Shown: piece after piece, positions 1 through 64,000 of the stretch
Layout: every line of letters begins with the position of its first letter
Position numbering within the stretch: position 1 is the stretch's first letter
Origin: Paracidobacterium acidisoli
GTDB taxonomy: Bacteria > Acidobacteriota > Terriglobia > Terriglobales > Acidobacteriaceae
NCBI RefSeq assembly: GCF_003428625.2
Contig: NZ_QVQT02000003.1
Location: 62,001 to 126,000 of the forward strand
Length of the DNA: 64,000 bases
Reading direction: 5' to 3'
Notes under the pieces: generated by a model
What the model saw: the letters and a program-made list of their open reading frames with translations, nothing else
Told to the model about the DNA's origin: nothing
The model's database searches: none
Translations under genes and position numbers: made by a program

Positions 1-1105
1 AGTCACGCAGGCGAGAGAGCGCCTGTTCTCCACGGTGTTTCGCATTCGCCATGCCTTCGCGCTCGAGGACATCGAGCGTGGCGTGGGCCGCTGCGATGCA
101 GAGCGGGTTTCCTCCGAAGGTGGAGGCGTGGGAGCCGGGTTTCCAGTCCATGATCTCGGCGCGGGTCATGCAGATGCCGAGAGGCATGCCGGAGGCAATG
201 CCTTTGGCGATGCAGACGATGTCGGGCTCCACGCCGGCGTGCTCGACGGCCCACCATTTACCGGTGCGTCCGGCTCCGGACTGCACCTCATCGACAACCA
301 GCAGAATGCCGTATTTATCGCAGATGCGGCGCAGCTCCTGCATAAAGATGGTCGGCGCGACGACGTACCCGCCTTCGCCCTGAATGGGCTCGACGAAGAT
401 AGCAGCGACTTCCTCAGGAGGAAGCGTCGTTTTGAAGAGCTTTTCTTCAATGTACCGAGCGCAGCCCAGAGCGAAGGCCTCCTCTTCCTGCGGGCCGCCC
501 GAGCAGCCGCGATAGGCATAGGGATAGCGGACGTGCGTGACGCCCGGAACGAGTGGGGCGAAGCGACGGCGCTGCTGAGGCTTCGACGCGGTCAGCGAGA
601 GCGCGCCCATGGTGCGGCCGTGGAAGGCGCCGAAGAAGGCAATGATGTTCTGACGGCCAGTATGGTAACGAGCAATTTTAAGAGCGCACTCGATGGCCTC
701 GGCTCCGGAGTTGCCGTAATAAAAGCGATGGGGGCCAGGCATAGGCGCGATGGAGGAGAGGCGATCGGCGAGGCTGACGAGGGCCTCATAGTAGAAATCG
801 GTGCCGGAGATATGGATGAGCTCGGCGGCCTGGTTCTGAATGGCTTTCACGACCTCAGGGTGGCAGTGCCCGGTGGAGTTGACGGCGATGCCGGCGGCAA
901 AGTCGAGGAACTCATTGCCATCGACGTCTTCGACACGGATGCCGCGGCCGCGCTTTGCCACCATGGGATACGAACGGGTATAGCTCGGCGAGATGAGGCG
1001 GTCATCGTCTTCCACGATGCGACGGGCATTGGGGCCTGGAAGAGTGGTGACCAGCTTCGGTCCGTACTGGGCAAGGATTTCGGTACTGACGGTCTTGCTC
1101 TGCAT
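1..1105 (-). CDS. Class III PLP-dependent aminotransferase (GABA/acetylornithine type), 3' end missing
   Basis: This gene runs off the left edge, so only about 368 N-terminal residues are visible. It belongs to the class III (ornithine/4-aminobutyrate) aminotransferases, which move an amino group from an omega-amino compound to a 2-oxo acid using pyridoxal phosphate. Visible marks are the GNSGAEAIECALK segment that binds the cofactor phosphate, the DEVQSGAGRTG segment with the pyridine-binding Asp near residue 270, and IAKGIASG with the Schiff-base Lys near residue 301. The ATG at 1103-1105 follows a TGAGGAAGC ribosome binding site. The opposite strand also has a long open frame, but it lacks recognisable motifs. 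The exact substrate cannot be read; 4-aminobutyrate or acetylornithine are the main options. Confidence 0.9.
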   Translation of the reverse strand, partial: MQSKTVSTEILAQYGPKLVTTLPGPNARRIVEDDDRLISPSYTRSYPMVAKRGRGIRVEDVDGNEFLDFAAGIAVNSTGHCHPEVVKAIQNQAAELIHISGTDFYYEALVSLADRLSSIAPMPGPHRFYYGNSGAEAIECALKIARYHTGRQNIIAFFGAFHGRTMGALSLTASKPQQRRRFAPLVPGVTHVRYPYAYRGCSGGPQEEEAFALGCARYIEEKLFKTTLPPEEVAAIFVEPIQGEGGYVVAPTIFMQELRRICDKYGILLVVDEVQSGAGRTGKWWAVEHAGVEPDIVCIAKGIASGMPLGICMTRAEIMDWKPGSHASTFGGNPLCIAAAHATLDVLEREGMANAKHRGEQALSRLRD

Positions 1106-1539
1106 AGCTTCCTCACTAGGGCATTGGTTTGGGCCAGGGGATTCGACCGGGTTACGGTCAGGGTGCAGATGAGGTCATCTTCGGGTGCGCTGGCGGCGAT
1201 GGCGGCAAAGCTGGAGCGATTGGGCCAGATCTGCATTTCGACACGGCGCAGGCAGCGGTGACTACGCGCTGCCGAAGAGGCTAGGTCGCGTCCGGGAAGG
1301 CAGAACGCGGAAATAACGCCGGGGAGCGATGGCGCGCACAAAGGTGCGGCTCCAGCTTTTGCGGCTGAAGACGACCGGGTACGGAATGGCGGCTGTGTGA
1401 TGCACGCTGCTCCTGCTCTCGCCTTGAGGATAGCATGCGGCGGGAAGGATTTGGAAGGCGGGAGCCTGAGATTGGAGGCGAGGATCGGCGAAAGAGCCTG
1501 AAGCGATGTCTGTATGGGATGCGGTACACTTTTCGGGCT
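1106..1539. other. Intergenic region without a supported gene
   Basis: These 434 bases separate the leftward aminotransferase from the rightward beta-propeller gene. Open frames here are extensions or shadows of the neighbours. I found no convincing promoter or RNA gene, although both divergent promoters must lie here. Confidence 0.5.
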
Positions 1540-2541
1540 ATGAAGAAAACCGTTTTTTCTCACGTTCTTTTATGTGGTGTCGGAGTGGCGCTGGCTGCGC
1601 TGAGTGCCGGGGCGCAGTCACTGCTGGTGATCAATCAGGGCGACAAGGATATGAGCATTGTCGATCCTGCAACGGGCAAACAGGTTGCGACGGTGGATGA
1701 GGGAGTGACGGACGTGCATGTGCACGAGGTCGCCGCTTCCTCGGACGGTAAAACAGCGTGGATGCCGATTTACGGCAGCACCGGTGTTGGGCATGCTGGG
1801 ATCGACGGACACGAGATGATCGTCGTTGATCTGGCGTCGCGGAAGATCATTGGCCATGTGGACTGGGGCCATGGTGTGCGGCCGCACGATCCGGTATTCG
1901 ACCGGAAGCGGGATCTGCTCTATGTGACGACGGAGCTGGACAAGGCCGTGACCGTGATTAATCCAAAGACAATGAAGATTGTGGGGCAGGTTCCGACCGG
2001 GCAGCCGGAGTCCCATATGCTGGCGTTGTCGCATGACGGACGGCTTGGCTATACGGCGAATGTGGGACCTGGAACAGTCTCGGTGCTGGATATGGTGCAC
2101 CGGAAGCTGATTACGGTGATTCCGATCTCTGCGAACACACAGCGGATCTCGATTTCGCCGAATGACAAGTGGGTGTTCACTTCCGACCAGACGAAGCCGC
2201 AGCTTGCGGTGATCGATACGGTGACGAACAAAGTGACGAAGTGGGTTCCGCTGCCAGGAAAAGGCTACGGGACGGCGTCGACGCTCGATGGACGGTGGCT
2301 GCTGGTTGCCGTACCGCATACGAACCAGGTTGCGGTTGTGGATCTGAACACGATGCAGGTGGTGCGGAGCATCGATGTGCCTAAGGCGCCGCAGGAGATT
2401 CTGGTGCGGCCGGATGACAAGGTAGCGTATGTCTCCTGCTCCGGAGCCGGCCAGGTGGCGGCGATCGATCTGACGGACTGGAAGGTGACGCAGACGATCG
2501 ATGCGGGCCGCGGCTCGGATGGTCTTGCCTGGGCGAAGTGA
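1540..2541 (+). CDS. Secreted YncE/YVTN-type beta-propeller protein
   Basis: A 333-residue protein predicted to be exported and to fold as a seven-bladed beta-propeller of the YVTN/YncE family. After a signal peptide (about residues 1-23, ending ALSAGAQS) there are repeated blades such as SIVDPATGKQVATV, MIVVDLASRKIIGHV, VTVINPKTMKIVGQV, VSVLDMVHRKLITVI and VAVVDLNTMQVVRSI. Each has a hydrophobic strand, an Asp, a turn and a second strand. The longest frame starts at 1435, but the ATG at 1540 begins the signal peptide. The gene stands alone and ends in a strong terminator. Such proteins often bind ligands or partners in the periplasm; no catalytic activity can be inferred. Confidence 0.85.
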   Translation: MKKTVFSHVLLCGVGVALAALSAGAQSLLVINQGDKDMSIVDPATGKQVATVDEGVTDVHVHEVAASSDGKTAWMPIYGSTGVGHAGIDGHEMIVVDLASRKIIGHVDWGHGVRPHDPVFDRKRDLLYVTTELDKAVTVINPKTMKIVGQVPTGQPESHMLALSHDGRLGYTANVGPGTVSVLDMVHRKLITVIPISANTQRISISPNDKWVFTSDQTKPQLAVIDTVTNKVTKWVPLPGKGYGTASTLDGRWLLVAVPHTNQVAVVDLNTMQVVRSIDVPKAPQEILVRPDDKVAYVSCSGAGQVAAIDLTDWKVTQTIDAGRGSDGLAWAK

Positions 2542-2578
2542 GGTCAGGCAACACGTATCGTCTCTTTTAATCTGTGAG

Positions 2579-2610
2579 CCCCATGTCCGGCCGACGGGCA
2601 TGGGGTTTTT
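2579..2610 (+). terminator. Rho-independent terminator of the beta-propeller gene
   Basis: CCCCATG pairs with CATGGGG across a 13-base loop and is followed directly by five T on the plus strand. It lies 37 bases after the stop codon. Confidence 0.8.
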
Positions 2611-2635
2611 CTATGTGCGCGTGAATGTTGCGGCG

Positions 2636-4114
2636 TTACTTTCTCTTCCAGCGTACGCCGTCTTTGGAGTCTTCGATCAGGATGCCTTTGGAGGCGAGGT
2701 CATTGCGGATCTGATCGGCGCGAGCGAAGTTGCGGGTGCGCTTGGCCTGAGTACGCTCGTCGACAAGTGCCTGAATCTGCTCATCGGTAAGAGCGAGCTG
2801 GGCACGGATCTCCGGTGAAGCCTGATCGAGGCGGCCTTCTTTTTCGGCCCAGTCGAGGGCGAAGCGGGTCCATTCGGGGTCATGGTCATCGAGGACCGCA
2901 AAGACGGCGTCGAAATCAGCCAGAACGGCGAGAATCTCCGGAACATTTTCGGCCCCGAGGGTTCCGGCGGCAGCGGCGGCGTTGCCTGCGCGCACCAGTT
3001 CAAAGATCGCGGCGCGGGCTTCGGCGGTGTTGAGATCATTGGCGAGAGCTGCGTGGAAGCCTTCTTTGGCGCGGGCGGCCTCGGCGGCGAGGCTGGCGTT
3101 GAGACCGGGAACGGTTGCCGCAGCGCGGATGCGCTCACGGAAGCTGCGCAGGCGCTCGACGGCTCCGGTTTCGGCGTTCAGGCCTTCGAAGGTGAAGTTG
3201 AGCTGCTGGCGGTATGGCACCGAGATAAGCAGGAGGCGGATGGCCGAGGCTTTGTAGCCCTTGAGGAGCAGGTCGCGGAGGGTGTAGAAGTTGCCCTCGG
3301 ATTTCGACATCTTGCGGCCTTCGACCAGCAGGAAACGAATGTGGAACCAGTGGCGGGAGAAGGTGCAGTGCGAGGCTGACTCCGACTGAGCGATCTCGTT
3401 CTCGTGGTGCGGGAACATGAGGTCTTCGCCGCCGGCATGGAGGTCGAAGGCGTCGCCCAGATAGTTCATGGCCATGGCCGAGCACTCAATGTGCCAGCCG
3501 GGGCGGCCGGGACCGAGCTCGGTCTCCCAGTGATACTCGCCGGGTTTGGGAGCTTTCCAGAGGGCGAAGTCGCGGGCAGAGTCCTTGTCATACTCGTCGA
3601 CATCCACGCGGGCGCCGTCGGTGATGCCGGTGAAATCCTTCTTCGAGAGCTTGCCGTACTGCGGGAACTTTGCGATGCGGAAGTACCAGGAGCCGTCATC
3701 GGTTCTGTAGGCGATGTCTTCAGAGGCAAGGCGCTGGATCAGCTTCACCATCGAAGGGATGTGCTCGGTGGCGCGGGCGACAATCTCGGGGTGCTCGACG
3801 GAAAGAGCGTCGAGGTCTTCAAAAAAGGCCTTTTCGTATTTCTTCGTATATTCGCCGATGGGCAGACCAGCGGCCGCAGCGTTGCGAATGATCTTGTCAT
3901 CCACGTCGGTGACGTTCATGACGTGGCGCGTTTCAAGACCATTGAGACGAAGGAAGCGGCGCAGCACATCGACCTGAAGGAAGGTGCGGAAGTTGCCGAT
4001 GTGGCCGTAGTCGTAAACCGTCGGCCCGCAGGCATACATGCGAAAGGCTTTACCGTCGGACGGGCTGAGTTCTTCGACTTGTCCGGAGAGGGTATTGAAG
4101 AGTCGGATGGTCAT
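2636..4114 (-). CDS. cysS: Cysteine--tRNA ligase
   Basis: Class I aminoacyl-tRNA synthetase that charges tRNA-Cys in the cytoplasm. The 492-residue length is slightly above the usual 460-480. The N-terminus has MYACGPTVYDYGHIGN with the zinc-ligand Cys29 and the HIGH-type motif HIGN at 38-41. Further on are HIECSAMA and HAGGEDLMFPHHENE (zinc and cysteine pocket residues) and KMSKSEGN, the ATP-binding KMSKS loop, near residue 270. The C-terminal anticodon-binding helical domain ends in a short basic tail. The gene is transcribed leftwards, 146 bases after tsaD, and may share its transcript. The start is the ATG at 4114, preceded by an AGGAAA about 13 bases upstream. Confidence 0.98.
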   Translation of the reverse strand: MTIRLFNTLSGQVEELSPSDGKAFRMYACGPTVYDYGHIGNFRTFLQVDVLRRFLRLNGLETRHVMNVTDVDDKIIRNAAAAGLPIGEYTKKYEKAFFEDLDALSVEHPEIVARATEHIPSMVKLIQRLASEDIAYRTDDGSWYFRIAKFPQYGKLSKKDFTGITDGARVDVDEYDKDSARDFALWKAPKPGEYHWETELGPGRPGWHIECSAMAMNYLGDAFDLHAGGEDLMFPHHENEIAQSESASHCTFSRHWFHIRFLLVEGRKMSKSEGNFYTLRDLLLKGYKASAIRLLLISVPYRQQLNFTFEGLNAETGAVERLRSFRERIRAAATVPGLNASLAAEAARAKEGFHAALANDLNTAEARAAIFELVRAGNAAAAAGTLGAENVPEILAVLADFDAVFAVLDDHDPEWTRFALDWAEKEGRLDQASPEIRAQLALTDEQIQALVDERTQAKRTRNFARADQIRNDLASKGILIEDSKDGVRWKRK

Positions 4115-4260
4115 TCGTACGGCGGGTTCGTTTCCTGAGCGGTCTCGTGGTGATTCTATCAGCCGGGTGGTGATAGTCTCCGGTTCTCAGTCGTTAGTCC
4201 CAGTGAAAAGAATCGCGAACTCGGCGGAAGCTCTTCGGGAACAGGAGACAGGCAATTGCC

Positions 4261-5508
4261 TCAGCCGCGACCAAGCGCCAGGGAAGGGACGGCGGTGAGG
4301 GTTTCGGGGGCGAAGTCACGGGCGACGAGTTTTGGCCAGGCGGCGGCAGCGATCATGGCGGCATTGTCCGTGGAGAGGGTCAGTGACGGGAAGGCAATGG
4401 GGAGACCGCGCTCGGCGGCCTCGGCGGTGAAGCGGACGCGCAGCTCTCGATTGGCGGCGACTCCACCGGAGACGAGAACGGTGGCGGCTCCAAAGGCTTC
4501 GGCGGCGCGGAAGGTTTTGCGGCGCAGGTCGTCGACAACGGCTCGCTGGAAGGACGCGACCAGGTCGAGGGTGGACTGATCGCAGAGGGGAAGTGCGTCC
4601 GAAGGCTTTGGGTCGGAGATGACAGCGAGGGCGGCACGGCGAGCTTCGATACCGGCAGCCATCTCGTGGACCTGAGTATGGCGCAGGACAGCTGTCTTGA
4701 TACCACTGAAGGAGAAATAGGTCATCCGCGAGGGGTCGAGGGCGTTGGGATCGTTTTTGCGATGAACCTTGGCCTTGATCTGGGCGAAGGAGAACGGGAC
4801 GGCGTGTGGATTGCCGTGAGGGGCCAGAGCGTCGATCCAGGGACCTCCGGGGTAGCCGAGGCCGAGGAGTTTGGCAACCTTGTCGAAGGCTTCTCCGGCT
4901 GCGTCATCGACGGTGCGGCCTACGTTTTTGCTGGCCGCAGGGGTGGACGGGCCTCCGGCTCCTTCAAACTGGCGGTAAAGATAAAGATGGGTGTGGCCGC
5001 CGGAGACGACCAGGCATAACGCAGGTCCCTCCGCTTCCCACCCCGCGGACGAAGACCTGTCAGCCGGGGATGACAATTCGTTATCCTTGCGCTTTTCCTG
5101 CTCCTCCAGCATTTTTTGTTCGAGCAGGACGGCGTGAATGTGTCCTTCCAGGTGATTTACGGCAATCAGAGGCTTGTTCAGGGCAAAGGCGAGCGATTTG
5201 GCAAAGGTAATGCCGACGAGCAGAGCGCCGGCGAGGCCGGGGCCTTCGGTCACGGCGATGGCGTCAAGGTCGTTGTATGTGGCTCCGGCCTCGCGAAGCG
5301 CGGCGCGAACCACGGGCAGGATATTGCGCAGGTGCTCTCGTGAAGCAAGCTCCGGAACGACTCCCCCGTAAGGAGAATGGATGGCGATCTGGGAGGCAAC
5401 GACATTCGAGAGGGTTTCGGAGCCGCAGAGGACGACGGCGGCAGCGGTCTCGTCACAGGAGCTCTCGATGCCGAGGATGAGACCGCCTGTGTTAGTTTCC
5501 AAAGGCAT
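4261..5508 (-). CDS. tsaD: tRNA N6-adenosine threonylcarbamoyltransferase TsaD
   Basis: Transfers threonylcarbamoyl to A37 of ANN-decoding tRNAs, normally with TsaB and TsaE; neither is visible here. The ASKHA-fold protein begins with GIESSCDETAAAVV, has the metal-ligand NHLEGHIHA near residue 115, the nucleotide-binding VVSGGHTHL near 170 and the final STDNAAMIA Asp ligand. At 415 residues it is longer than the usual 335-350. The excess is mostly a charged insertion around residues 130-162 (rich in E, K, S, D) between the metal site and the SGGH motif, plus loops near residues 190 and 270. The insertion looks like a surface loop and the catalytic residues are intact. Confidence 0.97.
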   Translation of the reverse strand: MPLETNTGGLILGIESSCDETAAAVVLCGSETLSNVVASQIAIHSPYGGVVPELASREHLRNILPVVRAALREAGATYNDLDAIAVTEGPGLAGALLVGITFAKSLAFALNKPLIAVNHLEGHIHAVLLEQKMLEEQEKRKDNELSSPADRSSSAGWEAEGPALCLVVSGGHTHLYLYRQFEGAGGPSTPAASKNVGRTVDDAAGEAFDKVAKLLGLGYPGGPWIDALAPHGNPHAVPFSFAQIKAKVHRKNDPNALDPSRMTYFSFSGIKTAVLRHTQVHEMAAGIEARRAALAVISDPKPSDALPLCDQSTLDLVASFQRAVVDDLRRKTFRAAEAFGAATVLVSGGVAANRELRVRFTAEAAERGLPIAFPSLTLSTDNAAMIAAAAWPKLVARDFAPETLTAVPSLALGRG

Positions 5509-5549
5509 ATCTCTATCGTAAAGCTAGAGAATGCAAACGGTGGTGACAG

Positions 5550-5897
5550 ATGGAACGCGATCAGCCGGAGAACATCTCAGAAGAGAAAGACTATTTGCAG
5601 GCATATATTGGGGAGCTGGAGACAAAACAGAGCAACATCCTTTGGGAGGATGCACATAGAAACAACCGTGGCGTCGATAAGCTTCTATGGAAGGGGGATG
5701 AAAATGCTCCGCTGGTTCAGCGAATCGGGATCGCTGTTTTCGGCTTTATGTTTCTGCTGTGCGGACTGGGGCTGGCTACGATTGGCTATGATCAGCATGC
5801 GCCATTTATATATTTGATTGCTGCTTTCTCAGGATTTATTGCTGTGAGGCTATTCTTCAATGCTGTACGTGGATTGCGCAAGAGTAAAGACAGATGA
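5550..5897 (+). CDS. Small two-helix membrane protein, function unknown
   Basis: A 115-residue protein with a charged N-terminal half (about residues 1-52, rich in E, D, K, N) and two hydrophobic helices at about 55-80 and 86-109, then a basic end (RGLRKSKDR). This suggests an inner-membrane hairpin. The ATG at 5550 follows a GGTGGTGACAG stretch that can act as a ribosome binding site. The gene overlaps the start of the CCA-adding enzyme by ATGA, so the two are probably translationally coupled. I do not recognise a family. Confidence 0.75.
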   Translation: MERDQPENISEEKDYLQAYIGELETKQSNILWEDAHRNNRGVDKLLWKGDENAPLVQRIGIAVFGFMFLLCGLGLATIGYDQHAPFIYLIAAFSGFIAVRLFFNAVRGLRKSKDR

Positions 5898-7264
5898 ACG
5901 GTAAGGCGCAAATCGCGGCAGAACAGATCGTCGAGCGGCTGCGAGCGGAAGGGTATGAAGCCTTCTTCGCCGGGGGATGCGTGCGCGATCTGCTGCTCGG
6001 CCTCGCGCCGAAAGATTTCGACGTCGCGACCGATGCTCTGCCCGATGTGGTGCTGCAGATGTTTCCCCGCACCTTCTCCGTCGGAGCGCACTTCGGTGTG
6101 GTGCTGGTCGCCGCCGACGGCTCGGAGGGACAGGAGCGCGTCACCGAGGTCGCGACCTTCCGCAATGACGGTGTGTATCTCGACGGCCGTCACCCCGCCG
6201 AGGTGCGCTTTTCGCAAAGCCCTGAGGAAGATGTGCAGCGCCGCGACTTCACCATCAACGGCATGCTGCTCGATCCGCTGCGGTGGAAGGAGACAGGCGA
6301 TCTGCGGGCAGCGGTGCTGGATTTTGTCGGTGGACAGGCCGATCTGAAGGCTCGTCTGGTGCGAGCTATTGGCGATCCCGGCAGACGCTTTGAAGAAGAC
6401 AAGCTGCGGATGCTGCGAGCGGTTCGCTTCGCTGCGCGACTGGGCTATGAAATTGAGCCGGAGACCGAAGCGGCCATGCGCGAGCTGGCCTCCGGAATCG
6501 CTCAGGTTAGTGCCGAGCGCGTCCGCGACGAGCTCACCCGCATGCTCACCGAGGGCCACGCCCGCCGCGCCTTCGAGCTGCTCGACCGCACCGGTCTCCT
6601 GAAACAAATCCTGCCCGAAATCGACCGCCTGCACGGCGTCGCTCAGCCGCCGGAGTACCACCCCGAGGGCGACGTCTGGATTCACACCCTCATGCTGCTC
6701 GAAAAGCTGGAGCCAGGCTGCCCCGCAACCCTCGCCTGGGGCGCCCTGCTGCACGATATCGGCAAGCCTGCGACTTTCTCGCACGCGCCGCCCGACCGCA
6801 TCCGCTTCAACGGCCATGTCGAGGTCGGTATGCGCATCGCCGAAGACATCTGCCGCCGCCTGCGCTTTTCGAGCGACGATCAGGCGCAGATTGTCAGCCT
6901 GGTTGAAAACCACATGCGCTTCGGCGACATCGAGAAGATGAAGGAATCGACGCTCAAGCGCTTCTTCCGGCTGCCGCGCTTCCCCGAGCACCTCGCGCTG
7001 CACCGCATGGACGCGCTGTCGAGCATCAATGACCTGCGCCTCTACGACTACGCAAAGCAGCGGTACGAATCGATGCCGCAGGACCAGGTACGCCCCGCGC
7101 TGCTGGTGACGGGGCGTGACCTTATCGACGCCGGATACAAGCCCGGACCGGCCTTCAAAGCCATGCTGCAGGCAGCCGAAGACGCGCAGCTCGAAGGACG
7201 CATCACCACCCGCGAAGAAGGAATTGAGCTGGTGAAGCGGATAGCTGATAAAGTCGGCAGCTAA
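5894..7264 (+). CDS. cca: CCA tRNA nucleotidyltransferase / poly(A) polymerase family protein with HD domain
   Basis: Class II nucleotidyltransferase that adds or repairs the 3' CCA of tRNA. The 456-residue protein opens with the GGCVRDLLLG nucleotide-binding motif near residue 27 and the catalytic Asp pair in KDFDVATDA. It continues with RRDFTINGML and an EDKLRMLRAVRFAARLGYEIE neck segment. Near residue 287 an HD phosphohydrolase motif (LLHDIGKP) is present, as in E. coli Cca, which could process 2',3'-cyclic ends. Unlike other rightward genes here, the coding strand is richer in C than G in several stretches and prefers C-ending codons. The stop lies inside a 15-base repeat array. Confidence 0.93.
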   Translation: MNGKAQIAAEQIVERLRAEGYEAFFAGGCVRDLLLGLAPKDFDVATDALPDVVLQMFPRTFSVGAHFGVVLVAADGSEGQERVTEVATFRNDGVYLDGRHPAEVRFSQSPEEDVQRRDFTINGMLLDPLRWKETGDLRAAVLDFVGGQADLKARLVRAIGDPGRRFEEDKLRMLRAVRFAARLGYEIEPETEAAMRELASGIAQVSAERVRDELTRMLTEGHARRAFELLDRTGLLKQILPEIDRLHGVAQPPEYHPEGDVWIHTLMLLEKLEPGCPATLAWGALLHDIGKPATFSHAPPDRIRFNGHVEVGMRIAEDICRRLRFSSDDQAQIVSLVENHMRFGDIEKMKESTLKRFFRLPRFPEHLALHRMDALSSINDLRLYDYAKQRYESMPQDQVRPALLVTGRDLIDAGYKPGPAFKAMLQAAEDAQLEGRITTREEGIELVKRIADKVGS

Positions 7265-7382
7265 AAGCCGGTCAGCTAAAGTCCGGATAGCTAAGAAGCG
7301 GACAGCCAGGAGTCGTTAAGAACCGTGTAACTGCCTCGTTTTTCGCTACCCGTCTCTCTGCTACCCGGTTTATAGCTACCCG
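7242..7382. repeat. Two opposed arrays of a 15-base tandem repeat between convergent genes
   Basis: The first array (about 7242-7317) has units such as CAGCTAAAAGCCGGT, CAGCTAAAGTCCGGA and TAGCTAAGAAGCGGA at 15-base spacing, starting inside the last codons of cca. The second array (7338-7382) has three exact 15-base steps, each ending GCTACCCG. Read on the minus strand, the second array is CGGGTAGC plus seven bases, which matches the first array's CGGATAGCTAAGAAG at 11 of 15 positions. The arrays are therefore in opposite orientation and could fold together. Confidence 0.75.
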
Positions 7383-7395
7383 CTCTTCTGCCGGC

Positions 7396-8262
7396 TTACT
7401 GTCGCTGCAGCTGTGGGTAACCGCCCTGCGGCGCCTGATATTGCGGTGAGGCTCCCTGCGGCTGGCTTTGCTGGTTCTGCTGATCCGGTGGCGGTGTGGA
7501 GCTGTGCGGTGGCTGATACTTCGGGCGGTTGTGCAGGTCAAAACCGTCACGAATGATCCAGAAGTTCTGTTCGGGCAGGTCAGCTTCAAGAAGATCTCCG
7601 CTGTCGGTGTAATAGAGCTCAACAGTGATGCCGTTCTGCGCGTTTACGATGACGCTGGTGTGGTGAACTGTGGCAGTGCGGCCGTTCCATGAGCCTTCGG
7701 CATCGGGCTGCGGCTCGTAATCGGCGGGCACCAGGACGCCCTCACCCTTGGGGATGACGATCCAGGCAGTGGGCGGATGCTGCAGGGCGAAGTGAGCCAT
7801 TTCGACGTATGCAGCGGGATCGAGATCGGCAAGCAGCACGGTGCGTTGGTGACGGTCAAAGGTGGTCTGCGTGTTTTTGCCGCTGGCGGCAATATTGACC
7901 TGGAACGAGCGGCCGGTGGAATCAGAGGCCATGGTAAAGGTTACGCTGCTGCCTTTGACATCGCCGCTAAGCTGATCGTGAACGACGTTCAATGACGGGT
8001 CGAGCTTGTTGGCGTTATTGAAGGTGTAGTGGTACTTCTGCGTCTCACCCCTGGAACTGATGAGATAGCCTCCGGGATCGGCGGCAATGGTGTAATCGGC
8101 TGATCCTACAGTCTTTTTATCCTGCACGATGGTGAAATGCGCAGAACCGGCGGACAGTGGAGCAGCCTGAGGAGCGAGCTGCTGCGCAGCGGCAGCCGGC
8201 GGGAGCGCAATGGGGCAGGCCACAGCGGCAGAAGCAAGGAGCGAGAAAAAGAGAGAACGCAT
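7396..8262 (-). CDS. Secreted protein of unknown function with proline/glutamine-rich tail
   Basis: A 288-residue exported protein. Residues 1-26 form a signal peptide ending AAAAQQ. The body (about 40-235) alternates short beta strands, such as FTIVQDKKTVGSADYTI and VTFTMASDSTGRSFQVNI, suggesting a beta-rich fold similar to secreted DUF-type proteins that bind lipid or polymer. The last 45 residues are low complexity (P, Q, S, G) and probably disordered. The gene stands alone, convergent with cca. No catalytic motif is visible. Confidence 0.8.
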   Translation of the reverse strand: MRSLFFSLLASAAVACPIALPPAAAAQQLAPQAAPLSAGSAHFTIVQDKKTVGSADYTIAADPGGYLISSRGETQKYHYTFNNANKLDPSLNVVHDQLSGDVKGSSVTFTMASDSTGRSFQVNIAASGKNTQTTFDRHQRTVLLADLDPAAYVEMAHFALQHPPTAWIVIPKGEGVLVPADYEPQPDAEGSWNGRTATVHHTSVIVNAQNGITVELYYTDSGDLLEADLPEQNFWIIRDGFDLHNRPKYQPPHSSTPPPDQQNQQSQPQGASPQYQAPQGGYPQLQRQ

Positions 8263-8378
8263 CTTCGCAAAATTCCTTCCATACAGTTAGAACGCAATTT
8301 TGAGAGGAAAGGTGCGGTGAGGCGCAGATTCGATTCACAGAATTGAAGTTAGCAATCTGAAATCAGGACAAAAGGAAA

Positions 8379-8415
8379 GGAAAAGGCCCGTTCACACGGA
8401 TGCGGAGCGGGCCTT
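8379..8415 (-). terminator. Rho-independent terminator after the DUF1259 gene
   Basis: On the minus strand AAGGCCCG pairs with CGGGCCTT across a 17-base loop. The T run of the tail is short and interrupted (TTTTCCTTT). It lies 16 bases beyond the stop of the leftward gene. Confidence 0.7.
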
Positions 8416-8430
8416 GATCATTTGGATAGA

Positions 8431-9393
8431 TTAAAAGTCGAAGCGGTGGTCCCGATTAGCGGAGCGGATGGTGTCGATGGCGTCCACAAGAGCGGTGCCA
8501 AGCGTGAATCCGTCACCGGTGGCAGTGGCGTGAACGAAGTAGAGGTGCGGCGTGTCGTTCACGAAGTGATTGCTTGCCGAGGAGATGGTGAATCCACCGG
8601 CGCGCAGGATGTCTTCGACGGCCTGGATTTCACCGGAGCGAAGGGCAAGCTCGACATTCAGTGTAGCGGTCGTGCCTCCGGAGAAGGAGAACTGAATATA
8701 GAAGCTGTGACCGACGCCGAGCCCGCTTTCTCCTCGTACCCCATCCACAAAGAGACGTTGCTCGTTCGGCCGGGGAAGATAGAAGACGAAGATGCCGTTG
8801 AACTGTTCGACGGTGCCTTCGTTAAAGAGCTTCTGGAAGGGAGCGGGAAGCTGGCTGGGATCGATGATGCTGTTCGTCCCGATGGCATAATGATTGCCGA
8901 TCTGGGGGCTATGGATAACCTTAAGCGCAGTGGCCAGAGATGTTGCGAGATCGGCTCCCGATCCGAGTGCCTCAAAGTGGACCCAGATAAGCTTCGGTGT
9001 TTCGCCGATGGAGTGGTTGATGACGGCAGTGATATGAATCCGCGAGTCTTTCCGGAGCGCGGTCTGCAGCGCACCCAGTTCGGTTTCCTGCGCGGGAAGT
9101 GCTCCATCGACGAAAAAGTCGTGCCCGAAGATGGGTTTGAAGGCCACGAAGCCATTGGCGACAGCGGCGATTTCGCCGATGGCCAGAGTCTGGCCATTGG
9201 CGGTGACGGGAAGATCCTGACGGGAGAGCTCGAAACGCAGCACATTACCGGGAAGCTCAACGCCATTGGCCTGAAGGGCTGTCTGGATAGGCGTCCAGTC
9301 GGGAGCAGCAAAGGATTTCGCGCAAAGGGTGGTGGTGAGGGCGACGGCCAGAGCGAAGGCTCGGACCACAGGACGGCGCTTCACGAGGAACAT
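8431..9393 (-). CDS. Secreted DUF1259 (LppY/LpqO-type) protein
   Basis: A 320-residue exported protein with a signal peptide (about 1-30, ending KSFAAP). The body contains two related halves: residues about 32-170 carry FELSRQDLPVTANG, GALPAQETELGALQTAL and PKLIWVHFEALG, and the second half repeats the ending as THLYFVHATATG-like sequence (actual: PHLYFVHATATG). This matches the DUF1259/LppY-LpqO family, whose function is unknown. The ATG at 9391-9393 was chosen because GGAGG precedes it by nine bases and the signal peptide begins there; the frame itself extends to 9435. The promoter candidate lies about 150 bases upstream. Confidence 0.8.
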   Translation of the reverse strand: MFLVKRRPVVRAFALAVALTTTLCAKSFAAPDWTPIQTALQANGVELPGNVLRFELSRQDLPVTANGQTLAIGEIAAVANGFVAFKPIFGHDFFVDGALPAQETELGALQTALRKDSRIHITAVINHSIGETPKLIWVHFEALGSGADLATSLATALKVIHSPQIGNHYAIGTNSIIDPSQLPAPFQKLFNEGTVEQFNGIFVFYLPRPNEQRLFVDGVRGESGLGVGHSFYIQFSFSGGTTATLNVELALRSGEIQAVEDILRAGGFTISSASNHFVNDTPHLYFVHATATGDGFTLGTALVDAIDTIRSANRDHRFDF

Positions 9394-9545
9394 ATCGTGG
9401 ACCTCCGGGGGGACCTGTTGAACCGCTGGGCCCACGATGGCAGAGCGGGCGCGGGTCAGATCCTGGAGGCAGATGAAATGTTGGTGAAACTCCTCACAGC
9501 CTGGCCCGGCCCGGGGAGCGACTGCGCACCCGCGGGAGCGAACCC

Positions 9546-9575
9546 ACTATAGGCCTGCCGATTCGGAACTGTCGA
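9546..9575 (-). promoter_or_regulatory. Sigma-70-like promoter candidate for the DUF1259 gene
   Basis: On the minus strand TCGACA (-35, five of six consensus bases) is followed after 18 bases by TATAGT (-10). It points at the gene starting at 9393. Confidence 0.5.
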
Positions 9576-9595
9576 TTCAGGCTGGTTAAAAATCA

Positions 9596-11137
9596 TCAGT
9601 TTCCGCGCGCTCGTTCGATGGCACGAACAATGGCTTTCGCTTTGTTCACACTCTCCTCGAACTCCTTTTCAGGAACAGAATCGGCGACGATGCCGGCGCC
9701 TGCCTGGAAGTGTCCCTGCGCGCCCTGCATGAGCAGGGTGCGGATGGCGATGCAGGAGGTGAGATTGCCGGAGAAATCGGCGTAGAGGACGGAGCCGCCG
9801 TAGATGCCGCGGCGCGTGGATTCGAGCTCTTCGATGATCTCCATGGCGCGAATTTTGGGGGCGCCACTGAGGGTTCCGGCAGGAAAACAGGAGCGCAGGG
9901 CGTCGATGGCGGTGAGGTCGGAACGGAGCTTTCCTTCAATGGAGCTGACGAGATGCATGACGTGGGAGTAGCGCTCGACGAACATGAGGTCTTTGACCTG
10001 AACGGAGCCATAATCGCTGACGCGGCCGACATCGTTGCGCCCCAGATCGACGAGCATCACATGCTCGGCCCGCTCTTTTTCATCGTGCAGAAGATCGTCG
10101 GCGATGGCGCGGTCTGCCTCTTCGGTAGCGCCACGGGGACGCGTTCCGGCGATGGGGCGATATTCGACTTTGCTGCCGTCGCTCTGCTTCTGGATGCGCA
10201 CGAGAAGTTCAGGCGATGAGCCGACGATATGTGTCGGCGGCTTTGCGGAACGGGACTTCCCGGACCTGGAAACAGGGGCAGAGTCCTGGAAGCGCAGGAA
10301 ATACATATAGGGCGACGGGTTGACGGTGCGCAGGGCTCGATAGACGGAAAAGGGATCGACCTCAGGGCGAACGTCGAAGCGCTGGGAGAGAACCACCTGG
10401 AAGATGTCTCCCGCGGCGATATATTCCTTTGCCTCTTCGACTGCTTTCAGGAAGCTCCTTTTCTTCATCTGCGGCTCAACCTTCAGCCTGCCGGAGACCT
10501 TCTTCTGTCTGAGCTTCGGCAGAGGCCGCGCGAGGCGCTTTTCGAGGCGGCCAAGGCGTTTTTGCGCATCGGCGTATGCCGCCAGCGGAGACTGGCGGCG
10601 CACATCGGCGGTCACGATGAGCAGGATCTCTTTTTTGACGTGGTCAAAGGCAAGGACCTCGTCAAAGAACATCAGGCAGGCGTCGGGCATATGCAGATCG
10701 TCCCGAGTGAGCTCGGGCAGACGCTCGATGCGGCGGACTGCGTCATAAGTCAGGAATCCGACGGCTCCGGCGGTAAAGGGCGGCAGACCGGGAAGACGGG
10801 CGGGGGTGTGTCCTGCGAGCGCGTCGCGGAGAAGATGGAAGACGTCACCTTCTATGGTCTTTTTTCTTCCTTTTTCCGTAATTTCGATCGTTTTTCCGCG
10901 AGACAGGATTCTGCGATAGGGACGAATGCCGATGAAGGTATAGCGGCCAAGCTGTTCGCCTCCCTCGACCGATTCGAGCAGGAAGCACTCGGGCTCGTCG
11001 CCGGCGAGGCGGAGAAAGGCGGAAACGGGAGTCTCAAGATCGGCGGGGAGGATGCGGCAGAGCGGAACGAGCGTATGAGTGCGAGCGAGTTTCAGAAAAT
11101 CGGCGCGGGTGGGATGGGATGCGTCCTGGGATGGCAT
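9596..11137 (-). CDS. trpE: Anthranilate synthase component I
   Basis: Chorismate-using enzyme that makes anthranilate with the glutamine amidotransferase TrpG, the first step of tryptophan synthesis. The 513-residue length is normal. The N-terminal half has the FLLESVEGGEQLGRYTFIG segment, whose LLES box belongs to the tryptophan feedback site. The C-terminal half carries the chorismate site: GDIFQVVLSQRF, PIAGTRPRG, DLGRNDVGRVS, FPAGTLSGAPKIRAMEII and GAGIVADSVPEKEFEE. A roughly 20-residue insertion rich in S, R and K (about residues 290-310) sits between NPSPYMYFLRF and the SSPELL motif. No trpG or trpD is in the window. No clear ribosome binding site precedes the ATG at 11137. Confidence 0.97.
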   Translation of the reverse strand: MPSQDASHPTRADFLKLARTHTLVPLCRILPADLETPVSAFLRLAGDEPECFLLESVEGGEQLGRYTFIGIRPYRRILSRGKTIEITEKGRKKTIEGDVFHLLRDALAGHTPARLPGLPPFTAGAVGFLTYDAVRRIERLPELTRDDLHMPDACLMFFDEVLAFDHVKKEILLIVTADVRRQSPLAAYADAQKRLGRLEKRLARPLPKLRQKKVSGRLKVEPQMKKRSFLKAVEEAKEYIAAGDIFQVVLSQRFDVRPEVDPFSVYRALRTVNPSPYMYFLRFQDSAPVSRSGKSRSAKPPTHIVGSSPELLVRIQKQSDGSKVEYRPIAGTRPRGATEEADRAIADDLLHDEKERAEHVMLVDLGRNDVGRVSDYGSVQVKDLMFVERYSHVMHLVSSIEGKLRSDLTAIDALRSCFPAGTLSGAPKIRAMEIIEELESTRRGIYGGSVLYADFSGNLTSCIAIRTLLMQGAQGHFQAGAGIVADSVPEKEFEESVNKAKAIVRAIERARGN

Positions 11138-11223
11138 GGCTTGTGGTTATGGTACATGGATGGGATACAGAATATGGGCATCGGATCCGGCATCCGAATG
11201 CCCTGGCAGGCAGCAGAGAAGGC

Positions 11224-11252
11224 TTGCCGGTACTTCGGGCGCGGCCTATACT
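11224..11252 (+). promoter_or_regulatory. Sigma-70-like promoter of the glutamate dehydrogenase gene
   Basis: TTGCCG, a 17-base spacer and TATACT match the housekeeping consensus well. The -10 element ends 184 bases before the gdhA start, leaving a leader of roughly 175 bases. Confidence 0.65.
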
Positions 11253-11436
11253 CTGTAGGTTTGGCCGGATCAGGGTAATGAACCGGCCTGACCCGCAGGA
11301 AGTACAGTGCGGATGCAGGATACGGAGAAGTTTCCTGTTGACCGGCCGGATGCAACGTGTTTTCTGAATTGAACGGGAATTCACGGAGGCAGGAGAGAAT
11401 TCGGTCCGCAGGTGGAAGCAGGAACGGAGATCTGGC

Positions 11437-12702
11437 ATGGCAACGATAACGCTCGAGCAGGAGATCAATCCATGGGAAGCGCAGGCAGCGCGATTTGAAT
11501 TCGCGGCGCGCAAGCTGAACCTCGATGAGGGACTGTGGAAGGTATTGCGCTACCCTTCGCGGGAAGTGATTGTGCATTTTCCGGTGTCGATGGACAACGG
11601 AAAGATTGAGATGTTCACCGGATTCCGCGTGCAGCACTCGATGGCGCGGGGGCCGGGCAAGGGCGGAATTCGTTATGCGCCGGATGTGACGCTGGATGAA
11701 GTGCGCGCGCTTGCCAGCTGGATGACGTGGAAGTGCGCGGTGGTGAATATTCCCTTTGGCGGCGCAAAGGGCGGCGTGATCTGCGACCCGAAGAAGATGT
11801 CGATGGGCGAGCTGGAGCGCATGACCCGGCGTTATACGTCGGAGATCATCGAGTTCATCGGGCCCGAAAAAGACGTGCCCGCGCCGGATATGAATACCAA
11901 TGAGCAGGTGATGGCCTGGATTATGGACACCTACTCGATGCACATGCGCCAGACGGTTACAGCGGTCGTCACCGGCAAGCCACTGAATATCGGCGGGTCG
12001 CGCGGACGGCGCGAGGCGACGGGGCGCGGGATCAGCGTGGTGTGCGATGAAGCGCTGAAGTATCTGGGATTGCAGCGCGACGGATGCCGCGTCATCGTTC
12101 AGGGCTTCGGCAATGTGGGCTCGAATGCGGCGATTCTGCTGCGGGACAAAGGCTACAAGATCATCGGTATTGCCGAATATGACGGTGGCCTCTTTAATCC
12201 GGCAGGGATCGATGTGTGCGCGCTGCAGGAGTACCGGCAGCGGAACGGATCGGTGCTTGGTTTCCGTGGAGCGGAGCCGGTGGATTCCGCAGAGCTGCTG
12301 ACGTGGGAGTGCGAGATTCTGATTCCCGCGGCAACAGAGAATGTGATTACCAGCAGGAATGCCGACCGCATCAAGGCGAAGATTGTCTGCGAGGGCGCGA
12401 ATGGTCCGACGACCGCGGTGGCCGATGAGATTCTGGCGGACAAGAAGATCTTCGTCATTCCGGATATTCTGGCCAATGCCGGCGGCGTGACAGCCTCCTA
12501 TTTTGAGTGGGTGCAGGACCGCCAGGGATACTTCTGGAAGGAAGCCGTGGTCAATGAGCAGCTGGAGAGCATTCTGGCGGAGAGCTTCGACGACGTGCTG
12601 CGATATTCAGAGGCGCATGGAGTTAACAATCGCATTGCGGCCTACATGCTGGCGATCGACCGCGTGGCGTTTACCATTCGACAGCGCGGGATCTACGCGT
12701 AA
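11437..12702 (+). CDS. gdhA: Glu/Leu/Phe/Val-type dehydrogenase (glutamate dehydrogenase)
   Basis: Catalyses reversible oxidative deamination of glutamate to 2-oxoglutarate and ammonia in the cytoplasm. The 421-residue length fits the small hexameric class (Bacillus RocG/GudB). Residues about 70-115 have [30 protein letters not shown] with the catalytic Lys, and [19 protein letters not shown]. The nucleotide fold begins with [14 protein letters not shown] near residue 222, and an Asp-Gly-Gly follows in IAEYDGG. The end has CEGANGPTT and [17 protein letters not shown]. The ATG follows a CGGAG by eight bases. A promoter and a terminator flank it, so it is monocistronic. Confidence 0.95.
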
Positions 12703-12720
12703 CGCTGTACAGAACGACAG

Positions 12721-12749
12721 GGGCAGCCTCAGGGCTGCCCTTTTGTTTT
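12721..12749 (+). terminator. Rho-independent terminator of gdhA, overlapping the end of the convergent gene
   Basis: GGGCAGCC and GGCTGCCC form an eight-base stem around TCAG, followed by TTTTGTTTT. The stop codon of the leftward acyltransferase (12729-12731) lies in the loop and its last six codons cover the 3' arm and T run. Confidence 0.9.
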
Positions 12750-13580
12750 GGGCAGGGATGTCCTGCGGAAGAGAGGAAGGAGACCGCGCAGCAGGCGCAG
12801 GAAGGCACCAGGACCTGGTGGTCCAAAGAAGAGGACGTGGAAGCGGCCGGCCTGGCGATTCACGACCATTTCGGCGAGATCGTTCTGCGCGGAGGTAAGG
12901 GCCTGGGTGAGGATCTGATGCCACTCGTCGATATGGATGGCCTTGCCGTCCTCGATGTGGATGGGCTCGCCGAAGGAGGCGAGAATGTCGGGGCGGATGC
13001 CGTCCCAGAAGGGATACTCGAGGGCCATAGGCAGGAGGGTAAGCGGCCCGATGCTCTGCCGGCCTGTTTCCAGCGGCTCGGAGTTCTGTAGCCGGAGGGT
13101 GGAGAGGAGCTTCGCCAGGCCCCGGCGGAGACGGATGGGACGCTCGCGTGGGTCAGTGAATTCGCCCTCTGGGGTGACCCAGAGAATGGCTCCGGGACGG
13201 GAAAGGACAGACCGGGCATCGATGAAGAACCGGCGTGTGCCGGAGATAGAACCGGTTCGGATGGGGAAAAAGCCGAGCCGGCGCAGATAGGGCACACGGG
13301 CGAGCGCGGTCTCGTCTATGGGAGCGTAGAAACTCCCGCCAGGATGGAAACGATGATGAATAAGAAGCCCGACGGCGGGGTCCCACCACGAGGGGTGGTT
13401 CATGAAGACGATCACAGGCTGATTGTCCGCAGGGAAGCGGTCAGGGTTGGCGATACGCAGGGAGCGGAAGTTCCAGCCGAGACGAAAACGTACGGCGACG
13501 TAATAGAGGGCCAGCAGGAAGGGAGATGGCGGCGGGACTTCGGCGTGCTGTGCGGGTATGGGGCGAGGCCGGGTTTCCAT
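12729..13580 (-). CDS. Lysophospholipid acyltransferase family protein (PlsC-like)
   Basis: Membrane-associated acyltransferase expected to move an acyl chain onto a glycerol-phosphate or similar acceptor. The HX4D-type catalytic box reads NHPSWWDP, followed by the acceptor-binding FFPIRTGSISGTRRF and the PEGEFTD block (family EGTR/PEGT motif). A hydrophobic stretch near the start (PFLLALYYVAV) may anchor it. The ATG at 13580 is used here; the frame is open up to a GTG at 13679, but neither has a good ribosome binding site, so the true start is uncertain. It converges on gdhA, sharing terminator bases, and is divergent from pgsA. Substrate unknown. Confidence 0.85.
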   Translation of the reverse strand: METRPRPIPAQHAEVPPPSPFLLALYYVAVRFRLGWNFRSLRIANPDRFPADNQPVIVFMNHPSWWDPAVGLLIHHRFHPGGSFYAPIDETALARVPYLRRLGFFPIRTGSISGTRRFFIDARSVLSRPGAILWVTPEGEFTDPRERPIRLRRGLAKLLSTLRLQNSEPLETGRQSIGPLTLLPMALEYPFWDGIRPDILASFGEPIHIEDGKAIHIDEWHQILTQALTSAQNDLAEMVVNRQAGRFHVLFFGPPGPGAFLRLLRGLLPLFRRTSLPKTKGQP

Positions 13581-13787
13581 GCTGAAGGGGGACTGCAAAC
13601 GACGGAATGCTCGCCGACGCGTTTTATCTGCTTCACTGCGACGGCCGCCAATTTCCAGGCGAAATTTCACCGGGAGCACAAAAAGTATAGCTGCTGGAGG
13701 AGAGGCAGGCGGCGGCCCGTGTGGTGCATAATGGCTTTACGGCATTTTCTTCGACCGGAGAAGTGCCGCACGACGCTTTCGCGCTGA

Positions 13788-14465
13788 GTGTCCGCCGTGA
13801 ATCTGCCCAACTCCATTACGATGAGCCGCATTCTGTGCGTGCCCGTGCTCATCTGGATGCTTTCGCCACACTTTCCCCACAGTGGCTGGCATGGTGAGCA
13901 GGAGCTGATCGCCTCTCTCTTCTTCATCCTGGTTTCGATCTCCGATGGAGTGGATGGGTATCTGGCGCGCCATCGTGGGCAGATCACAACGATGGGGATG
14001 CTGCTGGACCCGATCGCGGACAAGCTGCTGATTGCATCGGCTTACATCACGCTGGTGCAGTTCAATCCGCACGTGGTGAAGCCGTGGATCGCAGTGCTGG
14101 TGATCGGGCGGGAGTTTGTGGTGAGCGGGCTGCGCTCCATAGCGTCGACGGAAGGCTTCACGATCGAGGCGAGCGACGTAGGCAAGCTGAAGACGGTGAT
14201 TCAGATCGTGTCGGTCGTGGCGACGATTCTGGATCATGGCTGGTATGTCTGGCACTTCGGCTGGTTCATTGTGCCGGTGGATCTGATCGCGGTGGTAGGA
14301 ATCTATTATGTCGTGATTGTCTCGACGATCTCAGGCGTGGATTACTTCGTGGCGTTCTGGAAGAAGATCGACAAGGCCTCGGCCATGACGCGGAAGCACG
14401 ATAACGAATCCGTTCTGAGCCGGAAGAAAAAAGACCTGCCGCCTGCGGCGAGAAACGTTACCTAA
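13788..14465 (+). CDS. pgsA: CDP-diacylglycerol--glycerol-3-phosphate 3-phosphatidyltransferase
   Basis: Inner-membrane enzyme making phosphatidylglycerophosphate, the precursor of phosphatidylglycerol and cardiolipin. The CDP-alcohol phosphotransferase signature DG-x2-AR-x8-G-x3-D-x3-D is complete, from SDGVDGYLARH to GMLLDPIADK. Several hydrophobic helices follow, and a basic tail ends the 225 residues. The frame begins with GTG at 13788; a second GTG at 13797 is equally possible (product beginning MNLPNSITMSR, as is common in the family). It lies head to head with the acyltransferase, another lipid gene. Confidence 0.93.
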   Translation: MSAVNLPNSITMSRILCVPVLIWMLSPHFPHSGWHGEQELIASLFFILVSISDGVDGYLARHRGQITTMGMLLDPIADKLLIASAYITLVQFNPHVVKPWIAVLVIGREFVVSGLRSIASTEGFTIEASDVGKLKTVIQIVSVVATILDHGWYVWHFGWFIVPVDLIAVVGIYYVVIVSTISGVDYFVAFWKKIDKASAMTRKHDNESVLSRKKKDLPPAARNVT

Positions 14466-14973
14466 ACCAAACGGTACAACGGGGTTTCAGCTGACTGCGA
14501 CGGTCCTGACAGCCCTGAAGCGCCTGCTTTCCTTTTGCAGCAAACTGCGCGGTGATCCAGCCGGGGATTTCCGGCTGGAAAGCTGCATTTATTCGGATGC
14601 CGCTGGGGCGTACTGACTGAGGGAGCTCGAGGCGCGACGATGCGGCTGGATATGAGAGTTCTCGGGAACCAGAACAAACTTAGGTAACGTCGAAAATGGC
14701 CTCAAAGGCACATAATTTCCCCTTCAAAGCCCGGTTATTTGACGAAATCAAATTTGTTTTCGTCAAATGAAAGCGGTTTCTTGTTTCAGGCCATTCAAAT
14801 TTCGCTCAGCTGCGTCGTGCGGTTGCCAGTTGTCCATATGCGGGCATAGGATACCTGACAGTTCGGCGCAGTTTGCGTATCGGTGGACGTGCCAGGACGA
14901 GAGCAAGGTCCAGTAGTCTTTCGATGCAGAAGTCAAAATACAGTCCCAGTACCAGCATGTGGAGCGACTCTCT
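14466..14973. other. Intergenic region with an AT-rich inverted repeat
   Basis: About 500 bases between pgsA and the GvpL/F gene. No open frame looks coding. The central part is AT-rich compared with its surroundings and contains the inverted repeat listed at 14737-14768. Promoters for the downstream gene should lie here, but none stands out. Confidence 0.5.
14737..14768. repeat. Perfect 11-base inverted repeat with palindromic centre
   Basis: ATTTGACGAAA and its exact complement TTTCGTCAAAT flank a ten-base centre that itself contains the palindrome CAAATTTG. It lies about 205 bases before the GvpL/F gene. It could be an operator for a dimeric regulator or a cruciform or hairpin. There is no T run that would make it a clear terminator. 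Confidence 0.7.
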
Positions 14974-15744
14974 ATGGCGTGGTATGCCTATTGCATAGCC
15001 GAAAAGCAGGCGTTTCCTGAACTTCTTCGTCACCGGAAACCAATTCCAATGGAGACAGTTCAGGGAATCGAGGGAAATCAGGTCTTCCTTTATCCAGCCA
15101 GTGATTTAGCAGTTATCGTCAGCGAACATAGTTCTTCCGAAAATCTCAATCAGAAGGCAGCCGTGGATCATGCACGGGTTATCTCCGACTGCTTCAAGAT
15201 GTCCACCGTGCTTCCTTTCCGCTTTGGGACGGTATTTAACGACGACGATGCGCTGCGGCGGTCGATCCGGTCCAATCAGCGGCAGTTTGTCACCAATATC
15301 GATCGTTTACGGGGCAAGGCCGAGATGCACCTGAAGGTGACACTCGATGACTGCTGCCGTGAACAGATTCGCCGTCTCATTCCGGAATCGATGCACGCGG
15401 TCGGCAAGGAATATCTGTCGAATCTGCGCGAGAATGCAACTTTACAGCGGGAGCGCCAGACCCGGGCGCGAGCTGTTTCCGTCCAGATGCACCGGATGTT
15501 TTCGCCCCTTGCGGAAGAGATTACCTGCAAGCGGACGGACGCGGGCAAGATGCTGCTGGATATTGCACACCTGATCGACTCAAAGTGCATCGAGCGCTAT
15601 CAGAACAAGTATTCGAGCGCGAGTGTTTTGATGAAAGACTGCCAGATGCAGCTTTCGGGGCCGTGGCCGCCGTATCACTTCGTCCATCGGCTGACCCGGG
15701 CCGCTTCGCACGCTACAGCAGGAAGCCCTGCCATGTCAGCTTAA
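14974..15744 (+). CDS. GvpL/GvpF-family protein, solitary
   Basis: A 256-residue cytoplasmic protein resembling gas vesicle proteins GvpL and GvpF. The family box LPFRFGTVF is present at about 80-88, and the C-terminal SGPWPPYHFV block is typical of the second domain. Between them lies a charged helical region (about 100-200). The ATG at 14974 follows GGAG by nine bases; a GTG at 14959 would add five residues. No gvpA, gvpN, gvpK or other vesicle gene is in the window, so a structural role in vesicles cannot be assumed. A terminator follows, and the gene appears monocistronic. Function in this setting is unknown. Confidence 0.8.
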   Translation: MAWYAYCIAEKQAFPELLRHRKPIPMETVQGIEGNQVFLYPASDLAVIVSEHSSSENLNQKAAVDHARVISDCFKMSTVLPFRFGTVFNDDDALRRSIRSNQRQFVTNIDRLRGKAEMHLKVTLDDCCREQIRRLIPESMHAVGKEYLSNLRENATLQRERQTRARAVSVQMHRMFSPLAEEITCKRTDAGKMLLDIAHLIDSKCIERYQNKYSSASVLMKDCQMQLSGPWPPYHFVHRLTRAASHATAGSPAMSA

Positions 15745-15764
15745 TAGAAGTTCCCTGAAGGAAG

Positions 15765-15797
15765 GCCCCGGCGGACCCACGAACCACCGGGGCTTTT
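15765..15797 (+). terminator. Rho-independent terminator of the GvpL/F gene
   Basis: GCCCCGG pairs with CCGGGGC across a 15-base loop and is followed by TTTT, 21 bases after the stop codon. Confidence 0.75.
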
Positions 15798-15957
15798 CCA
15801 TGAGGGGCTGCGGCGTGGTCTTCGTCAGAACCTCCGCACCCTCTGCTATCAAAAGACGAAATTTTTTCCGGAAAGTTCACAGAATCTGCGACTCTGCCTG
15901 GTGAGAGGCCGGAGTCACTTTCCTCTGCGCCGACACCCATCCTTTTCCTTTTCCGAG

Positions 15958-17097
15958 CTATTCCCGAACGACAGCTTTCACCAGATTGCGCGGAGCATCG
16001 ACATTGATGCCGTGCTGGATGGCGGTGAAGTAGGCGAGCAGCTGAAGCGGCACGACCTCGAGCATGGGCAGGAGGAATTCGTCCATGGCGGGGACGGAGA
16101 TCGCGAAGCTGGCGAGTTTTGGCGTCTCTTCGTCTCCTTCGGTGTGCAGAGCGATGATCTCCGCGCCCTGAGCACGCATATCACGCATGAGCTGAATGGA
16201 TTTTTCCCAGCGAAGGACGGAATCCGGGTCATCGCGATCGCGGGTGGCCAGCATGACGAGCGGGGCGCTTTGACTGACGAGGGCGTTGGGTCCGTGCTTG
16301 AGCTCTCCGGAGGGGTAGCCCTCGGCCTGGACATAGGCAGACTCCTTCAGCTTGAGTGCGCCCTCGCGGGCAATCGCGTAATGAATAGCGCGGCCAAGGT
16401 AGAGGAAGGTCTGAGCAGAGCGGGTTCGTTCGGCCACACTGCGCATTTCAAGCTCCCACCGAGGCAGAGTCGCTTCGAGGATGCCGGGAAGGCGCTGGAG
16501 CTGTTCGCAGTGGGAGGCGACGGCGTGGGCGGTCATGCGGCCGCCGAGGCGCGCAAGAAAAAGGGACAGCACATAGAGCACGCTGAGCTGGGTAGTGAAG
16601 CTTTTGGTGGCGGGGATGGCAATCTCTTTGCCGGCGACGGTGGGGAGCGATGCGTGGGCCTCCCGCGCCATAGTGGATGCGGCATTGTTGGTGATGGCAG
16701 CTGTGGCCAGGCCGCGTGATTTTGCTTCGCGCAGCGATGCCAGGGTATCGGCAGTTTCGCCGGACTGTGAGATGACGATGACACCGGGATCGTGAAGGGT
16801 GTGGGTGGAGCGGTAGGTGTATTCGCTGGCGTATTCGACATCGACGGCGAGGCCGGCATAGTCCTCAAGCATGATTTCGCCGGCGAGGCCGGCGTGGCGG
16901 CTGGAGCCGCTGGCGGCGATGACGATACGCTGACGTCCGCGTAACGCGTCGGCGGCGCCGGAAAAGGCGTCAGCACTGAGCGTGCCGCCGGGGGCATAGC
17001 GGGCGATGGTGGCGGCGAGCGCCTCCGGCTGTTCGTAGATCTCGCGCAGCATGGCATGAGAAAAGGTGCGGGGCTCGGTCTCGGCGGGCGGCGTCAT
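15958..17097 (-). CDS. SIS-domain GlmS-like isomerase/deaminase lacking the amidotransferase domain (probable glucosamine-6-phosphate deaminase, NagB-II type)
   Basis: The 379 residues correspond to the isomerase half of GlmS, with two SIS domains. Visible are ASGSSRHAG, SEYTYRS and SQSGETADTL in the first domain, PATKSFTTQLSVLY, then LGRAIHYAIAREGALKLKE, EGYPSGELKHGPNAL and the end DAPRNLVKAVV. The Glu, His and Lys that act in GlmS sugar isomerisation are kept, but there is no N-terminal Cys amidotransferase domain. Such stand-alone proteins include archaeal GlmD and Shewanella NagB-II, which turn glucosamine-6-phosphate into fructose-6-phosphate and ammonia. The ATG at 17097 follows AGGAGG by ten bases; longer frames to 17199 lack this. 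It is divergent from a TonB receptor and near nanE and a GntR gene. Confidence 0.82.
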   Translation of the reverse strand: MTPPAETEPRTFSHAMLREIYEQPEALAATIARYAPGGTLSADAFSGAADALRGRQRIVIAASGSSRHAGLAGEIMLEDYAGLAVDVEYASEYTYRSTHTLHDPGVIVISQSGETADTLASLREAKSRGLATAAITNNAASTMAREAHASLPTVAGKEIAIPATKSFTTQLSVLYVLSLFLARLGGRMTAHAVASHCEQLQRLPGILEATLPRWELEMRSVAERTRSAQTFLYLGRAIHYAIAREGALKLKESAYVQAEGYPSGELKHGPNALVSQSAPLVMLATRDRDDPDSVLRWEKSIQLMRDMRAQGAEIIALHTEGDEETPKLASFAISVPAMDEFLLPMLEVVPLQLLAYFTAIQHGINVDAPRNLVKAVVRE

Positions 17098-17289
17098 GCT
17101 CGTGTGGCCTCCTGAATATTCAGTGTCTGTCATAGATGGCAATTTGAGCCAATCCTGTATGGACAACCAGACATTAGGAGTATGCAGGAAACGGACCAAA
17201 TTGCCTACCGGGCAGAAAAATGGGAGAGCGATATCCGGCTTTGAGTCTCAAAAAAAACATGACTTTACGGGGAAATAAGCCTGATTTTG

Positions 17290-17301
17290 GGAACCGGTTC
17301 C
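17290..17301. promoter_or_regulatory. 12-base perfect palindrome, operator candidate
   Basis: GGAACCGGTTCC is a perfect palindrome of the type bound by LacI-family regulators. It lies in the 419-base region between the SIS gene and the TonB receptor. Its ten-base core also occurs inside coding sequence near 13250 and 42037, so chance cannot be excluded, and no LacI-family gene is nearby. Confidence 0.35.
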
Positions 17302-17369
17302 AGTGCCTGCTGGCCGCACAAAGGCTTATAGCTGCCATAGGAAAAATAAAGATCAGATAAAAATCACAC

Positions 17370-17397
17370 TTGCATTCCTATACAGATGTCTATACAT
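17370..17397 (+). promoter_or_regulatory. Promoter candidate overlapped by a GntR/HutC-type operator
   Basis: TTGCAT and TATACA are 15 bases apart, a short but possible promoter for the TonB receptor gene. The bases 17386-17397, ATGTCTATACAT, fit the GT-N-TA-N-AC operator core reported for the HutC branch of GntR regulators and are symmetric apart from the two N positions. A five-of-six match (GTATGGAC) lies at 17157-17164 before the divergent SIS gene. A regulator of this branch is encoded at 21911. Confidence 0.45.
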
Positions 17398-17516
17398 TTC
17401 CTGCCAAGCCAAAGACTGGTCGCATGCAATCCTCAGCAGTTTGCACGTCGTTCCGCTTCAGAGAGAGCGATACCAGCGAGGCATTCACGAGAGCTGAAGC
17501 AGTACTGGAGGCATGA

Positions 17517-20500
17517 ATGAAACGAATTCTTTCAGGGCTCAGGCAAAGGCAGGGACTCAGCGCCGCTGTGAGAAGCATGCGATGCGGACTCCCTTTATTC
17601 GTCCTGTTGTGCGCGGTGTGCATGACCGCGGCGGGGCAGACCACCACCGGCGCAGTGCGCGGGACGATTACCGATCCCACCGGAGCGATTGTGCCCGGCG
17701 CAAAGGTAACTGTGGCTAATGTGGCCACAGGTATAAAAACCGTCGATGTCACGAACCAGGCGGGCGAGTATTCAATCCGCTTTCTGCAGATCGGACAGTA
17801 CAGGCTGACGGTGGAGGCTGCGGGATTTAAGACCGCTAACTACGGCCCCTTTTCGCTTGAGATCGACCAGACAGCGAAGATCGATATTCCACTGAGTGTA
17901 GGTACGGCGAGCACCACCGTTACGGTGAGCGATCAGTTCCAGCCGATTCTGCAGACAGAGAATGCGACTAATGGCGAGACCTTCACCGAAAACACGATCA
18001 ACAGCGTGCCGCTGAATGGGCGCGATTTCGCGCAGCTGACGGTGTTTACGCCGGGCGCGGTTTCGACTGGCTATGGCACATTTGGCACGGTGAGCGGAAG
18101 CTCCTCGAACTCCTCAGAGCGGTCGACGAATGACAGCAACGAAGCGAACGTGAACGGCAGCCGTCAGCAGTCGAACAACTATCTGCTCGATGGGCAGGAG
18201 ATCAACGAGAACATCAACAATACTATCGGCTACAGTCCCAGCCCTGATTCACTGGAACAGATTCGCGTGATCGCCTCGAATGCGAATGCGGAGTTTGGCA
18301 ACGTGAACGGCGGTGAAGTGGTGATGGTGATGAAGAGCGGCTCCAATCAGTTTCATGGGAGCGCCTTCGGTTTTCTGTCCAATGACAATCTCAATGCCAA
18401 CAGCTGGGTAAACGATAATCAGGGCGTTCCCAAGGCCGGATATACGCAGTCCATCTTCGGTGGAACCTTCGGCGGTCCCATCATCAGAGATAAGCTGTTC
18501 TTCTTTGTCGATTATGAGGCGTTTCGCTACCACTCCTCCGGGCAGCAGGCGTACAGCGTGGCGCCGACAGCCTTTCGCACCGGCGATCTCTCTCTGATCG
18601 GCTCAGGTCTCGGGATTCAGCTTTACGATACGCAGACCGGCACTCCCTATGCGAACAATCAGGTTCCGATTACGAATCCGGTAGCGCAGTATCTCTTCAG
18701 CCATCCGAACATTTATCCGCTTCCGAATCGCCAAAGCCCGGTAGATCCGCTGAATATCTTTGGAAACTTCATCGGTCCCCACGACATTTTCTCCCGTAAC
18801 AGTCAGGGGGATGTGAAGATCGACTGGCATCTTCACAATAACGATGTGATTTCCGGCCGGTATTCACAGGGATATGCGGAGGATGGCACAGTCAGCAATC
18901 CGATTCCTGTCGAGTTTCCGAGTGCTTCCAATTATCCGGACCATCTGGGTACGGTGACCTGGACCCATACGTTCTCGCCGGCCATCGTCAACTATGCCCG
19001 GGCCTCTTATGCGCGTGTCCAGTTCAACAGCGGCGTAACGGTGGATCCGAGCGGCGTGTTCGGGCTGAACGGCAACTCGATTGTGGGCATTCCGAGCAAG
19101 CCGCAGCAGACGGCGGGCTTCAGTCTGCAGTCATTCAACGGAATCGAGAGCCAGCCGAATCCATCGAAGGGCAGCGGTTATGTAGATGGCTTTGGCGCGA
19201 ATCCAACGCCGGAAGTATTTGTCGATAACGTCTTTGAGTACGCCGATAACCTGACCTGGCAACGGGGCCGTCATCTCTTTAAGTTTGGTGTTGAGGTTAC
19301 GCGGTATCAGCAGAACAGCTTTTATCCAGGCAACGACGGAGAGCTGGGAGACTTTACCTATTCGGGACAATATACGGTCGCTCCGGGTGCGAAGACGCCC
19401 TATCCTTTCGCCGATTTTCTGACGAATCGCGTTTTCGACGTGCAGGTCGGCAACGTATCCGGACTGACGGGACAGCGCCAGTACCGCGATGGTGTGTTTG
19501 CGCAGGACGACTTCAAGGTTATGCAGAACCTGACGCTGAATCTTGGCATGCGGTGGGAGTTCGATCAGCCTATCTACGAAGTGAACGACAAGATGGCTAA
19601 CGTGAACATGACGACCAAACAGATCGAGTATGCAGGTGTGGACGGCAACAGCCGTGCTCTGTATGACCCGGTCTACACGCAGTTCCAGCCGCGGTTTGGC
19701 TTTGCCTATCAGGCAACGCCGCGCTGGGTGATCCGTGGCGGCTATGGCATTACGAGCTATCTGGAGGGCATGGGTGCGAACCTGCGACTCACGCAGAACC
19801 CTCCGTTCCATACCGACTTCGAGCAGCAGGGGCAGGCTCCCACTTCGACTTCGAAGGGCACCTTCTTCACCACGACGGCAGGCTTTCCGACATCGACGCC
19901 GCCAACCACAACCTTCTATGTGTGGCCGAAGGATCTGAAGCCTTCTTCTACGCAGGAGGTCACGCTTTCCACGGAGTATGAGATCACTCCGTCGTCAACG
20001 TTCCAGGTGGGATACGTGGGTATCCTTGGGCACCATCTCACAGAGCCATACTGGGGCAACCAGAGGGTATCGCCGGATGTGCTCGGGCCTTATGACAGCA
20101 TTGTCGGCACACTGAAATCGAATGGACAGAACATTCCGGCGGGTACGTCTCCGAATCCGGCTGATGTTTCAAGCGGAGTCGTCAAAATCAGCGCCACGGA
20201 GGCCGCAAGCAATTACAACGCGCTGCAGGCGGTCTTCCGGCAGAGACTGACGGCAGGTCTGGAGCTGACAGCGAACTATACCTATGCGAAGGCGCTGACG
20301 GACGATTTTGGTTATTACGGCGTCACAAATACCAACAGCGGCCAGTACTATCAGCAGGACGCCTATAACACGGCCGCAGAATGGGGCTCAGCCGGCTTCG
20401 ATATTCGCCAGGCACTGAGCGTGTCAGGCGAATACGATCTGCCCTTCGGGCGCGGCAAGCGGTTTGGCGGAAACTGGAGCCGGCTGGTGGATTATGCCAT

Positions 20501-21005
20501 CGGCGGCTGGAAGCTGGCTGGCTCCGATGTGAGCTATACGGCGTTTCCGGTAACGGCAAGTTCGCCGGCAAATTACTCGAGCACCGTATATGCCTTCACC
20601 GGTGCGGCCCGTCCAAATCAGAACCTGCCGCTGAAGGTGACAGGCCGCTCGATCAAGGCATACTGGGGTACTGCGGTGCAGGGAACCTCGTGCGGTCCTG
20701 GTCAGGTGATCAATTCTGCCGGCAATCCATGCGTCTTCAGCCAGCAGCCGAACAATGCCTTCGGCAATGTTCGTCCTTTCTCGCTGCGTGGCCCCTCCTT
20801 TGAACAGATCGATATGTCGGTATTCAAATCGTTTTCTATGTGGAGAGAGCACCGCTTTGATTTCCGCGGAGATTTCTTCAACGTCTTCAACATTGCCAGC
20901 TATCAGTCGCCGGACAGCGGTATTGCCGACGGAAACTTCGGGCAGATTACCAATACCAACTCGACGGAGCGGCATATTCAGCTTTCGCTGAAGTATGCGT
21001 TCTGA
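17517..21005 (+). CDS. TonB-dependent receptor with carboxypeptidase-regulatory-like N-terminal domain (Oar type)
   Basis: An 1162-residue outer-membrane protein. After a long signal peptide (about 1-41, ending MTAAGQ) comes a carboxypeptidase-regulatory-like beta domain (about 42-130; GAVRGTITDPTGAIVPGAKV). A plug domain follows (about 140-270; VPLNGRDFAQLTVFTPG, NYLLDGQEINE), then a large beta-barrel with FGGTFGGPIIRDKLFFFVDYE. It ends in KYAF with the terminal Phe used by the outer-membrane assembly machinery. This architecture is abundant in Acidobacteriota and is thought to import glycans or other large substrates. GGAGG lies five bases before the ATG. Context with amino-sugar genes suggests an amino-sugar polymer or oligomer, but the substrate is not shown by sequence. 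Confidence 0.93.
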   Translation: MKRILSGLRQRQGLSAAVRSMRCGLPLFVLLCAVCMTAAGQTTTGAVRGTITDPTGAIVPGAKVTVANVATGIKTVDVTNQAGEYSIRFLQIGQYRLTVEAAGFKTANYGPFSLEIDQTAKIDIPLSVGTASTTVTVSDQFQPILQTENATNGETFTENTINSVPLNGRDFAQLTVFTPGAVSTGYGTFGTVSGSSSNSSERSTNDSNEANVNGSRQQSNNYLLDGQEINENINNTIGYSPSPDSLEQIRVIASNANAEFGNVNGGEVVMVMKSGSNQFHGSAFGFLSNDNLNANSWVNDNQGVPKAGYTQSIFGGTFGGPIIRDKLFFFVDYEAFRYHSSGQQAYSVAPTAFRTGDLSLIGSGLGIQLYDTQTGTPYANNQVPITNPVAQYLFSHPNIYPLPNRQSPVDPLNIFGNFIGPHDIFSRNSQGDVKIDWHLHNNDVISGRYSQGYAEDGTVSNPIPVEFPSASNYPDHLGTVTWTHTFSPAIVNYARASYARVQFNSGVTVDPSGVFGLNGNSIVGIPSKPQQTAGFSLQSFNGIESQPNPSKGSGYVDGFGANPTPEVFVDNVFEYADNLTWQRGRHLFKFGVEVTRYQQNSFYPGNDGELGDFTYSGQYTVAPGAKTPYPFADFLTNRVFDVQVGNVSGLTGQRQYRDGVFAQDDFKVMQNLTLNLGMRWEFDQPIYEVNDKMANVNMTTKQIEYAGVDGNSRALYDPVYTQFQPRFGFAYQATPRWVIRGGYGITSYLEGMGANLRLTQNPPFHTDFEQQGQAPTSTSKGTFFTTTAGFPTSTPPTTTFYVWPKDLKPSSTQEVTLSTEYEITPSSTFQVGYVGILGHHLTEPYWGNQRVSPDVLGPYDSIVGTLKSNGQNIPAGTSPNPADVSSGVVKISATEAASNYNALQAVFRQRLTAGLELTANYTYAKALTDDFGYYGVTNTNSGQYYQQDAYNTAAEWGSAGFDIRQALSVSGEYDLPFGRGKRFGGNWSRLVDYAIGGWKLAGSDVSYTAFPVTASSPANYSSTVYAFTGAARPNQNLPLKVTGRSIKAYWGTAVQGTSCGPGQVINSAGNPCVFSQQPNNAFGNVRPFSLRGPSFEQIDMSVFKSFSMWREHRFDFRGDFFNVFNIASYQSPDSGIADGNFGQITNTNSTERHIQLSLKYAF

Positions 21006-21065
21006 GCAGGTCTGGAGATCGTGTGACGGCCGTTGTCTGCGGAGAGCGGCCGTTGCGCGATACGT

Positions 21066-21752
21066 TCAGAGAAGGGCTTTGACGAAACGAGCGGTGATGG
21101 ATTCCGGGCGGGTGATGGCCGAGCCGACGACGACAGAGAAAGCTCCCGCATCGATGGCGCGGCGAACCTCTTCCGGAAGCGCGATATGGCCCTCCACAAT
21201 GACAGGTACGGAAAGAGATTGAACGAGACGGTCGAGAAGAGGCCAGTCGACGGAGTGGACAGAGGCGGTCTGCGGAGTGAATCCGCGAAGGGTGGTGGCG
21301 ACAGCGTCGGCTCCGGCCTGCGCGGCGGCCACGGCCTCATCGAAGGTGGCAATGTCAGCGAGGACGGGTTTGCGGAGCTCGCGATGGATACGCGTTATGA
21401 GAGTTGGCCAGGGTTCCGCAAAGGAGGGCCGAGCGATGGTGCAGTCGAGGGCGATAACGTCGCTTCCGGCATCGGAGATAGCCTGGGCCGAGGTGAAATC
21501 GGGAGTGATGCACATTTCGCCATGCTGGTAGCGCTTGAGAATGCCGAGTATGGGCAGATCGGTTTTCTGTCGGAAGACATGGATGGCTTCGGCACCGTTG
21601 GCGCGCAGACCGGCAGCTCCTCCGCGCAGTGCCGAGACGGCAAGGCGGGCAAGTGTTCCGGTATCGTCGAGGGGGTCATCCGGAGGAGCCTGGCAGGAGA
21701 CGATAAGGCGGCCGCGGAGAGCCGCCGGAAGCGGGTATTCAGTTACGTCCAT
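21066..21752 (-). CDS. nanE: Putative N-acetylmannosamine-6-phosphate 2-epimerase
   Basis: A 228-residue TIM-barrel protein of the NanE family, which converts N-acetylmannosamine-6-phosphate to N-acetylglucosamine-6-phosphate in sialic acid and amino-sugar breakdown. Visible features are LIVSCQAPPDDPL near the start, LPILGILKRY, the catalytic-region DVIALDCT, and the phosphate-binding end VPVIVEGHI and AFSVVVGSAITRPE. The ATG at 21752 follows GAGGTACGGG; the frame is open to 21839 but the extra 29 residues are unlike the family. It converges on the TonB receptor and diverges from the GntR regulator. No nanA or kinase is in the window. Confidence 0.83.
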   Translation of the reverse strand: MDVTEYPLPAALRGRLIVSCQAPPDDPLDDTGTLARLAVSALRGGAAGLRANGAEAIHVFRQKTDLPILGILKRYQHGEMCITPDFTSAQAISDAGSDVIALDCTIARPSFAEPWPTLITRIHRELRKPVLADIATFDEAVAAAQAGADAVATTLRGFTPQTASVHSVDWPLLDRLVQSLSVPVIVEGHIALPEEVRRAIDAGAFSVVVGSAITRPESITARFVKALL

Positions 21753-21910
21753 CCCGTACCTCAGTACGAATTTTTGATGAAAGAGAATCTTATACAGGGT
21801 TCTGACGTTCCGACGGTACGTATTTCTGTTTCCGGACAAGGCACCGTTACAGATAAATAGCAGGCGCCCTGCCGGATTATGGGATAACTATCAAAGAAGA
21901 AGGAGAAATC

Positions 21911-22687
21911 GTGCCGAAAAGCCGCACCCTGAGTGAACTGCCGGTTCAGCCCCTGGATAAAAACGGTTTTATACCCCTCTACTATCAGATTCAGCGGGCG
22001 CTGATGGAAAAGATTCATTCCGGTGAACTCGGCGAGGGTGATCCTCTGGCGTCGGAAGAAGAGCTGTCGCGGTACTACCAGGTGAGCCGGATGACGGCGC
22101 GCCAGGCGCTGCACGGGCTGAAGATCAGCGGATACGCCTTCAGTGAAAAGGGGCGCGGCACATTCGTAACCCGGCCGAAGCTCGAAAAGAACATCATGCA
22201 CCTGCAGGGTTTTACCGAAGACATGCGGCAGCGTGGGATGAAACCGAGCTCGCGTCTGCTGCAGCAGACGGCCGTGCCGCCCACCGAAGAGCTGATGCAG
22301 AGACTGAAGCTCGATGCGGGGGACCGGGTGCTGCGTCTGCGGCGTCTGCGGCTGGCGGACGGGATTCCTATGGCGCTGGAGGATTCGCATATTCCGCTGC
22401 GTCAGTTTCCAGGGCTGGACCGGATCGACTTTGCGAAGCACTCGCTGTACCAGACGCTGCGTGAGCGGTATGGCGTGCGTGTGGGTTATGCGGACGAGAT
22501 TATCGAGGCTCTGCCCGCAACGCGTGAGGAGTCGGAGCTGCTGAATATCCGCAGCAAGGCGAGCGTGCTGTCGATTACGCGGACGATCATGACAACGCAG
22601 GAGTCACCGATTGAATTTGCGTGCTCGCGGTATCGCGGCGACCGCTACCGGGCATCGATCCGGGTACCCATGACAACCATCGAATAA
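21911..22687 (+). CDS. GntR-family transcriptional regulator, HutC/UTRA subfamily
   Basis: A 258-residue regulator. Residues about 20-90 are a winged helix-turn-helix (PLYYQIQRALMEKIHSGEL, SRYYQVSRMTARQAL, GRGTFV), and about 105-250 form the UTRA effector domain (LQGFTEDMRQRGMKPSS, LRRLRLADGIPMALEDSHIP, IEFACSRYRGDRYR). Members such as NagR/YvoA respond to glucosamine-6-phosphate or N-acetylglucosamine-6-phosphate. The start is GTG at 21911, with AGGAG eight bases upstream (AAGAAGGAGAAATC). It sits between nanE and the flavoprotein gene and probably controls the module at 15.9-22.7 kb. Confidence 0.9.
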   Translation: MPKSRTLSELPVQPLDKNGFIPLYYQIQRALMEKIHSGELGEGDPLASEEELSRYYQVSRMTARQALHGLKISGYAFSEKGRGTFVTRPKLEKNIMHLQGFTEDMRQRGMKPSSRLLQQTAVPPTEELMQRLKLDAGDRVLRLRRLRLADGIPMALEDSHIPLRQFPGLDRIDFAKHSLYQTLRERYGVRVGYADEIIEALPATREESELLNIRSKASVLSITRTIMTTQESPIEFACSRYRGDRYRASIRVPMTTIE

Positions 22688-22707
22688 CCGCGTTGCAGCC
22701 CTCGTTC

Positions 22708-23898
22708 ATGCCGGAGGGCCGCTCTATACCGGGTGGCATTCGGTCCGGTGGCGGACTGGTGGATACTGGTTCTGTGAGAGACGGAGACGCAGTCTGCTGG
22801 GATGCGATTGTGGTGGGCGCAGGACCGGCCGGCTGCGCCGCAGCCTATGATCTGTCGATTGCCGGACGCTCCGTGCTGTTGCTGGACAAGGCGGATTTTC
22901 CGCGCCCCAAGGCATGCGCCGGCGGACTGACTCGTAAGTCGCTCAGCGCTCTTCGCTATTCGGTGACACCGGTGGTGCGGGAGCGTCCCAGTGCAATCAC
23001 CGTGGAAAAGAATGCGGCGGAGAGCGCCGTGATTCGCAGCCTCATGCCGATCTGCGCGATGACCGTTCGCGACGAGCTGGATGATTTTTGCCTGCGGCAG
23101 ACGGTTGAGGCCGGTGTACAGTTCGAGCGCATCGATCCGATTGAGACCATCGACGAGATGAACCGGGAGGTCCATCTTCGGACGCGCGCGAGGTACTTCC
23201 GGGCACAGTTTCTTGTCGGTGCCGATGGTGTGCACAGCCAGGTGCGCCGGCTTACCGGAGAGGCGCGATGGTTTCGGCGAGGATTCGCGCTGGAGGCGAA
23301 TGTGCGCACCCCGGATGCAGCTTCAGCGGCGATGGTCTTCGATCTGGGGACGGTGAGCGGTGGTTACGGGTGGGTTTTTCCTAAAGGAGATCACCTCAAC
23401 ATCGGGCTATATACGATCGACAGCTCAGAGAAGCTGAATCGCGAGCGACTGGCAACATATATTGCGACCCGCTGTGGAGCCGTAAACACTGAGCAATTTG
23501 TAGGACAGTACCTGGGCTTTGGAGCGGAGCAGGCCGAGACGAGCAGCGCCCGCATCTTTCTGGTGGGAGATGCCGGCGGATTTGCCGATCCGCTGACGGG
23601 TGAGGGGATTTACGGTGCGATCATGAGCGGACAGGCAGCTGCAAAGGCGATTGAAGGCGATCTTCGCGGAAAGAAAGCCGCCGCCTCGGCGTTTATGCAG
23701 GCAACGGCGCGGCTGCGTGCCGATCTTCGCCTCTCCTCTGCAGGAGCGCGCTGGTTTTATGCGCATCCGGATACAGGGTATCGGGTACTGACAGCACCCA
23801 TGCTGCGCAGTCTTGTTCTGCGTGCTTATGCGAGCGGCAGCGGTGTGGCCGCTTTGGCGCAGGCAGTGAAAAATATCGTCGAAATCCTCCCTCTGTAA
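22708..23898 (+). CDS. Geranylgeranyl reductase family FAD-dependent oxidoreductase
   Basis: A flavoprotein of about 396 residues. The dinucleotide-binding motif AIVVGAGPAGCAAAYDL begins near residue 34, followed by LLDKADFPRPKACAGG, which carries the CxGG-type signature of the geranylgeranyl reductase family. The second FAD motif is IFLVGDAGGFADPLTGEGI. Family members reduce double bonds of isoprenoid chains, for example in lipids, quinones or chlorophyll. The start is uncertain: the frame is open from 22621 inside gntR, ATG 22708 is used here, and a GTG at 22774 is also possible. None has a clear ribosome binding site. The link to the regulator gene 20 bases upstream is positional only. Confidence 0.85.
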   Translation: MPEGRSIPGGIRSGGGLVDTGSVRDGDAVCWDAIVVGAGPAGCAAAYDLSIAGRSVLLLDKADFPRPKACAGGLTRKSLSALRYSVTPVVRERPSAITVEKNAAESAVIRSLMPICAMTVRDELDDFCLRQTVEAGVQFERIDPIETIDEMNREVHLRTRARYFRAQFLVGADGVHSQVRRLTGEARWFRRGFALEANVRTPDAASAAMVFDLGTVSGGYGWVFPKGDHLNIGLYTIDSSEKLNRERLATYIATRCGAVNTEQFVGQYLGFGAEQAETSSARIFLVGDAGGFADPLTGEGIYGAIMSGQAAAKAIEGDLRGKKAAASAFMQATARLRADLRLSSAGARWFYAHPDTGYRVLTAPMLRSLVLRAYASGSGVAALAQAVKNIVEILPL

Positions 23899-23928
23899 GC
23901 ACACTTTCAGATCGGCAAATTTCACAGC

Positions 23929-23972
23929 GGTGACCTATATCACAACTGTTTGGGCCATAACGCTGTTAAGAT
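23929..23972 (+). promoter_or_regulatory. CRP/FNR-type box at class II spacing before a -10 element, upstream of the oxidase operon
   Basis: GGTGA-N6-TCACA at 23929-23944 matches nine of ten bases of the E. coli CRP consensus. TAAGAT at 23967-23972 can serve as a -10 element, placing the box centre about 42 bases before the expected transcription start, the usual class II activator position. No good -35 element is present, as expected for activator-dependent promoters. The ctaC start is about 250 bases further on. Confidence 0.45.
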
Positions 23973-24226
23973 GGGTATTCGGAGAGGGATTCGTGATGCG
24001 GAAATCTCTCAGTACTCAACTCAAACTGCTCAGGCAGCAAGAAGGCCGGGAGATTCATTCTCTCAACCTGAATTCCGTCACACACCGCATCGGGAATTCA
24101 CCTTCTTATATCGTTTGTTCTCTGCTCAGAAGAGTCCGGTCTTTCTGCGGGTAATTCCCGGGGCACACAAGACCGTCGCGAGTTCTGTATCAACGAGTTG
24201 TTTCATTGAGCGCAGTGACAGAAAAG

Positions 24227-25276
24227 ATGATTCGAGACTGGACGCACAAGACGGGCTGTTCCCGGTCCCTGTTTATACTCCTGCTGTTTCTTTCGGCGGC
24301 CGGCCGGGCTTTTGCGGATGTCGCGCAGAATACGCCGAGCATATTTGCTCCGTCCTCGACACCGTCGAATGAAATCTTTCATCTGTCTCTCTTTGTTCTT
24401 GGCATAGTGGGCGGAATCTTTGTGGTTGTAGGTGGTTTGCTCGCCTATGCGGTGATCCGCTTTCGCGCGCGCAACCAGGAAGACGACACGGAGCCTGCGC
24501 AGATATACGGCAGTAATCAGATTGAGCTGGCATGGACTGTGGTGCCGGTACTCATTGTCGTGGTGCTGTTTCTGACCACGGCGCGCATGATCTTCGCGAT
24601 CCAGGATGCTCCGAAGCCGCAGTCGGCGCTGGATGTAACGGTGGTGGGGCATCAGTTCTGGTGGGAGTTCCGTTATCCGAAGCTGGGAATTGTAACTGCA
24701 AATGAGCTGCATGTTCCGCTGAGCAGCACCTCCGATCCGAAGCCGACGTTTCTTCATCTGCTCTCCGCCGATGTGGATCACAGCTTCTGGGTGCCACAGC
24801 TCGCAGGCAAGACCGATCTGATTCCGAATCATCCGAACGACATGTGGATCGATCCGCTGCATCCGGGAGTGTATGTGGGGCAGTGTGCGCAGTTCTGCGG
24901 CATCGAGCATGCAAAGATGCTGCTGCGCGTCTACGTGGATACGCCGGAGCAGTTCGCGGCCTGGGTGAAAGAGCAGCAGCAGCTAGGGATGCAGGATCCG
25001 CACGTGGCCGCGGGGCGGCACGTATTCGAGACCGAAGCGTGCATGAACTGCCATACGATCAGCGGCACGGATGGCAGGGGAACCTTTGGTCCGGATCTGA
25101 CGCACCTGATGAGCCGCGACACGATTGCGGCGGGCGCGGCGCCAAATACTCCGCAGAATCTGCGGGTATGGGTGAAGAACCCGGACGATCTTAAGCAGGG
25201 CTCTTTGATGCCGGCGATGCAGCTAAGCGACCAGCAGCTTGATGATCTGGTGGCTTATCTGTCCACCCTTCACTAA
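24227..25276 (+). CDS. ctaC: Cytochrome c oxidase subunit II with fused cytochrome c domain (caa3 type)
   Basis: A subunit of a haem-copper oxidase that receives electrons through the CuA centre. The 349-residue protein has a signal peptide (ending GRAFAD), two membrane helices (about 50-75 and 95-120), the aromatic WWEFRYP segment, and CuA ligands in DHSFW and GQCAQFCGIEHAKM. The C-terminal part (about 265-349) is a cytochrome c domain with CMNCH and a distal Met in GSLMPAM. The ATG at 24227 was chosen; the frame extends to a TTG at 24206, and no strong ribosome binding site separates them. It is first in an eight-gene operon. Confidence 0.95.
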   Translation: MIRDWTHKTGCSRSLFILLLFLSAAGRAFADVAQNTPSIFAPSSTPSNEIFHLSLFVLGIVGGIFVVVGGLLAYAVIRFRARNQEDDTEPAQIYGSNQIELAWTVVPVLIVVVLFLTTARMIFAIQDAPKPQSALDVTVVGHQFWWEFRYPKLGIVTANELHVPLSSTSDPKPTFLHLLSADVDHSFWVPQLAGKTDLIPNHPNDMWIDPLHPGVYVGQCAQFCGIEHAKMLLRVYVDTPEQFAAWVKEQQQLGMQDPHVAAGRHVFETEACMNCHTISGTDGRGTFGPDLTHLMSRDTIAAGAAPNTPQNLRVWVKNPDDLKQGSLMPAMQLSDQQLDDLVAYLSTLH

Positions 25277-25308
25277 ACATCTGCTCCCGGAGGGGCGGGA
25301 AGAAAAGA

Positions 25309-27000
25309 ATGGCTGATCAAACACTGCCGATTTCGGGTTCGGTCGATGTGACACCGCCGCATGCGGCGGCAGGAACATTTCTCGAGCGGCTGCACGGCTG
25401 GGTGGTCACAGTCGATCACAAGAAGCTGGGCATTCTGTATGTGGTGTACTCGCTGATCTTTCTGCTGGTGGGCGGCGCAGAGGCGCTGGCGATTCGCATT
25501 CAGCTGATGATTCCGGGAAATCATTTCCTGACGGCAGCGACCTACAACCAGTTCTTTACGATGCATGGCACCACGATGGTCTTTCTCGTGGGCATGCCGA
25601 TTCTGTTCGGGTTTGCGAACTATCTTGTGCCGCTGATGATCGGCGCGCGGGACATGGCGTTCCCGCGGCTGAATGCCTTCAGCTTCTGGCTCACTGCGCT
25701 GGGCGGCCTGCTGCTGTACTTCAGCTTTATTGGCGGACCGGGCCTCTACGGAATGGGCGCGGCTCCCGATGTGGGCTGGTTCGCTTATGCTCCCCTGACC
25801 GCGCACGTGTTTTCTCCAGGCAACGGAACGGATTACTGGGCGCTGGCGCTGATTGTGAGCGGCTTCGGCACGCTGGGCACCGCGATCAACATTGTGGCGA
25901 CGATTATTTCCATGCGCTGCAAGGGTATGTCGCTGCTGCGTATGCCTCTGTTTGCATGGCTGATGCTGGTGGTGAGCGCGCTGACGCTGGTGACGATCAC
26001 GCCACTGACGGCAGCGCAGTTCATGCTGCTGATCGACCGCTATCTGGGCGGCCACTTCTTCGACACACAGGCCGGCGGATCGGCGCTGGTCTGGATACAC
26101 TTCTTCTGGATCTTCGGACATCCGGAAGTGTACGTGCTCGTGCTGCCGGCCTTTGCGATTGCGAATGAGATTATTCCGGTGTTTTCGCGCAAGGCCATCT
26201 TCGGGTATCCGGCGATGGTGGCCGCGTCAGTGGGCATCGCGTTTGTGAGCCTGGGCGTATGGGCGCACCACATGTTCACGGTCGGCATGACGTCGGTCTC
26301 GAATGCCTTCTTCGTGCTCTCGACGATGCTGGTGGGCATTCCGACAGGCATCAAAATCTTCAACTGGCTGGCGACGATGTGGGGCGGCAAGATTCGTTTT
26401 GCTACGCCGATGCTGTACTGCACGGCATTTGTCTTTCAGTTTCTGATTGCAGGCCTGACGGGCATTATTTTGTCGGTGGCGCCGTGGGACTGGCAGCTGC
26501 ACAATTCTTACTTTGTGATTGCGCACTTCCACTATGTGCTGGTGGGCGCGATCGTATTCAATATCTTTGCGGCGATTTACTACTGGTATCCCAAGGTGAC
26601 GGGCCGCATGATGAGCGAGCGGCTGGGCAAATGGAACTTCTGGCTCTTCCTGATCGGTTTTCACGTCACCTTCGACACGATGCACTTTCTCGGATTCCTC
26701 GGGATGCCGCGCTCGATTTACACCTATGAGCCGAACCGTGGGTGGAATGGCCTGAACATGGTGGTGTCGATCGGTGCGTTCATTCAGGGCGTGGCAGCGT
26801 TGATCTTCGTGTACAACCTGGTGTGGTCGTACTTTCACGGAGAGGTGGCGGGCAACGATCCCTGGGATGCATGGACGCTGGAGTGGGCGACACCGTCGCC
26901 GCCGCCGGATTATAACTTCGCCACTGACCCTGAGGTAAAGAGCCGCAGACCGTTATGGGATCTGAAGCATCCGGATGATCCGGACTGGAAGTACGAATAA
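25309..27000 (+). CDS. ctaD: Cytochrome c oxidase subunit I
   Basis: The 563-residue catalytic subunit with about 12 membrane helices, carrying the low-spin haem and the haem-CuB oxygen-reducing site and pumping protons. Visible are MHGTTMVF with a haem ligand His, FWIFGHPEVYVLVLPAF with the CuB His, the cross-linked Tyr and the Glu that marks the A1 family, and GVWAHHMFTVG with the two other CuB ligands. HFHYVLVG carries the His ligands of both haems. GGAGG lies 17 bases before the ATG, with GGGAAGAAAAGA closer. The last codon overlaps the start of subunit III by one base (TAATG). Confidence 0.98.
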   Translation: MADQTLPISGSVDVTPPHAAAGTFLERLHGWVVTVDHKKLGILYVVYSLIFLLVGGAEALAIRIQLMIPGNHFLTAATYNQFFTMHGTTMVFLVGMPILFGFANYLVPLMIGARDMAFPRLNAFSFWLTALGGLLLYFSFIGGPGLYGMGAAPDVGWFAYAPLTAHVFSPGNGTDYWALALIVSGFGTLGTAINIVATIISMRCKGMSLLRMPLFAWLMLVVSALTLVTITPLTAAQFMLLIDRYLGGHFFDTQAGGSALVWIHFFWIFGHPEVYVLVLPAFAIANEIIPVFSRKAIFGYPAMVAASVGIAFVSLGVWAHHMFTVGMTSVSNAFFVLSTMLVGIPTGIKIFNWLATMWGGKIRFATPMLYCTAFVFQFLIAGLTGIILSVAPWDWQLHNSYFVIAHFHYVLVGAIVFNIFAAIYYWYPKVTGRMMSERLGKWNFWLFLIGFHVTFDTMHFLGFLGMPRSIYTYEPNRGWNGLNMVVSIGAFIQGVAALIFVYNLVWSYFHGEVAGNDPWDAWTLEWATPSPPPDYNFATDPEVKSRRPLWDLKHPDDPDWKYE

Positions 27001-27596
27001 TGAGCGCGATACCTACTGTTCCAGAGTTGCAGGATCAGCCATGGCACCTGCCGTCACGCGGCCGGATCGGCATGCTGTCGCTGATCATCGGCGAGTCGGC
27101 GATCTTTACAATCTTCGTCGTTGCTTATGTGTTTTACATCGGCAAGAGCCTTTCAGGACCGACGCCGGGGCAGGTGCTTGAGGTTCCGATCTTCAACACG
27201 ATCTGCCTGCTGTCGAGCAGTATTACGATCTGGCTGGCGGAGCGCAGGATCGAGCGCAATGAAATAAAGGCCTTCGGTCTGTGGTGGGGCGTGACGATTG
27301 CGCTGGGTGTGGTCTTTCTGGTGGGGACGGGGCTTGAGTGGTACAAGCTGATTTATCACGACGGGCTGACCATCAGCACGAACCTCTTCGGCACGACGTT
27401 TTACTCGCTGGTGGGTCTGCACGCGACGCACGTGGTGATCGGTCTGGCGATGCTGCTGCTGGTGCTGGTGTTCACGCTGATGGGGCGGGTGACAGAGCAC
27501 CACGCGGAGCGCATCCAGGTGCTGGCGCTGTACTGGCACTTTGTGGATGCGGTGTGGGTTGTAGTGTTCACAGTGGTGTATATCGTTGGGCGGTGA
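27000..27596 (+). CDS. ctaE: Cytochrome c oxidase subunit III
   Basis: A 198-residue membrane subunit with about five helices, near the usual size of the short bacterial form. LLSSSITIWLAER and SLVGLHATHVVIGLAML are typical, as is the ending YWHFVDAVWVVVFTVVYI. It is translationally coupled to subunit I through TAATG. It stabilises the catalytic subunit and has no redox centre. Confidence 0.95.
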   Translation: MSAIPTVPELQDQPWHLPSRGRIGMLSLIIGESAIFTIFVVAYVFYIGKSLSGPTPGQVLEVPIFNTICLLSSSITIWLAERRIERNEIKAFGLWWGVTIALGVVFLVGTGLEWYKLIYHDGLTISTNLFGTTFYSLVGLHATHVVIGLAMLLLVLVFTLMGRVTEHHAERIQVLALYWHFVDAVWVVVFTVVYIVGR

Positions 27597-27600
27597 AAGA

Positions 27601-28467
27601 GTGACGGACACAGTACAACACGAGGCAGGACGGGAGCGCGAAGGCACGATTCATCTGCCTGCTCCTACGGCGTGGCCGATTGTTCTGGCGTTCGGCGTGA
27701 CGCTCGGCTTTGCCGGGCTGGTGACCAATCTTGGCGTAACGGTTCTCGGCGTGATTCTGATTGCTGTGGGAAGCATCGGCTGGTTCCGGCAGGTGCTGCC
27801 GCACGAGCAGCATGAGGATGTTCCTGTACGCGTGCAGCCGGTGACGATCGAATCGTCGCGCAAGTTCGTGGAGCGCATCGAGGTGAGCGAAGAGCATCGC
27901 GCGCATCTGCCGGTGGAGACGTATCCGGTGCTCTCAGGCGTAAAGGGCGGCATCGCAGGCGGCATCGCGATGATCTTTCCGGCTCTGGCGTACGGGCTGA
28001 TCGCGCAGCACAGCATCTGGTATCCGATTAATCTTCTGGGCGGCGCGGGCGTGGCGAACTGGCGCAACCCGACGACGGCCGATATTGCGGCGTTTCACTG
28101 GGAAGGCCTGCTGGTGGCGAGCGTGATTCAGATCGTCGCCTGCCTGCTGGTGGGGCTGCTGTACGGAGCCATGCTGCCGATGCTGCCGCGCCGGCCGGTG
28201 CTGCTCGGCGGGATTATCGCACCCCTGCTGTGGACGGGGTTGCTGCACTCGACGCTCGGCGTGATCAATCCTGTGCTCGATGAGCATATTGCGTGGGGAT
28301 GGTTTGTGATTTCGCAGGTGACATTTGGTGTGGTTGCGGGACTGGTGGTGGCGCGCGAAAGCCGTATCCGAACGGCACAGTCACTGCCGTTTGTGGTGCG
28401 AATGGGCATTGAAGCTCCAGGGCTGATGCACGACGATCATTCACAACACTCCGGGGAGAAACACTGA
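27601..28467 (+). CDS. Polytopic membrane protein of the oxidase operon, unrecognised
   Basis: A 288-residue protein with a charged N-terminus (about 1-25) and a helix pair at about 26-62 whose LPAPTAWPIVLAFGVTL and GWFRQVLPHEQHE resemble the small subunit IV of bacterial oxidases. A soluble loop of about 45 residues follows, then four or more helices (about 112-255) of unknown type and a His-rich end (DDHSQHSGEKH). The GTG at 27601 sits four bases after subunit III; a TTG at 27586 would overlap it. The end overlaps the next gene by three bases. Position argues for a structural or assembly role in the oxidase or bc complex. The C-terminal helical part matches no family I know. Confidence 0.8.
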   Translation: MTDTVQHEAGREREGTIHLPAPTAWPIVLAFGVTLGFAGLVTNLGVTVLGVILIAVGSIGWFRQVLPHEQHEDVPVRVQPVTIESSRKFVERIEVSEEHRAHLPVETYPVLSGVKGGIAGGIAMIFPALAYGLIAQHSIWYPINLLGGAGVANWRNPTTADIAAFHWEGLLVASVIQIVACLLVGLLYGAMLPMLPRRPVLLGGIIAPLLWTGLLHSTLGVINPVLDEHIAWGWFVISQVTFGVVAGLVVARESRIRTAQSLPFVVRMGIEAPGLMHDDHSQHSGEKH

Positions 28468-29138
28468 TGCGCCTGCCGCTGATCGTCGCCGCTGCGTGCG
28501 CGCTGGTCTTTTCGGTCTCCGGATGCACCCGTGCACCGGGATATCCGACTGAGGAAGCGCTGCGGCCTCAGGATCAACTGGACTTTCATGTGCTGTACAG
28601 CCAGAACTGCTCGGGATGCCATGGAGCGAAGGGACAAAATGGCGCAGCGATCGATCTGGCGAATCCGGAGTATCAGGCACTGGTCGATGATGCCACGATG
28701 AAGAAATGGATCATCGGAGGCATGCCGGGAACAGAGATGTCTGCCTTTGGGGCATCCGCGGGCGGCATGCTGACGGATACTCAGATCAATGCTCTGGTCG
28801 CGGGAATGCGGAAGGAGTGGTCGAAGCCGGATGTGTTCGGGGGACAGACGCCTCCGCAATATGCGCAGGACAAGGCGGGCGACGCGGCGCACGGGCATGC
28901 GGTGTATATGACGGCGTGCGCATCGTGCCATCAGCAGGCGAAGCAGCAGATTACCGATGCGAATTATCTGGCACTGGTGAGCGATCAGGCGCTGCGGTCG
29001 ATCGTTATTGCAGGACGTCCGGACATCGGACATCCCGACTGGCGCAATGATGTGCCGGGGAAACCGCTGAGCGCACAGGATGTAACCGATGTGGTTACGT
29101 ATCTGGATTCGCTGCGCAGCCAGGCGGAGGCGAAGTGA
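28467..29138 (+). CDS. Dihaem cytochrome c lipoprotein
   Basis: A 223-residue protein with a lipoprotein signal peptide (VFSVSGC, lipid on Cys20). Two cytochrome c domains carry CSGCH near residue 50 and CASCH near 152, each followed by a Met candidate. It is expected to be anchored on the periplasmic face and to carry electrons between the bc-type complex and the oxidase, both encoded in the same operon. It is coupled to the preceding gene by the overlap TGATG. Confidence 0.92.
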   Translation: MRLPLIVAAACALVFSVSGCTRAPGYPTEEALRPQDQLDFHVLYSQNCSGCHGAKGQNGAAIDLANPEYQALVDDATMKKWIIGGMPGTEMSAFGASAGGMLTDTQINALVAGMRKEWSKPDVFGGQTPPQYAQDKAGDAAHGHAVYMTACASCHQQAKQQITDANYLALVSDQALRSIVIAGRPDIGHPDWRNDVPGKPLSAQDVTDVVTYLDSLRSQAEAK

Positions 29139-29190
29139 GACAGGGACGGAGAGAAAAGGCCGGCCAGGAGGAAAAGGCGGGGGTGAAAAG

Positions 29191-29784
29191 GTGAGCGACG
29201 AGATCGAAGTAAAGAGTGAGCAGCAGAGCGCAGAGGATAAGCTGGCCGTCTCGCGCCGCTGGCTGCTGCTCAAGCTGGGCGTCGCTTTCAACGGCCTGGT
29301 TGGCCTTGCGCTCGCCACGCCTGTGATTCGCTATCTGCTGTCGCCGGTAAAGCGCGATTCGGCCTACAACTCGTGGGTGACGCTGGGGCCGATCGAAGGC
29401 TTTCCAGTGGGAGAGACGCGGCTTGCGGACTTCAAAAACCCATTCAGTCGTCCGTGGGACGGAGAGACACAGGGCGTGGCCTGCTATGTCCGCCGCAACA
29501 CCAAAAGCGAGTTTCAGGTCTTTGCCGTGAACTGCGCGCACCTGGGATGCCCGGTGCGGTGGTTCCCGCAGTCGCAGCTTTTCATGTGTCCATGCCACGG
29601 CGGCGTGTATTACGCGGATGGATCGCGTGCCTCGGGACCGCCGGAGCGCGGACTTTTCACCTACGACTACAAATTAGCCGGTGGGCAGTTACAGATTAAT
29701 GCCGGGCAGATGCCGACGCTTTCAAATACGGCGAAGCTGGTGCAGATCGGCAATGCCAAAGGGAATCCTCCATGCGCTGGGTAA
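29191..29784 (+). CDS. Rieske iron-sulphur protein of a bc-type complex
   Basis: A 197-residue protein with an N-terminal cytoplasmic segment, one membrane helix (about 32-52; LLLKLGVAFNGLVGLALATP) and a periplasmic Rieske domain. The cluster ligands are in NCAHLGCPVRWF and CPCHGGVYY, including the disulphide cysteines. The GTG at 29191 with GGGGGTGAAAAG before it was chosen; the longer frame from 29089 overlaps the previous gene and its product is implausibly basic. The last 13 bases overlap the cytochrome b gene. Confidence 0.94.
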   Translation: MSDEIEVKSEQQSAEDKLAVSRRWLLLKLGVAFNGLVGLALATPVIRYLLSPVKRDSAYNSWVTLGPIEGFPVGETRLADFKNPFSRPWDGETQGVACYVRRNTKSEFQVFAVNCAHLGCPVRWFPQSQLFMCPCHGGVYYADGSRASGPPERGLFTYDYKLAGGQLQINAGQMPTLSNTAKLVQIGNAKGNPPCAG

Positions 29785-31280
29785 AACAAACGTACGACTG
29801 GCTGGAACACCGGCTGCAGCTGGAAGGGCCGGTGAAGGATGCCGCGCTGCATCCGGTTCCGCGCAACACGGCGAGCTGGTGGTATGTCTTCGGCAGCGCC
29901 GCATTTACGCTGCTGTTTCTGCAGATCGCAACGGGAATTCTGCTGGCGATTGTGTATGTGCCGTCGGCGGGCCAGGCCTGGAACAGCCTGAATATTCTGA
30001 ACCATCAGCTGGAGCTGGGGTGGTTCCTGCGCGCCATGCACGGGTGGGGATCGAATTTCATGGTCGCCATTGTGCTGATTCACATGGCGCAGGTATTCAT
30101 GTTCGGCGCGTACAAATTTCCGCGTGAGCTGACCTGGATTCTTGGTGTTTTTCTGCTGCTGATGACTCTGGGCATGGCGTTTACGGGCCAGGTGCTGCGC
30201 TTTGACCAGGATGCATACTGGGGGCTGGGAATCGGTGCATCGATCATGAGCCGTGTGCCGGTGATCGGCGGCTCACTGGTACATCTGCTACTGGGCGGAC
30301 CCACGATTGCCGGAGCCACGCTGTCCCGATTCTTCGCGCTGCATGTGTTTGTCATTCCCGGCGCGATGCTGGTGTTTGCCGGTCTGCATGTATGGATGGT
30401 GCTGAAGCTGGGTGTGAACGAGTGGCCGATGCCGGGACGCATAGTGAAGCGTGCCACCTACGAGAAGGAGTATCACGATCTCTCGCACAAGGACGGCGTT
30501 CCCTTTGTTCCGGTAGCGCTGTGGAAGGACGCGGTCTTCTCCGGAGCGGTGATCGCGGCGGTGGCCATCTGCGCGTTTGTCTTTGGCCCCTATGGGCCGG
30601 GCGGACAGCCGGACCCTACGATCATTCAGACGGTTCCGAAGCCGGATTTCTTCTTTTTGTGGATCTATGCGGCGCTGGCTTATTTGCCACCCGCACTCGA
30701 GACGCCATTCATACTGATCGTTCCGGTGATTGGAATCGCCGTTCTGCTGGCACTGCCGTTCTATGCGTCAGAGGGTGAGAAGAGCTGGCATCGCAGACCG
30801 GTGGCTGTGCTGACACTGGTCTCCGTAGCGGTGGGCTGGGGCGTGCTGACGCATCTGGCAACCTATACGCCGTGGAGCCCGCACATGGATGCCTGGAGCA
30901 GCGATCCGGTGCCGGGGAAGAATCTCCATAATGCAACACCGCTGGTACGCGAAGGAGCGGTCGTCTTTCAGGGCAAGCAGTGCCGCAACTGTCACTCGAT
31001 CGGCGGAGCCGGCGGCGAGCGCGGCCCGGCTCTCGATGCCGTTGCCACGCGCCTGACGCGCGATCAGCTCATCTTTAAGGTCGAATTCGGCGGCGGCAAT
31101 ATGCCTGCGTATGGAAAGAACCTGTCGCCTCCGGAGGTCGAGGCCCTGGTGAGCTTCCTCGAAACGCTGCACCCGGAGCACGAAGCACCGGCCACCGACC
31201 CGTCACGGAAAGAAGTTCAGGACGCAGCGGCGATGGCCGGCGCTGCACCAGCTACCGGAGCACCTTCAGGAGCGAAGTAG
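29772..31280 (+). CDS. Cytochrome b with fused C-terminal cytochrome c domain
   Basis: A 502-residue quinol-oxidising subunit. Eight or so helices include the haem His pairs: RAMHGWGSNF with LIHMAQ, and ALHVFV with GLHVWM. The Qo-site motif that is PEWY in most cytochromes b reads PDFF here (PKPDFFFLW, near residue 295). After the last helix a cytochrome c domain (about 385-470) has CRNCH and a Met candidate in GGNMPAYG. The tail is rich in Ala, Pro and Lys. The fusion combines b and c1 functions, so with the Rieske protein it forms a compact bc complex. It overlaps the Rieske gene by 13 bases. Confidence 0.93.
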   Translation: MRWVKQTYDWLEHRLQLEGPVKDAALHPVPRNTASWWYVFGSAAFTLLFLQIATGILLAIVYVPSAGQAWNSLNILNHQLELGWFLRAMHGWGSNFMVAIVLIHMAQVFMFGAYKFPRELTWILGVFLLLMTLGMAFTGQVLRFDQDAYWGLGIGASIMSRVPVIGGSLVHLLLGGPTIAGATLSRFFALHVFVIPGAMLVFAGLHVWMVLKLGVNEWPMPGRIVKRATYEKEYHDLSHKDGVPFVPVALWKDAVFSGAVIAAVAICAFVFGPYGPGGQPDPTIIQTVPKPDFFFLWIYAALAYLPPALETPFILIVPVIGIAVLLALPFYASEGEKSWHRRPVAVLTLVSVAVGWGVLTHLATYTPWSPHMDAWSSDPVPGKNLHNATPLVREGAVVFQGKQCRNCHSIGGAGGERGPALDAVATRLTRDQLIFKVEFGGGNMPAYGKNLSPPEVEALVSFLETLHPEHEAPATDPSRKEVQDAAAMAGAAPATGAPSGAK

Positions 31281-31287
31281 CAGAGGA

Positions 31288-32145
31288 ATGCAGGACTCCG
31301 TCAACGCGCTGTTCACGCAGTGGGATGTTCCTCCGCTGGTGACCTGCGCGCTGGCGGTGACGGCGGCGATTTATATCGCTGGCTGGATACGCATACGGCG
31401 AACAAGGCCGCAGCAGTTTCCGGCAGCGCGGCTGGCGGCGTTCCTGGGTGGAATTCTGGCTCTTTTCGTAGCGGTCGCCTCGCCTCTCGATACATTCAGT
31501 GAATCCCTGCTGTTCATGCACATGGCGCAGCACTTTGTGCTGATGTCGGTTGCGCCACCACTGATTGTGCTGGGTGCGCCGGTGGTGCCGATGCTGCGCG
31601 GGCTGCCGCGCGGGCTGATTCGCGGTGTCCTGCGGCCGGTGTTCCGGTCGCAGGTCATTCACAGGCTGGGCAGTGTTCTGGTGCGTCCGCGCGTGGCATG
31701 GATTGCAATGAATGCGGCGTTCCTCCTGTGGCATATTCCGGCGGCATATGAGTTCGCGCTGCGGTCTGAGAACTGGCATAACTGCGAGCATGCCTGCTTC
31801 TTCTTTACGAGTCTGATGTTCTGGTGGCCGATCATCGAGCCATGGCCGTTTCGCAGAAGGGGATCGCGCTGGATGATCCTGCCTTATCTGCTGCTGGCGG
31901 ATTTTGTGAATACCGGGCTTTCGGCGACGCTGTGCTTCTCAGGCAGGTTGTTTTATCCGAGTTACGCGGCCGTGGCGCGGCCTTTCGGGCTGAGCGCTCT
32001 CAACGATCAGATTGCCGCAGGCGCGTTCATGTGGGTATGCGGATCGACAATCTTTCTGATTCCGGCGATCGGGATCACGATGCGGCTGCTGGCACCGAAG
32101 AGGCGGCGGACGGCAAGTCCGGCCTGGGTTGCCGGCGCGCGGTAA
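31288..32145 (+). CDS. ctaG: Cytochrome c oxidase assembly protein CtaG (caa3 type)
   Basis: A 285-residue membrane protein of the caa3_CtaG family with about seven helices. Typical marks are LFMHMAQHFVLMSVAPPLIVLGAP, with His residues that may bind copper, LWHIPAAYEFAL, HNCEHACFFFTSLMFWWP and the C-terminal DQIAAGAFMWV. It helps assemble the oxidase, probably the copper centre. It starts seven bases after the cytochrome b gene and closes the operon. Confidence 0.92.
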   Translation: MQDSVNALFTQWDVPPLVTCALAVTAAIYIAGWIRIRRTRPQQFPAARLAAFLGGILALFVAVASPLDTFSESLLFMHMAQHFVLMSVAPPLIVLGAPVVPMLRGLPRGLIRGVLRPVFRSQVIHRLGSVLVRPRVAWIAMNAAFLLWHIPAAYEFALRSENWHNCEHACFFFTSLMFWWPIIEPWPFRRRGSRWMILPYLLLADFVNTGLSATLCFSGRLFYPSYAAVARPFGLSALNDQIAAGAFMWVCGSTIFLIPAIGITMRLLAPKRRRTASPAWVAGAR

Positions 32146-32225
32146 TTCCCGCTTGTTCGTTCCGGGCCGGCCAGCCATACTCTCGACAGGCGGATCTGCA
32201 TCTATATCTGTCGGAATAGTTCTTC

Positions 32226-34157
32226 ATGGCCTCCGGTCCTCTCACACGATCGCGTAAAGGCTGGCCGAACAGCCAGCCGCTGCTGCTGATTGCGCTGGCG
32301 GTGGTCGCGCTGTATTTCTGCCGGGATATTTTTATTCCGCTGGCGATGGCGCTGACGTTCAATTTTTTGCTCGCGCCCGTGGTGATGCGGGTGGAACGCC
32401 TCCGCCTGGGGCGGGTTACGGCGGTGATTCTGGTGATGGCCGCGGCCTCGGCTGTTGCTGTCGGCATTGGATGGATCGTCGGCAGCCAGGTGATCGGTGT
32501 GGTCAACGACCTGCCGAATTACCGGGATAATATCCACGACAAAATCGTTTCGATTCATGCGCCTGCCGGCGGTCCGGTGGGGCGGGCGATCAACAGCATC
32601 AAGGAGATCGGTGAGGAGGTTTCGGGCGAGCCGGCCTCGTCAAGCAGCGCCATGACTCCGCCATCGCTGGCGCATTTTTCGCGCCTGTCCCGCCGCGCAA
32701 GGGAGGCGCAGGAGCGCGAAGATCGTGAGAAGGCGGAGGCCAATCCAAAGCCGATGCCGGTCACGGTGGTGCAGGCGCCGGAGTCGGAGAGAGCTTATCT
32801 GCGCGAGCTGCTGCTGCCGGTGCTGCGGCCACTGGGTACCCTGGGCATGGTGGTGATCTTTACCATCTACATGCTGGTGAAGCGGGAAGACCTGCGCAAC
32901 CGCCTGCTGCTGCTGGCGGGCATGGGACGCATGAGCCTGATGAGCCAGGCGCTGAACGATGCAGCGGAGCGCATCAGCAGTTATCTGGGAATGAATGTGC
33001 TGGTGAACGCCAGCTATGGCGTGGTCTATGCCGGCGGTCTGTATCTGCTGCATGTGCCGAATGCGACGCTGTGGGGCGTGCTGATCGGGATTTTGCGGCT
33101 GGTGCCGTATATCGGCACGCTGATTGCGGGAGCGGCAACGCTGATTTTTACGCTGGCGGTGTTTCCGGGTTGGTGGCATCCGCTGCTGGTGCTGGTACTG
33201 TTCGGCGTGCTGGAGATTGCCGTCAGCAATTTCATCGAGCCATGGCTGTATGGAAGAAATACGGGGATCTCAGCCTTTGCTCTGGTGATGAGCGCGCTGG
33301 TGTGGACATTGTTGTGGGGATGGGCAGGACTGGTGCTGTCGACCCCGCTGACGGTGTGCCTGATTGTGATGGGACGGTATGTTCCGCAGCTTTCCTTTCT
33401 GTATATTCTGCTTGGCGATCAGGCGGAGCTGTCTCCAGAGGCAGGTTTTTACGAGCGCCTGCTGGCCATGGATCAGGTGGAGGCGCATGCGATCGCCGAC
33501 CGCTTTCTTGAGACGCGAAATGCGATACAGCTTTATGACGAGGTGGTGCTTCCGGCGCTGAGCCTGGCGGAGCAGGACCGGCATAAAGGCGCGCTGGATG
33601 AGGCGCGGACGGCCTTTCTGTTTCAAAGTACGACGGAGCTGATTGCGGAGCTGACAGACTATGGCGCCGGCCTGACCGCGCCCGTGGAGTGCGATGAAGG
33701 GTTGACAAAGGGAAGATGCGCTCCGATTGTGTTCATGCCTGCGAGCGATCAGGCAGATGAAATTGCGGCGACGATGCTGGCTCAGCTGCTGGAACAGCGC
33801 GGCCACAAGACAATGCTGCTGCCCGCCGAGGCCATTTCTCCTGAGATTCTGAGCCGTCTGGGTGAAGAGCAGGAGACGACGGTGTGCATCTCGGCGCTGC
33901 CGCCGTTTGCCTTTGTACATGCCCGAACGCTGTGCCAGACGGTACGCCGCCATCTGCCGAAGAATCGGATTTTAGTAGGACTGTGGAGAGGCGCGGGAGA
34001 CCCGGAGAAGATCCGGGAACGCTTTGGTGCGGCACGGCCCGATGCGGTGGTGACTACACTGCGCGAAGCGCTGCTGATGATTCAGGGTGGCGCATGGCCG
34101 GGATATGAGCCTGCTTTGCCGGACGCGGAGCCGCTGTCCTCGTCTGTGAGCAGTTGA
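32226..34157 (+). CDS. AI-2E family (PerM-like) permease with long C-terminal extension
   Basis: A 643-residue protein. Residues about 15-395 form the AI-2E/PerM membrane domain, with helices near the start (LLLIALAVVALYFCRDIFIPL), a periplasmic segment, and the family box in LVPYIGTLIAGAATLIF. From about residue 400 a cytoplasmic extension follows. A helical part (YERLLAMDQVEAHAIADRF) is followed by a Rossmann-like part (about 497-635) whose PIVFMPASDQADEIAATML and ILVGLWRGAGDPE recall B12-binding-like folds but lack the DxHxxG cobalamin motif. The transported substrate is unknown. The gene lies 80 bases after ctaG. Confidence 0.85.
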   Translation: MASGPLTRSRKGWPNSQPLLLIALAVVALYFCRDIFIPLAMALTFNFLLAPVVMRVERLRLGRVTAVILVMAAASAVAVGIGWIVGSQVIGVVNDLPNYRDNIHDKIVSIHAPAGGPVGRAINSIKEIGEEVSGEPASSSSAMTPPSLAHFSRLSRRAREAQEREDREKAEANPKPMPVTVVQAPESERAYLRELLLPVLRPLGTLGMVVIFTIYMLVKREDLRNRLLLLAGMGRMSLMSQALNDAAERISSYLGMNVLVNASYGVVYAGGLYLLHVPNATLWGVLIGILRLVPYIGTLIAGAATLIFTLAVFPGWWHPLLVLVLFGVLEIAVSNFIEPWLYGRNTGISAFALVMSALVWTLLWGWAGLVLSTPLTVCLIVMGRYVPQLSFLYILLGDQAELSPEAGFYERLLAMDQVEAHAIADRFLETRNAIQLYDEVVLPALSLAEQDRHKGALDEARTAFLFQSTTELIAELTDYGAGLTAPVECDEGLTKGRCAPIVFMPASDQADEIAATMLAQLLEQRGHKTMLLPAEAISPEILSRLGEEQETTVCISALPPFAFVHARTLCQTVRRHLPKNRILVGLWRGAGDPEKIRERFGAARPDAVVTTLREALLMIQGGAWPGYEPALPDAEPLSSSVSS

Positions 34158-34202
34158 GCCGCAATGACGGAGCGGACTTGTTAAGCTGAAAGGGTGTTCC
34201 GC

Positions 34203-34811
34203 ATGCGCCGTCCGGCTTCGTATCTTCTTCTACTGATATTTTCGCTGATGTTGTCAGCCCGGCATCCGGAGGCGGCGGTGCACCGGCCCGGCCCGGTGGT
34301 TCCATCGTGCGCAGGCCTGACGATGACGGCAAGCTATCTGGCGGAGTCAACGCCGGGGGCCGGTCCTGGGTTTCTCTTTCGTATCGAAAACCACACGGCC
34401 AAACCGGTAACGCTGGCGCAACCTGTGCCTTCGAGCGCGCACTGGTATGCGCATGTGGGCGGCCGGTGGCTGTGGAGAGCTTCAGCAGGGCGCGGCGGCG
34501 CGCTGGTGGATGCCATTCAGGAAAAAGGACCAATGTTCGCCTATCAGCCGGCGACGGAACCGGGCGATCCACACTACATGGCGATTCCGGCACACGGTGT
34601 GCAGGAGTGGACGGAGCTGATGCGGGATCATCCGGCGATTGATTATCGCCCCAGCTGCGCGATGTGCAACTATCCCGGCGAAGATGAATATCGGGCGGTG
34701 TTTGCCTATGCATATCTGCCACATGCGGCAGAACATGTGCCGAACCTGCTGACCTGCGGGCTCCGGTCGAACCCTGTAGTCATGCCGCTGTTATCGACGA
34801 CCAGGCGGTAA
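34203..34811 (+). CDS. Secreted protein of unknown function
   Basis: A 202-residue protein with a signal peptide (about 1-25). The body has a beta-rich segment (FLFRIENHTAKPVTLAQPVPSS) that resembles an immunoglobulin-like fold and four Cys, two in a CAMC arrangement near residue 157, so disulphides are likely. The ATG at 34203 follows AAAGGG by nine bases; the frame begins at GTG 34194. I do not recognise the family. It stands 45 bases after the permease gene. Confidence 0.7.
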   Translation: MRRPASYLLLLIFSLMLSARHPEAAVHRPGPVVPSCAGLTMTASYLAESTPGAGPGFLFRIENHTAKPVTLAQPVPSSAHWYAHVGGRWLWRASAGRGGALVDAIQEKGPMFAYQPATEPGDPHYMAIPAHGVQEWTELMRDHPAIDYRPSCAMCNYPGEDEYRAVFAYAYLPHAAEHVPNLLTCGLRSNPVVMPLLSTTRR

Positions 34812-34927
34812 ATATCTTTCGGCCACCGCGTCCCGCGCCGGGAAACGGCGTCTATACGGGTGGCTGAACCCTGCACCGCGCCGGCGGGATGCAGGATTAA
34901 CGCCAGGCAACGGAGGATAACTAACCC

Positions 34928-35365
34928 ATGCGAAAGACATTCTGGACGATCGCGCTGACGGGTCTGCTGACAATTGGAACAGCAGGCGCCGCGCTGGCGC
35001 AGGACAACGCGGCTCAGGAACCACCGCCAGCCACACAGGGTGGCGGACACCGGCAGATGAATCCCGACAGGCAGCTTGCGCGTATGACGAAGGAGCTGAA
35101 TCTGTCGGCGGATCAGCAGGCACAGATCAAACCGATTCTTGCGGATCAGGACCAGCAGACGCAGGCCCTGTGGCAGGATCAGTCGCTGTCGCAGCAGGAC
35201 CGGCGTCAGAAGATGCGTTCGATTCGCGAAGGCAGCAGAGCAAAGATCGAAGCGGTACTGAACGACGATCAGAAGCAGAAGTTCGAATCCATGCAGGAGC
35301 ACATGCGGCGCGGCCGCGGCGGACCTCCGTCTGAAGACAGTGGTGCTGCACCGCAGTCGAACTAA
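34928..35365 (+). CDS. Small periplasmic Spy/LTXXQ-like protein
   Basis: A 145-residue exported protein with a signal peptide ending AALAQ at about 25. The mature part is mostly helical, rich in Q, R, K and D. It has LNLSADQQAQIKPIL and LNDDQKQKFESMQEHM, the repeated L-x-x-x-Q pattern of the LTXXQ (Spy/CpxP) fold, which serves as a periplasmic chaperone or stress sensor. GGAGG lies 11 bases before the ATG. A terminator follows. Confidence 0.75.
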   Translation: MRKTFWTIALTGLLTIGTAGAALAQDNAAQEPPPATQGGGHRQMNPDRQLARMTKELNLSADQQAQIKPILADQDQQTQALWQDQSLSQQDRRQKMRSIREGSRAKIEAVLNDDQKQKFESMQEHMRRGRGGPPSEDSGAAPQSN

Positions 35366-35370
35366 ACAGA

Positions 35371-35399
35371 AAAAGGCCGCTCATGCAGCGGTCTTTTTC
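35371..35399. terminator. Bidirectional rho-independent terminator
   Basis: GGCCGCT pairs with AGCGGTC (one G-T) around CATGC, with AAAA on the left and TTTTT on the right, so it can serve both the Spy-like gene and the leftward acetyltransferase gene. Confidence 0.8.
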
Positions 35400-35433
35400 A
35401 TCTCCAGAGATCCGTCACGGTTGCAGATATCCG

Positions 35434-36006
35434 CTATTTGTAACGGTCAACCGGCCAAACCGGGGTATCAGCGGACGGAGTCAGAAGCAGCTCCATAAAG
35501 ACATCGGCACGGTCGTATTTCGAGGGCTTCCGTTGTGCCGGCGAGAGATGCCGGAAGCCCGCTGCTTCATAAATATGGAGCGCGGAAGGCAGCCTTGAGC
35601 TGGACTCAAGGTAAAGGCGATGCGCGCCGATTTTGCGGGCGTGCGCAATCGTGAAGAGAAGCATACGGCGGCCGATGCCGCGCCCGCGCATCTCTTCGGC
35701 AACCGCCATCTTGCCCACTTCAAATTCACCGGAAGCTATTGGAAGCAGGGCGCAGCAGCCGACGATGCGGCCTTCGATCTGTGCAATACAGATCTCTCCG
35801 CCGCGGTCGAGGATGTGTGTGCGCGGATCGCCGAGTATCTGAAGATCGGCTTCCTCAAGGCGGAAGTGGCGTGTGATCCATGCGACGTTGAGCTCGCGGA
35901 AGGCGGTTTCATCTCCGGGCCGAAAGGTGCGCAGCTGAAGCGCGTCTGCTGAAGAGCAGGACTGCGTCGACGAATGTGATGCCCCGGAGTGGGGTTCCGT
36001 CTTCAT
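35434..36006 (-). CDS. GNAT-family N-acetyltransferase
   Basis: A 190-residue GNAT protein that would transfer acetyl from acetyl-CoA to an amine. The acetyl-CoA-binding segment EVGKMAVAEEMRGRGIGRRML carries the Q/R-x-x-G-x-G/A pattern, and ALHIYEAAGFRHL is the usual final helix with a Tyr near the catalytic site. The ATG at 36006 begins a plausible product; the frame extends to 36231 over the neighbour, which is unlikely. The acceptor is unknown. It follows the gene at 36084 by 77 bases on the same strand. Confidence 0.85.
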   Translation of the reverse strand: MKTEPHSGASHSSTQSCSSADALQLRTFRPGDETAFRELNVAWITRHFRLEEADLQILGDPRTHILDRGGEICIAQIEGRIVGCCALLPIASGEFEVGKMAVAEEMRGRGIGRRMLLFTIAHARKIGAHRLYLESSSRLPSALHIYEAAGFRHLSPAQRKPSKYDRADVFMELLLTPSADTPVWPVDRYK

Positions 36007-36083
36007 GAAACGAATGTAGTGCGGTATATGCGCTATCTTCAACTCGTATACAGCATTTTGAGTAGAGAAGACAGCGAACAGTG

Positions 36084-36938
36084 CTATTGGGTGGTTCGGG
36101 CGCCAGGCTGCTGGCTGGCTGTGGCGTGAAATTTTTCGTAGCTGCCGTCGGTGACATGAATATTGGCCCGATAGCCGATGAGACCCAGGGCGTGCGCTAC
36201 GAGATGGATGTCGGCCCCGGTGGGCAGCCAAAGCTCATTTTTTACGAGTGTCTGATCAAAGGTGAAGTTGCTGCCTTTCTGTACGGACATGAGGCCGAAG
36301 CCGATGCGGAAATTGTCGTCGATGCGGGCGATGATGCGGCGAACCTGGTGATCCTGCTCGTCGATCCAGAGCGTGCCGGAGAGTTTTTTCGAGAGATTTT
36401 CAATGCGGCCGTGCGCTTTGGCGTGCGGGTCTCCGGTGAAATCGAAGGCGATCGTGCTGCGGCAGTCGAGGAGAATGCGCCGCGGGTGATCGACCTTCAT
36501 GATTTCGAGAAGGCGGGTGACGCTGATGGTATCTGCTTCCGCTGACTGGCCGGGCGGTGTGCTCTGCGCTTTGGCGATGGACTTCGCGATGCGATCCTGC
36601 TCCTTTCTCTCTTCGTCCGGAGTAAGAGCTTTGCCGTCTTTCTCAACGAGGCGCTCTACCTGGTGCGTGTTGACGAAGAAGACGTCGTAATCTTCGGTTT
36701 CAGTTTTCTTCGTGCTGCCGTCCCGGTTCAGCTCCTGCGTGACCTGTACTTCGCGATAGGTATAGTTTTCGCGGGTCATATCAAGCTGGCGCTGATGGTC
36801 GACGACCTGATGCAGCAAACCAGAGATATCGGGAATAGGCGCGCTGGAAACAGATGTGCATGCAGACGGCAGTGCGGGGGGAGCAGCCGGGGTGTGCTGC
36901 GTAAAAAGCAGCATGCTGGAGAGAAGCAATGAAAACAT
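36084..36938 (-). CDS. Secreted protein, outer-membrane-lipoprotein-sorting-like fold
   Basis: A 284-residue exported protein (signal peptide about 1-18). The middle carries a charged helix with a KDGKALTPDEERKEQDRI segment. The second half is beta-rich: AFDFTGDPHAKAHGRIENLSKK, LSGTLWIDEQDHQVRRIIARI and LWLPTGADIHLVAHALGL. This strand pattern resembles LolA/LolB-like or sterol-binding-like periplasmic proteins common in Acidobacteriota. No precise function can be given. Confidence 0.75.
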   Translation of the reverse strand: MFSLLLSSMLLFTQHTPAAPPALPSACTSVSSAPIPDISGLLHQVVDHQRQLDMTRENYTYREVQVTQELNRDGSTKKTETEDYDVFFVNTHQVERLVEKDGKALTPDEERKEQDRIAKSIAKAQSTPPGQSAEADTISVTRLLEIMKVDHPRRILLDCRSTIAFDFTGDPHAKAHGRIENLSKKLSGTLWIDEQDHQVRRIIARIDDNFRIGFGLMSVQKGSNFTFDQTLVKNELWLPTGADIHLVAHALGLIGYRANIHVTDGSYEKFHATASQQPGARTTQ

Positions 36939-37049
36939 ATTTCCTCTCAGGGATATTCTGCAGTACGCTGTTACGACCGGACAGGTTTCATTCGCTTTCT
37001 TTGGACGCTCGGGAAGAACGATCGATTCACCGGTGAGGAGGCTCAGGGA

Positions 37050-37394
37050 ATGTTGCGCTTACTGTTGCGCTGGTTTCTGCACGCTCTGGCGCTGCTGATT
37101 GTGACCTGGCTGGTTCCGGGTTTTCGGGTAACGGGGCTGGGAGCGGCACTGATCGCCGCTCTGGTGATCGGATTACTGAACGCCACGCTCGGTCTGCTGC
37201 TGAAGATCATTACGTTTCCGCTGAGCGTGATCACCTTCGGCATCTTTTTCCTGGTGATCAATGCTTTTGTACTGAAACTGGCGAGCGGTCTGGTCCCGGG
37301 GTTTTACGTACGGGATTTTACGGCTGCATTTGTCGGCGCCGTCGTCCTCGCGCTGCTGCACATCATCCTTGGGCTGCTGGACAGCTCCGACTAA
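37050..37394 (+). CDS. Phage-holin-family (4-TM) small membrane protein
   Basis: A 114-residue protein made almost wholly of four hydrophobic helices, matching the superfamily IV phage holin-like proteins found widely in bacterial chromosomes (WLVPGFRVTGLGAALIAALVIGLLNATLG is typical in spacing; the family repeats a GLxNxxL pattern). GAGGAGG precedes the ATG by nine bases. No other phage gene is nearby, so a lysis role is not implied. Confidence 0.85.
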   Translation: MLRLLLRWFLHALALLIVTWLVPGFRVTGLGAALIAALVIGLLNATLGLLLKIITFPLSVITFGIFFLVINAFVLKLASGLVPGFYVRDFTAAFVGAVVLALLHIILGLLDSSD

Positions 37395-37432
37395 AAAGAA
37401 GCGGCAAAAATGCGCGGCCGCGATATGACGCT

Positions 37433-38155
37433 ATGATGGATACATCTCCGACCTTCGAGGTGAGTGTGGAACTGAATGCCTTCCGGACCGAACTGAACGA
37501 GCGTGTGGCGAAGTATGATCTGCTGTGCCACCCGTATTACAAGGCATGGAGCGCGGGCGAGCTGACGAAGAACGATTTGCGTGAGTATGCCGTGAGCTAT
37601 TATCAGCATGTTTCGGCGTTTCCGACCTGTCTGGCGGCGCTGTATGCGCGGCTGGAGGATGGCGCGCTGCGCCGCACGGTGCTTGAAAATCTGGCCGACG
37701 AAGAGGGTATGGGAAGCGGGCGTCCACACTCGGAGCTGTGGCTGGATTTTGCCGAGGGCATGGGGGCGGATCGCGAGGCTGCGCGCCGGTCCGGAAATCC
37801 GGCAATCGATGTGCTGATGGCGCACTTCCGCGAGATGGCGCAGAAGGGTTCGACGGCAGAGGCTCTGGCGGCTTTCTATGCGTATGAGTCGCAGGTGCCG
37901 CGCGTAGCGAAGGAAAAGGCCAGCGGGCTGCGCGAGTGGTATGGCGCTGACACCAGGACCTGCGGCTATTTCACTCTGCATACGACGGCCGACATACATC
38001 ACTCGAATGTCTGGCGCGAGGAGCTTTCAAAGCTCGTGCAGCGTGATCCCGAGGTGGCAGAGGCGGCACTGCAGTCGGCAGAGGCGGCTGCGAAGGCCCT
38101 GTGGCATGCGCTGGACGGGATCGAAGCGCAGCGTCAGGAACGGCTGGCAGCGTAG
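37433..38155 (+). CDS. CADD-family diiron protein (putative p-aminobenzoate-forming oxygenase)
   Basis: A 240-residue all-helical protein of the TenA/PqqC/haem-oxygenase-like fold. It resembles the chlamydial CADD family (CT610) and its Nitrosomonas homologue, which make p-aminobenzoate for folate in a reaction where the protein donates its own residues. Candidate metal ligands are Glu in LADEEGMGSGRPHSELW, the His of that segment, Glu in FYAYESQVP and DIHHSN. Conserved Tyr-rich helices (HPYYKAW, EYAVSYYQH) and the Lys in PRVAKEKASG match the residues expected for this chemistry. The start is ATG 37433 or 37436; no strong ribosome binding site is seen. Confidence 0.8.
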   Translation: MMDTSPTFEVSVELNAFRTELNERVAKYDLLCHPYYKAWSAGELTKNDLREYAVSYYQHVSAFPTCLAALYARLEDGALRRTVLENLADEEGMGSGRPHSELWLDFAEGMGADREAARRSGNPAIDVLMAHFREMAQKGSTAEALAAFYAYESQVPRVAKEKASGLREWYGADTRTCGYFTLHTTADIHHSNVWREELSKLVQRDPEVAEAALQSAEAAAKALWHALDGIEAQRQERLAA

Positions 38156-38174
38156 CGCTTTTTCAGGCAGGGAG

Positions 38175-38207
38175 GAGCGGCGGACTCGTCCGCCGCTCTT
38201 TATTTTT
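38175..38207 (+). terminator. Strong rho-independent terminator
   Basis: GAGCGGCGGA and TCCGCCGCTC form a perfect ten-base stem around CTCG, followed by TTTATTTTT. The T run contains the stop codon (38200-38202) of the convergent anti-sigma gene. Confidence 0.9.
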
Positions 38208-38709
38208 GCGCTCCTGCGTCAGGAGCAACGCTGGCTTTGCCTGTTCCGTCTGCTGTGGCCTTCTGGTGGCCGGGTTTCTGCACAGGGTTTGCGGCATTCC
38301 TGTGGGACCTCCCGTGTCCTTCAGGAGCCGGGGCGAGCGGTTGCGGAGCCAGGCGATGCATGGCTGAAGCGGCTCCAATGCCACTGGTACCCGTCTGCAT
38401 GGCGCCTGGCATTGCGGGATGGCTGTGGTGCGAGTAGCTGACGGTGCCGACGACAATGAGCGCGCATGCGAAGGCCGCTCCGCAGAATGCGAAGATCGGA
38501 GTGCCGATGCGAAAGAAAGACGTCCTGGCGGGTCGGCTCGCGGACCGGGCGCTGAGCCGAATGAGAATACGATCTTCGAGGCCAGGTGAGGGCGTAACAG
38601 AATCAAGGGTGCGCAGCGCTGCGTCGATGCGGCGATCAAACGCTGTATCGGGATAGCTTTCAGCAGTCGAACTGGTTCCGTTACCGGAGAGGTTTGGGTT
38701 CTGATTCAT
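38200..38709 (-). CDS. Probable membrane anti-sigma factor
   Basis: A 169-residue protein with a cytoplasmic N-terminal part (about 1-65, DTAFDRRIDAALRTLDSV), one membrane helix (about 70-92; IFAFCGAAFACALIVVGTV) and a periplasmic tail rich in H, P, A and K. Its start overlaps the end of the ECF sigma gene by four bases (ATGA), the standard pairing of a sigma factor with its membrane anti-sigma factor. There is no zinc-binding HxxxCxxC motif, so it is not a ZAS-type protein. The role is inferred from context. Confidence 0.7.
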   Translation of the reverse strand: MNQNPNLSGNGTSSTAESYPDTAFDRRIDAALRTLDSVTPSPGLEDRILIRLSARSASRPARTSFFRIGTPIFAFCGAAFACALIVVGTVSYSHHSHPAMPGAMQTGTSGIGAASAMHRLAPQPLAPAPEGHGRSHRNAANPVQKPGHQKATADGTGKASVAPDAGAQK

Positions 38710-39284
38710 CGGGGTATTCCTGCCTTCTCGAGCATGATTGCGAGCTCGCGGCGCGCCCGGAAGATGCGCGAACGGACGGAGGATTCAGTGGTTTCGAGGA
38801 CAGCGGCGATCTCTACTGTGGAGAGCTCCTGCATGGCCGAGAGGAGCAGCGCTTCCCGCTCCTTGTGCGGAAGACGGTCGATGAGACGCAGGATGTGCGC
38901 GCATTGTTCTGAAGAGATCACTTCCGCATCGGCGGCGCGCCCGCCGGAGGTCAATGTGCGAACATGGTCGTCGATATCCTCGTTCTCAGGGCGGGTTTTA
39001 ACGCGCCGTTTGCGGTCGAGAACAACGTTCCACACGATGCGTACGAGCCAGACACGAAGGTCACGGATTTCAGCGATCTGCGACTGATGCCTGAGCACGC
39101 GAAGAAATGTCTCCTGCACGGCATCTTCGGCTTCGGCAGCATTCCGCGTAACGGAAAAGGCTACGCGATAAAGCGTAGTCGAATATTCGGCCACCAGGGC
39201 CGCGATCGTGTCTGTAGTGTCCAATGGCTTCGCAGGCAGAACAGGTGCGATCCAGCCGACGAGTTGTCCCTGTAAGGCACTCAT
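38706..39284 (-). CDS. ECF sigma factor (RpoE-like)
   Basis: A 192-residue sigma-70 family protein. Region 2 (about 30-100) contains LYRVAFSVTRNAAEAEDAVQETFLRV and LRVWLVRIVWNVVLDRKRR; region 4 (about 130-185) contains IDRLPHKEREALLL and LSTVEIAAVLETTESSVRSRIFRARREL, the -35 recognition helix. It would direct RNA polymerase to stress-response promoters. The anti-sigma candidate follows directly, so both are co-transcribed. Confidence 0.92.
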   Translation of the reverse strand: MSALQGQLVGWIAPVLPAKPLDTTDTIAALVAEYSTTLYRVAFSVTRNAAEAEDAVQETFLRVLRHQSQIAEIRDLRVWLVRIVWNVVLDRKRRVKTRPENEDIDDHVRTLTSGGRAADAEVISSEQCAHILRLIDRLPHKEREALLLSAMQELSTVEIAAVLETTESSVRSRIFRARRELAIMLEKAGIPR

Positions 39285-39371
39285 CTTCGTCTTCCTGCCC
39301 TAAAGACGGAGGATACAGCCTTCGCGCTCATGAAAAACAGAGAAGAGGCAGGATGAGGCTTTCGGATGGAA

Positions 39372-39413
39372 GGGTAAAGCCTGCCAGGGAAAGAGATTCG
39401 GCTCTGGCAGGCT
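39372..39413 (-). terminator. Hairpin terminator candidate after the DinB-like gene
   Basis: AGCCTGCCAG and CTGGCAGGCT form a perfect ten-base stem with a 16-base loop. On the minus strand it is followed by TTTACCC, a weak tail. It lies 43 bases past the DinB-like stop. Confidence 0.6.
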
Positions 39414-39455
39414 GTTGATAGGAAGCACGTTGCACATCGCAACTGCACGATGAGT

Positions 39456-39941
39456 CTACTTTTCTTTTGCGAGAATGACCTGTCCGAGATGAAAGGAAAG
39501 ATGGTTAGTGCGGCTCTGAAGGACGGCGAAGCGATTGCGGGCTGGATCTTTTGCGAAGTCTTCCTCCGAGACGGCTGCGTGCTTTTTGAGCCAGTCCTGT
39601 GACGAAAAGCGATCAAACGCGGCGATGAGCCTGGCGTTGACCTCAGTCCAGGAGTTTCTCAGATCGGCGGCCGAAACCGGATCGGGGAGTGCTTTGTCCG
39701 GATTGCTGATGTAGTGCTCATCGAGCTCCGGGTAAAGGCGTTCGCCGAGGTCGAACATCGTAAACAGGCGGTCGTGCACGGCGGTGAGGTGGCCGAGGAG
39801 GTAAAAGAGGCGATTTCGACCAGGAGCAACCTGCTTTTGCAACTGCTCGTCGGTAAATGCCGCAAGGGTCTGACTAAACCGGCCCACCGTGAGTTTCCAC
39901 GAGTTAAGAGCCACGGTGCAAAGGAGTTCTTCGTTTGCCAT
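39456..39941 (-). CDS. DinB-like superfamily protein
   Basis: A 161-residue four-helix-bundle protein of the DinB/YfiT type, which binds a divalent metal through three His. Candidates are in LLGHLTAVHDRL near residue 51-57 and NHLSFHLGQVIL near the end (about 146-150). Relatives act as thiol-dependent transferases or have unknown roles. The gene is monocistronic and followed by a hairpin. Confidence 0.85.
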   Translation of the reverse strand: MANEELLCTVALNSWKLTVGRFSQTLAAFTDEQLQKQVAPGRNRLFYLLGHLTAVHDRLFTMFDLGERLYPELDEHYISNPDKALPDPVSAADLRNSWTEVNARLIAAFDRFSSQDWLKKHAAVSEEDFAKDPARNRFAVLQSRTNHLSFHLGQVILAKEK

Positions 39942-40053
39942 GATTGTTCTGCCTGCCGTTTTTGATGGAGATGCGATATTTTGATGTCTTTCGACTCGAG
40001 CGGATGCGAAAGATCGTCAGACAGCTGGCATGAGAGCCGCAGAAACTGCCGAC

Positions 40054-40944
40054 TCAGGAAGCAGTGCGGACAGAGGCCTGAGCCTGCAGGGCATCGAGCC
40101 GCGCTTTGCGCAGAGCCTCGGTGGGATCGGCGATGGGGTAGAACTCCATAGCAATAAATTTGTCGTATTTCAATTCGGCAAGCTTTTTGTAGATATTCGT
40201 GTAGTCGATTTCGCCGGTACCGGGCTCGTGACGGCCGGGCACGTCGGCGACGTGAACGAGCGCGACGAGATCGAAGTTCTGTTCCAGCTTTTCGATGAGA
40301 TTTCCGGCGGCTCGCTGCTCATGGTAGAAGTCGTACAACACGCGAACGTGGGGACTGTTCACCTCGCGAACGATGCGGAAACCTTCCATGACGCTGGTCA
40401 TGTACATCGACGGGCTTTCGATGGGGTCGATGGGCTCGATGAGGATCTGAATGTTGGCGGCAGCGGCGAGGTCCGCAGCGCGTTTCAGGTTCTCGACGCA
40501 GGCGGCGTGCTGGGCGTCCGGGGACAGGCCTTCGATACGCGGGCCGGATTTGAGATTGATCTGCGAGCTGCCCAGCTCTTTCGCCGTATTGAATTGCGCG
40601 GTGAGTTCGGCGAGCAGGGCGCTGGTGCCGCTGGGATCGGTGAATCCGGATGAGACGCCGCTGAGCAGATCGAAATGTAACCGAAGCGAGCGCATTTTGG
40701 CCATGACGCGCCGGGTTTCCTCGCTCGACCATTTGTGAAATTCACCGACGAGCTCGACACCCTCATAGCCGGCATCGGCCACGATCTCCAGGCAATGGTC
40801 GAAGGGGATCTTCTTATCAAGGGTCCAGAGCATGACCGAGAAGCGGAATCCGCTTGTGGAGGGTGCGGTCTGGGCGTGGCCGCGGGGAAGCATCTGCCCG
40901 AGACCTGCAGCGGCGATGAGCTGGCTGAACTGTCGACGATTCAT
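40054..40944 (-). CDS. Exported TIM-barrel sugar isomerase/epimerase (hydroxypyruvate isomerase family)
   Basis: A 296-residue protein of the AP-endonuclease-2-like (xylose isomerase) TIM-barrel superfamily. The N-terminus MNRRQFSQLIAAAGLG looks like a twin-arginine-type signal. The body has GYEGVELVGEF, the metal ligands Glu in ILIEPIDP, Asp in RVLYDFYHEQ, His in VALVHVADVPGRHEPG and Glu in IAMEFYP, and a final helical segment. The family includes hydroxypyruvate isomerase and inositol or sugar-acid epimerases. The substrate cannot be read. It is divergent from the oxidoreductase gene. Confidence 0.85.
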   Translation of the reverse strand: MNRRQFSQLIAAAGLGQMLPRGHAQTAPSTSGFRFSVMLWTLDKKIPFDHCLEIVADAGYEGVELVGEFHKWSSEETRRVMAKMRSLRLHFDLLSGVSSGFTDPSGTSALLAELTAQFNTAKELGSSQINLKSGPRIEGLSPDAQHAACVENLKRAADLAAAANIQILIEPIDPIESPSMYMTSVMEGFRIVREVNSPHVRVLYDFYHEQRAAGNLIEKLEQNFDLVALVHVADVPGRHEPGTGEIDYTNIYKKLAELKYDKFIAMEFYPIADPTEALRKARLDALQAQASVRTAS

Positions 40945-41087
40945 GACACTTTATGGTACGACTGCGAAGGACAGATCGTAGGCACAACAAAGGATTTCAT
41001 ATCGATTCCGGTGCTCTTCCGCATGTCACTTCGGGGTGCGGTATAGTACGTTCGTTGCATCCATTGCCTGTAGAAAGGCCGATCCGC

Positions 41088-42041
41088 ATGAGAGCTGCAC
41101 TGTTCACGGGCTCGCAACAGGAGCCGCTTCTCGAAGAAACGGATGTCCCCGTACCAACTCCAGGCAACGGTGAAATCCTCATCCAGGTTTATGCGGCCGG
41201 AGTCACGCACACGGAATTGCTCTGGTATCCCACAACGCATACCCGCGAAGGTGGCTCGAGACTCCATGCGATTCCCGGGCATGAGTTCTCGGGTGTGGTT
41301 ACCGGGCTCGGAGCTGGAATAACGGGCTTTTCCGTGGGCGACGCGATCTTCGGCATGAATGACTGGTTTCTTGACGGAGGGACGGCGGAATATTGTGTCG
41401 CTGCCGCATCGAGTATTGCGCCGAAACCAGCGCATTTGACGCACGCCGAGGCCGCCGCTGTGCCGATAGATGCTCTAACGGCCTGGCAGGGACTGGTTGA
41501 TCGGGCGAAATTACAGACCGGGGAGCGTGTGCTGGTGCACGGTGCGGCGGGCGCCGTAGGTGTCTTTGTTGTTCAGCTGGCCCGGTTGCGAGGCGCTAAG
41601 GTGATCGCCACTGCTTCGGGCGGGAATATGGAATTTGTTGCGCAGCTTGGGGCGCAGCGGGTGATCGATTACAGGACGGAAGCATTTGAAGACGAAGTGC
41701 AGGATGTGGATGTGGTATTCGATACCATTGGTGGCGAGACACTGCAGCGGTCCTGGAAGGTGCTGAAGTCCGGGGGCCGGATGGTCACGATTGTGGAGGA
41801 TACATCTCCTTCAAGTGATGATCCACGAGCAAAAGACGCATTTTTCATCGTCGAGCCGAAGCAGGAGCAGCTTATTGGAATCGGAAAGCTGCTGGATGAG
41901 GGCAGGCTGCTTGTTTTTGTGGATGCGGAGGTGCCCTTTGCGAACGCGTCGGCCGCTTATGCGCGACAGGTCAAACGGAACCTCGGCCATGGCAAAGTCG
42001 TGATCGTAATGCCGGTCAATGGCAGCGGAGGACAGGGATGA
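41088..42041 (+). CDS. Quinone-oxidoreductase-like NADP-dependent dehydrogenase (MDR superfamily)
   Basis: A 317-residue medium-chain dehydrogenase/reductase without catalytic zinc cysteines. It has GNGEILIQVYAAGV and PGHEFSGVVTGLGAGI in the N-terminal domain and the nucleotide-binding motif VLVHGAAGAVGVFVVQLARL (AxxGxxG type) near residue 145. The C-terminal part has VDVVFDTIGGETLQRSWKVL. The ATG at 41088 follows AAAGG by nine bases; the frame opens at 40953 but the extra 45 residues overlap the promoter region, where a TATAGT (41042-41047) could be the -10. Its stop overlaps the ATG of a decayed SDR gene by ATGA. Confidence 0.88.
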   Translation: MRAALFTGSQQEPLLEETDVPVPTPGNGEILIQVYAAGVTHTELLWYPTTHTREGGSRLHAIPGHEFSGVVTGLGAGITGFSVGDAIFGMNDWFLDGGTAEYCVAAASSIAPKPAHLTHAEAAAVPIDALTAWQGLVDRAKLQTGERVLVHGAAGAVGVFVVQLARLRGAKVIATASGGNMEFVAQLGAQRVIDYRTEAFEDEVQDVDVVFDTIGGETLQRSWKVLKSGGRMVTIVEDTSPSSDDPRAKDAFFIVEPKQEQLIGIGKLLDEGRLLVFVDAEVPFANASAAYARQVKRNLGHGKVVIVMPVNGSGGQG

Positions 42042-42176
42042 ACCGGTTCAGCGGGAAGCGGGCACTCATTACCGGCGGTCGAGATTGCCAGTGCCGTCGT
42101 TTTCCTGGCTTCTGACGAATCGGCATTTACCGTGGGCAGCGAGCTTTTAATCGATGGTGGGATAGGGAATCTTTAA
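42038..42176 (+). pseudogene. Short-chain dehydrogenase/reductase remnant with internal deletion and frameshift
   Basis: The ATG at 42038 begins MNRFSGKRALITGG, the start of a typical SDR Rossmann fold. After 14 codons, at about 42081, the sequence jumps to another frame reading EIASAVVFLASDESAFTVG and ends LLIDGGIGNL, which is the standard SDR C-terminus. About 200 residues, including the catalytic SYK region, are missing. In the ATG's own frame a stop comes after 25 codons. The remnant was probably once translationally coupled to the upstream oxidoreductase (ATGA overlap). Confidence 0.85.
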
Positions 42177-42214
42177 CCGGCACTCATCAGAGTCAGCGCA
42201 GGGAGATGCGCGTA

Positions 42215-42256
42215 AAAAGCAAAAAAAGACGGCACGAACGGTAATTTGTCCGTGCC
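42215..42256 (-). terminator. Orphan leftward rho-independent terminator
   Basis: On the minus strand GGCACGGAC pairs with GTTCGTGCC (one G-T pair), followed by GTC and seven T, then another T run. The nearest leftward gene ends at 42819, more than 550 bases away, so the transcript it ends is not obvious. Confidence 0.6.
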
Positions 42257-42381
42257 GGGAGGCCAGTGACGCAACTTATAAACTTTTTTTCAGCCTTTGA
42301 GAGTCTTGGCTCTATCTTCGGGCTTTCTTACTTCTACATTTATTTGGATGCGGAAGCAAGAAAAAAGCTGCTTATTTTTTA

Positions 42382-42406
42382 GAATTCAGGAATCAATTCT
42401 GAATTC
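42382..42406. repeat. Eight-base inverted repeat
   Basis: GAATTCAG and CTGAATTC flank nine bases. It lies in an AT-rich gap and may be an operator or part of an RNA structure. Confidence 0.5.
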
Positions 42407-42534
42407 AGTAGAACTGCAACTTCCGATCTCCAACAAAGTGTACATCTGAACAGACCGGTATACAAGCCTGTTTTTGCTTTTGCAACGTATAAAGGCGGTA
42501 TACTTTTATCACTTCCGCAGTTTCAGCTGCGATT

Positions 42535-42759
42535 ATGGCTGCCAATCCCATCGAAATACCGCATCCCCCTGAAAAGCCTTCGTCTGCCGATGCTGCACCG
42601 GGACATGTGGTGTGTACGGCCCTGCTGTTTGCGGCTACAGCTGCGCTTGGCGGTATTGCCGTCGCATTATGGCACCGCAGAACATTGGCGCAACTGCGGA
42701 AAGAGACAGGAACCAACCCCGAAATCTTTCCTGCAGAAGAAGACGCCGACGAGCAGTAA
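42535..42759 (+). CDS. Small single-pass membrane protein, hypothetical
   Basis: A 74-residue frame with a proline-rich N-terminus, one hydrophobic helix (about 25-45; VVCTALLFAATAALGGIAVALW) and a charged tail ending EEDADEQ. A TATACT element ends 30 bases upstream. No convincing ribosome binding site is present, so it may be spurious, but the composition is protein-like. Confidence 0.45.
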   Translation: MAANPIEIPHPPEKPSSADAAPGHVVCTALLFAATAALGGIAVALWHRRTLAQLRKETGTNPEIFPAEEDADEQ

Positions 42760-42818
42760 AAGTTGCGGAAGGCTGCTTCCCTGAGTGTTCATCCTGGAAC
42801 TTAAAGCCAGAAAAATCT

Positions 42819-43100
42819 TTAGCTTAGCAACGCATCAACAGAGGCAGCGAGGTCAAAATCGCGTTGCGTCAGGCCGCCGGCGTCATGGGTAGAGAGTGCG
42901 AGGCGCACTTTGTTGTAGCGGATGTCGATATCGGGGTGGTGGCCGGCGGCTTCGGCCTTCTCGGCGACCTGATTAACAAACTCCATGGCCTGAATGAAGT
43001 TGCCGAAAGTGAACAGGCGGACGATCTGTTCGCCCTGGCGTTGCCATCCGGAGGTGGACTGGAGTCGTTCGGAGATTTCAGATTCATTCATCAGCGGCAT
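42819..43100 (-). CDS. 4a-hydroxytetrahydrobiopterin dehydratase (pterin carbinolamine dehydratase)
   Basis: A 93-residue member of the PCD/DCoH family, which removes water from 4a-hydroxy-tetrahydropterin during recycling of the cofactor of aromatic amino acid hydroxylases. The signature is complete: EKAEAAGHHPDIDIRYNKVRL with the paired His, and the end GGLTQRDFDLAASVD. GGGAGA precedes the ATG by eight bases. No phenylalanine hydroxylase is in the window. Confidence 0.93.
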   Translation of the reverse strand: MPLMNESEISERLQSTSGWQRQGEQIVRLFTFGNFIQAMEFVNQVAEKAEAAGHHPDIDIRYNKVRLALSTHDAGGLTQRDFDLAASVDALLS

Positions 43101-43118
43101 GGCGGGTTCTCCCAGGGT

Positions 43119-44228
43119 TCACAACCTGAATTCATCATTATCCCCGCTGGTGAACGAAAGTGGGGAGAAACGCGCGTGCTGGCTGATTTCTGAGCGCAGA
43201 TCCTCCCAGAGCTGATCGGGGAGCTGGACATATACGTTGACGACGCGTGGGTCGAACTGGGTGCCGGAGCATCGGATGATCTCGCGTTTGGCGGCCTCAA
43301 AGGTGCTGGCGCGGCGGTAGGGTCGGTCCGATGTGATGGCGTCGAGGGTATCGGCCACGGCGAAGATGCGGGCACCGAGAGGGATCTGTTCGTCCCTGAG
43401 GCCACGGGGATAGCCGCTGCCGTCGAAGTGCTCCTGGTGGCTGTATACGATTTCGGCAGCTTCGCGAAGGAAGGGAATCTTGCGCAGCATCTGATAGCCG
43501 CGTGCGCAGTGTTCGCGCATGACGGTCTGCTCATTGAGATCGAGTTTGCCGGGCTTGAGCAGGATAGCGTCGGGGATGGCCATTTTTCCTATGTCGTGGA
43601 GGAAGGCCCCGCGGGCAACCGTGCGCATCTGCGCGGAATCGACGCCCATATGACGGGCGAGAGCGATGGTATAGGCTGTGACGCGCTTGGAGTGGCCTTC
43701 GGTCTCGGCGTCCTTGAGATCGAGAGCGTCGCCGAGGGCTTCGAGGGTGATGTCGTAGGAGCGCTCGAGATCGGTCATGGTCTGCCGCAGCATTTCTGTG
43801 CGGGCCGAGACGAGCTGCTCGAGGTTCTGCCGGTACATGGCATTCTGCTGGACGAGTCTGCGGTAGTCGAGGGCGCGCCGCACCGTGGCCAGCAACTGTT
43901 CCTTTTCAAACGGCTTGAGGAGGTAGTCGTAGGCCCCTTTCCGCATTGCCGTGATGGCAATGCCGATGTCATGAATGGCGGTGACGAGAACCATCGGGGT
44001 GTCAGGATGGATCTGACGCATGCGCTCGAGCAGACCTATGCCGTCGAGGCCATTCATCATGATGTCGGAGAGGACCAGGTCGTAAGGGGGGTCCTTTTCC
44101 AGATGTGCGACGGCTTCCAGTCCGTTAGAGACCAGAACAGGGGAGTAATTCGATTTTTCCAGCATGGCGGCTATGACGGTCCTGACATAAGGCTCGTCAT
44201 CGACAACCAAGATGCGTTCGGACGCCAT
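43119..44228 (-). CDS. Response regulator with HD-GYP output domain
   Basis: A 369-residue two-domain regulator. Residues 1-120 are a receiver domain with the acidic pair in LVVDDEPYV, the phosphorylated Asp in LVLSDIMMNG (near 55), Thr in LVTAIHD and Lys in LLKPFEKE. A coiled-coil linker (about 125-165) leads to an HD-GYP domain with TEGHSKRVTAYT, HDIGKMAIPD near 213 and HQEHFDGSGYPRGL near 277. HD-GYP proteins degrade cyclic di-GMP, so phosphorylation probably tunes that activity. No histidine kinase is adjacent. The PCD gene follows 18 bases later on the same strand. Confidence 0.94.
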   Translation of the reverse strand: MASERILVVDDEPYVRTVIAAMLEKSNYSPVLVSNGLEAVAHLEKDPPYDLVLSDIMMNGLDGIGLLERMRQIHPDTPMVLVTAIHDIGIAITAMRKGAYDYLLKPFEKEQLLATVRRALDYRRLVQQNAMYRQNLEQLVSARTEMLRQTMTDLERSYDITLEALGDALDLKDAETEGHSKRVTAYTIALARHMGVDSAQMRTVARGAFLHDIGKMAIPDAILLKPGKLDLNEQTVMREHCARGYQMLRKIPFLREAAEIVYSHQEHFDGSGYPRGLRDEQIPLGARIFAVADTLDAITSDRPYRRASTFEAAKREIIRCSGTQFDPRVVNVYVQLPDQLWEDLRSEISQHARFSPLSFTSGDNDEFRL

Positions 44229-44552
44229 TTGCCTCCAGGGGACAGGAAACGCGCCTGGTTCAGGAGTGAAACTCTCCCGTCGCGGGAGTGAAATGCTCCC
44301 ATCATAGCCCGGGAGTGACCGACTGTGCTGGTCAGCGGTTTACAGAATCACCCAATATCAAAACTTTATTTTTGCTGCTGCCATCCATTGCCGTTCTGCG
44401 CCAGGCGGCAGAATGCGCAACATTTCCAACAATATTTCAAACGAAGGACGAAATCCAACATCGCCCGAACAGAAAGCATCCAACAAAAATGTTTACGACA
44501 GTGATTATGTTGCTGTACAAGGCTACAAGGTAGCCTGAAGAGTACTTTCGTA
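44229..44552. other. Divergent intergenic region
   Basis: About 320 bases between the leftward HD-GYP gene and the rightward sigma-like gene. It is AT-rich in its right half. Apart from the hairpin at 44520-44536 I see no clear element or coding frame. Confidence 0.5.
44520..44536 (+). repeat. Short perfect hairpin in the leader of the sigma-like gene
   Basis: AGGCTAC-AAG-GTAGCCT forms a seven-base stem with a three-base loop, ending 16 bases before the ATG at 44553. It may affect translation of the gene. Confidence 0.5.
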
Positions 44553-45134
44553 ATGTATGGTATAGAGTCAACGCAAGAGGTGATCTTGTTCGAATTTGAA
44601 AAGCAGTTCCCGGCAGAAGCAACCTCGAAAATCGTGGCTACACAGGGTGCGAAGAGGTCACTGGAACAACGTCAGAGGGATATATACGAAAGCCACCGGC
44701 ACAGGGTGTTTTCGCTGGCGTTTTATATGACCGGTAATGAGATCGAAGCCGAATCGATTCTGACGGAAACCTTTGTGGCTGCGTTTCAGACTGATCCTGA
44801 GCCGGACTGCGGCATGGTGGATCGAGCGCTGATGGAACGGCTGCGCGAACGATATTCACTGAGTGATGGGCAGAGCTGGGCCATGCCGGCTATCTCGGAC
44901 GAGGGAGTGAGCCGGAATGTTCGCCGTACCGAGCTGGAAGAGGCGATTCAGGAGCTGCCCGATACCGAACGTCTGATTTTTCTGTTACGTGATGTGGAGT
45001 GCTACTCGCCCTCTGCCATTGCAGAACTGCTGAAACTCTCAGAGACGAATGTGCGGCGCGCATTGATGGCAGCACGCATCCGGCTGCGCCAGCAGCTGGC
45101 AACGGCCCCCATGCCCTGCCGAGAGGCAGCCTGA
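44553..45134 (+). CDS. Sigma-70 family (ECF-like) protein
   Basis: A 193-residue protein. Region 2-like sequence DIYESHRHRVFSLAFYMTGNEIEAE with ILTETFVAAFQ lies at about 43-85. Region 4-like sequence with LEEAIQELPDTERLIFLLRDVE and YSPSAIAELLKLSETNVRRALMAARIRL lies at about 128-185. Region 2 lacks the usual DAEDxxQE acidic run, so it is a divergent member. No anti-sigma gene is adjacent; the next gene is convergent glmU. A start a little downstream is possible. Confidence 0.85.
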   Translation: MYGIESTQEVILFEFEKQFPAEATSKIVATQGAKRSLEQRQRDIYESHRHRVFSLAFYMTGNEIEAESILTETFVAAFQTDPEPDCGMVDRALMERLRERYSLSDGQSWAMPAISDEGVSRNVRRTELEEAIQELPDTERLIFLLRDVECYSPSAIAELLKLSETNVRRALMAARIRLRQQLATAPMPCREAA

Positions 45135-45239
45135 TTTCATCTTTGATTGTTGGAAGGTGTTAGCTTTATCTCAGATGCTGCGGCTGTAGCCTTACACTGC
45201 TGCTAATTCTGTAAAGCCTGTCTCACAATCATTAGACAA

Positions 45240-46634
45240 TCACGACTGGCCTTTATCGCGGCCTCGGCGGTTTTTGGCCCAGTGAGGCTTGGTGGTCTGG
45301 CGAGAGCGGCCGAGAGCGAGGGCGTCAGCAGGAACATTTTCCGTGATGCACGAGCCGGCGGCGACATAAGCTCCTTCGCCAATGACCAGGGGGGCAACGA
45401 GAGTGGAGTTGCTGCCGATGAAGACGCCATCCTGAATGATTGTGGGATGCTTGTGGACCCCGTCGTAATTGCAGGTGATGGTTCCCGCGCCGATGTTGGT
45501 TCCGTTGCCGATCTCCGCATCGCCCAGATAAGCGAGGTGGTTGGCCTTTGCTCCGGTGCCGAGACGGGCTTTCTTGGTTTCGACAAAATTGCCGACATGA
45601 GCCGATTCGCCGATGTGAGAGCCGGGACGGATGTGTGCAAAGGGCCCGATGCGCGCGCCTTTTTCAATCTTCGATTCGCTGATGACGCAGGAATTGCGGA
45701 CGATGATTCCGTCGCCGAGAGTGGCGCTTTCCAGAACCGAGCCGGAGCGTATACGGCAGTCGCTGCCGACCTTTGTTTCGCCGAGGAGCTGCACAAAGGG
45801 CTCGATGATCGTGTCCGGGCCGACCTCGACGTTTACGTCGATGATGACAGTGTCGGGACGGAAGATCGTGACGCCCTGTGACATGAGCCGCCGGGCGGCA
45901 GTGAGACGCATTTCACGATCGAGATCCATCATCTCGGCAATAGTGTTGGCGCCAAGAACCTCGATGGGATCGGACGCTTCGATCGCAACCACGCGCTCGC
46001 CGGCCGCGGAAAGGATGCCGGCCATGTCGGTGAGGTAGAGCTCGTGGTGCGCATTGTCGTCGTGGAGGCTGCCGATGTGCTGGTAGAGCGTATCGCGACG
46101 AAAGGCATAAATACCGGAGTTGATTTCGGGCTCCTGCTGCTGGGCCGGCGTGAGAGCCTTTTGCTCGACGATAACGGAGACCTCAGGTGACTTTGGCGAC
46201 CTGCGCACCACGCGGCCATACCCGGTTGGATCGGCGGGCGCAGCGGTCAGGATGGTCATAGCGGCGCGTTCAGAGAGGTGAAAGTCACGAAGGCGAGCGA
46301 TTGTCTCGGGCCGGAGCAATGGAACATCTCCGGAGAGGACGAGCAGGTGCTCGTAGTCACGGGTGGCGGCTTCGGCGCACTGAATGGCATGGCCTGTACC
46401 GCGCTGTTCGGTCTGCTGCACAAACTGAACGTGAGTGTTGCTGACTGCAGCTTCCACCTGAGCCGCCTGATGCCCAACGACGACGTGGATGTCCTGGGGT
46501 GTAACGATCTGCGCCGCTGCAGCGATAACGTGGCTGAGCAGCGGACGTCCGCCGATTTCATGAAGTACCTTGGCGCGCTTCGACTTCAGCCGCGTGCCTT
46601 TGCCCGCCGCCATGATGAGGATTCCGAGACGCAT
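45240..46634 (-). CDS. glmU: Bifunctional UDP-N-acetylglucosamine pyrophosphorylase / glucosamine-1-phosphate N-acetyltransferase
   Basis: Makes UDP-N-acetylglucosamine for peptidoglycan and lipopolysaccharide in two steps. The 464-residue length is typical. The N-terminal uridylyltransferase half has ILIMAAGKGTRLKSKRAKVLHEI, the QTEQRGTGHAIQCAE loop and LSGDVPLL. The C-terminal half is a left-handed beta-helix of hexapeptide repeats with HIRPGSHIGESAHVGNFVETKKA, HLAYLGDAEIG, GAGTITCNYDG and GSNSTLVAP. The RSRQTTKPHWAKNRR tail is also usual. No ribosome binding site is evident before the ATG at 46634. Confidence 0.98.
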   Translation of the reverse strand: MRLGILIMAAGKGTRLKSKRAKVLHEIGGRPLLSHVIAAAAQIVTPQDIHVVVGHQAAQVEAAVSNTHVQFVQQTEQRGTGHAIQCAEAATRDYEHLLVLSGDVPLLRPETIARLRDFHLSERAAMTILTAAPADPTGYGRVVRRSPKSPEVSVIVEQKALTPAQQQEPEINSGIYAFRRDTLYQHIGSLHDDNAHHELYLTDMAGILSAAGERVVAIEASDPIEVLGANTIAEMMDLDREMRLTAARRLMSQGVTIFRPDTVIIDVNVEVGPDTIIEPFVQLLGETKVGSDCRIRSGSVLESATLGDGIIVRNSCVISESKIEKGARIGPFAHIRPGSHIGESAHVGNFVETKKARLGTGAKANHLAYLGDAEIGNGTNIGAGTITCNYDGVHKHPTIIQDGVFIGSNSTLVAPLVIGEGAYVAAGSCITENVPADALALGRSRQTTKPHWAKNRRGRDKGQS

Positions 46635-46745
46635 ATGTACAGGGTATAGGGAAAACGGACATGGAGAGCGGGGAAGAGGGAGAGCGGAGTCACCCGATAT
46701 CCTGCTGTCGTCCGGCGCCTCGACTCTGCTGCGGCTTTGGCTTTG

Positions 46746-47189
46746 CTATGGCTTCGGCCGTTTGCGCGGCAGCAGACGCGGCCAGCCCATGAGATCTGTC
46801 GTCAGGCCGAAGAAACCCAAAGCCAGCGGAAAGGCGAAGGCCAGAGAATTGGCGATGTAGCTGATATCGCCCCCGGGGACGGTGGAGAGCTGATGCCACG
46901 TGGCGACGATGCCGGCTGCGGTCACGATACCGGCGACGACAAGCCAGAGTGAGGCCACGCGGCGATGCCAGAAGGCGAGGGTGCTGGCGGGGAAGACGGA
47001 GAGCGCGCAGACCAGCAGCGCAAAGACCTCCGGGCGGGGCAGGTTCCCGCCCGCGGCAGCGATGGTGACGGGCATAGAAGTGAGGTTCCATGTGCCCCAG
47101 AGAAGACCGATGGAGAAGGCGAAGCGTCCCCAGAAGACCCGGAGGGTTTCCTGTTCTTCTCTGGTGCTGTTCTGTGGCGTGGAGTTCAC
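46746..47189 (-). CDS. Small polytopic membrane protein, unknown
   Basis: A 147-residue protein with a charged N-terminus and about four hydrophobic helices (roughly 23-45, 54-72, 80-100, 108-130) and a basic end (PRLLPRKRPKP). The GTG start overlaps the stop of the upstream M16 gene (GTGA), so it is the last gene of the M16 operon. I do not recognise a family. Confidence 0.72.
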   Translation of the reverse strand: MNSTPQNSTREEQETLRVFWGRFAFSIGLLWGTWNLTSMPVTIAAAGGNLPRPEVFALLVCALSVFPASTLAFWHRRVASLWLVVAGIVTAAGIVATWHQLSTVPGGDISYIANSLAFAFPLALGFFGLTTDLMGWPRLLPRKRPKP

Positions 47190-48733
47190 TGATCCGGCCC
47201 GCCCATCATCTGCTGCCGCATGGCGGCAGGCATAGGAATCGTGATATCGATCGGATGATCCGGACCAAGGTTCAGCGAGGTGAGCGGTGGATTTCCAAAG
47301 CCTGTCTGGTTCCCGACAACCAGCACGGCAAGCTTCGACGGCTCGATGTACTTCTTTGCGACACGCTCCACATCGGCGACTGTGACTTTTTCAAGAGCAT
47401 CGCGGTACCGCTCAAGGAAATCGGGCGGGTAGTGATAGAACTCGAGGGTGACAGCCTGGCTGAGAACCTTTTCCTTCGTGTCGTAGCGGAAGATGAAGGA
47501 GTTGAGCAGCTGATCTTTCGCGATGCGAACCTCATCTTCGGTGAACGGCTCCGTGCGAAGCTCATCGATGTCCTTCAGCATCTCCTTCGTCGCGGCGACT
47601 GTGCTTTCGCTTTTAGTGGCAGCGGTGGTGTAGAAGAGGCCGGGGTGATCGTAGGCTGCACTGTAGCCTCCGCTGACACCGTAGGCGAGGCCGAGCTTGG
47701 TACGGACGTCCTGAAAGAGGCGTGAGCCGAAGCCCCCGGAGAAGACCTCGTTCATGACCGCGAGCGCATAGAAATCCGGGTTATCGCGGCGGGTACCGAC
47801 GCCGACGATCCAGATATTGCTCTGGTTCACATCCTGCTTGTTGACGACGTAGACGCCTGGAGTGGGACCAGGTACCGGGATGTCGGGATCTTTCCAGGCA
47901 GGACCGCGGGGCATGGTCTCAAAGGTATCGCGGAGAGTCTTCTCCATGGCCGCGGAGTCGAAGTCACCGGAGACGGCCACGACGATGTTATTGGGATGGA
48001 CGGTTTTGTCATGCCACGCCTGCAGATCGGCGAGAGTGACCGACATGACGGTAGCGATCTCAGGCTGGCGGGCGTAGGGACTATCGGCCCCATAGACGAG
48101 TTTGGCCGCTTCACGCGAAGCGATACCGCTCGCATCATCGTTACGGCGAACAATGCCGGCAATGTCCTGCTGTTTGGCGAGAGCGAGCTTCTGCCGGTTG
48201 AAGGCGGGGTGCTCGAGCAGATCGACAGCGATATGGAAGACCTGGTCTTCGTCCTGTTTGAGGCAGGACCAGGAGACGGAAGTGGAGTTGTCATCGCCTC
48301 CGGTTTCTACTTTGGCCGCCTTCGATTCGAGCAGGTCGTCGAGCACGTCACCGTTCTGCGTTGTGGTGCCGCTGGTGCGCCAGGCCTGGGAGTAGAGATC
48401 GATGAGGCCGATTTTGCTCGCGGGCTCCGAGCGGGAGCCGCCGCGAATTTCGAGGGTGCCGTTGATGAAGGGCAGCTCGTGATCCTCTTCCAGCAGGATG
48501 ACCATGCCGTTTTTCAGCTCGATGCGCTTCGGCTGGCCGGGATGAAAGGGGTGCAGAGGAGGGATCTGAAGCTTCTCCCAGGCGCCGGGATTTTTTTCGG
48601 CGCGGGCATCAGGAGGAATGACAGGAGTCGTGCTCTGCTCCTGGCTGGAAATCTGCGCACAGGCAGGAAGCAGAGCCGCGGTAAACAGTGCGAGAGCACC
48701 GAAGGAGTAAGTCACTCGACGCATCATCTTCAC
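47186..48733 (-). CDS. M16-family peptidase-like subunit without the zinc motif
   Basis: A 515-residue exported protein (signal peptide ending PACAQ). It has the two-lobed M16 architecture: first lobe from about 65 (RIELKNGMVILLEEDHELPF), second lobe about 285 onward, with SGGFGSRLFQDVRTKLGLAYG, the R/Y-type substrate motif of M16B partners. At the position of HxxEH the sequence reads DLYSQAW, so no zinc can bind. It is the likely non-catalytic partner of the subunit at 48730, with which it overlaps by ATGA. Confidence 0.88.
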   Translation of the reverse strand: MKMMRRVTYSFGALALFTAALLPACAQISSQEQSTTPVIPPDARAEKNPGAWEKLQIPPLHPFHPGQPKRIELKNGMVILLEEDHELPFINGTLEIRGGSRSEPASKIGLIDLYSQAWRTSGTTTQNGDVLDDLLESKAAKVETGGDDNSTSVSWSCLKQDEDQVFHIAVDLLEHPAFNRQKLALAKQQDIAGIVRRNDDASGIASREAAKLVYGADSPYARQPEIATVMSVTLADLQAWHDKTVHPNNIVVAVSGDFDSAAMEKTLRDTFETMPRGPAWKDPDIPVPGPTPGVYVVNKQDVNQSNIWIVGVGTRRDNPDFYALAVMNEVFSGGFGSRLFQDVRTKLGLAYGVSGGYSAAYDHPGLFYTTAATKSESTVAATKEMLKDIDELRTEPFTEDEVRIAKDQLLNSFIFRYDTKEKVLSQAVTLEFYHYPPDFLERYRDALEKVTVADVERVAKKYIEPSKLAVLVVGNQTGFGNPPLTSLNLGPDHPIDITIPMPAAMRQQMMGGPDQ

Positions 48734-50301
48734 TTCGCACCTCCTGCAGGGGCTGCCGCTGGCCGGGCTTCGGCCTGCGAAGGGGCGTTGTAATCCACCT
48801 CCGCCCAGGTGCGGTTGGTATCGGTGAAGGTCTTATTGGCCACGCGGCGAATGTCTTCTTTGGTCACAGCGTCGATTTGTTTGAGCTGGTTGAAGAGCTC
48901 GCGCCAGTCGCCGTAGCGGAGCTGGTTAATGGCAAGCTCCTCGGCGAGACCCTGATTGTCGCCAAGGCTGCGCAGAATGTCGGCGCGGGCGCGGGTCTTG
49001 AACATAGCCAGTTCATCGTCGGTGACGTCGGTGGTTTTCAGTCGGTTGATCTCCTTGTGAAGGGCAGCGCGCATCTCCGCAGGGGTGTGGCCGGGGTTGG
49101 GCACGACGAAAAAGGCGAAGAGACCGGGATATTTCTCGCCGGGAAATCCGCTGAAGCCTTCGGCCTCGGCAGCAATCTGCTGGTCGCGGACGAGGCTGCG
49201 ATAAAGGCGTGAGGTACGGCCGTTGGAGAAGATGTCCTGAATGGCCTCATAAACGGCGTCATCAGGATCGCGGTAATCGGGGCGATGGTAGCCCTCAAGG
49301 TAAAGCGGTTGGGAGGCGTCTTTGATGATGACCTGCCGCTCGGCGGTCTGTGGCGGCTCGATGGTAGTGATTGGCTCAGGCGATGGGCCGGAGGGGATCG
49401 CGCCGAAGTACTTTTCCAGAACAGGCAGAGCCTGGGTGGTGTCGACGTCGCCGACGACGGCAATGACGATGTTGGAGGGTACGTAATACTTTCTGTGGAA
49501 GGCCATAGCCTCGGTGGCATTGACCTGGCTGATCTCGCTCTCCCACCCGACGCCGGGGCGGCGATAGGGATGCGCAATGTAGGCGACAGCGAGGAACTGT
49601 TCGACAAGCCGTCCTATGGGGCTGGAGTCGACGCGCATACGGCGCTCCTCCTGCACGACATTGCGCTCCCGATAGAACTGGCGGGGGACGGGATTCGCAA
49701 TGCGATCGCTTTCGAGATAGGCCCAGAGCTCGAGGCGATTGGAGGGCATGCTCCAGAAATACTGTGTGGCATCAAGGCTGGTTTCCGCGTTGAGGCCGGT
49801 TGCTCCGTTGGCTTCGGCGATTTGCGTGAACTCATTGGGGATGACAAATTTGTTTGCGGCCTGTTCAGCTGCATCAAACTGCGCCTTCAGCTCTTTGAGC
49901 TTCTGTTGATCCTGCTGAACACGCTTGCGGTATTCAGCGTCGTACGCGGTCCAGGCGTCCTCCAGCTTGTCGAGTGCGATCTTCTCGCCTGCGTAGTCCG
50001 TGGTGCCGATGTCTTTGGTGCCCTTAAAGGCGAGGTGTTCGAACATATGCGCCAGACCGGACTCACCACCCGGATCATTGGCGTCCCCCGCGTCGACGAT
50101 GGTGAAGTAGGAGAAGACGGGGGCTTCGGGCCGTTCGCAGATGAGCAGGGTGAGGCCGTTGGGCAGCTTCTTTACAGTCACGCGCTTTTCAAGGCCGGCC
50201 TGGTACTGCGCGAAGCCGGACAAAGGAGCAAGAAGGGCCAGGATGCAAAGAATAAGCAGCCACTGCGCAGGGGAGGGGGATTTCCGTATAGGAAATTTCA
50301 T
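48730..50301 (-). CDS. M16-family zinc metallopeptidase, catalytic subunit
   Basis: A 523-residue exported peptidase with a signal peptide or anchor (about 1-31). The inverted zinc motif HxxEH is present as HMFEHLAFKGT near residue 83, and the distal Glu lies in NAETSLDATQYFW. Between them a charged coiled coil (about 110-150; QQDQQKLKELKAQFD) is inserted. The C-terminal lobe has FSNGRTSRLYRSLVRDQQIA. Members cleave peptides in the periplasm, often as heterodimers with an inactive M16 partner, which is encoded next. Confidence 0.93.
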   Translation of the reverse strand: MKFPIRKSPSPAQWLLILCILALLAPLSGFAQYQAGLEKRVTVKKLPNGLTLLICERPEAPVFSYFTIVDAGDANDPGGESGLAHMFEHLAFKGTKDIGTTDYAGEKIALDKLEDAWTAYDAEYRKRVQQDQQKLKELKAQFDAAEQAANKFVIPNEFTQIAEANGATGLNAETSLDATQYFWSMPSNRLELWAYLESDRIANPVPRQFYRERNVVQEERRMRVDSSPIGRLVEQFLAVAYIAHPYRRPGVGWESEISQVNATEAMAFHRKYYVPSNIVIAVVGDVDTTQALPVLEKYFGAIPSGPSPEPITTIEPPQTAERQVIIKDASQPLYLEGYHRPDYRDPDDAVYEAIQDIFSNGRTSRLYRSLVRDQQIAAEAEGFSGFPGEKYPGLFAFFVVPNPGHTPAEMRAALHKEINRLKTTDVTDDELAMFKTRARADILRSLGDNQGLAEELAINQLRYGDWRELFNQLKQIDAVTKEDIRRVANKTFTDTNRTWAEVDYNAPSQAEARPAAAPAGGAK

Positions 50302-50330
50302 CGTCTGAATAGAAACTCCGTCTATGTTTG

Positions 50331-50359
50331 ACGCTAGACGGGTGTGAAAGTGGTGTCAA
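50331..50359 (-). promoter_or_regulatory. Promoter candidate of the M16 operon
   Basis: On the minus strand TTGACA is followed after 17 bases by TAGCGT. The -10 ends 30 bases before the start codon at 50301. Confidence 0.5.
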
Positions 50360-50386
50360 ACGAGGCAAAGACAGGCTGGTCCTGCG

Positions 50387-50415
50387 TTGACGCCGTCTCC
50401 CGCCTTCGTTATACG
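50387..50415 (+). promoter_or_regulatory. Promoter candidate of the beta-oxidation operon
   Basis: TTGACG, 17 bases, then TATACG on the plus strand. It ends 27 bases before the fadN start and lies inside the upstream extension of the open frame, which supports the start at 50443. Confidence 0.6.
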
Positions 50416-50442
50416 TTGCTGTTGGCTCAAGGAGCACAGCTC

Positions 50443-52935
50443 ATGAGTACTCTGTCCGCGACTGTAAACGCAGCACCCGCGACTTTACCCTTTCTGCGCC
50501 GCGCCGCCGTGCTGGGCGCGGGCACGATGGGCTCGCGTATCGCGGCGCATCTGGCCAATGCGGGGCTGGCAGTAGTGCTGCTGGATATCGTTCCGGCAAA
50601 TACCGAAGGGAAGGCACGCAGCGGCATTGCATCCGGTGCGGTTGCGGCACTGCTGAAGGCAAAGCCGGCCGCATTTTATGAGCCGGGCAATGCGCGGCGG
50701 GTCACTGCGGGAAATCTCGAAGACGATCTGAAGCTGCTGCGGGAGTGCGACTGGATTATCGAGGCGGTGAGCGAGGACCTTGCAATCAAGCAGGTACTGC
50801 TCGAAACGATTGCGCCGTATGTGCGGCCGGATGCGGTAATCACGACCAATACCAGCGGACTGCCGGTGGCTTCGATTGCGGCGAAGATGACGCCTGAGTT
50901 CCGGCGGCGGTGGTTTGGAACGCATTTCTTCAATCCGCCGCGCTATATGCGGCTGCTCGAGGTGATTCCGACGGCGGAGAGTGATGCCGTAGCGGTTGCG
51001 GCGACCGCTGATTTTGCGGATCGAAGGCTGGGTAAGTCGATTGTGTATGCGCGCGACACGCCGAACTTCATCGCCAACCGGATCGGTGTTTTCGCCATGC
51101 TGACGGCGGTGCGGCGGATGCAGGAGCAGGGGCTGACGATCGAGGACGTGGATGCTTTGACGGGATCGGTGATCGGATGGCCGCGGACCGGGACGTTCCG
51201 GCTGGCGGATATGGTGGGCATCGACGTGCTCGCGCATGTAGCGAAGAACTTTGCGCACTCGAATGAAGCGGATGCAGCCGCGGTAAAGCTGCCGGCCTTT
51301 ATTGAGACGATGCTGGAGCGGAAGTGGCTGGGCGATAAGGCAGGGCAGGGTTTTTATAAAAAAACCGGCAGAGATTCCGCCGAAAAGGATGGTTCGAGCG
51401 CGACGGATACGAAAAAGAATCGGCTGGCGCTCGATTATCAGACGCTTGAGTATCGTGCAGCGGCTCGGCCGAAGTTTCCTTCCGTGGAGATGGCAAAGAA
51501 CGCCGATGCTCTGAGCGAGCGGCTGAAGCTGCTGCTCTCCGGCGATGTGCATAAAGATCGCGCTGCAGCGTTTCTGTGGCCGCTGCTGACCGGGATATGG
51601 AATTACGCGGCGGATTGTTTGCCGGAGATTGCGGACTCAGCGGCGGCGATCGACCGGGCCATGCGGACGGGATTCAACTGGGAGATGGGACCGTTTGAGA
51701 TGTGGGACGCGGTGGGGGTGCGCGCGAGCTGCGATCGAATGAAGGCAGCCGGGGAGCCGTTGAGCGCGCAGGCGGAGACTTTGCTGACTGCCGGCGGAGG
51801 TTCCTGGTACCAGGACACCCGGGATGGGCGGCTGGTGTTCGATCCTGCGCAGCGCGCGTACAGGCCGGTCGAAGAGGCTGCGGGCATAGCGACGGCGGCC
51901 TCGTTCCGGCGGGCGAATGGAGTGGTGCGGACAAATCCCGGATGCTCGCTGATCGACATGGGCGAGGGCGTTGCTCTGTTAGAACTGCACTCGAAGAAGA
52001 ACGCCATCGGCGGCGATATCGTTTCGATGGTGACCCAGACGCTGAGCGCCGGCGGACGGTATGTGCGCGAGTTTCGCGGATTTGTCATCTCGGGCGATGC
52101 GAGCGATTTTTCGGTCGGAGCCAACCTGATGCAGCTTTTGCTGGCGATTCAGGAGGGAGACTGGGAGGAAGTGGATTTTGCGGTGCGCGGTTTTCAGGGA
52201 ATGACCGCGGCGATTAAGTTCTGTCCGCGCCCGGTGGTGGCCGCGCCGTTCGGAATGTGTCTCGGCGGCGGGACGGAGATCTGTCTGCATGCGGCGAAGC
52301 GGCAGCCGCATGCGGAGCTGTATATGGGGCTGGTGGAGACGGGCGTGGGGCTGGTTCCAGGCGGCGGGGGCACGAAGGAGATGCTGCTGCGGGCCATCGA
52401 CGCTGCTGCGGAGGCATCGGGGGTAAGTCCGGCAGATATGCCGGCAAAGTTTGCCCGCTCGGCGGAGCTGCAGGACGCGTTGCGGCAACGCTTTGAGACG
52501 ATTGCCATGGCGAAGGTTTCGACTTCGGCGGCTGAGGCGCGAGGGCTGGACCTGCTGACGGACGCTGATACGATTACGCCGAACCGGGGCCGGCTGCTGA
52601 TCGAAGCGCGGAGTGAAGCGGTGCATATGGCGGAGGGCGGATATGCGGCTCCGGCGGCACGGATGGTTCCGGTGGCAGGCGAAGCGGTGCTGCCGACGCT
52701 GAAGCTGGGTGTGCATCTGATGCGGCAGGCGGAGTACATCAGCGATCACGACGTAAAGGTGGCGACGCAGGTGGCCCGCATTCTGTGTGGAGGATCACTG
52801 ACGGCGGGATCGATGGTAAGCGAGCAATACCTGCTGGATCTGGAACGCGAAGCCTTTCTTTCACTGTGCGGGGAGCGCAGGACGCAGGAGCGCATTGCGT
52901 ATACTTTGCAGACAGGAAAGCCGTTGCGGAACTGA
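50443..52935 (+). CDS. fadN: 3-hydroxyacyl-CoA dehydrogenase / enoyl-CoA hydratase (FadN type)
   Basis: An 830-residue bifunctional beta-oxidation enzyme. Residues about 18-320 are the NAD-binding dehydrogenase (AAVLGAGTMGSRIAAHLANAG, GTHFFNPPRYMRLLEVI, KAGQGFYKK), then the second dehydrogenase lobe, and the C-terminal part (about 515-760) is a crotonase-fold hydratase. It has the oxyanion-hole FSVGANLMQLL, GGGTEICLHAAKRQ and LVETGVGLVPGGGGTKEM with a catalytic Glu. This dehydrogenase-first order matches Bacillus FadN, not E. coli FadB. AGGAG is eight bases before the ATG; the longer frame from 50344 would contain the promoter. First of a five-gene operon. Confidence 0.94.
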   Translation: MSTLSATVNAAPATLPFLRRAAVLGAGTMGSRIAAHLANAGLAVVLLDIVPANTEGKARSGIASGAVAALLKAKPAAFYEPGNARRVTAGNLEDDLKLLRECDWIIEAVSEDLAIKQVLLETIAPYVRPDAVITTNTSGLPVASIAAKMTPEFRRRWFGTHFFNPPRYMRLLEVIPTAESDAVAVAATADFADRRLGKSIVYARDTPNFIANRIGVFAMLTAVRRMQEQGLTIEDVDALTGSVIGWPRTGTFRLADMVGIDVLAHVAKNFAHSNEADAAAVKLPAFIETMLERKWLGDKAGQGFYKKTGRDSAEKDGSSATDTKKNRLALDYQTLEYRAAARPKFPSVEMAKNADALSERLKLLLSGDVHKDRAAAFLWPLLTGIWNYAADCLPEIADSAAAIDRAMRTGFNWEMGPFEMWDAVGVRASCDRMKAAGEPLSAQAETLLTAGGGSWYQDTRDGRLVFDPAQRAYRPVEEAAGIATAASFRRANGVVRTNPGCSLIDMGEGVALLELHSKKNAIGGDIVSMVTQTLSAGGRYVREFRGFVISGDASDFSVGANLMQLLLAIQEGDWEEVDFAVRGFQGMTAAIKFCPRPVVAAPFGMCLGGGTEICLHAAKRQPHAELYMGLVETGVGLVPGGGGTKEMLLRAIDAAAEASGVSPADMPAKFARSAELQDALRQRFETIAMAKVSTSAAEARGLDLLTDADTITPNRGRLLIEARSEAVHMAEGGYAAPAARMVPVAGEAVLPTLKLGVHLMRQAEYISDHDVKVATQVARILCGGSLTAGSMVSEQYLLDLEREAFLSLCGERRTQERIAYTLQTGKPLRN

Positions 52936-52943
52936 GAGGTGCG

Positions 52944-53654
52944 ATGCCCTGTCTGGAACTGAAGATTGCGGAAAAGCCCCACGCGCAGCCAGGCACGCGC
53001 CTGCGCGCTCTGCTGGATAAACCGAACGCGGCCGTACTGCGCCGCAACCATATTGCCGAAGTGAATGGGCCGCGCCTGCAGGAGCTGCACGAACAGCTGC
53101 GAATAACGGCGGTTCTGGCGGTGGATATTACCCATCCTCCGGCACAGAAACCTGCGCAGGACGATGTTGAGGAAGCTGAAGCTAACGATCTGGACGAAGC
53201 CATTGCGGAAATGCCCGAAGACCGGGCGGATGGAGAGTTCAGCGACAGCTTTGCAGCCGGTCTGGAGATATGGATTGCGCTGGAGAATGGCGCGGCGCGC
53301 GTTCTGGTGGATGCAGATGAGATTCCCGGGGCATTGCTGGTGTTTGACGCCTACTCGCGGCTGGCGAGGTACCAGCCCGCGTATCTGCGGCTGGATCAGC
53401 GAAAGGTTGGCATCTGCTATACCTTTCGCGAAGGGCTGACGATTGGGCTGGAGGGCGATCCGAAGCTGCTGGAGGAACACGAGGCGGCGGAAGTATTCGA
53501 GAATATGTCGGCCATTGCGGAGATCGACGATGTGCGGGAAAGGCGGCTGGTGACGCGTTTGCCGCATGCCGGGATTGCATACTGTCAAAGCCTGCTGCAG
53601 TCGGCGTCGGAGTGGCTGAGCGAAAACTCGTATCAAAGCATTCTGGGGTCGTAA
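52944..53654 (+). CDS. Unrecognised cytoplasmic protein in the beta-oxidation operon
   Basis: A 236-residue protein with no signal peptide or membrane helix. The first 70 residues are mixed alpha/beta (ALLDKPNAAVLRRNHIAEV), an acidic stretch follows (about 75-105; rich in E, A, D), and the rest looks globular with LEIWIALENGAARVLVDADE and LLVFDAYSRLARYQ. The ATG at 52944 follows GAGAGGTGCG and starts eight bases after fadN. It may be an accessory factor of fatty acid degradation. I cannot assign a family. Confidence 0.75.
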   Translation: MPCLELKIAEKPHAQPGTRLRALLDKPNAAVLRRNHIAEVNGPRLQELHEQLRITAVLAVDITHPPAQKPAQDDVEEAEANDLDEAIAEMPEDRADGEFSDSFAAGLEIWIALENGAARVLVDADEIPGALLVFDAYSRLARYQPAYLRLDQRKVGICYTFREGLTIGLEGDPKLLEEHEAAEVFENMSAIAEIDDVRERRLVTRLPHAGIAYCQSLLQSASEWLSENSYQSILGS

Positions 53655-53669
53655 CCGTTCAGGTCAGCC

Positions 53670-54257
53670 ATGCGGCGCACGATATTTACGGTGATGGTGG
53701 TGATCGGTCTTGCCGGAACCCTGCTCGCGCAGCTTGCGGAACAGGCTGAAGCGGGAGAACACACGCTTCCGAATGGAAGCGCAGTGCACTATCACATTCG
53801 GTTACTGCCGCCGGCATCGTTTCCTGAACTTCCTCCCGGCGTGAAACAGCAGCTGGTCCTGCGGCACTGCATGATTCCGCAAACGTATGAGGCGCGCGCG
53901 CCGGAGAACGTAATTCACGGAGCATTTGAACGCAAAGGCAGCAGCGACTGGGCGGTATTGTGCTCTCAGAACGGGACCAGCGCACTGCTGGTGTTTTTTG
54001 GCGATGCAGTCGAGAAGCCGATGACCTTACGTGCACAGCCCGACAACGAGTGGCTTGGTGCAGAGTATGCAGGCGCAATGTACGGGTCGGCGTGGGGCAT
54101 TGCGGCGCGGTCTGCAGATACTATGCACGGGCGGCAGGTGGACGCGTTCGATCACGACGGGATCGAGGATGCGCACCTGGAGCGGTCATCGGTTATTCAC
54201 TACTACCAGGATGGGAAGTGGCTGGCACGGGCGAGCGGTGACCAGGCCTCGCTTTGA
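53670..54257 (+). CDS. Secreted protein of unknown function in the beta-oxidation operon
   Basis: A 195-residue exported protein with a signal peptide (about 1-20). It has two Cys, in LRHCMIP and VLCSQNG, which could pair, and a region VIHGAFERKGSSDWAVLCS with the look of a beta-sheet domain. It starts 15 bases after the preceding gene and ends 20 bases before the thiolase start. Placing an exported protein inside a fatty acid operon is unusual. No family recognised. Confidence 0.75.
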   Translation: MRRTIFTVMVVIGLAGTLLAQLAEQAEAGEHTLPNGSAVHYHIRLLPPASFPELPPGVKQQLVLRHCMIPQTYEARAPENVIHGAFERKGSSDWAVLCSQNGTSALLVFFGDAVEKPMTLRAQPDNEWLGAEYAGAMYGSAWGIAARSADTMHGRQVDAFDHDGIEDAHLERSSVIHYYQDGKWLARASGDQASL

Positions 54258-54277
54258 CAGAGCAGCAGGGAGGGAAA

Positions 54278-55462
54278 ATGGCAGAAGTCTTTATTGCGAG
54301 CAGCATGCGGACGGCGGTGGGCAAGGCTCCCAGGGGTGCGCTGGCCGGCGTGCGGCCGGACGATCTCGCGGCCGTGGTGATGGGCGAGGCGCTGAAACGC
54401 GTGCCTGCGCTGGATGGGAAGGAGATCGACGATGTCATTCTGGGCTGTGCCATGCCGGAGGCGGAGCAGGGGATGAACGTGGCTCGGATTGCGAGCCTTC
54501 GCGCGGGGTTGCCGGTAGAGGTTCCGGCGATGACAATCAATCGCTTCTGTTCGTCGGGGTTGCAGGCGATTGCAATTGCGGCGCAGCAGATTATTGCCGG
54601 GCAGAGCGAGGCGGCGATTGCGGGCGGGACCGAGTCGATGAGCATGGTGCCGATGGGCGGCAATAAAGTGAGTGCGAATCCCTGGCTGATGGAGCACTAT
54701 GCGGATACCTATCTGTCGATGGGGCTGACGGCGGAGAATCTGGCACGAAGATATGGAATTACGCGCGAGCAGGCGGATGAATTTTCGCTGGCGAGCCATC
54801 GGAAGGCCCTGGCAGCGATTGAGGAAGGAAGGTTCGCTGATGAAATCGTACCCATTATGGTTACAAATATGGCGCCGGGTGCTTCTCCGGCAAAGCCGGT
54901 GGTGACGGAGACGGTGTTCGAGACCGATGAGGGGCCGCGCGCGGATACGTCGGCCGAGGCACTGGCGAAGCTGAAGGCGGCCTTTCACGCACAGGGGATC
55001 GTTACGGCGGGGAATTCGTCGCAGACCTCTGACGGGGCAGCGGCGTCGGTGGTGATTTCCGGCGAGCGCGCGAAGGCGCTGGGCATTGAGCCGCTGGGAC
55101 GGTTTGTGAGCTTTGCGACGGCGGGATGTCCGCCGGAGGTAATGGGGATCGGGCCGGTCTTGGCGATTCCGAAGGCGCTGAAGCTGGCTGGGCTGACGCT
55201 GGAAGAGATTGACCTGATTGAGCTGAATGAGGCCTTTGCGGTACAGGCACTGGCGGTGATTCAGCAGGCGGGACTGAACCCGAAGAAGGTGAACGTAAAC
55301 GGCGGCGCGATTGCGCTGGGACATCCGCTGGGCTGCACGGGAGCGAAGCTGACGGCGACGCTGCTGCACGAGCTGAAGCGGCAAAAGCTACGCTATGGGC
55401 TGGTGACAATGTGCGTGGGCGGCGGGATGGGCGCGGCGGGTGTATTTGAGCGGGTGGGATAA
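54278..55462 (+). CDS. fadA: Acetyl-CoA acyltransferase (thiolase)
   Basis: A 394-residue thiolase that splits 3-oxoacyl-CoA into acetyl-CoA and a shortened acyl-CoA. The nucleophilic Cys is in NRFCSSGLQAI near residue 90, the His in GGAIALGHPLGCTG and the second Cys in TMCVGGGMGAAG near the end. The ATG at 54278 follows a strong GGGAGGGAAA; a TTG at 54254 overlapping the previous stop lacks this. Order fadN-x-x-fadA-fadE. Confidence 0.96.
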   Translation: MAEVFIASSMRTAVGKAPRGALAGVRPDDLAAVVMGEALKRVPALDGKEIDDVILGCAMPEAEQGMNVARIASLRAGLPVEVPAMTINRFCSSGLQAIAIAAQQIIAGQSEAAIAGGTESMSMVPMGGNKVSANPWLMEHYADTYLSMGLTAENLARRYGITREQADEFSLASHRKALAAIEEGRFADEIVPIMVTNMAPGASPAKPVVTETVFETDEGPRADTSAEALAKLKAAFHAQGIVTAGNSSQTSDGAAASVVISGERAKALGIEPLGRFVSFATAGCPPEVMGIGPVLAIPKALKLAGLTLEEIDLIELNEAFAVQALAVIQQAGLNPKKVNVNGGAIALGHPLGCTGAKLTATLLHELKRQKLRYGLVTMCVGGGMGAAGVFERVG

Positions 55463-55530
55463 ACAATTCAACTGAAACATGGAAACCATAAAAGCAGCGT
55501 AGGATGGCTCGTTGCGGAGGAGTTCCTGTT

Positions 55531-57351
55531 ATGACCACGACAGTCATGCCTGCTCCGGTTGCCGGCGGCGGCTTTTTGTTGAGCGAGTCGGACCCGGAAA
55601 GCATTTTTACTCCCGAGGATTTTTCCGGGGAGCAGCGGCAGATTGCCGAAACGGCGGCTCAGTTTGCGGCGAACGAGGTGCTGCCTGCGGCGGAGGCGAT
55701 CGAGGCCAAACACTTCGATGTGACGCGAGGACTGCTCAGGAACGCCGGTGAGCTGGGGCTGATGGCGGTCGATATTCCTGAGGAGTACGGCGGACTGGAG
55801 ATGGACAAGGTAACGTCGGCGATTATCGCGGACCGCATGTCGGTGCTGGCGAGTTTTTCGGTGGCGTTCAGCGCGCACGTGGGGATCGGTACCCTGCCTC
55901 TGGTGTGGTATGGCACGCGGGCACAGAAGGAGAAGTATCTTCCTCTGCTGGGAACAGGCGAATGGCTCGCCGCCTATGCGCTGTCGGAGGCCTCATCGGG
56001 ATCGGACGCGATGAATATCCGGACGCGGGCTGTGCTTTCCGAAGACGGACAGCATTATGTTCTGAACGGCGAAAAGATGTGGATCACGAATGCAGGTTTT
56101 GCGGACCTGTTTACGGTGTTTGCGAAGATCGTGGACGCATCGGAACCGGACATCAGGAAGACGAAGATGTCGGCATTTCTGATCGAGCGGAATACGCCGG
56201 GACTGACGGTGGGTGCGGAGGAGCACAAGCTCGGGATTCGCGGCTCATCCACCTGTCCACTGATTCTGACCGAGTGCAAGGTGCCTGTGGGGAATCTGCT
56301 GGGCGAGGCCGGCAAGGGGCACCACATTGCATTCAACATTCTGAATATCGGCCGCTTCAAGCTGGGCGCAGCATGTGTGGGTGGTGGGCGGACATCGCTG
56401 GCAAACGCCATCCTCTATGCGAAGGAGCGCAAAGCCTTCGGCAAGCCGATTGCGGAGTTTGGACTGATTCAGCAGAAGATTGCGGATGCAGCCGCGCGAA
56501 TTTATGTTGGCGAGTCGATGACGTACCGGACGATTGGAGCAATCGATGCGGCACTGGCGGCGATTCCATCCGAGCTGGCACATGATGCGAAGGAGATTCA
56601 GAAGCGCATTGAAGAATACGCGGTTGAGTGCTCGATTCTGAAGGTGTGGGGATCGGAGATGCTGGATGCGATTGTGGATCACAGCGTGCAGATCTACGCA
56701 GGCTATGGGTATGTCGAGGAGTATCCTGCGGAACGGGCATATCGGGATTCACGGATCAACCGGATCTTTGAGGGGACGAACGAGATCAACCGGCTGATCA
56801 TTACGGGCTTTCTGATGAAGCGGGCAATGACCGGGCAACTGCCGCTGCTGCCGGCGATCAAACAGCTGATGGAAGAGCTGATGGCTCCGCCGTCGTTTGA
56901 CGGAGCGAGCGGAGACGAGGATGTCCTGGCTGCGGAGGCGAGGCTGCTGGCGAATGCGAAAAAGCTGGTGCTGTTTGCGGCCGGCGCGGCGAGCCAGAAG
57001 TATATGAACGCTCTCGCAGATCAGCAGGAAGTGATGGCAGCGCTCGCGGATATGATCACTGAGGTCTATGCGCTGGAATGTGCTCTGCTGAGGGCACGCA
57101 AACTGGCCAGCGGTACGGGTGGCGCGCCGGCGGCACTGGCCGCGCAGATGACGCGGCTTTATGCAGTGCGCGCGTTCGACACGATTGAGTCGGCGGCACG
57201 GCAGGTGATTGGCGCGATTGCCGAGGGCGATATGCTGCGGACGCAGATGGCGATCTTCCGGCGGCTGACGAAGCGTGAGCCAGCGGACGTGGTGCTGGCC
57301 GGACGAGCCATTGCGAAGGCAGCGGTGGAACAGGGGCGGTATCCGTTGTAA
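55531..57351 (+). CDS. fadE: Acyl-CoA dehydrogenase (FadE type)
   Basis: A 606-residue FAD enzyme that makes the trans-2 double bond of acyl-CoA. Visible are AYALSEASSGSDAMN (FAD-binding), EKMWITNAGFADLFTVF, KLGIRGSSTCPL, and the catalytic Glu segment YRDSRINRIFEGTNEINR near residue 415. About 150 C-terminal residues beyond the usual domain form an extra helical part, as in Bacillus FadE and very-long-chain enzymes. GGAGGAG is eight bases before the ATG at 55531. Electrons would pass to an ETF, not seen here. Confidence 0.95.
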   Translation: MTTTVMPAPVAGGGFLLSESDPESIFTPEDFSGEQRQIAETAAQFAANEVLPAAEAIEAKHFDVTRGLLRNAGELGLMAVDIPEEYGGLEMDKVTSAIIADRMSVLASFSVAFSAHVGIGTLPLVWYGTRAQKEKYLPLLGTGEWLAAYALSEASSGSDAMNIRTRAVLSEDGQHYVLNGEKMWITNAGFADLFTVFAKIVDASEPDIRKTKMSAFLIERNTPGLTVGAEEHKLGIRGSSTCPLILTECKVPVGNLLGEAGKGHHIAFNILNIGRFKLGAACVGGGRTSLANAILYAKERKAFGKPIAEFGLIQQKIADAAARIYVGESMTYRTIGAIDAALAAIPSELAHDAKEIQKRIEEYAVECSILKVWGSEMLDAIVDHSVQIYAGYGYVEEYPAERAYRDSRINRIFEGTNEINRLIITGFLMKRAMTGQLPLLPAIKQLMEELMAPPSFDGASGDEDVLAAEARLLANAKKLVLFAAGAASQKYMNALADQQEVMAALADMITEVYALECALLRARKLASGTGGAPAALAAQMTRLYAVRAFDTIESAARQVIGAIAEGDMLRTQMAIFRRLTKREPADVVLAGRAIAKAAVEQGRYPL

Positions 57352-57580
57352 TGCCGTGCGATTTCTCGCGGAGATGTTGCATTTTCTGTCTATCCTTTTC
57401 TCTCGACCCGCGTCCAAGGGCTTAGATTTCCCGGCGCAGGTTATGCCGGGCGCAGATTCTTTACGTGTGATTCCCGGCGTCCTTTGCCGGTTCCACAGAT
57501 GAAGCTGTGATTCTCGCAGTGATTTCCTGCTCCCAGCGCTCGGTCCCACGTCGATGGCTGTGGTGTGTGACATGGACGTT

Positions 57581-57603
57581 GCGCCGCTTCCCGCGAGCGG
57601 CGC
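57581..57603 (+). repeat. Strong GC hairpin upstream of the S53 protease gene
   Basis: GCGCCGCT and AGCGGCGC form a perfect eight-base stem with a seven-base loop, 42 bases before the ATG at 57646. There is no T run, so it is not a standard terminator. A weaker hairpin, CCCGGC/GCCGGG, is at 57430-57450. Confidence 0.5.
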
Positions 57604-57645
57604 AGACAGGTGCGCTTTGCAGTGCACGATGATGGAGCCGGGAAA

Positions 57646-60162
57646 ATGCCCCCAGGGATGCGTGGTTTCCTTACCCTTCTTGCTGCTGTTGTTTGTTCCT
57701 TTCAGGCCGGCGCTGCCGCGGCGCAGCGGGTTTCACAGGCAATCGGCGAGAGCGGGCGTGTCGCGCTTGCGGGGACCATTGACCCGCGGGCTGCGGCGCA
57801 GTTCGACACAGGCCCGGTAGCAGCGGGAATGAAGATCAATGGAATGACGATGGTGTTTGCGCCGACAGCAGAACAGCAGGCCGATCTGGACGCGCTGGTG
57901 AAGGCGCAACAGACACCAGGTTCGGCGGAATATCATCAATGGCTGACCCCGGCAGAGTATGGGAGCCGGTTTGGGCTGAGCGACAGCGACCTGGCGAAAG
58001 TGGAAGCGTGGCTCGAACAGCAGGGCTTCAGCGTCGATCGCGTGGCGAACAGTCGGGACAGCATCACATTTTCCGGTACGGCGGAGCAGGTGCAGGCCGC
58101 TTTTCAGACGGAGATTCACCAGTTTCGGATCGGCGGAGAAACGCATTTTGCCAACGCTGCGGCGATCAAGGTGCCTGCGGCGCTTTCCGGTGTTGTGCGA
58201 ACGGTGCGCAACCTGAATGATTTCCGGCCGAAGCCTTTTGTGCGATTCAGGCCTCAGACGGCAGAGGAGGCTGGACCGGGTTTTACTTCCTCACAGGGCG
58301 GAAGCCACTATCTGACTCCTAAAGATGTGGCGACGATTTACGACATCAATGCGGCGTACAACTCGGGCTACACCGGTACGGGGCAAACGATTGCAATTAT
58401 GGGTCAATCGGCCGTGGAACTATCGGATATCGAGAATTTTCAGAGCGCGGCCGGGCTGACGGTGAAGGCTCCGACAATGGTCCTGGTGCCCGGTTCGGGA
58501 GGCTCCGCGGTTGTCTCAGGAGATGAGGCGGAGTCGGACCTGGATCTTGAGTATTCGGGCGGGATAGCAAAGGGTGCCACGATTGATTTTGTCTACACGG
58601 GAAATAATCCGAATTACGGCGTTTTTGATTCGATTCAGTATGCAGTGGATGAGGACATTGCTCCGATTATCAGCGTGAGTTATGGCGACTGCGAAACCGA
58701 TCTGGGATCGAGCAATTATGCAGCGCTGAATGCGATTCTTGAACAGGGAGCCAGCCAGGGACAGACCATTGTCGCGGCTTCAGGCGATGACGGCTCGACG
58801 GCATGTTATGGCATAAAGGGGATGACGACGACAGAGCAGGAGGCGCTGGCGGTCAATTTCCCTGCGAGCAGCCAGTATGCAACGGGACTGGGTGGGACGG
58901 AGTTTCCGGCGGCGGATGTGGCCTCGACCAACACAACGTACTGGGACTCGGCCAGCGGGAGCGATGTAATCAGCTCGGCGCTTTCGTATATTCCGGAGGG
59001 TGCATGGAATGACGACTCGTCTTCGCTTGGGGCAATGTATGCGCTGTCCGCCGGAGGCGGTGGCGCAAGCGGACTGACGGCAAGGCCGAGTTGGCAGACG
59101 GGTGCAGGGATTCCGTCCGGAAATGCTCGGCTGGTTCCGGATATCTCTCTGGATTCGTCTGCGGATCGTGCGGGCTATCTGTATTGCTCGAGCGATACGT
59201 CAGGGTGGTCGAGCGAGCAGAAGGCAAGCTGTAACAGCAGTTTTCGTGATGCGAGCTCGCAGGACCTGACGGTGGCCGGAGGCACGAGCTTTGCGGCGCC
59301 GATATTTGCCGGAATGATGGCAATTCTTAACCAGAAACAGAACGCGACGGGGCAGGGCGTTGTGAATGCGACGCTGTACACAATGGCGGCGAATGCGGCT
59401 ACCTACGCGTCGGCTTTCCACGACATCACAAGCGGCAGCATCGCGTGCTCGGCGGGACCGAGCTACTGTTCGGCGGCAGGTGAATCGGGCTTTTCAGCCG
59501 GAACAGGCTATGACGAGGCCACCGGTCTGGGTTCCATCGATCTTTACAATCTGCTGATGGCATGGCCTTCGGGGTCGTCGACCGGCTCGGGCAGCGGGAG
59601 TGGCAGCTTTGCGCTGCAGGCGACTAATGTGACCGTGGCCGCGGGCAGCTCCGGCAGCTCGACGGTTACGGTTACTCCGTCAGGCGGGTTTACGGGCGCG
59701 GTGAATCTGGCCTGTGCGGTGACGGCGAGCCCATCCGGCGCCACGGATGTGCCGACATGCAGTGTGAGCTCGTCTTCGGTGAGCATTACCGGTACGGGCG
59801 GCGTGACGGCGCAGGTTACGCTGGCCACGACCGCCGCAACCGCCGCGCTGCAGGAGCCGTTGCGGAGGTATGTCTTTCCTGCGGGAGGCATCGCCGCGCT
59901 GGCGGTCGTGTTCCTGTGGGGCATACCTTCCCGCCGGCGAGGATGGCGGGCGATGCTGGGCATGTTGATTCTTGTGATTTGTCTGGCCCCGATGGGCTGC
60001 GGAAGCAGTGGGTCAGGGGCGACCAGTAAAAGCACCGGCGGGACAGGCAGCGGAACCACAACAGGGACGACTGCGGGAAGCTATACGGTGAAGGTGACCG
60101 GGACGGCCGCTTCCGACAGCAGCCTTACGGCATCCACGACGTTTATGCTGACGGTGAATTAG
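57646..60162 (+). CDS. Pro-kumamolisin (S53/sedolisin family) protease with Ig-like and membrane C-terminal region
   Basis: An 838-residue secreted serine-carboxyl peptidase, usually active at low pH. Order: signal peptide (about 1-25), pro-kumamolisin activation domain (about 35-195; HQWLTPAEYGSRFG), catalytic domain (about 220-640) with Glu and Asp in GDEAESDLDLEYSGG near 293-300, the oxyanion-hole Asp in SVSYGDCE, and Ser in GGTSFAAP near 547. A Gly/Ser linker leads to a beta-sandwich domain (VTVTPSGGFTGAVNLACAV). Two hydrophobic helices (about 745-785) separated by PSRRRGWR and a final beta domain end the protein. GGAG lies eight bases before the ATG; the frame opens at GTG 57610. Confidence 0.92.
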   Translation: MPPGMRGFLTLLAAVVCSFQAGAAAAQRVSQAIGESGRVALAGTIDPRAAAQFDTGPVAAGMKINGMTMVFAPTAEQQADLDALVKAQQTPGSAEYHQWLTPAEYGSRFGLSDSDLAKVEAWLEQQGFSVDRVANSRDSITFSGTAEQVQAAFQTEIHQFRIGGETHFANAAAIKVPAALSGVVRTVRNLNDFRPKPFVRFRPQTAEEAGPGFTSSQGGSHYLTPKDVATIYDINAAYNSGYTGTGQTIAIMGQSAVELSDIENFQSAAGLTVKAPTMVLVPGSGGSAVVSGDEAESDLDLEYSGGIAKGATIDFVYTGNNPNYGVFDSIQYAVDEDIAPIISVSYGDCETDLGSSNYAALNAILEQGASQGQTIVAASGDDGSTACYGIKGMTTTEQEALAVNFPASSQYATGLGGTEFPAADVASTNTTYWDSASGSDVISSALSYIPEGAWNDDSSSLGAMYALSAGGGGASGLTARPSWQTGAGIPSGNARLVPDISLDSSADRAGYLYCSSDTSGWSSEQKASCNSSFRDASSQDLTVAGGTSFAAPIFAGMMAILNQKQNATGQGVVNATLYTMAANAATYASAFHDITSGSIACSAGPSYCSAAGESGFSAGTGYDEATGLGSIDLYNLLMAWPSGSSTGSGSGSGSFALQATNVTVAAGSSGSSTVTVTPSGGFTGAVNLACAVTASPSGATDVPTCSVSSSSVSITGTGGVTAQVTLATTAATAALQEPLRRYVFPAGGIAALAVVFLWGIPSRRRGWRAMLGMLILVICLAPMGCGSSGSGATSKSTGGTGSGTTTGTTAGSYTVKVTGTAASDSSLTASTTFMLTVN

Positions 60163-60227
60163 TGGAAATGAAAGTCTCCGCTATGTTTCCGGGCACGGAC
60201 CGGATCTCTGAACCAGTGGCGGATAAA

Positions 60228-60260
60228 CCGGGCGGGGGGCTGCCGTCCGGCCGCTTTTTT
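60228..60260 (+). terminator. Rho-independent terminator candidate after the first S53 gene
   Basis: CCGGGCGG and CCGTCCGG pair over eight bases (one G-T), and six T follow four bases later. It lies 66 bases past the stop codon. Confidence 0.65.
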
Positions 60261-60592
60261 GCAGGGCATTAAATATGAGTTTGGTGAAAGAGAAACGATC
60301 TTCGCAGCGCGACTTCCTTTTTCAAATTCCGTCTACAATCATGCCGGATGATGACGTGATGATGCCGGGGTTTGCTTGACAGCGGCATTTCGATGTCATA
60401 CAACCAGCACACTGCTGAGTCCGAGGAAGTAATTCCCAATATGGTTGCCGCGCTGATGCATCGGATCGTTGATTTTCATCAGGCTGGTACCAGATACTCC
60501 TATCGACGCATCACCAGAATGCGTAACCGCCGTTTGATCACAGATTCGGCTGACGGACGGCTCCGAGCACACCTTTTTTGGACAGGATGGCC
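60261..60592. other. Intergenic leader region of the second S53 gene
   Basis: About 330 bases. Apart from the promoter candidate at 60376-60404, open frames here are short and have no family resemblance. The distance from promoter to start leaves a leader of about 180 bases. Confidence 0.5.
60376..60404 (+). promoter_or_regulatory. Sigma-70-like promoter candidate of the second S53 gene
   Basis: TTGACA, 17 bases, then TACAAC. The -35 is perfect and the -10 matches four of six bases. Confidence 0.6.
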
Positions 60593-63500
60593 ATGTTACT
60601 CACAAGAATCCGCTCCCTCCACATTGCTGCTGCCGCAACCACTGTTCTCGTCTCACTGCTGACGGCTCCGGTCTTCGCACAGACCGCCGCGACACCCTCG
60701 CTGGTTGCCAGCCGCATTACCGCACCCATCAACGAGAACAATCTGGTGCCTCTGAAAGGTAATGTGCATCCGCAGGCGCGAGCGCAGTTTGACCGGGGCG
60801 CGGCGTCCGGCTCATTGCCAACGGGCCAGCTTGTTCTGGTGCTGAGCCGCAGCGCACAGCAGCAACAGGCTCTGACGCAGTATCTGGCTTCCCTGCAGGA
60901 TGTGAATTCTCCGAATTATCACAAGTGGCTGACGCCGGAGCAGTATGGAGCACAGTACGGAGTGAGCGATGCGGATCTGGATGCGGTGCAGTCATGGCTT
61001 ACCTCAAAGGGCTTTCAGGTAGGGACAGTGCCTGCATCGAGAAACTTTATGAGGTTTTCAGGCACGTTCGATCAGCTACAGACCGCCTTTCACACGTCGA
61101 TCCGTAAATATCTGGTTCAGGGAGTGATGCATTTTGCCAATGCCAGCGATCCACAGATTCCGGCTGCTCTGGCGCCGGTGGTTGCGGGTGTGGCGAAGAT
61201 GAATGATTTTCGGCCGAAATCGAACGCAAAGTTAGGGGGAACAGGGCGCTATGACAGTGCATTGAAAAGGATCAAGCCTGACTTAACTCTGTTCGATAAT
61301 CAAAATAATCCGTACCTGTATGTTGATCCGGCAGATGCTGCGACGATTTATGACACACCGAATGCAACGCTGAATCCGAACTATTCCGGGACGACGTATG
61401 ACGGAACCGGGGTAACGATCGGGATTGTGGGCGATTCAAATGTCACGATGCAGGACATCATCAATTACCGGGAGACGTTCCTCGGAGAGACATCCGGAAG
61501 CACAAACAATCCGACCGTGATTGTGGAGGGCAACGATCCGGGAATCAACGGAGATGAAGGCGAAGCACTGCTGGACAATGAAATTGCCGGCGGGATCGCT
61601 CCAAAGGCAACGATCAATTTTTATACCGCGGATAATACCGATCTGCAGGGTGGCATCATTCTGGCGGCGTTGCGCGCGATCGGGGATAACACCGTCAGTA
61701 TTCTTAATCTGAGTTTTGGTGAGTGCGAGGCTGGAGAGGGAACAAGCGAAAACCAGCTCATCAGCGAGATGTGGGAGGAAGCCGCAGCGCAGGGTATCAG
61801 TGTGACTGTTTCGACAGGCGACAGCGGCTCGGCAGGCTGCGATAACGATAATACGGAGACGCAGGCGCAGTTTGGCCTGAATGTGAACGGCCTGGCCTCC
61901 ACGCCCTTTAATATTGCCGTGGGCGGCACGGACTACGATGCGCTCATCGGCAACAACGGTCAGGCCTTCAGCCAGTATGTGAATGTCAGTAGTAGCGGCT
62001 CGGCTCCCTATTACCGGACGGCAAAAAGCTATATTCCAGAAGAACCCTGGAATAACTCGACCTTCCCAAATACAAACGTCGCATCGAACGTTCCCTATTT
62101 GGATCCAAATACAGGCAATACCAACATCGTTGCAGCTGGCGGTGGACAGAGCAGCTGTGTCGCTCAGGATCAGTTTGGAAATTGCGAGGCATACTCCAAG
62201 CCGTCGTTTCAGACTTCTCTGACACCCAATGATCAGGTTCGCGATCTTCCTGACGTCTCCCTGCTTGCGGCTGACGGATTTTACGGAGCACTTTGGGCGG
62301 TGTGCGCTGACAATGTGGCGGATGGAGATTCCTCTTCCACCTATACCGATTGCCAGACATCGGGAGGACAGATCACCGACCAGACTACATTCAGCGGATA
62401 TGGAGGCACATCCGCTGCGGCTCCTGCATTTGCCGGCATGCTGGCGCTGGTGGAACAGAAGACGGGCTCGCGCCTTGGTCAGGCAGATTACGTGCTGTAC
62501 AACCTGGCAAGCTCAAAGTACAGCACCGTCTTTCATGACGTTACGACTGGTGATAATTCGGTGGTGTGCACCGGCGGGACGGAGGCAGACTGCAACTCGG
62601 CGGGCTTCCTGACTGGGTATAATGCCGGGACCGGGTATGACTATGCGTCCGGCCTGGGCAGCGTGGACGCGGCACAGATGGTGAACAACTGGAGCAGTGT
62701 GTCGCTGGCGTCTACATCGACAAGTTTTGACATTAATGGATCGACAGCGGCAGTGAATGTTTCGCACGGTACAAGTCTGATGTTCAAGGTCGGGGTGACG
62801 CCTGTTTCGGCGACCGGCGACGTGGCCATTGTGGATAATGCAGATGGTTCTGCCAACGGTCCGGTGAGCAGTAATAATGGCAACCAGACGGTGCTGACAC
62901 TTTCAGGTGGAGCAGCGACCACCAACTACAATGGTTTGCCAGGCGGCAGCTATACCGTTTATGCCAACTATGCCGGAGACGCCTCTCATGCATCCAGCCA
63001 GTCTGCCGGCATCAGCGTCACGATCTCCGCTGAATCGAGTGCGACAAATCTGGTTGTGAGTGCATATGATCCGGTTGCGTGCGCGTCGGGATCGTGCGGG
63101 GCGATATCGGGAACTGCATTCACCTATGGACAGTTCATCTCTGCCGATGCCCAGATTCAGGGAACCTCTTCTGACGAACAGAAGAACGGGACAGAAGGAG
63201 TGGCGACTGGTTCGGTAGCTTTCCTGAATGGCTCGACGAAACTTGGCACCTCAAATGTAACCTCAGATGTCAGTGTTGCGTCCTACACCACGCCCAGTAA
63301 TGCGTTCCCGGCATTTCCGGTCGGCTCCTACAATCTGACCGCGCAGTATTCAGGAGATGCGAGCTATCACGCGAGTACGAGCAACGCAGTTGCCTTTACG
63401 GTTGCCAAAGGTTCAACCAGTCTCAGTGGGAGTGCCAGCAGCACGAGCATTCAGGCTTCCAGTTCAACTAACGTTACTGTACTGATCAGCACAGACAGCG

Positions 63501-64000
63501 AAGGCGCATTCCCTACCGGAACGATTACGCTGACGGCAAATGGCAAGACCGTAGGCACGGCTACCAGCTTTAACAATGGTTTTGAGACCAATAACACTTC
63601 CGCAGCTGAGGCGATTATCAGTGTGTCAGGCACCAGCCTGAACAGCGGAAGCAATACGATCACGGCCAGCTACAGCGGTGATGCCAACTATGCCGCGTCG
63701 AGCGGAGGCAGCGTAACAGTTGCGGTGAGCGGGACGACGGGCAGCGCCGGTTTCGGTGTGACTGCAGCGCCGCCTTCGCTTACGATCAATCCGGGAGCGA
63801 CGACAGGCAATACATCGACTATTGCCGTGACGCCGAGTAATGGTTTCACTGGCAGCGTGGCTCTGGCCTGCTCTGTGGCCAGTCCGGCGGGCGCGACCGA
63901 TCCGGCAACCTGCAGTCTTAGTTCAAGCTCGGCGAATGTAACCGGCGCAACGGCCGCCAATACCACGCTGACGATCAACACAACGGCTTCCAGTACTGCC
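60593..64000 (+). CDS. Pro-kumamolisin (S53) protease with Ig-like repeats, 3' end missing
   Basis: A second secreted S53 protease; 1136 residues are visible before the window ends. It has a signal peptide (about 1-30, ending APVFAQ), an activation domain (about 50-210; KWLTPEQYGAQYGVSD), and a catalytic domain with Glu and Asp in GDEGEALLDNEIAGG near 322-329, the SILNLSFGECE oxyanion region and Ser in GGTSAAAP near 605. After it come at least three Ig-like (Big_3-type) repeats marked by YAGDASH, YSGDASY and YSGDANY. The last visible domain (about 1060 on; IAVTPSNGFTGSVALACSV) is closely related to the one in the upstream protease. The two genes are tandem paralogues. Confidence 0.92.
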   Translation, partial: MLLTRIRSLHIAAAATTVLVSLLTAPVFAQTAATPSLVASRITAPINENNLVPLKGNVHPQARAQFDRGAASGSLPTGQLVLVLSRSAQQQQALTQYLASLQDVNSPNYHKWLTPEQYGAQYGVSDADLDAVQSWLTSKGFQVGTVPASRNFMRFSGTFDQLQTAFHTSIRKYLVQGVMHFANASDPQIPAALAPVVAGVAKMNDFRPKSNAKLGGTGRYDSALKRIKPDLTLFDNQNNPYLYVDPADAATIYDTPNATLNPNYSGTTYDGTGVTIGIVGDSNVTMQDIINYRETFLGETSGSTNNPTVIVEGNDPGINGDEGEALLDNEIAGGIAPKATINFYTADNTDLQGGIILAALRAIGDNTVSILNLSFGECEAGEGTSENQLISEMWEEAAAQGISVTVSTGDSGSAGCDNDNTETQAQFGLNVNGLASTPFNIAVGGTDYDALIGNNGQAFSQYVNVSSSGSAPYYRTAKSYIPEEPWNNSTFPNTNVASNVPYLDPNTGNTNIVAAGGGQSSCVAQDQFGNCEAYSKPSFQTSLTPNDQVRDLPDVSLLAADGFYGALWAVCADNVADGDSSSTYTDCQTSGGQITDQTTFSGYGGTSAAAPAFAGMLALVEQKTGSRLGQADYVLYNLASSKYSTVFHDVTTGDNSVVCTGGTEADCNSAGFLTGYNAGTGYDYASGLGSVDAAQMVNNWSSVSLASTSTSFDINGSTAAVNVSHGTSLMFKVGVTPVSATGDVAIVDNADGSANGPVSSNNGNQTVLTLSGGAATTNYNGLPGGSYTVYANYAGDASHASSQSAGISVTISAESSATNLVVSAYDPVACASGSCGAISGTAFTYGQFISADAQIQGTSSDEQKNGTEGVATGSVAFLNGSTKLGTSNVTSDVSVASYTTPSNAFPAFPVGSYNLTAQYSGDASYHASTSNAVAFTVAKGSTSLSGSASSTSIQASSSTNVTVLISTDSEGAFPTGTITLTANGKTVGTATSFNNGFETNNTSAAEAIISVSGTSLNSGSNTITASYSGDANYAASSGGSVTVAVSGTTGSAGFGVTAAPPSLTINPGATTGNTSTIAVTPSNGFTGSVALACSVASPAGATDPATCSLSSSSANVTGATAANTTLTINTTASSTA

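Follow-up and report, generated by a model that had tools for sequence, protein, structure and literature searches.

An acidobacterial operon for a bc complex and a caa3-type oxidase includes X293, a candidate additional oxidase subunit

The window analyzed here is a 64,000-nucleotide stretch of DNA from Paracidobacterium acidisoli. Positions 24227-32145 of its forward (+) strand hold one co-directional, in-frame run of genes: ctaC, ctaD, ctaE, X293, and the genes for a dihaem cytochrome c lipoprotein, a Rieske protein, and a cytochrome b/c fusion, followed by ctaG. Successive gaps, with X293 counted, measure 32, -1, 4, -1, 52, -13, and 7 nt, and the gene downstream of ctaG starts 80 nt later. 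A preliminary description of this DNA had reported co-linear oxidase and bc genes with overlaps or short gaps, and the gap range (-13 to 52 nt), the HMM matches, and the preserved order bear this out. All the genes it named are real, but X293 (27601-28467), which lies between the two halves, was left out. Chance or mis-framed ORFs were rejected because the Pfam matches are strong (1.6e-152 for COX1, PF00115; 1.8e-42 for cytochrome b, PF00033; 2.9e-59 for CtaG, PF09678) and gene order is kept in relatives. A consensus scan of 23800-32400 gave no sigma-70-like site (2.9 in shuffles) and six terminator-like sites (8.0 in shuffles), counts that are uninformative on internal transcription.

The oxidase half begins with CtaC (24227-25276, 349 aa), a subunit II with a fused C-terminal monohaem cytochrome c of the caa3 type, which scores above the cut-offs of PF00116, PF02790, PF00034, and TIGR02866. 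It has a CuA motif (CAQFC..H..M) and a CxxCH, and its CuA and haem ligands are kept in 25/25 sequences. Its best solved relative is Thermus caa3 subunit II (2yev_B, 7.4e-66, aligned over 38-347), which also carries a fused cytochrome c. CtaD (25309-27000, 563 aa; TIGR02891 above cut-off) is a subunit I with the motifs GARDMAFPR, GHPEVY, WAHHMF, TGIKIFNW, and HFHYV, whose key residues are kept in all 25 sequences. GHPEVY, the Asp in GARDMAFPR, and the Lys in TGIKIFNW form its A1 signature. Its haem and CuB His ligands, the Glu of GHPEVY, and the D- and K-channel residues are those of a caa3-type (A1) subunit I, as the CuA site and fused cytochrome c of CtaC are those of the corresponding subunit II. 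CtaE (27000-27596, 198 aa) is a subunit III with five hydrophobic segments that matches only positions 79-257 of the 258 in PF00510; helices 1-2 of subunit III are absent, and the C-terminus of the window CtaD carries no extension that corresponds to them.

The bc half opens with the QcrC-like dihaem lipoprotein (28467-29138, 223 aa), which matches PF13442 and PF00034 over two stretches each and NF050122 (bc1_QcrC_actin) at 1.9e-10, under the cut-off. Two CxxCH motifs and an N-terminal lipobox Cys occur in 25/25 sequences, and the protein is predicted to be lipid-anchored, as originally suggested, rather than membrane-spanning. The Rieske iron-sulfur protein (29191-29784, 197 aa from GTG; PF00355 at 1.2e-06) has a twin-arginine-like N-terminus (SRRWLLLKLG) and matches the b6f-type model NF010001 at 2.2e-15, under the cut-off. 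In the program-made ORF list this ORF begins at 29089; we took GTG 29191 as the gene start. Cytochrome b/c (29772-31280, 502 aa; PF13442 at 7.1e-12) unites a b6 part, a subunit IV-like part, and a fused C-terminal monohaem cytochrome c, and the Met of its NMP motif is invariant in the 25 sequences. The hallmarks of a Rieske/cytochrome b (bc) complex, namely HX13H, HX14H, and CxxCH in cytochrome b/c together with CAHLGC and CPCHG in the Rieske protein, are each found in 25/25 sequences. A photosynthetic b6f complex was rejected because the Cys of Chlamydomonas b6 (…IFYC…) that binds haem ci is absent from this cytochrome b and aligns with Val39. The cytochrome b/c fusion is not special to this operon, as the cytochrome b ORF contains a CxxCH at 10 of 12 distant, hand-chosen cytochrome b loci. 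Within the stretches examined, which contig ends truncate in some cases, none of these 12 loci showed a ctaC, D, E, or G homologue. The last gene encodes CtaG (31288-32145, 285 aa), a copper assembly factor for caa3-type oxidases.

Domain matches and CxxCH motifs in 25/25 sequences confirm that cytochrome c is fused both to cytochrome b and to CtaC. The earlier count of "three covalently tethered cytochrome c units" is correct in that there are three c-type proteins, but these carry four CxxCH motifs (1+2+1 in CtaC, the lipoprotein, and cytochrome b/c; 25/25 sequences), two of them on a lipoprotein that is not fused. As had been proposed, the operon is a single co-linear unit, conserved in relatives, with every catalytic subunit needed to carry electrons from quinol to oxygen. 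Quinol, probably menaquinol, would be oxidized by a b6-like respiratory Rieske/cytochrome b complex. Electrons would then travel via the haem c on cytochrome b and the lipid-anchored dihaem c to the haem c of subunit II, and onward through CuA to the A1-type haem a-a3/CuB center. CtaG would aid copper loading.

A survey of operon order among relatives, which the preliminary description had offered as a check, found the same order from ctaC to cytochrome b/c in 24/24 loci, with CtaG next in 22 of the 24. For the genes held by the contigs, order is kept in 80/80 loci (the best 80 of 274). Furthermore, among 44 sampled genomes of the family, carriers of full-length X293 are exactly the close cytochrome b/c carriers (24 genomes each). 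This arrangement, in which the A1 caa3 genes immediately precede the bc1 genes, was published in 2021 as an acidobacterial "bc1-A1 caa3 superoperon", along with a possible supercomplex that bypasses soluble carriers (PMC8407424). For an earlier case that paper cites PMC6018796, whose main text contains neither caa3 nor supercomplex. The record of Acidobacteriaceae KBS 83 (L189), a strain of PMC8407424, carries the operon with X293. The main text of that paper uses neither "ctaF" nor "hypothetical", and X293 may be drawn in its Figure 1 or Data Set S1. A description of X293 was not found in our literature searches, whose coverage excludes most subscription papers.

X293 has 288 aa from GTG 27601, or 293 aa from TTG 27586, with an N-terminus that resembles COX3 helices 1-2 and CtaF, followed by a four-helix domain. 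No model of Pfam or NCBIfam matches it at E 0.001, and all of its sequence matches fall under curated cut-offs. Helices 1-2 of yeast COX3 are matched by phmmer at 0.0065, and a search of the PDB with the X293 profile returned only four matches at E up to 10, all COX3 chains (best 0.0025). Cyt_c_ox_IV (CtaF) matches 20 of the 23 X293 members (best 1.8e-05; window protein 0.0041). The PF12270 score is 17.6 bits for the window protein and at best 23.9 in relatives' genomes, where the Pfam cut-off is 26.9, and this model matches X293 in three of the seven X293 genomes of a 149-genome draw. The X293 model aligns with COX3 (17-77 on 3-77, Z 6.2, rmsd 2.9, 56 aligned), with chain 8hcr_H of the M. tuberculosis bcc:aa3 supercomplex (139 residues; 80-135, Z 5.5), and with Thermus caa3 chain A (540-604, Z 4.8), but an unrelated transhydrogenase chain reaches 5.8, and a Z of 6 is within the range of unrelated two-helix matches. 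Foldseek with the same model gave nothing at E 0.001 (best E 0.25).

The last four helices of X293 have no recognized relative and probably represent a lineage-specific addition. Predicted alone, this domain gives a pLDDT of 77.2, a best Z of 5.0, and no Foldseek match at E 0.001, which is no proof of a new fold. DUF6789 (PF20587) is a doubtful origin for it: the HMM hits are weak (3/23 members, best 8.1e-05), profile-profile comparison with three relatives gives a probability of 2.4%, and neither cox nor bc homologues lie near the four DUF6789-like loci inspected. Other weak hits of X293 are DUF3742 (15/23 members, best 6.9e-04), SCO2097_fam (14/23, best 0.0017), and DUF7541 (11/23, best 1.7e-04).

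The lack of a relative for the four-helix domain among structural subunits, the presence of assembly genes such as ctaG in the operon, and the weak sequence scores would suit a membrane protein for assembly or cofactor insertion (e.g., haem or copper) whose first helices are merely COX3-like. We regard such a role as unlikely. CtaE lacks the two helices that the N-terminal module resembles, and the CtaD of a sister type of operon (L101, L102) terminates in the same module. Moreover, the invariant residues are spread along the whole protein and include no Cys/His metal-binding cluster, H142 being the sole invariant His.

X293 most likely completes a split subunit III, with its helices 1-2 standing in for those that CtaE lacks. 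Consistent with a place in the oxidase, one locus (L196) has X293 with ctaCDE and ctaG and without bc genes, and no cytochrome b part was found in that genome, a single MAG whose completeness is not established. There is also a precedent in M. smegmatis, where CtaE and CtaF form subunit III and make the main III-IV contacts (PMC8361435). On balance, we consider it probable that the operon encodes one quinol-to-oxygen unit with X293 as an additional oxidase subunit that completes subunit III. The sub-threshold X293 matches, the structural scores near those of unrelated proteins, and the dependence on a single MAG weigh against this reading, which draws on sequences and models rather than proteins. 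In addition, in the expression data of some genomes, ctaC transcript levels exceed those of the remaining superoperon genes (PMC8407424).

The supercomplex that the preliminary description thought likely is a reasonable idea, already raised in PMC8407424, but sequence does not demonstrate physical association of the two halves, nor does it require it; we consider association plausible. In its strictest form, the halves would always be one particle that electrons never leave, with X293 and CtaE as the bridge. The conserved gene order and the co-occurrence of X293 with cytochrome b/c (24/24), the c-type haems on both halves, the position of the X293 gene at their junction, and the mycobacterial contacts noted above are in keeping with this proposal, which is possible but doubtful. 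Co-transcription does not prove association, X293 accompanies an oxidase without bc genes in L196, and the genome offers other possible acceptors for the bc complex.

A genome-wide count gives 26 cytochrome c domain matches, only four of which lie in the operon. Among 11 of the other cytochrome c loci that were inspected, seven are short ORFs (122-166 aa) for a single-haem protein, and five of these seven lack a lipobox-like Cys as judged by eye. A third oxidase (L033) has a subunit II with a CuA motif and without haem c, so its electrons presumably come from a cytochrome c that is a protein of its own. Because the assembly has only one PF00033 cytochrome b, the operon's bc complex may feed the small carriers as well. 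Thus, for this organism, the earlier claim that a soluble carrier is unnecessary is doubtful. Likewise, actinobacterial obligate supercomplexes are recognized by the lack of any other small cytochrome c in the cell, and the seven small ORFs set this genome apart.

Ordinary caa3 oxidases and bc complexes each work alone in other bacteria. This general knowledge, the small cytochromes c, and the predicted lipid anchor of the dihaem protein agree with a picture in which the two complexes are independent, share an operon for co-regulation alone, and are connected through cytochromes c that diffuse or are lipid-anchored, the dihaem lipoprotein among them. We give this alternative somewhat less than an even chance. 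The junction kept over the 80 loci (the best 80 of 274) is stricter than for most co-regulated pairs, and haem c fused to both membrane partners lowers the need for a separate carrier. Returning to X293 as an oxidase subunit, its service as a bridge to the bc half is a conjecture. In a fuller proposal, X293 would be a two-part subunit that has had no name so far, completing subunit III with one part and making the oxidase-bc contact through its four helices. The resulting III-IV supercomplex would have a new architecture, in which four c-type haems lie between quinol and CuA; we consider this proposal rather improbable.

Bacillus QcrABC and caa3 resemble the window in having a caa3 oxidase with fused cytochrome c, a cytochrome c on the subunit IV part, and a b6-like cytochrome b. 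The window differs in that a single chain unites cytochrome b6 and subunit IV, the dihaem lipoprotein is separate, and one operon serves both complexes. A Bacillus PS3 supercomplex is mentioned in PMC8361435. Like the actinobacterial bcc-aa3 obligate supercomplex (PMC8361435), the window encodes a dihaem c subunit; it probably also shares a split subunit III (CtaE + CtaF in actinobacteria) and may share the coupling of bc complex and oxidase. In contrast, the window's subunit II and cytochrome b each carry haem c, the dihaem subunit is a predicted lipoprotein, X293 is extended by four further helices, and the genome contains small cytochromes c. In Thermus caa3 oxidase (2yev), the region that the helix 1-2 module matches lies within the fused chain A and is not a separate protein. 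An Alternative complex III-A2 caa3 operon is also present in the genome (L032). Such superoperons (PMC8407424) likewise combine a quinol-oxidizing complex and a caa3 oxidase, but the former is of the NrfD type rather than Rieske/cytochrome b and the oxidase has the YSHP (A2) motif.

The operon itself adds another example to an arrangement already published for these soil bacteria, which are an abundant group. X293 is less expected: an overlooked gene in mid-operon, it seems to provide a part that the oxidase otherwise lacks. Subunit III has been viewed as a variable part that is remodeled for different partners (PMC8361435), and if X293 is the CtaF-like half of subunit III, then it would be a further case of such remodeling. 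It would also be a named candidate, open to knockout, for holding the acidobacterial bc complex and caa3 oxidase together.

The genes at 24227-32145 (+) form a tight operon in the order ctaC-ctaD-ctaE-X293, dihaem cytochrome c lipoprotein, Rieske protein, cytochrome b/c fusion and ctaG, with successive intergenic gaps of 32, -1, 4, -1, 52, -13 and 7 nt. The preliminary description named every other gene correctly and left out X293 (27601-28467, +), which encodes a membrane protein between the oxidase and bc halves. Its central idea, a bc-caa3 supercomplex that bypasses soluble carriers, is reasonable, yet it is not new because an earlier study (PMC8407424) reports that in its acidobacterial strains the A1 caa3 genes always precede the bc1 genes, terms this arrangement a superoperon, and suggests supercomplexes that might bypass soluble carriers. 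One strain of that study, KBS 83, is represented (L189) among the best 80 of 274 X293 loci, and its genome carries two close cytochrome b/c copies. At the level of the operon, the arrangement is ordinary. The gene 5′ of the operon (22621-23898, +) encodes a member of the geranylgeranyl reductase family (TIGR02032 above cut-off; 1.1e-19 to menaquinone reductase MenJ, below cut-off) that might act on a quinone side chain. Another neighboring gene (32226-34157, +) encodes a protein of 643 aa that has an AI-2E transporter domain and, at 512-585, a weak B12-binding-like match below cut-off.

The cofactor sites are uniformly retained. When the window was aligned with the loci of 24 relatives, the CuA ligands and subunit I motifs, the four haem b histidines, both Rieske boxes, the lipobox Cys of the dihaem protein and the four CxxCH motifs (one in CtaC, two in the dihaem protein, one in cytochrome b/c) were found in 25/25, as was a CAQFC CuA sequence in which Gln replaces the usual Glu. 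CtaD is of the A1 kind. The solved chain nearest to the cytochrome b is b6 (7.8e-44, residues 6-216), whose Cys is replaced by Val in the operon's protein, and the dihaem protein shows a weak similarity to actinobacterial QcrC (1.9e-10, under the cut-off).

In the genome, which is 97.4% complete, PF00034 matches 26 times, including four times within the operon. Seven of the 11 cytochrome c loci opened outside the operon hold single-haem ORFs of 122-166 aa; by eye, a lipobox-like Cys is present in two of these seven and absent from five. There is one cytochrome b by PF00033 and there are four COX1 matches: the operon's CtaD, an A2 caa3 oxidase (L032), a CuA oxidase without cytochrome c (L033) and a nitric oxide reductase (L034). 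Given these small cytochromes c, the c-less CuA oxidase and the single cytochrome b, the earlier statement that no soluble carrier is needed holds as a possibility for the operon's chain and not as a necessity for the cell. At L032:80-10772 (contig C10), genes for the FeS, NrfD and cytochrome c components of alternative complex III lie beside the A2-type oxidase (YSHP), which is the second published superoperon type. The third oxidase (L033:7190-10539, contig C8) retains GHPEVY in subunit I, where Gln replaces the D-channel Asp (GASQMAFPR) and the K-channel position lacks Lys (PSSAEVLTW); its subunit II has CuA and lacks haem c. L034:7062-9362 (contig C13) encodes a 766-aa NorB-type protein with a cytochrome c-like domain. 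Two relatives (L224:6319-11918 and L225:6745-12583) carry a second, distant cytochrome b/c with a Rieske protein; a small cytochrome c and an ORF containing ten CxxCH motifs lie nearby.

Among 396 genomes of the phylum, 44 of them from the window's own family, X293 matches occur in 28 and are full-length in 24 (25 places); all 24 are in that family. Exactly the same 24 family members carry a close cytochrome b/c (at least 65% identity over nearly the whole protein). Outside the family, only one genome has the latter; X293 was not found there, and its contig starts inside the dihaem gene. In the 24 fetched loci (all except the window's own), the order from ctaC to cytochrome b/c is always kept, and 22 of them have ctaG next. 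Scanning named genomes yielded 274 relatives of X293, the best 80 of which have acidobacterial record titles; most are Acidobacteriaceae, and a few are MAGs that carry the names Bryobacteraceae, Bryobacterales, Acidiferrum, Solibacter, Sulfotelmatobacter or gp2. Of these 80, 79 have ctaE ahead of X293 (the remaining contig begins immediately upstream of X293), 78 have the dihaem gene after X293 (of the other two, one is cut off by the contig end and L196 is genuinely without the gene), and 73 have cytochrome b/c (in another six the contig stops before reaching it); the order of the genes found is unchanged in all 80. The only large dihaem-to-Rieske spacing noticed among them is ~1.3 kb (L203:8394-9693).

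No Pfam or NCBIfam model matched X293 at E 0.001. Its first ~70 residues nevertheless resemble COX3, oxidase subunit III (phmmer 0.0065 to yeast COX3 5-71), and a 23-row X293 profile searched against the PDB to E 10 hit only four chains, each of them a COX3 (best 0.0025). The Pfam family of CtaF, an actinobacterial oxidase subunit, matched 20/23 members, always below cut-off (best 1.8e-05; 0.0041 for the window's own). The structural model (pLDDT 76.8, pTM 0.59) places two helices at 30-46 and 49-70 ahead of four long helices at 115-141, 172-196, 204-227 and 237-258. Residues 17-77 superpose on COX3 3-77 at a best Z of 6.2 (rmsd 2.9, 56 aligned), against up to 5.8 for unrelated chains, and Foldseek with the model gave nothing below E 0.25. 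CtaE has five hydrophobic segments, and its COX3 profile match begins only at position 79. In a further oxidase operon found in relatives, CtaD ends with the two-helix module seen at the start of X293 (L101 and L102; L103 likewise by BLAST position). The module thus appears to occur in three settings: within COX3, at the CtaD terminus and, in this operon, at the beginning of X293. Split and fused COX3 forms are discussed in a review (PMC4013037).

Whether X293 serves the oxidase or joins it to the bc complex can be weighed from two sides. L196 reads ctaC-D-E-X293-ctaG without bc genes, and a cytochrome b/c query of its 3.0-Mb genome record matched only through the cytochrome c part. This single incomplete MAG places X293 with the oxidase, if thinly. 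In Mycobacterium smegmatis, CtaE and CtaF jointly constitute subunit III and provide the principal contacts with complex III, as described in a review (PMC8361435). By analogy with CtaF, and from its position in the operon, X293 could conceivably act as a bridge to the bc complex, which we offer as an idea. X293 is an overlooked, well-conserved candidate subunit that is worth a test.
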